Below are positions 1 through 7,502 of a DNA stretch of 7,502 nt, one piece after another (within the stretch, counting starts at the first letter, position 1; every line of letters starts with the position of its first letter). The stretch spans positions 1 to 7,502 of the forward strand of contig CAMLOC010000159.1 in assembly GCA_946481465.1 (NCBI GenBank), written 5' to 3'. Made by a program: the position numbers and the translations under genes. This DNA comes from an uncultured Shinella sp. (GTDB lineage: Bacteria > Pseudomonadota > Alphaproteobacteria > Rhizobiales > Rhizobiaceae). The notes beneath the pieces were generated by a model. That model was given only the letters and a program-made list of their open reading frames with translations. It did not search any database and was not told the origin of the DNA.

Positions 1-2
1 CC

Positions 3-170
3 GACGGCTTCCTCGAAAACGGCCTGCGGCCCTGGCTCTTCGAGGAGGCGATCAAGGACACGGACATCAAGCTGACGTTGCGCATGCACGAGCGCTACGA
101 CCATTCCTACTACTTCATCTCCACCTTCATGGACGATCACCTGAAATGGCATGCCGAACGCCTCGGCTGA
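3..170 (+). CDS. fghA: S-formylglutathione hydrolase, C-terminal fragment (5' end outside window)
   Basis: The last 55 codons of an open frame run into the window and end at TGA (168-170). The family hydrolyses S-formylglutathione to formate and glutathione, the final step of glutathione-dependent formaldehyde oxidation in the cytoplasm. The visible C-terminus carries the family signature YDHSYYFISTFMDDHL. Its histidine matches the catalytic His of the Ser-Asp-His triad in esterase D type enzymes. The nucleophile serine lies upstream, outside the window. The preceding DGFLENGLRP stretch also matches the family's pre-terminal region. The C-terminus looks complete. A GC-rich hairpin with modest terminator character follows 12 bases after the stop, so the gene probably ends its own transcript before the SMR gene promoter. 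The assignment rests on remembered family motifs. Confidence 0.88.
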   Translation, partial: DGFLENGLRPWLFEEAIKDTDIKLTLRMHERYDHSYYFISTFMDDHLKWHAERLG

Positions 171-181
171 GCCCGTGCCAT

Positions 182-215
182 GGCGGGGGCGCATGGCTGG
201 CATGCCGCCCCCGTC
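182..215 (+). terminator. Strong hairpin after fghA, probable terminator
   Basis: CGGGGGC (184-190) pairs with GCCCCCG (207-213). GCATG (191-195) pairs with CATGC (201-205), leaving a GCTGG loop and one bulged C at 206. The result is a 12-bp, very GC-rich stem. A G-U and a G-C pair can extend its base. It lies 12 bases after the fghA stop. The following sequence (CCTTGCCCTTTGCC) is pyrimidine-rich but has no true U-run, so termination may be weak or Rho-assisted. The -35 box of the next gene starts just after it. Confidence 0.5.
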
Positions 216-216
216 C

Positions 217-244
217 TTGCCCTTTGCCGCTCCCGCCCTATAAT
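217..244 (+). promoter_or_regulatory. Predicted sigma-70 promoter of the SMR gene
   Basis: TTGCCC (217-222) and a perfect TATAAT (239-244) are separated by 16 bases. Transcription would be expected to start near 250, where the first riboswitch stem begins. This agreement supports both calls. The -10 match is unusually good for this GC-rich sequence. No experimental start site is available. Confidence 0.6.
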
Positions 245-249
245 CCGCC

Positions 250-305
250 GCGGTAGACGGCTACCGCCGGAGCGCATCCGGTCACGACCGCGGGGACGGC
301 CTCGC
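250..305 (+). promoter_or_regulatory. Guanidine-II riboswitch (mini-ykkC) upstream of the SMR gene
   Basis: Two hairpins carry identical ACGG tetraloops. P1 is GCGGTAG-ACGG-CTACCGC (250-267), with seven Watson-Crick pairs. P2 is GCGGGG-ACGG-CCTCGC (290-305), with six pairs including one G-U. A 22-nt linker separates them. Two stem-loops with ACGR tetraloops just upstream of a ribosome binding site are the published definition of mini-ykkC / guanidine-II RNA. In that class each loop binds guanidinium and the two loops dock on each other. The class commonly precedes sugE-type SMR genes, as here. A sequence able to pair with the Shine-Dalgarno begins inside the 3' arm of P2, suggesting ligand-dependent translational activation. 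Loops, stems, spacing and gene context are read directly from the sequence. Ligand binding is inferred. Confidence 0.85.
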
Positions 306-322
306 TCCTTTCTGATGGAGTG
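303..322 (+). promoter_or_regulatory. Possible Shine-Dalgarno-sequestering helix of the guanidine riboswitch
   Basis: CGCTCC (303-308) can pair with GGAGTG (317-322; one G-U pair) across an 8-nt loop, burying the GGAG Shine-Dalgarno (317-320). Three of the six pairing bases (303-305) are also the 3' arm of P2, so the two helices exclude each other. The simple reading is that guanidine stabilises P2, breaks this helix and frees the ribosome binding site. This is inference from base pairing only. Confidence 0.45.
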
Positions 323-326
323 GGCA

Positions 327-611
327 ATGCCCTGGATCTACCTCACCCTCGCCGGCCTGTTCGAAATCGGCTGGGCAATCGGCCTCAAATATACCGATGG
401 CTTCACGAAGCCCCTGCCGACGGTGCTCACCGCCGGCTCGATGGTCGTTTCCATCGTGCTCCTCGGCCTTGCCGTGAAGACGCTGCCGATCGGCACGGTC
501 GGCACGGTTATGCTCGGCATCTTCCTCTTCGCCGAGCCGGTGACCGCCATGCGCATGGGCTGCATCGCCCTCATCGTCACCGGCATCCTCGGCCTGAAAT
601 TCGCCGCTTAA
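327..611 (+). CDS. sugE: SMR-family SugE/Gdx guanidinium exporter with an internal 10-residue deletion in TM3
   Basis: This 94-residue membrane protein belongs to the SMR family, SugE/Gdx branch. These proteins work as antiparallel dimers in the inner membrane and exchange guanidinium (or small quaternary ammonium compounds) for protons. Glu13, Trp16 and Ser42, known substrate-site residues of Gdx proteins, are all present, as is the FEIGWAIGLKYT segment. After LPIGT (53-57) the family normally continues AYAVWTGIG(A/T)VGTV. Here it reads VGTV directly, so ten residues are missing, including the conserved Tyr59 and Trp62 and the glycine-rich part of helix 3. Usual length is about 104-105 residues. 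The reading frame is intact and helix 4 (MGCIALIVTGILGLKFAA) is normal. The ATG at 327 is chosen because GGAG (317-320) lies 6 bases upstream and the protein then begins MPWIYL like its relatives. In-frame starts at 180 and 315 would run through the promoter and riboswitch or lack a ribosome binding site. Family is certain; whether this copy transports is doubtful. Confidence 0.88.
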   Translation: MPWIYLTLAGLFEIGWAIGLKYTDGFTKPLPTVLTAGSMVVSIVLLGLAVKTLPIGTVGTVMLGIFLFAEPVTAMRMGCIALIVTGILGLKFAA

Positions 612-649
612 AGCAATAATCGCGGCAGGACAAAAGGCTGGAGCGCGTT

Positions 650-667
650 CGCGATCGGAAGATCGCG
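650..667. terminator. Hairpin between convergent genes, possible shared terminator
   Basis: CGCGATC (650-656) and GATCGCG (661-667) form a perfect 7-bp stem closed by a GGAA tetraloop. It lies between the SMR gene stop and the stop of the oppositely oriented DoxX gene, where a bidirectional terminator is expected. There is no U-run on the + side. On the - side a TTTT run follows about 19 bases beyond the stem, so intrinsic termination is uncertain. Confidence 0.35.
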
Positions 668-674
668 GACGGCT

Positions 675-1058
675 CTAACGGCGATTGTCGAGCGCGAAGG
701 CTCCGGGGCCTGCGGCCGTCAGGTACAGGAAGACGAAGCAGAACAGGATCGCGGCGTCGCCGCGATTGTTGACCGGGAAGAAACTCTGCGGCGCATGGGC
801 CATGAAATAGGCGACCGCCATGAAGCCGCAGAGCACCAGGGCCGCAGGCCGGGTGAAGAGGCCGAGAAGAATGAGAACGCCCCCGACGATCTCCAGCGCG
901 CCGGCCACCCCGATCAGGTTCATCAGGTCGCCGAAAGGCTGTTCCGCCGGCGGGAAATCGAAGAATTTCTGCGTGCCGTGCTCGATGAAGAGCAGCGCCG
1001 TCATGATGCGCAGCGCGGCGAGCGCCTGCGGCCGGTAGGCGGATAGTCCTTCGAACAT
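675..1058 (-). CDS. DoxX family integral membrane protein
   Basis: This 127-residue hydrophobic protein has four predicted membrane helices (about 10-28, 47-68, 72-92 and 100-120). It matches the DoxX family through its RIMTALLFIEHGTQKFF N-terminus, the GALEIVGGVLILLGLFTRPAA core and the FPVNNRGDAAILFCFVFLY end. DoxX proteins are small inner-membrane proteins. Some take part in quinone-linked or thiol-stress functions, but no specific reaction can be assigned here. The ATG at 1058 is preferred because AGGAG sits 8 bases upstream. A GTG at 1067 is in frame, would add three residues and also has a purine-rich sequence (GAGGAG) ahead of it. The gene lies 69 bases downstream of the exported-protein gene on the same strand and may be cotranscribed with it. 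It converges on the SMR gene. Confidence 0.85.
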   Translation of the reverse strand: MFEGLSAYRPQALAALRIMTALLFIEHGTQKFFDFPPAEQPFGDLMNLIGVAGALEIVGGVLILLGLFTRPAALVLCGFMAVAYFMAHAPQSFFPVNNRGDAAILFCFVFLYLTAAGPGAFALDNRR

Positions 1059-1127
1059 GCCGTTCACTCCTCTCCTCTTCAGCGGGAGGGGAATGGTATC
1101 ACGCTTCCGCGCGGATTCGCCAAGCCA

Positions 1128-1781
1128 TCAGTCGCAGCTGATCGCCTGCGTGACGACGCAGGGCGCGATCTTCTTCGCCGAGCCTTCCGGCAGCGCGCGC
1201 GAGCGCACGTTCAGCGCCGCCTCGGTGGGAATGACCAGCGGGCGTTTCTGCCCGCCCGAACGGGTCTCGACGGTTGCCGTGGTCGCCGGGCGGCGCTTGC
1301 CGCCGGCATATTTACGGCCCTTGCCGGGGCGCTTGCCATGAAAAACCTTGCCGGCCGCGACCGGTGCGAGATGATAGGCGAGCGCCACGCGCTTGGCGAT
1401 GGCGTCGCCGAGCGCGGCTTCGCGGCCCTTCTGCCTGGGCGGCATGAAGCTGTTGATCGTCAGCGTCCGGCTCGACGACGTGCCGGGGCCGCTCAGCGTG
1501 ACCGTCACCCGTGCGGTGCTCTGGCCGTCGCGGCCTTCCCTGACGCCGGCAACCCGCACGTCCATCGTCGCACGGTCGATCGCCACCGCCCGGCGCGTCG
1601 CCCTGGCGGAGCGCTTCAGGTGCTCGCCGGTGCGCTTCAGCACCGTGGCGGATGCGCTGTCGTCGCCGCTGACGACGATCTTGCGGATGTCGCGGACCGG
1701 AAAGGCCTCGTCGGCGCCGGCGGCAAGGGGGGTGGAGAACAGAAGGCTGGCGGAAAGAAGCGTGCGAACAAGGAACTGCAT
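1128..1781 (-). CDS. Exported protein of unknown function with a basic, low-complexity segment
   Basis: I do not recognise the family. The 217-residue product begins with a clear Sec signal peptide: MQFLVR, a hydrophobic stretch to about residue 20, then an AGA-D cleavage site after residue 23. A periplasmic location is therefore likely. Residues 25-140 look like a folded alpha/beta region (VRDIRKIVVSGDD, MDVRVAGVREG, ARVTVTLSGPG). Residues 145-182 are rich in Lys, Arg and Gly. The C-terminus has two cysteines (208 and 216), which could form a disulfide. The ATG at 1781 is chosen because it places the signal peptide at the N-terminus. An in-frame ATG at 1820 would put 13 polar residues ahead of it. 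No good Shine-Dalgarno precedes either start. The gene follows ATP12 by 67 bases on the same strand. Clear coding character, unknown role. Confidence 0.7.
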   Translation of the reverse strand: MQFLVRTLLSASLLFSTPLAAGADEAFPVRDIRKIVVSGDDSASATVLKRTGEHLKRSARATRRAVAIDRATMDVRVAGVREGRDGQSTARVTVTLSGPGTSSSRTLTINSFMPPRQKGREAALGDAIAKRVALAYHLAPVAAGKVFHGKRPGKGRKYAGGKRRPATTATVETRSGGQKRPLVIPTEAALNVRSRALPEGSAKKIAPCVVTQAISCD

Positions 1782-1848
1782 GAAAATACCGGTATGCGAT
1801 GGCGGATGCGGCCGCGCCAAAATGGTGCGGACCGCTTAAAAAAGTCTT

Positions 1849-2634
1849 TCAGCGCGGAATGTCGGCGAGTACCGCGGCGGCGACGTCCATTTCCGCCCGG
1901 CGCAGTTCGCGGCGGCGGAAGGCTTCCTCGTCCGTGCCCCAATGCTCGATCTGCCAGTCCTCGTCGACATGGGCGAGCGTCCAGGCCCGGTCGGCGTCGA
2001 TGACGCCCTCGGCGAGCGCCAGCGCCAGCAGGGCCGAGCCGGTGAGCGTCGTCACCGTATGGAGGCAGGCGAGCGCCAGCGGATCGCGGAAGGCGGAGAG
2101 CGCCCTGGAAAAGGCCTCGATCGCCGGGATCGGCTGCTCCTGGTGCATCACGCCCTCGACGAGGATGAAGCGCGCGCCCCTCGCCTCGCCCGCCCAGCGG
2201 AGGATCGGGTCCCAGCCCTCGCGCTGCCGCTCGACGAGCCCTGCCGGCGAATCCGCCCGGTAGCAGAGCATGTCCGTGCCGGCAAAGCGCACGATCTCGT
2301 CGAAGACCGCGTCGAAATTCTCCGCCACGCCGTCGACGGCCGTGTTGACGAGGCGCGTCACCGGCATCTTCGCCGGATCGATCTCCTCGCCCTGCCCGTC
2401 CCATTCGGCGACGAGCCGGTCGGCGATCGGCCGGGCGGGCACGGCGAGCAGCTTCTTGCCGGGCGTGCGCACCGGGCGGCCGTCGAGCAGGATGCGATGC
2501 CCCTCCTCCACCGCATCCGTCGAGACGGCCTTGTAGAAGCGCTTCGGCAGCGGGCGCTTCATCTGGATCTGCGCGCGGCGCACCGGATCGGGATCGCTCA
2601 TCGCATCGGAAAGGTCGCTCAGGATGTCACGCAT
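1849..2634 (-). CDS. ATP12 family F1-ATPase assembly chaperone
   Basis: This 261-residue protein matches the ATP12 family. In mitochondria, ATP12 binds the F1 alpha subunit and prevents its aggregation before F1 assembly; alphaproteobacteria carry the ancestral form. The N-terminal half has the family's KRFYKAVS, ILLDGRPVRTPGK (48-60) and AEWDGQGEEIDPAKMPVTRL (76-95) segments. The C-terminal half has WDPILRWA (141-148), TLTGSALLALALAEG (196-210) and the acidic signature HVDEDWQIEHWGTDEEA (222-238). Length is normal for bacterial members. The ATG at 2634 has GGAG 7 bases upstream and overlaps the end of the HAD phosphatase gene by 8 bases in the ATGCGTGA arrangement, which indicates translational coupling. 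The open frame continues upstream to 2814, but that part is a shadow of the HAD gene. Function is inferred from family membership; the phosphatase and pseudouridine synthase neighbours have no obvious link to ATP synthase. Confidence 0.92.
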   Translation of the reverse strand: MRDILSDLSDAMSDPDPVRRAQIQMKRPLPKRFYKAVSTDAVEEGHRILLDGRPVRTPGKKLLAVPARPIADRLVAEWDGQGEEIDPAKMPVTRLVNTAVDGVAENFDAVFDEIVRFAGTDMLCYRADSPAGLVERQREGWDPILRWAGEARGARFILVEGVMHQEQPIPAIEAFSRALSAFRDPLALACLHTVTTLTGSALLALALAEGVIDADRAWTLAHVDEDWQIEHWGTDEEAFRRRELRRAEMDVAAAVLADIPR

Positions 2635-3292
2635 CGGAAATCTCCAGCCATTCGAGAAGGTCGGCGGGCGTGCGCAGGATGTGGTCCGCCCCGGCCTCGA
2701 CCAGTTCGGGGACGGTGGCATAGCCCCAGGAAACGCCGATCGCCGAAGCGCCGGCCGCCTTCGCCATCTGCATGTCGTAGATCGCATCGCCGATGACGAC
2801 CGTGCGGGCCGCATCGATGCCCGCCTCGCTGCAGCATTCCGTCACCATGGCCGGATGCGGCTTGGAGGGGCAGTCGTCCGCCGTGCGCGAGACGAAGAAG
2901 GTCCGGTCGAAGCCGTGTGCGGCGCGGATCAGGTCGAGGCCGCGGCGGGATTTTCCGGTCACCGCGCCGAGGATCAGGTCGTCCTGCCGTTCCAGGCGCG
3001 CCATCATGGCGGATATGCCGGGAAAGAGCGGCTCCTGGAAGCCGGGCTCGGTGCGCACGCCGGAATAGGTCGCCTTGTAGTGCGCGGTCATCGCCAGCGC
3101 CTCGTCGTCGACATGGGGCTTGCCCTGCATGCGGGCGATGGCGATATCGAGCGTCAGGCCGATGATCGCCTTGGTCTCGGCAATATCCGGCCGCGCATGG
3201 CCGAAATCGACAAAGGTGCGCGCCATGACCTCGTGGATCAGCCCGGCGCTGTCGACCAGCGTGCCGTCGCAATCGAAGAGAACGAGCCGCAT
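2627..3292 (-). CDS. HAD superfamily phosphatase, phosphoglycolate-phosphatase-like
   Basis: This 221-residue cytoplasmic hydrolase has all four HAD motifs. Motif I is DCDGTLVDS, with nucleophile Asp7 and acid/base Asp9. Motif II is the Thr of VTGKS (Thr112). Motif III is Lys144 in SKPHP. Motif IV is GDAIYDMQMA, with Asp169 and Asp173 for Mg2+. The insertion between motifs I and II is an alpha-helical cap typical of subclass IA (Gph/PGMB-like) enzymes. The likely reaction is Mg2+-dependent hydrolysis of a small phosphomonoester. Phosphoglycolate is only one possibility, so no symbol is given. The ATG at 3292 shares one base with the stop of the pseudouridine synthase (TGATG), and its own end overlaps ATP12. 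It is thus the middle gene of a tightly coupled three-gene operon. Confidence 0.9.
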   Translation of the reverse strand: MRLVLFDCDGTLVDSAGLIHEVMARTFVDFGHARPDIAETKAIIGLTLDIAIARMQGKPHVDDEALAMTAHYKATYSGVRTEPGFQEPLFPGISAMMARLERQDDLILGAVTGKSRRGLDLIRAAHGFDRTFFVSRTADDCPSKPHPAMVTECCSEAGIDAARTVVIGDAIYDMQMAKAAGASAIGVSWGYATVPELVEAGADHILRTPADLLEWLEISDA

Positions 3293-4284
3293 CAGTCTTC
3301 CTCGTCCGCGGCGTTCTGGTCGAAGCCGAAGAGGTTCCAGGTCTGCACCATGTGCGGCGGCAGCGGCGCGGTGACGCGCAGGCGCCCGCCGGACGGATGC
3401 GGGATATCGATATGGCGCGCGTGAAGATGCAGGCGGTTCTGCACGCCGCCCGGAAACGGCCAGTTGATGTCCGCCTCGAAATATTTCGGATCGCCGAGGA
3501 TCGGGTGGCCGATATGGGCGGCATGGACGCGCAGCTGGTGCGTGCGGCCGGTATAGGGCTCCATCTCCAGCCAGGCGAAGTTCTGCCCGGCCTGCTCGAC
3601 GACGCGGTAGAAGGAGACGGCGTGGTCCGCGCCGTCCTCGCCGTGCTTGGCGATGCGCATGCGATCACCGTCGGGCGTCTGTTCCTTGACCAGCCAGGTG
3701 GAGATCTTGTCCTCGCGCTTCTTCGGCACGCCCTTGACCAGCGACCAGTAGGTCTTCTTGGTGTCGCGCTCGCGGAAGGCGGCGGTCAGCTTCTGCGCCG
3801 CGCCGCGCGTGCGGGCGATGACGAGCACGCCCGACGTATCGCGGTCGAGACGGTGGACCAGGCGCGGCTTCTCGCCCTTCTGGCTCGTCCAGGCCTCCAG
3901 CATCTTGTCGATGTGCCGGGTGACGCCCGAGCCGCCCTGCACGGCGATGCCGGCCGGCTTGTTGAGCACGAAGACCTTGTCGTCCTCATGCAGGAGCATG
4001 CGGGCGAGCAGTTCGCCGTCGGGGGAATGTTTCAGGTCGCGGCCGGCGATGGGGCCGGCCTTCGGCCCCTTGGCATCCACGTCCATCGGCGGGATGCGGA
4101 CCATCTGGCCGGGCTGCACGCGGGTGTCGCTCTTGGCCCTGCCGCCGTCGACGCGCACCTGGCCGGAGCGCAGCAATTTCTGCAGCTGGCCGAAGCCGAG
4201 GCCCGGATAGTGGATCTTGAACCACCGGTCGAGCCGCATGCCCGCCTCGTCGTTCTCCACCTGCTTGTGTTCGATGCCTGCCAT
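3292..4284 (-). CDS. rluC: RluA/RluC family 23S rRNA pseudouridine synthase
   Basis: This 330-residue enzyme isomerises uridine to pseudouridine in RNA. RluC of E. coli modifies 23S rRNA positions 955, 2504 and 2580. An N-terminal S4-like RNA-binding domain (about residues 16-66, from MRLDRWFKIHYPGL to the VRI segment) precedes the catalytic domain. The catalytic motif HRLDRDTSG (144-152) carries the nucleophilic Asp147. The downstream TGRTHQLRVHAAHIGHPILGD block is the other family signature. Length fits RluC/RluD. RluC rather than RluD is inferred from the overall pattern and the usual rhizobial neighbours, so the exact target uridines are uncertain. The ATG at 4284 has an AAGG-type ribosome binding site about 6 bases upstream. 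It is the first gene of the rluC-HAD-ATP12 operon. Its promoter should lie in the 69 bases before it. Confidence 0.9.
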   Translation of the reverse strand: MAGIEHKQVENDEAGMRLDRWFKIHYPGLGFGQLQKLLRSGQVRVDGGRAKSDTRVQPGQMVRIPPMDVDAKGPKAGPIAGRDLKHSPDGELLARMLLHEDDKVFVLNKPAGIAVQGGSGVTRHIDKMLEAWTSQKGEKPRLVHRLDRDTSGVLVIARTRGAAQKLTAAFRERDTKKTYWSLVKGVPKKREDKISTWLVKEQTPDGDRMRIAKHGEDGADHAVSFYRVVEQAGQNFAWLEMEPYTGRTHQLRVHAAHIGHPILGDPKYFEADINWPFPGGVQNRLHLHARHIDIPHPSGGRLRVTAPLPPHMVQTWNLFGFDQNAADEED

Positions 4285-4299
4285 CTTCGCCTTCTTTCG

Positions 4300-4320
4300 T
4301 TGCGCCGTGCTTTAGCGCAA
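4300..4320. repeat. Inverted repeat in the rluC leader
   Basis: TTGCGC (4300-4305) and GCGCAA (4315-4320) form a perfect 6-bp inverted repeat with a 9-nt spacer, 16 bases upstream of the rluC start. It could be a small leader hairpin or a protein-binding site. No regulator is recognised. Confidence 0.3.
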
Positions 4321-4353
4321 GAACGGGCGAAGGGGAATATTGGAAACGGCGCG

Positions 4354-4590
4354 TCAGAAGGCGCGGAAGGTCAACGTGGTCAGCGAGCGCACGATGCCGG
4401 GAATGGAGGCGACGTGGTCGTTGATGAACTTGCCGATATCCTCCTCGCTGTCGACATAGATCTTCAGGAGAAGGTCGTAGTCGCCGCTCGTCGAATAGAG
4501 CTCCGAAATGAGTTCCGTAGCGTAAAGCGCGTCGGCCACTTCATAGGTTTTGCCCGGAGCGCATTGCAATTGCACGAAAATCGGCTTCAT
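4354..4590 (-). CDS. Stand-alone Lrp/AsnC ligand-binding (RAM) domain protein
   Basis: This 78-residue protein consists only of the C-terminal effector-binding domain of Lrp/AsnC regulators, with no helix-turn-helix. The characteristic STSGDYDLLLKIYVDSEEDI segment (33-52) and the closing VASIPGIVRSLTTLTF (60-75) fit the beta-alpha-beta-beta-alpha-beta RAM fold, which assembles into dimers and higher oligomers and binds amino acids. Stand-alone versions of this length are a known family, so it is not a truncated gene. They may bind small ligands or associate with full Lrp proteins; the role is unproven. The ATG at 4590 is supported by a strong GGGAGGA ribosome binding site 3 bases upstream. 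The open frame extends to 4683 but lacks such a site there. The gene is divergent from the unknown gene at 4802, with a 211-bp shared upstream region containing a 14-bp palindrome and a direct repeat pair. Confidence 0.88.
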   Translation of the reverse strand: MKPIFVQLQCAPGKTYEVADALYATELISELYSTSGDYDLLLKIYVDSEEDIGKFINDHVASIPGIVRSLTTLTFRAF

Positions 4591-4658
4591 CGGTCCTCCC
4601 GCGCCATCGGCGGCATGCTTGTTCCCGCCCGATTCCGGCGGGGTTCGACACCTCTTAT

Positions 4659-4672
4659 GGCGGAATTCCGCC
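4659..4672. repeat. Perfect 14-bp palindrome upstream of the Lrp-type gene
   Basis: GGCGGAATTCCGCC is perfectly self-complementary. It lies about 70 bases upstream of the Lrp-type gene start. On the - strand it sits inside the spacer of a possible promoter (TTGCCT then CATAAG), a position suitable for an operator. No matching regulator consensus is recognised. Confidence 0.35.
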
Positions 4673-4720
4673 GGCAAAGGCAAGGCCGGCCGAAAGCCGC
4701 GCGATCCGTTAAAATTCGAT

Positions 4721-4763
4721 GAAAATGCAACTATCGCACTTCATATCTGTGAAAGATGCAACT
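4721..4763. promoter_or_regulatory. Two direct repeats 31 bp apart upstream of the small unknown gene
   Basis: GAAAATGCAACT (4721-4732) recurs as GAAAGATGCAACT (4751-4763). The shared ATGCAACT cores start at 4725 and 4756, 31 bp apart. That is close to three helical turns, so two proteins would bind on the same face. The stretch is AT-rich compared with its surroundings, as expected for a promoter. It is a candidate operator; the regulator is unknown. Confidence 0.35.
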
Positions 4764-4801
4764 GTTAGATTGTGACAACACAACCAACTCCGTTGAACGC
4801 C

Positions 4802-5089
4802 ATGACACAGATCGTGACAGTTTCGCCGGCAACGGCCGCCTATGCATCGCTCGGGATGCGATCGCAGACGCGCGCAAACACCCTTTTCGAGGAGCGCATC
4901 CACGCCTGGAGCGAGGAGGCCAAGGTGCGCGGCGATGCCCGCGCGATCGCCGCCCTCAACGTCATCCATCCGCCGGCGCTCGCGCTGGCGCTGATCACCG
5001 CCCCGGGAAGCACGCCGCAGGTGACGGTCGCCGAGGCGCAGCGCCTCTATGACGAGAACGAACTGCCCACCCTGCCGGACCCCGCCTGA
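4802..5089 (+). CDS. Small hypothetical protein
   Basis: I do not recognise this 95-residue product. It has no signal peptide or clear membrane segment. The middle (TRANTLFEERIHAWSEEAKVRGDARAIAALN) looks helical and charged. A short hydrophobic run (PPALALALITAPG) follows, then an acidic C-terminus (RLYDENELPTLPDPA). Codon use matches the neighbouring genes, and an intrinsic terminator lies 34 bases after the stop, both signs of a real gene. The ATG at 4802 is preferred. A GTG at 4772 is in frame and would add ten residues, and neither has a convincing Shine-Dalgarno. The gene is divergent from the Lrp-type gene and has its own AT-rich upstream region with paired direct repeats. Confidence 0.65.
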   Translation: MTQIVTVSPATAAYASLGMRSQTRANTLFEERIHAWSEEAKVRGDARAIAALNVIHPPALALALITAPGSTPQVTVAEAQRLYDENELPTLPDPA

Positions 5090-5123
5090 TCCTCCCCGAG
5101 AAACAGCCGTCCTCCAACCTGCA

Positions 5124-5146
5124 GCCCCTTCGGGGGCTTTTCTTTT
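5124..5146 (+). terminator. Intrinsic terminator
   Basis: GCCCC (5124-5128), a TTCG tetraloop and GGGGC (5133-5137) are followed directly by TTTTCTTTT (5138-5146). This is a textbook Rho-independent terminator with a stable UUCG loop. It ends the transcript of the small unknown gene and insulates the gcv promoter. Confidence 0.92.
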
Positions 5147-5210
5147 GGAACACGTTTTCCCCGGCCTTTCCCGCTACGACAAAAATTCGCTTGGTAGCGA
5201 CGCAACGCTC

Positions 5211-5239
5211 TTGCCAAAGCGCCGGCAAGGCCGTTATCT
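5211..5239 (+). promoter_or_regulatory. Predicted gcv operon promoter
   Basis: TTGCCA (5211-5216) and TTATCT (5234-5239) are spaced by 17 bases, placing the transcription start near 5246, just ahead of the first glycine aptamer. An inverted repeat TTGCC / GGCAA (5211-5215, 5224-5228) overlaps the -35 region and might be an operator. Prediction from consensus only. Confidence 0.5.
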
Positions 5240-5251
5240 GGATGCAACCTC

Positions 5252-5425
5252 GCTGGGAGAAGCCGGCCGTCCGAACACGGGCATGGCCGGTGCCGAAGGA
5301 GCAACCGCCCCGGAAACTCTCAGGCAAAAGGACCAGCAAGGTGCCGTCGGAACTCTGGAGAGAAGCGTTTTTCGAGCGCTCGCCGAAGGGATAACAATCT
5401 CAGGCGAAGGGACAGAGGGGGCTCA
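5252..5425 (+). promoter_or_regulatory. Tandem glycine riboswitch (gcvT RNA)
   Basis: Two glycine aptamers lie in tandem. Aptamer 1 has GGGAGA (5255-5260), a long P3 stem (CCGGCC pairing with GGCCGG), the core GCCGAAGGAGCAA (5292-5304) and GGAAACTCTCAGGCAAAAGG (5312-5331). ACTCTGGAGAG (5352-5362) links to aptamer 2. That aptamer has its own P3 (AGCG pairing with CGCT), CGCCGAAGGGATAA (5381-5394), and ATCTCAGGCGAAGGGACAGA (5397-5416) followed by GGGG. These are the conserved cores of the glycine riboswitch, which in most bacteria turns on glycine cleavage genes when glycine is plentiful. Its position between promoter and gcvT fits exactly. Ends are approximate. Confidence 0.96.
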
Positions 5426-5505
5426 GGAGAGCGGCGCGAAAGCGCCGGTATTGTGAGCCGGTGCCCGCTGGATCGTGGGCGCCACAAGACTGGAGGGCGC
5501 CTTTT
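5420..5505 (+). promoter_or_regulatory. Expression platform of the glycine riboswitch, with terminator/SD hairpin
   Basis: Three nested or competing helices are visible. GGCTCA (5420-5425) pairs with TGAGCC (5454-5459) around a GGCGC-GAAA-GCGCC hairpin (5433-5446). Downstream, GGCGCC (5478-5483) pairs with GGCGCC (5496-5501) and is followed by TTTT (5502-5505), which has the form of an intrinsic terminator. The gcvT Shine-Dalgarno GGAGG (5492-5496) lies in its loop and 3' arm, and the last two Ts begin the TTG start codon. GCGCC (5442-5446) could also pair with GGCGC (5478-5482), releasing the ribosome binding site. The pairings are seen directly; the switching scheme is inferred. Confidence 0.6.
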
Positions 5506-6643
5506 GGACGGATCGTCTGAACTCAAGAAAACCCCGCTTCACGCGCTGAACCTGTCGCTCGGCGCCCGCATGGTGCCGTTCGCCGGCTATGAGATGCCGG
5601 TGCAATATGCGGCCGGCGTCATGAAGGAACACCTGCACACCCGAGCCGCTGCCGGCCTTTTCGACGTGTCCCATATGGGCCAGGTCACCGTGCGCGCCCG
5701 CTCCGGCGACAATGCGGACGCCGCCCGGGCGCTCGAAACGCTCGTGCCGGTCGATGTCGTCGGCCTTGGCGAGGGCCGCCAGCGCTACGCCCTCTTCACC
5801 AATGAGGACGGCGGCATCCTCGACGACCTGATGATCGCCAATCGCGGCGACCATTTCTACGTCGTCGTCAACGCTGCCTGCAAGGAGGCGGATTTCGCCC
5901 ATATGCAGGCGAAGATCGGCGAGACCTGCGAACTGACGCTGCACGACGACCGCGCGCTCATCGCCCTCCAGGGCCCGCATGCCGAGGCCGTGCTCGCCGA
6001 ACTGTGGGCGGACGTCTCGTCCATGCGCTTCATGGACGTGCGTGCCTGCGACCTGCACGATGCCGACTGCATCGTCTCGCGTTCGGGCTATACGGGCGAG
6101 GACGGTTTCGAGATTTCCATTCCCGCCAGCCTTGCCGAAGCGGTCTGTCGCCGCCTGCTCGATCATCCGGACGTGCTGCCGATCGGCCTTGGCGCGCGCG
6201 ATTCGCTGCGCCTCGAAGCCGGCCTCTGCCTTTACGGCAACGATATCGACACCACGACGACGCCGGTGGAAGCCGGCCTCGAATGGGCGATCCAGAAGGT
6301 GCGCCGCACGGGCGGCGAGCGCGCCGGCGGCTTTCCGGGCGCTTCCGTCATCCTCGATCAACTCGACAACGGCGCATCCCGCCGCCGCGTCGGCCTGAAG
6401 GCGGAAGGCCGGGCGCCGGTGCGCGGCGGCGCGGTGCTCGCCACCGATGCCGAGGGCGAGGACGTCGTCGGCACCGTCACCTCCGGCGGCTTCGGCCCCA
6501 ATGCCGACGGCCCCGTCGCCATGGGCTACGTCGCCAAGTCGGCGATGGCGCCCGGCACCCAGCTCTATGCCGGCGTGCGCGGCAAATTCCTGCCCGTCAC
6601 CGTCGCGGCCATGCCCTTCGTCAAGAACACCTTCAAGCGCTGA
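5504..6643 (+). CDS. gcvT: Glycine cleavage system T protein (aminomethyltransferase)
   Basis: This 379-residue protein transfers the methylene group from the aminomethyl-lipoyl arm of GcvH to tetrahydrofolate and releases ammonia. Diagnostic segments are TPLHALNLSLGARMVPFAGY (10-29), GLFDVSHMGQ (51-60), FTNEDGGILDDLM (98-110, the region of the conserved catalytic Asp), ALQGPHA (154-160) and GYTGEDGFEISIP (195-207). The C-terminal GcvT_C barrel ends in TVAAMPFVKNTFKR. Length is normal. The start is taken as TTG at 5504: GGAGG lies at 5492-5496, 7 bases upstream, and the product then begins MDGSSELKKTPLH like rhizobial homologues. The only in-frame upstream ATG (5453) has a poor site and lies inside the riboswitch platform. 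The gene is first in gcvT-gcvH-gcvP and is regulated by the glycine riboswitch. Confidence 0.95.
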   Translation: MDGSSELKKTPLHALNLSLGARMVPFAGYEMPVQYAAGVMKEHLHTRAAAGLFDVSHMGQVTVRARSGDNADAARALETLVPVDVVGLGEGRQRYALFTNEDGGILDDLMIANRGDHFYVVVNAACKEADFAHMQAKIGETCELTLHDDRALIALQGPHAEAVLAELWADVSSMRFMDVRACDLHDADCIVSRSGYTGEDGFEISIPASLAEAVCRRLLDHPDVLPIGLGARDSLRLEAGLCLYGNDIDTTTTPVEAGLEWAIQKVRRTGGERAGGFPGASVILDQLDNGASRRRVGLKAEGRAPVRGGAVLATDAEGEDVVGTVTSGGFGPNADGPVAMGYVAKSAMAPGTQLYAGVRGKFLPVTVAAMPFVKNTFKR

Positions 6644-6668
6644 CCCATGATGACGCCCGCCGTGCTGT

Positions 6669-6781
6669 CGCCCCTCACCCCAACCCTTTCCCTGCAAGCG
6701 GGGAGAGGGCGTGGAAGCGCCGCGGCAAGTCCCCTTCGCCCCGCTTGCGGGGAGAAGGTGCCGGCAGGCGGATGAGGGGCG
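6669..6781. repeat. RIME-like rhizobial intergenic palindromic repeat
   Basis: The 113-bp element is bounded by the inverted ends CGCCCCTCA (6669-6677) and TGAGGGGCG (6773-6781). Inside, GCAAGCGGGG (6694-6703) is the exact reverse complement of CCCCGCTTGC (6739-6748). The segment 6732-6757 also folds locally (CTTC/GAAG and CCCC/GGGG stems). Length and composition resemble the Rhizobium-specific intergenic mosaic elements (RIME), which are dispersed non-coding repeats. It fills most of the 175-bp gap between gcvT and gcvH. The RIME label is from memory of the family's appearance. Confidence 0.75.
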
Positions 6782-6818
6782 AAGCAGACACCGAACTTTT
6801 ATTCAGAGAGGAACGACC

Positions 6819-7181
6819 ATGCTGAAATTCACCGAAGAACACGAGTGGCTGAAGATCGAGGGCGGCGTCGCGACCGTCGGCATCACGGTGCACGCGGCCG
6901 AACAGCTCGGCGACCTCGTCTTCGTGGAACTCCCCGAAGTCGGCGCGACCTTCGACAAGGGCGGCGATGCGGCAACCGTCGAGAGCGTCAAGGCGGCTTC
7001 CGACGTCTATTGCCCGCTCGACGGCGAGATCGTCGAGATCAACGAGGCGATCACCGCCGATCCCTCCCTCGTCAACAGCGACCCGCAGGGCGCCGGCTGG
7101 TTCTTCAAGCTGAAGCTCGCCAACCCCGCCGATGCGGATGCCCTGATGGACGAGGCCGCCTACAAGGAGCTTGTCGGCTGA
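6819..7181 (+). CDS. gcvH: Glycine cleavage system H protein (lipoyl carrier)
   Basis: This 120-residue lipoyl protein shuttles the aminomethyl group from GcvP to GcvT and electrons to dihydrolipoamide dehydrogenase. The lipoyl-attachment site is Lys58 in [11 protein letters not shown]. Other family segments are [21 protein letters not shown] (3-23), [13 protein letters not shown] (30-42), [10 protein letters not shown] and the [13 protein letters not shown] stretch near the C-terminus. The ATG at 6819 has AGGA (6809-6812) 6 bases upstream. The open frame continues upstream into the RIME-like repeat but without homology. Stop and gcvP start share one base (TGATG), indicating translational coupling. 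Confidence 0.97.
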
Positions 7182-7502
7182 TGTCTCTCCCCAAGGATTT
7201 CGCCTTTACCGACTACCAGCCCTACGATTTCGCCAACCGTCGCCATATCGGCCCCTCGCCGAAGGAGATGGAGGCGATGCTGAAGGTGATCGGCTATGAC
7301 AGCCTGGATGCGCTGATCGACGACACCGTGCCGAAATCGATCCGGCAGGAAAAGCCGCTCGAATGGGGCGCGCCGATGACCGAGCGCGAGGCGCTCGACA
7401 AGCTGCGCGAGACCGCCAACCGCAACAAGAAACTCGTCTCGCTGATCGGCCAGGGCTACTACGGCACGATCACCCCGCCGGTCATCCAGCGCAACATCCT
7501 GG
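7181..7502 (+). CDS. gcvP: Glycine dehydrogenase (decarboxylating), P protein, N-terminal fragment
   Basis: The first 107 codons are in the window and the gene runs off the right edge. GcvP is the PLP-dependent subunit that decarboxylates glycine and loads the remaining aminomethyl group onto GcvH. The N-terminus shows the family's [18 protein letters not shown] (17-34), the TVPKSIR segment and [18 protein letters not shown] (90-107). No internal stop is seen. The PLP-binding lysine lies far downstream, outside the window. The ATG overlaps the gcvH stop by one base, and the nearest GGAG is 11 bases upstream, so translation probably depends on coupling. Confidence 0.96.

Follow-up and report, generated by a model that had tools for sequence, protein, structure and literature searches.

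A probable recent loss-of-function allele of the guanidinium exporter gene gdx in a Shinella-like bacterium

The 7,502-nt stretch of DNA analysed here (the window), whose source replicon is a Shinella-like chromosome, contains a gdx/sugE gene that lacks the code for ten residues of the third transmembrane helix (TM3). In our opinion, the gene is probably (at roughly 0.7) a recent loss-of-function allele confined to a single lineage of a Shinella-like bacterium, which a 30-bp in-frame deletion would have produced. This reading draws on comparison of the gene with its relatives and on structural models. The mutation is neat and natural, yet an ordinary kind of event.

Results

The shortened gene and its genomic setting

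The open reading frame runs from 327 to 608, followed by a stop codon, and its translation contains LPIGT-VGTVMLGIFLF. The product matches the small multidrug resistance (SMR) model PF00893 over residues 1–83 with 58.1 bits, against a curated cut-off of 23.7; it is the only one of ten window proteins scanned to match this model. Glu13, Trp16 and Ser42, which mark Gdx/SugE proteins, are retained in the window protein and are invariant in the alignment, in agreement with the family assigned in a first-pass annotation of this DNA. Judged by its sequence, the gene is the Gdx/SugE orthologue of the corresponding Shinella locus.

The window protein has 94 residues, against 104 in Shinella. Full-length orthologues were found in all 21 Shinella genomes searched: each contains a match that spans 103–104 residues of the full-length Shinella protein P0001, with no internal stops. 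The codons of these genes, read by script, number 104 in 19 cases and 108, counted from an upstream ATG, in two. Seventeen close homologues were aligned with the window protein, of which 15 have 104 or 108 residues and two have 101. Outside the gap the window protein is 86–98% identical to them, and it lacks ten residues present in all 15 of the longer homologues. The residues lost are AYAIWTGIGT, positions 58–67 of P0001. MAFFT places the gap at 55–64; because IGT is found at both ends, the two placements are equivalent. The window protein thereby lacks Tyr59, Trp62 and one of the GIG glycines: the first two, which are also Gdx/SugE marks, and the Gly64-Ile-Gly66 hinge of full-length TM3 lie within segment 58–67. 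Tyr59, Trp62 and the Gly-Ile-Gly hinge are invariant in all 62 aligned relatives. Thus, the alignment bears out what the first-pass annotation had described, namely the absence of exactly ten residues, 58–67, with loss of Tyr59 and Trp62 and retention of Glu13, Trp16 and Ser42.

The window also contains gcvT and gcvH downstream of a glycine riboswitch, genes for a pseudouridine synthase, a HAD hydrolase, ATP12 and DoxX, and what is probably the start of gcvP, named by position and sequence. The riboswitch (5253–5419, ahead of gcvT/gcvH) scores 61.9 bits with RF03166, below the gathering score of 110. By Gdx protein, the nearest loci are those of Shinella granuli and S. yambaruensis. When stretch 240–1070 was compared with the 21 Shinella genomes, the top full-span DNA match had 84% identity (genome G001), and another genome (G003) reached 89% across about half of the stretch. 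Seven records of a plasmid collection match, the top one being Shinella sp. PSBB067 (86% over 56% of the query).

Six neighbours were compared with their relatives, namely the fghA end, doxX, a gene for a 217-residue protein, atp12, had and rluC, a set that leaves out gcvT and gcvH; no frameshifts were found. Against the related loci L001 and L002 the sole gap in these genes spans a single residue and falls in the gene for the 217-residue protein; that gene has 4–5 gap positions against loci L004 and L005. This gene lies on the minus strand (1128–1781), and its product has no Pfam matches; 40 relatives were found, with 54–99% identity, and every organism-named one is from Shinella. Chance or a gene-calling error was considered as the source of the gap and rejected, given the identity outside the gap and the frameshift-free neighbours.

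Table 1. Features of the gdx/sugE locus in the window
Feature	Position	Strand	Basis or remark
Guanidine-II (mini-ykkC)-like leader	249..305	+	Rfam RF01068 at 249-304, 18.8 bits; pairing conserved in 19 loci
First hairpin, ACGG loop	251-266	+	Guanidine-II-like leader
Intermediate hairpin between the two ACGG hairpins	267-281	+	Guanidine-II-like leader
Second hairpin, ACGG loop	290-305	+	Guanidine-II-like leader
GGAG, probable ribosome-binding site, 6 nt ahead of ATG	317..320	+	Sequence; invariant in 19 aligned leaders
gdx/sugE, shortened guanidinium exporter, 94 aa + stop	327..611	+	PF00893 match; 98% identity to P0001 outside the gap
Deletion junction, one ATCGGCAC(G) copy left	489..497	+	30 bp including one repeat copy gone relative to full-length relatives
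Tandem CGGCACGGT x2	491..508	+	Already part of the TM3 code in full-length L004, L005

A probable deletion between short repeats

Full-length relatives carry ATCGGCAC(GG) in two copies exactly 30 nt apart, which flank the stretch missing from the window gene. In L001–L003, ATCGGCAC itself occurs twice at this spacing, at codons 55–57 and 65–67; in L004 and L005, ATCGGCACGG occupies the same two sets of codons, again exactly 30 nt apart. Removing one repeat copy together with the intervening stretch reproduces the window sequence. Since the repeats are exactly 30 nt apart, a deletion between them explains the in-frame loss, as the first-pass annotation had proposed; replication slippage or recombination between the two ATCGGCAC(GG) copies, as present in the relatives, would have removed 30 bp in frame.

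When codon order was shuffled, a repeat of 8 bp at spacing 30 was reached by 26 to 32 of 500 shuffles for L001–L003, and one of 10 bp by 4 of 500 for L004 and none of 500 for L005. Repeats this long were common once any in-frame spacing from 3 to 60 was allowed (49 to 380 of 500 shuffles). For this reason, the repeat is only moderately special, and it is a good explanation of the deletion rather than proof. The tandem CGGCACGGT pair noted earlier is indeed present at the junction; it was rejected as a scar of the deletion, since full-length L004 and L005 have the same pair.

Two environmental Shinella-like Gdx proteins of 101 residues, P0062 and P0063, distinguished from one another by a single residue, have only one of the two GTV units of the helix 3 GTVGTV, perhaps through loss of one 9-bp tandem unit. 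Like the window protein, they have an in-frame loss within the same repeat-rich TM3 stretch; unlike it, they miss three residues only and have both Tyr59 and Trp62. A pattern for the three-residue loss was found in none of the 21 Shinella genomes. Taken with the window gene, these proteins suggest that helix 3, with its repeated IGT/GTV code, may be prone to in-frame loss.

Age of the event and selection on the remaining codons

The remaining 94 codons encode no residue private to the window protein, either against L001–L013 or against 19 of the 21 genes of the genus (L141 and L143, read from an upstream in-frame ATG as 108 codons, were excluded from this count). Zero is also the commonest count among these full-length genes (11 of 19); as far as such counts go, it shows an absence of decay and not special constraint. 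The dN/dS of the window gene is 0.070 against L001, 0.060 against L002 and 0.06–0.37 over the ten loci compared, similar to that of L001 against its other loci (0.06–0.30). Relative to L001–L005, six codons (17, 24, 27, 45, 71 and 103) have private synonymous changes; a private residue is found in none. The GTG of codon 33 encodes a Val found otherwise in L002 only, and one replacement on the window branch may be hidden there.

At an estimated 2.7 or so nonsynonymous sites per synonymous site, a fully neutral branch would predict about 16 replacements, against the zero or one observed; therefore, either the deletion is recent or selection on the gene has continued. By this estimate, a neutral phase could take up no more than about the final fifth to third of the branch. 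Because neither the leader nor the 94 codons still present show decay, the event would be recent on this branch. A functional short form would likewise have an intact frame and low dN/dS.

The guanidine-II-like leader

The leader scores 18.8 bits with the guanidine-II model RF01068, below the gathering cut-off of 32, and this family is absent from the matches of a whole-window Rfam scan at E up to 1; the score may be depressed by the long linker, which contains a hairpin. The two-hairpin arrangement of guanidine-II riboswitches was found upstream of the exporter gene in 19 loci, with ACGG or ACGA in the first loop and ACGG in the second. Across these loci, 97.8% of the cells of 17 base pairs are standard pairs, compared with 34–56% in slid controls. 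Eight of the 17 pairs changed on both sides, a count of a kind that kinship of the sequences inflates: three are in the first hairpin and the other five make up the entire intermediate hairpin, while the second hairpin hardly varies. The minimum-energy fold of 240–330 alone is a different structure, not the two-hairpin form (z −1.83), and pairs the GGAG site; this predicted fold would fit an "off" state. Judging from the aligned leaders, both the leader and the ribosome-binding site look intact, as is expected of a recent loss. Shinella in connection with guanidine riboswitches was not found in a literature search at the level of titles and abstract openings.

Expected effect on structure and transport

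The window Gdx has common descent with Gdx-Clo and other SugE/Gdx exporters (SMR family, PF00893; structures 6wk5, 8vxu) and shares with them TM1, TM2, TM4, Glu13, Trp16, Lys21 and Ser42. Full-length P0001 aligns to Gdx-Clo across residues 1–102; the window Gdx, unlike Gdx-Clo/SugE, is without residues 58–67, which include Tyr59, Trp62 and the GIG hinge. In the published accounts consulted, the Gdx-Clo mutants W62F and Y59F exchange no guanidinium, and the glycine motif serves as the hinge of helix 3, dimerisation being mainly via TM4. Thus, the glycine motif has been lost as the first-pass annotation stated, but its placement of the motif at the dimer core does not agree with these accounts.

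AlphaFold predicts TM3 of the window protein at 56–68, i.e., 13 residues, and that of a full-length control at 55–78. When the models were aligned with solved Gdx-Clo by VIA-align, the control superposed throughout and the window protein only in TM1–TM2 (model residues 1–54). Foldseek aligned the short model with Gdx-Clo poorly over 104 columns (rmsd 8.8–9.4; for 8vxu_B, TM 0.57 and rmsd 9.4), a weak match that is no proof of a differing fold; a monomer model also says little about function. The product would keep TM1, TM2 and TM4, and its TM3, predicted at about 13 residues, would lack Tyr59, Trp62 and the Gly-Ile-Gly hinge. Going by the published point mutants and the models, the antiparallel dimer could most likely neither form nor swing, and guanidinium would not be exchanged.

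In QacEdelta1, which is widespread, it is the C-terminal end that is altered; the window Gdx differs in having lost the middle of TM3, and in being a single case. In both cases an SMR gene altered in nature has kept an open frame. QacEdelta1 is a common altered SMR protein of natural origin; PMC8448097 names it.

Search for other carriers

Relatives were searched for the same short form. The deletion is absent among the best 120 of at least 7963 matches in a full-length homologue search, judged mostly by length, and among the 120 listed of 260 matches to residues 38–77 alone. Exact matching of a degenerate junction pattern gave no hits in 394 Rhizobiaceae genomes, a sample from a larger group with only part of the Shinella genomes. 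The odd-length homologues P0186, P0162, P0168, P0181, P0175, P0190 and P0188 retain the TM3 segment; this reading did not take in P0172–P0174 (134 aa) individually. In the literature, a natural SMR protein with a TM3 deletion was not found at the level of titles and abstract openings.

In two of the Shinella genomes, G001 (C23) and G002 (C32), additional SMR genes adjoin in pairs whose starts lie about 400 bp from each other, an arrangement like that of paired SMR exporters.

Discussion

The first-pass annotation allowed for either a dead protein or a natural variant with altered function; the sequence comparisons and models favour a dead and recent allele. That the 30 bp were instead lost in PCR, sequencing or assembly, or that the contig represents a minor allele of a mixed sample, is in our view unlikely. 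Polymerases can slip at short repeats in vitro as well, P0121, the one near-identical neighbour protein to turn up (99%), sits on an 874-bp contig of source "ena", and no second sequence with the deletion appears among the listed homologues or, by exact pattern, the 394 family genomes. Such an artefact sits poorly, however, with six neighbours that are free of frameshifts and show one single-residue gap against L001 and L002, and with a deletion that is exactly in frame and at a repeat; repeats of 8–10 bp are, moreover, far below usual assembly k-mers. It is very improbable that the gene encodes a functional exporter with a short TM3, still dimerising, perhaps with a new substrate or SMR partner, and kept by selection. 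Every remaining residue is known from relatives, dN/dS is low against the nearest loci and the leader is conserved, all as such an exporter would have it; yet two residues required for exchange in the published accounts of Gdx-Clo are missing along with the hinge, helix 3 is predicted at 13 residues, the form is unseen in other lineages (listed matches, 394 genomes, 21 Shinella), and none of the window's other proteins among the ten scanned has an SMR match.

Another gdx in the genome might have left this one free to break. This account is compatible with loss of function and bears solely on how the loss came to be tolerated; we regard it as rather unlikely. In its favour, each of 13 genomes examined, from 11 Shinella, one Mycoplana and one Rhizobium, carries a second SMR gene elsewhere; in all 13, however, that gene belongs to the Qac type and has Gly where Gdx has Trp16, and each of the 21 Shinella genomes has only one match above 50% identity to P0001. 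By these matches, Shinella would usually have a single Gdx, and therefore the loss of gdx in the window lineage may be unbuffered.

We give least credence to the idea that the 94-residue product still works as an SMR protein despite a TM3 cut to about 13 residues and the absence of Tyr59, Trp62 and the hinge, e.g., by teaming up with a full-length or Qac-type protein or by letting guanidinium leak; if it did, half of helix 3 would be dispensable. If the loss-of-function allele is real, it is a clean natural deletion that removes the hinge together with some of the substrate site and leaves leader and remaining codons intact, and it opens to testing whether bacteria of some habitats can do without guanidinium export. 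Beyond that, it would be a single broken allele of a single lineage.
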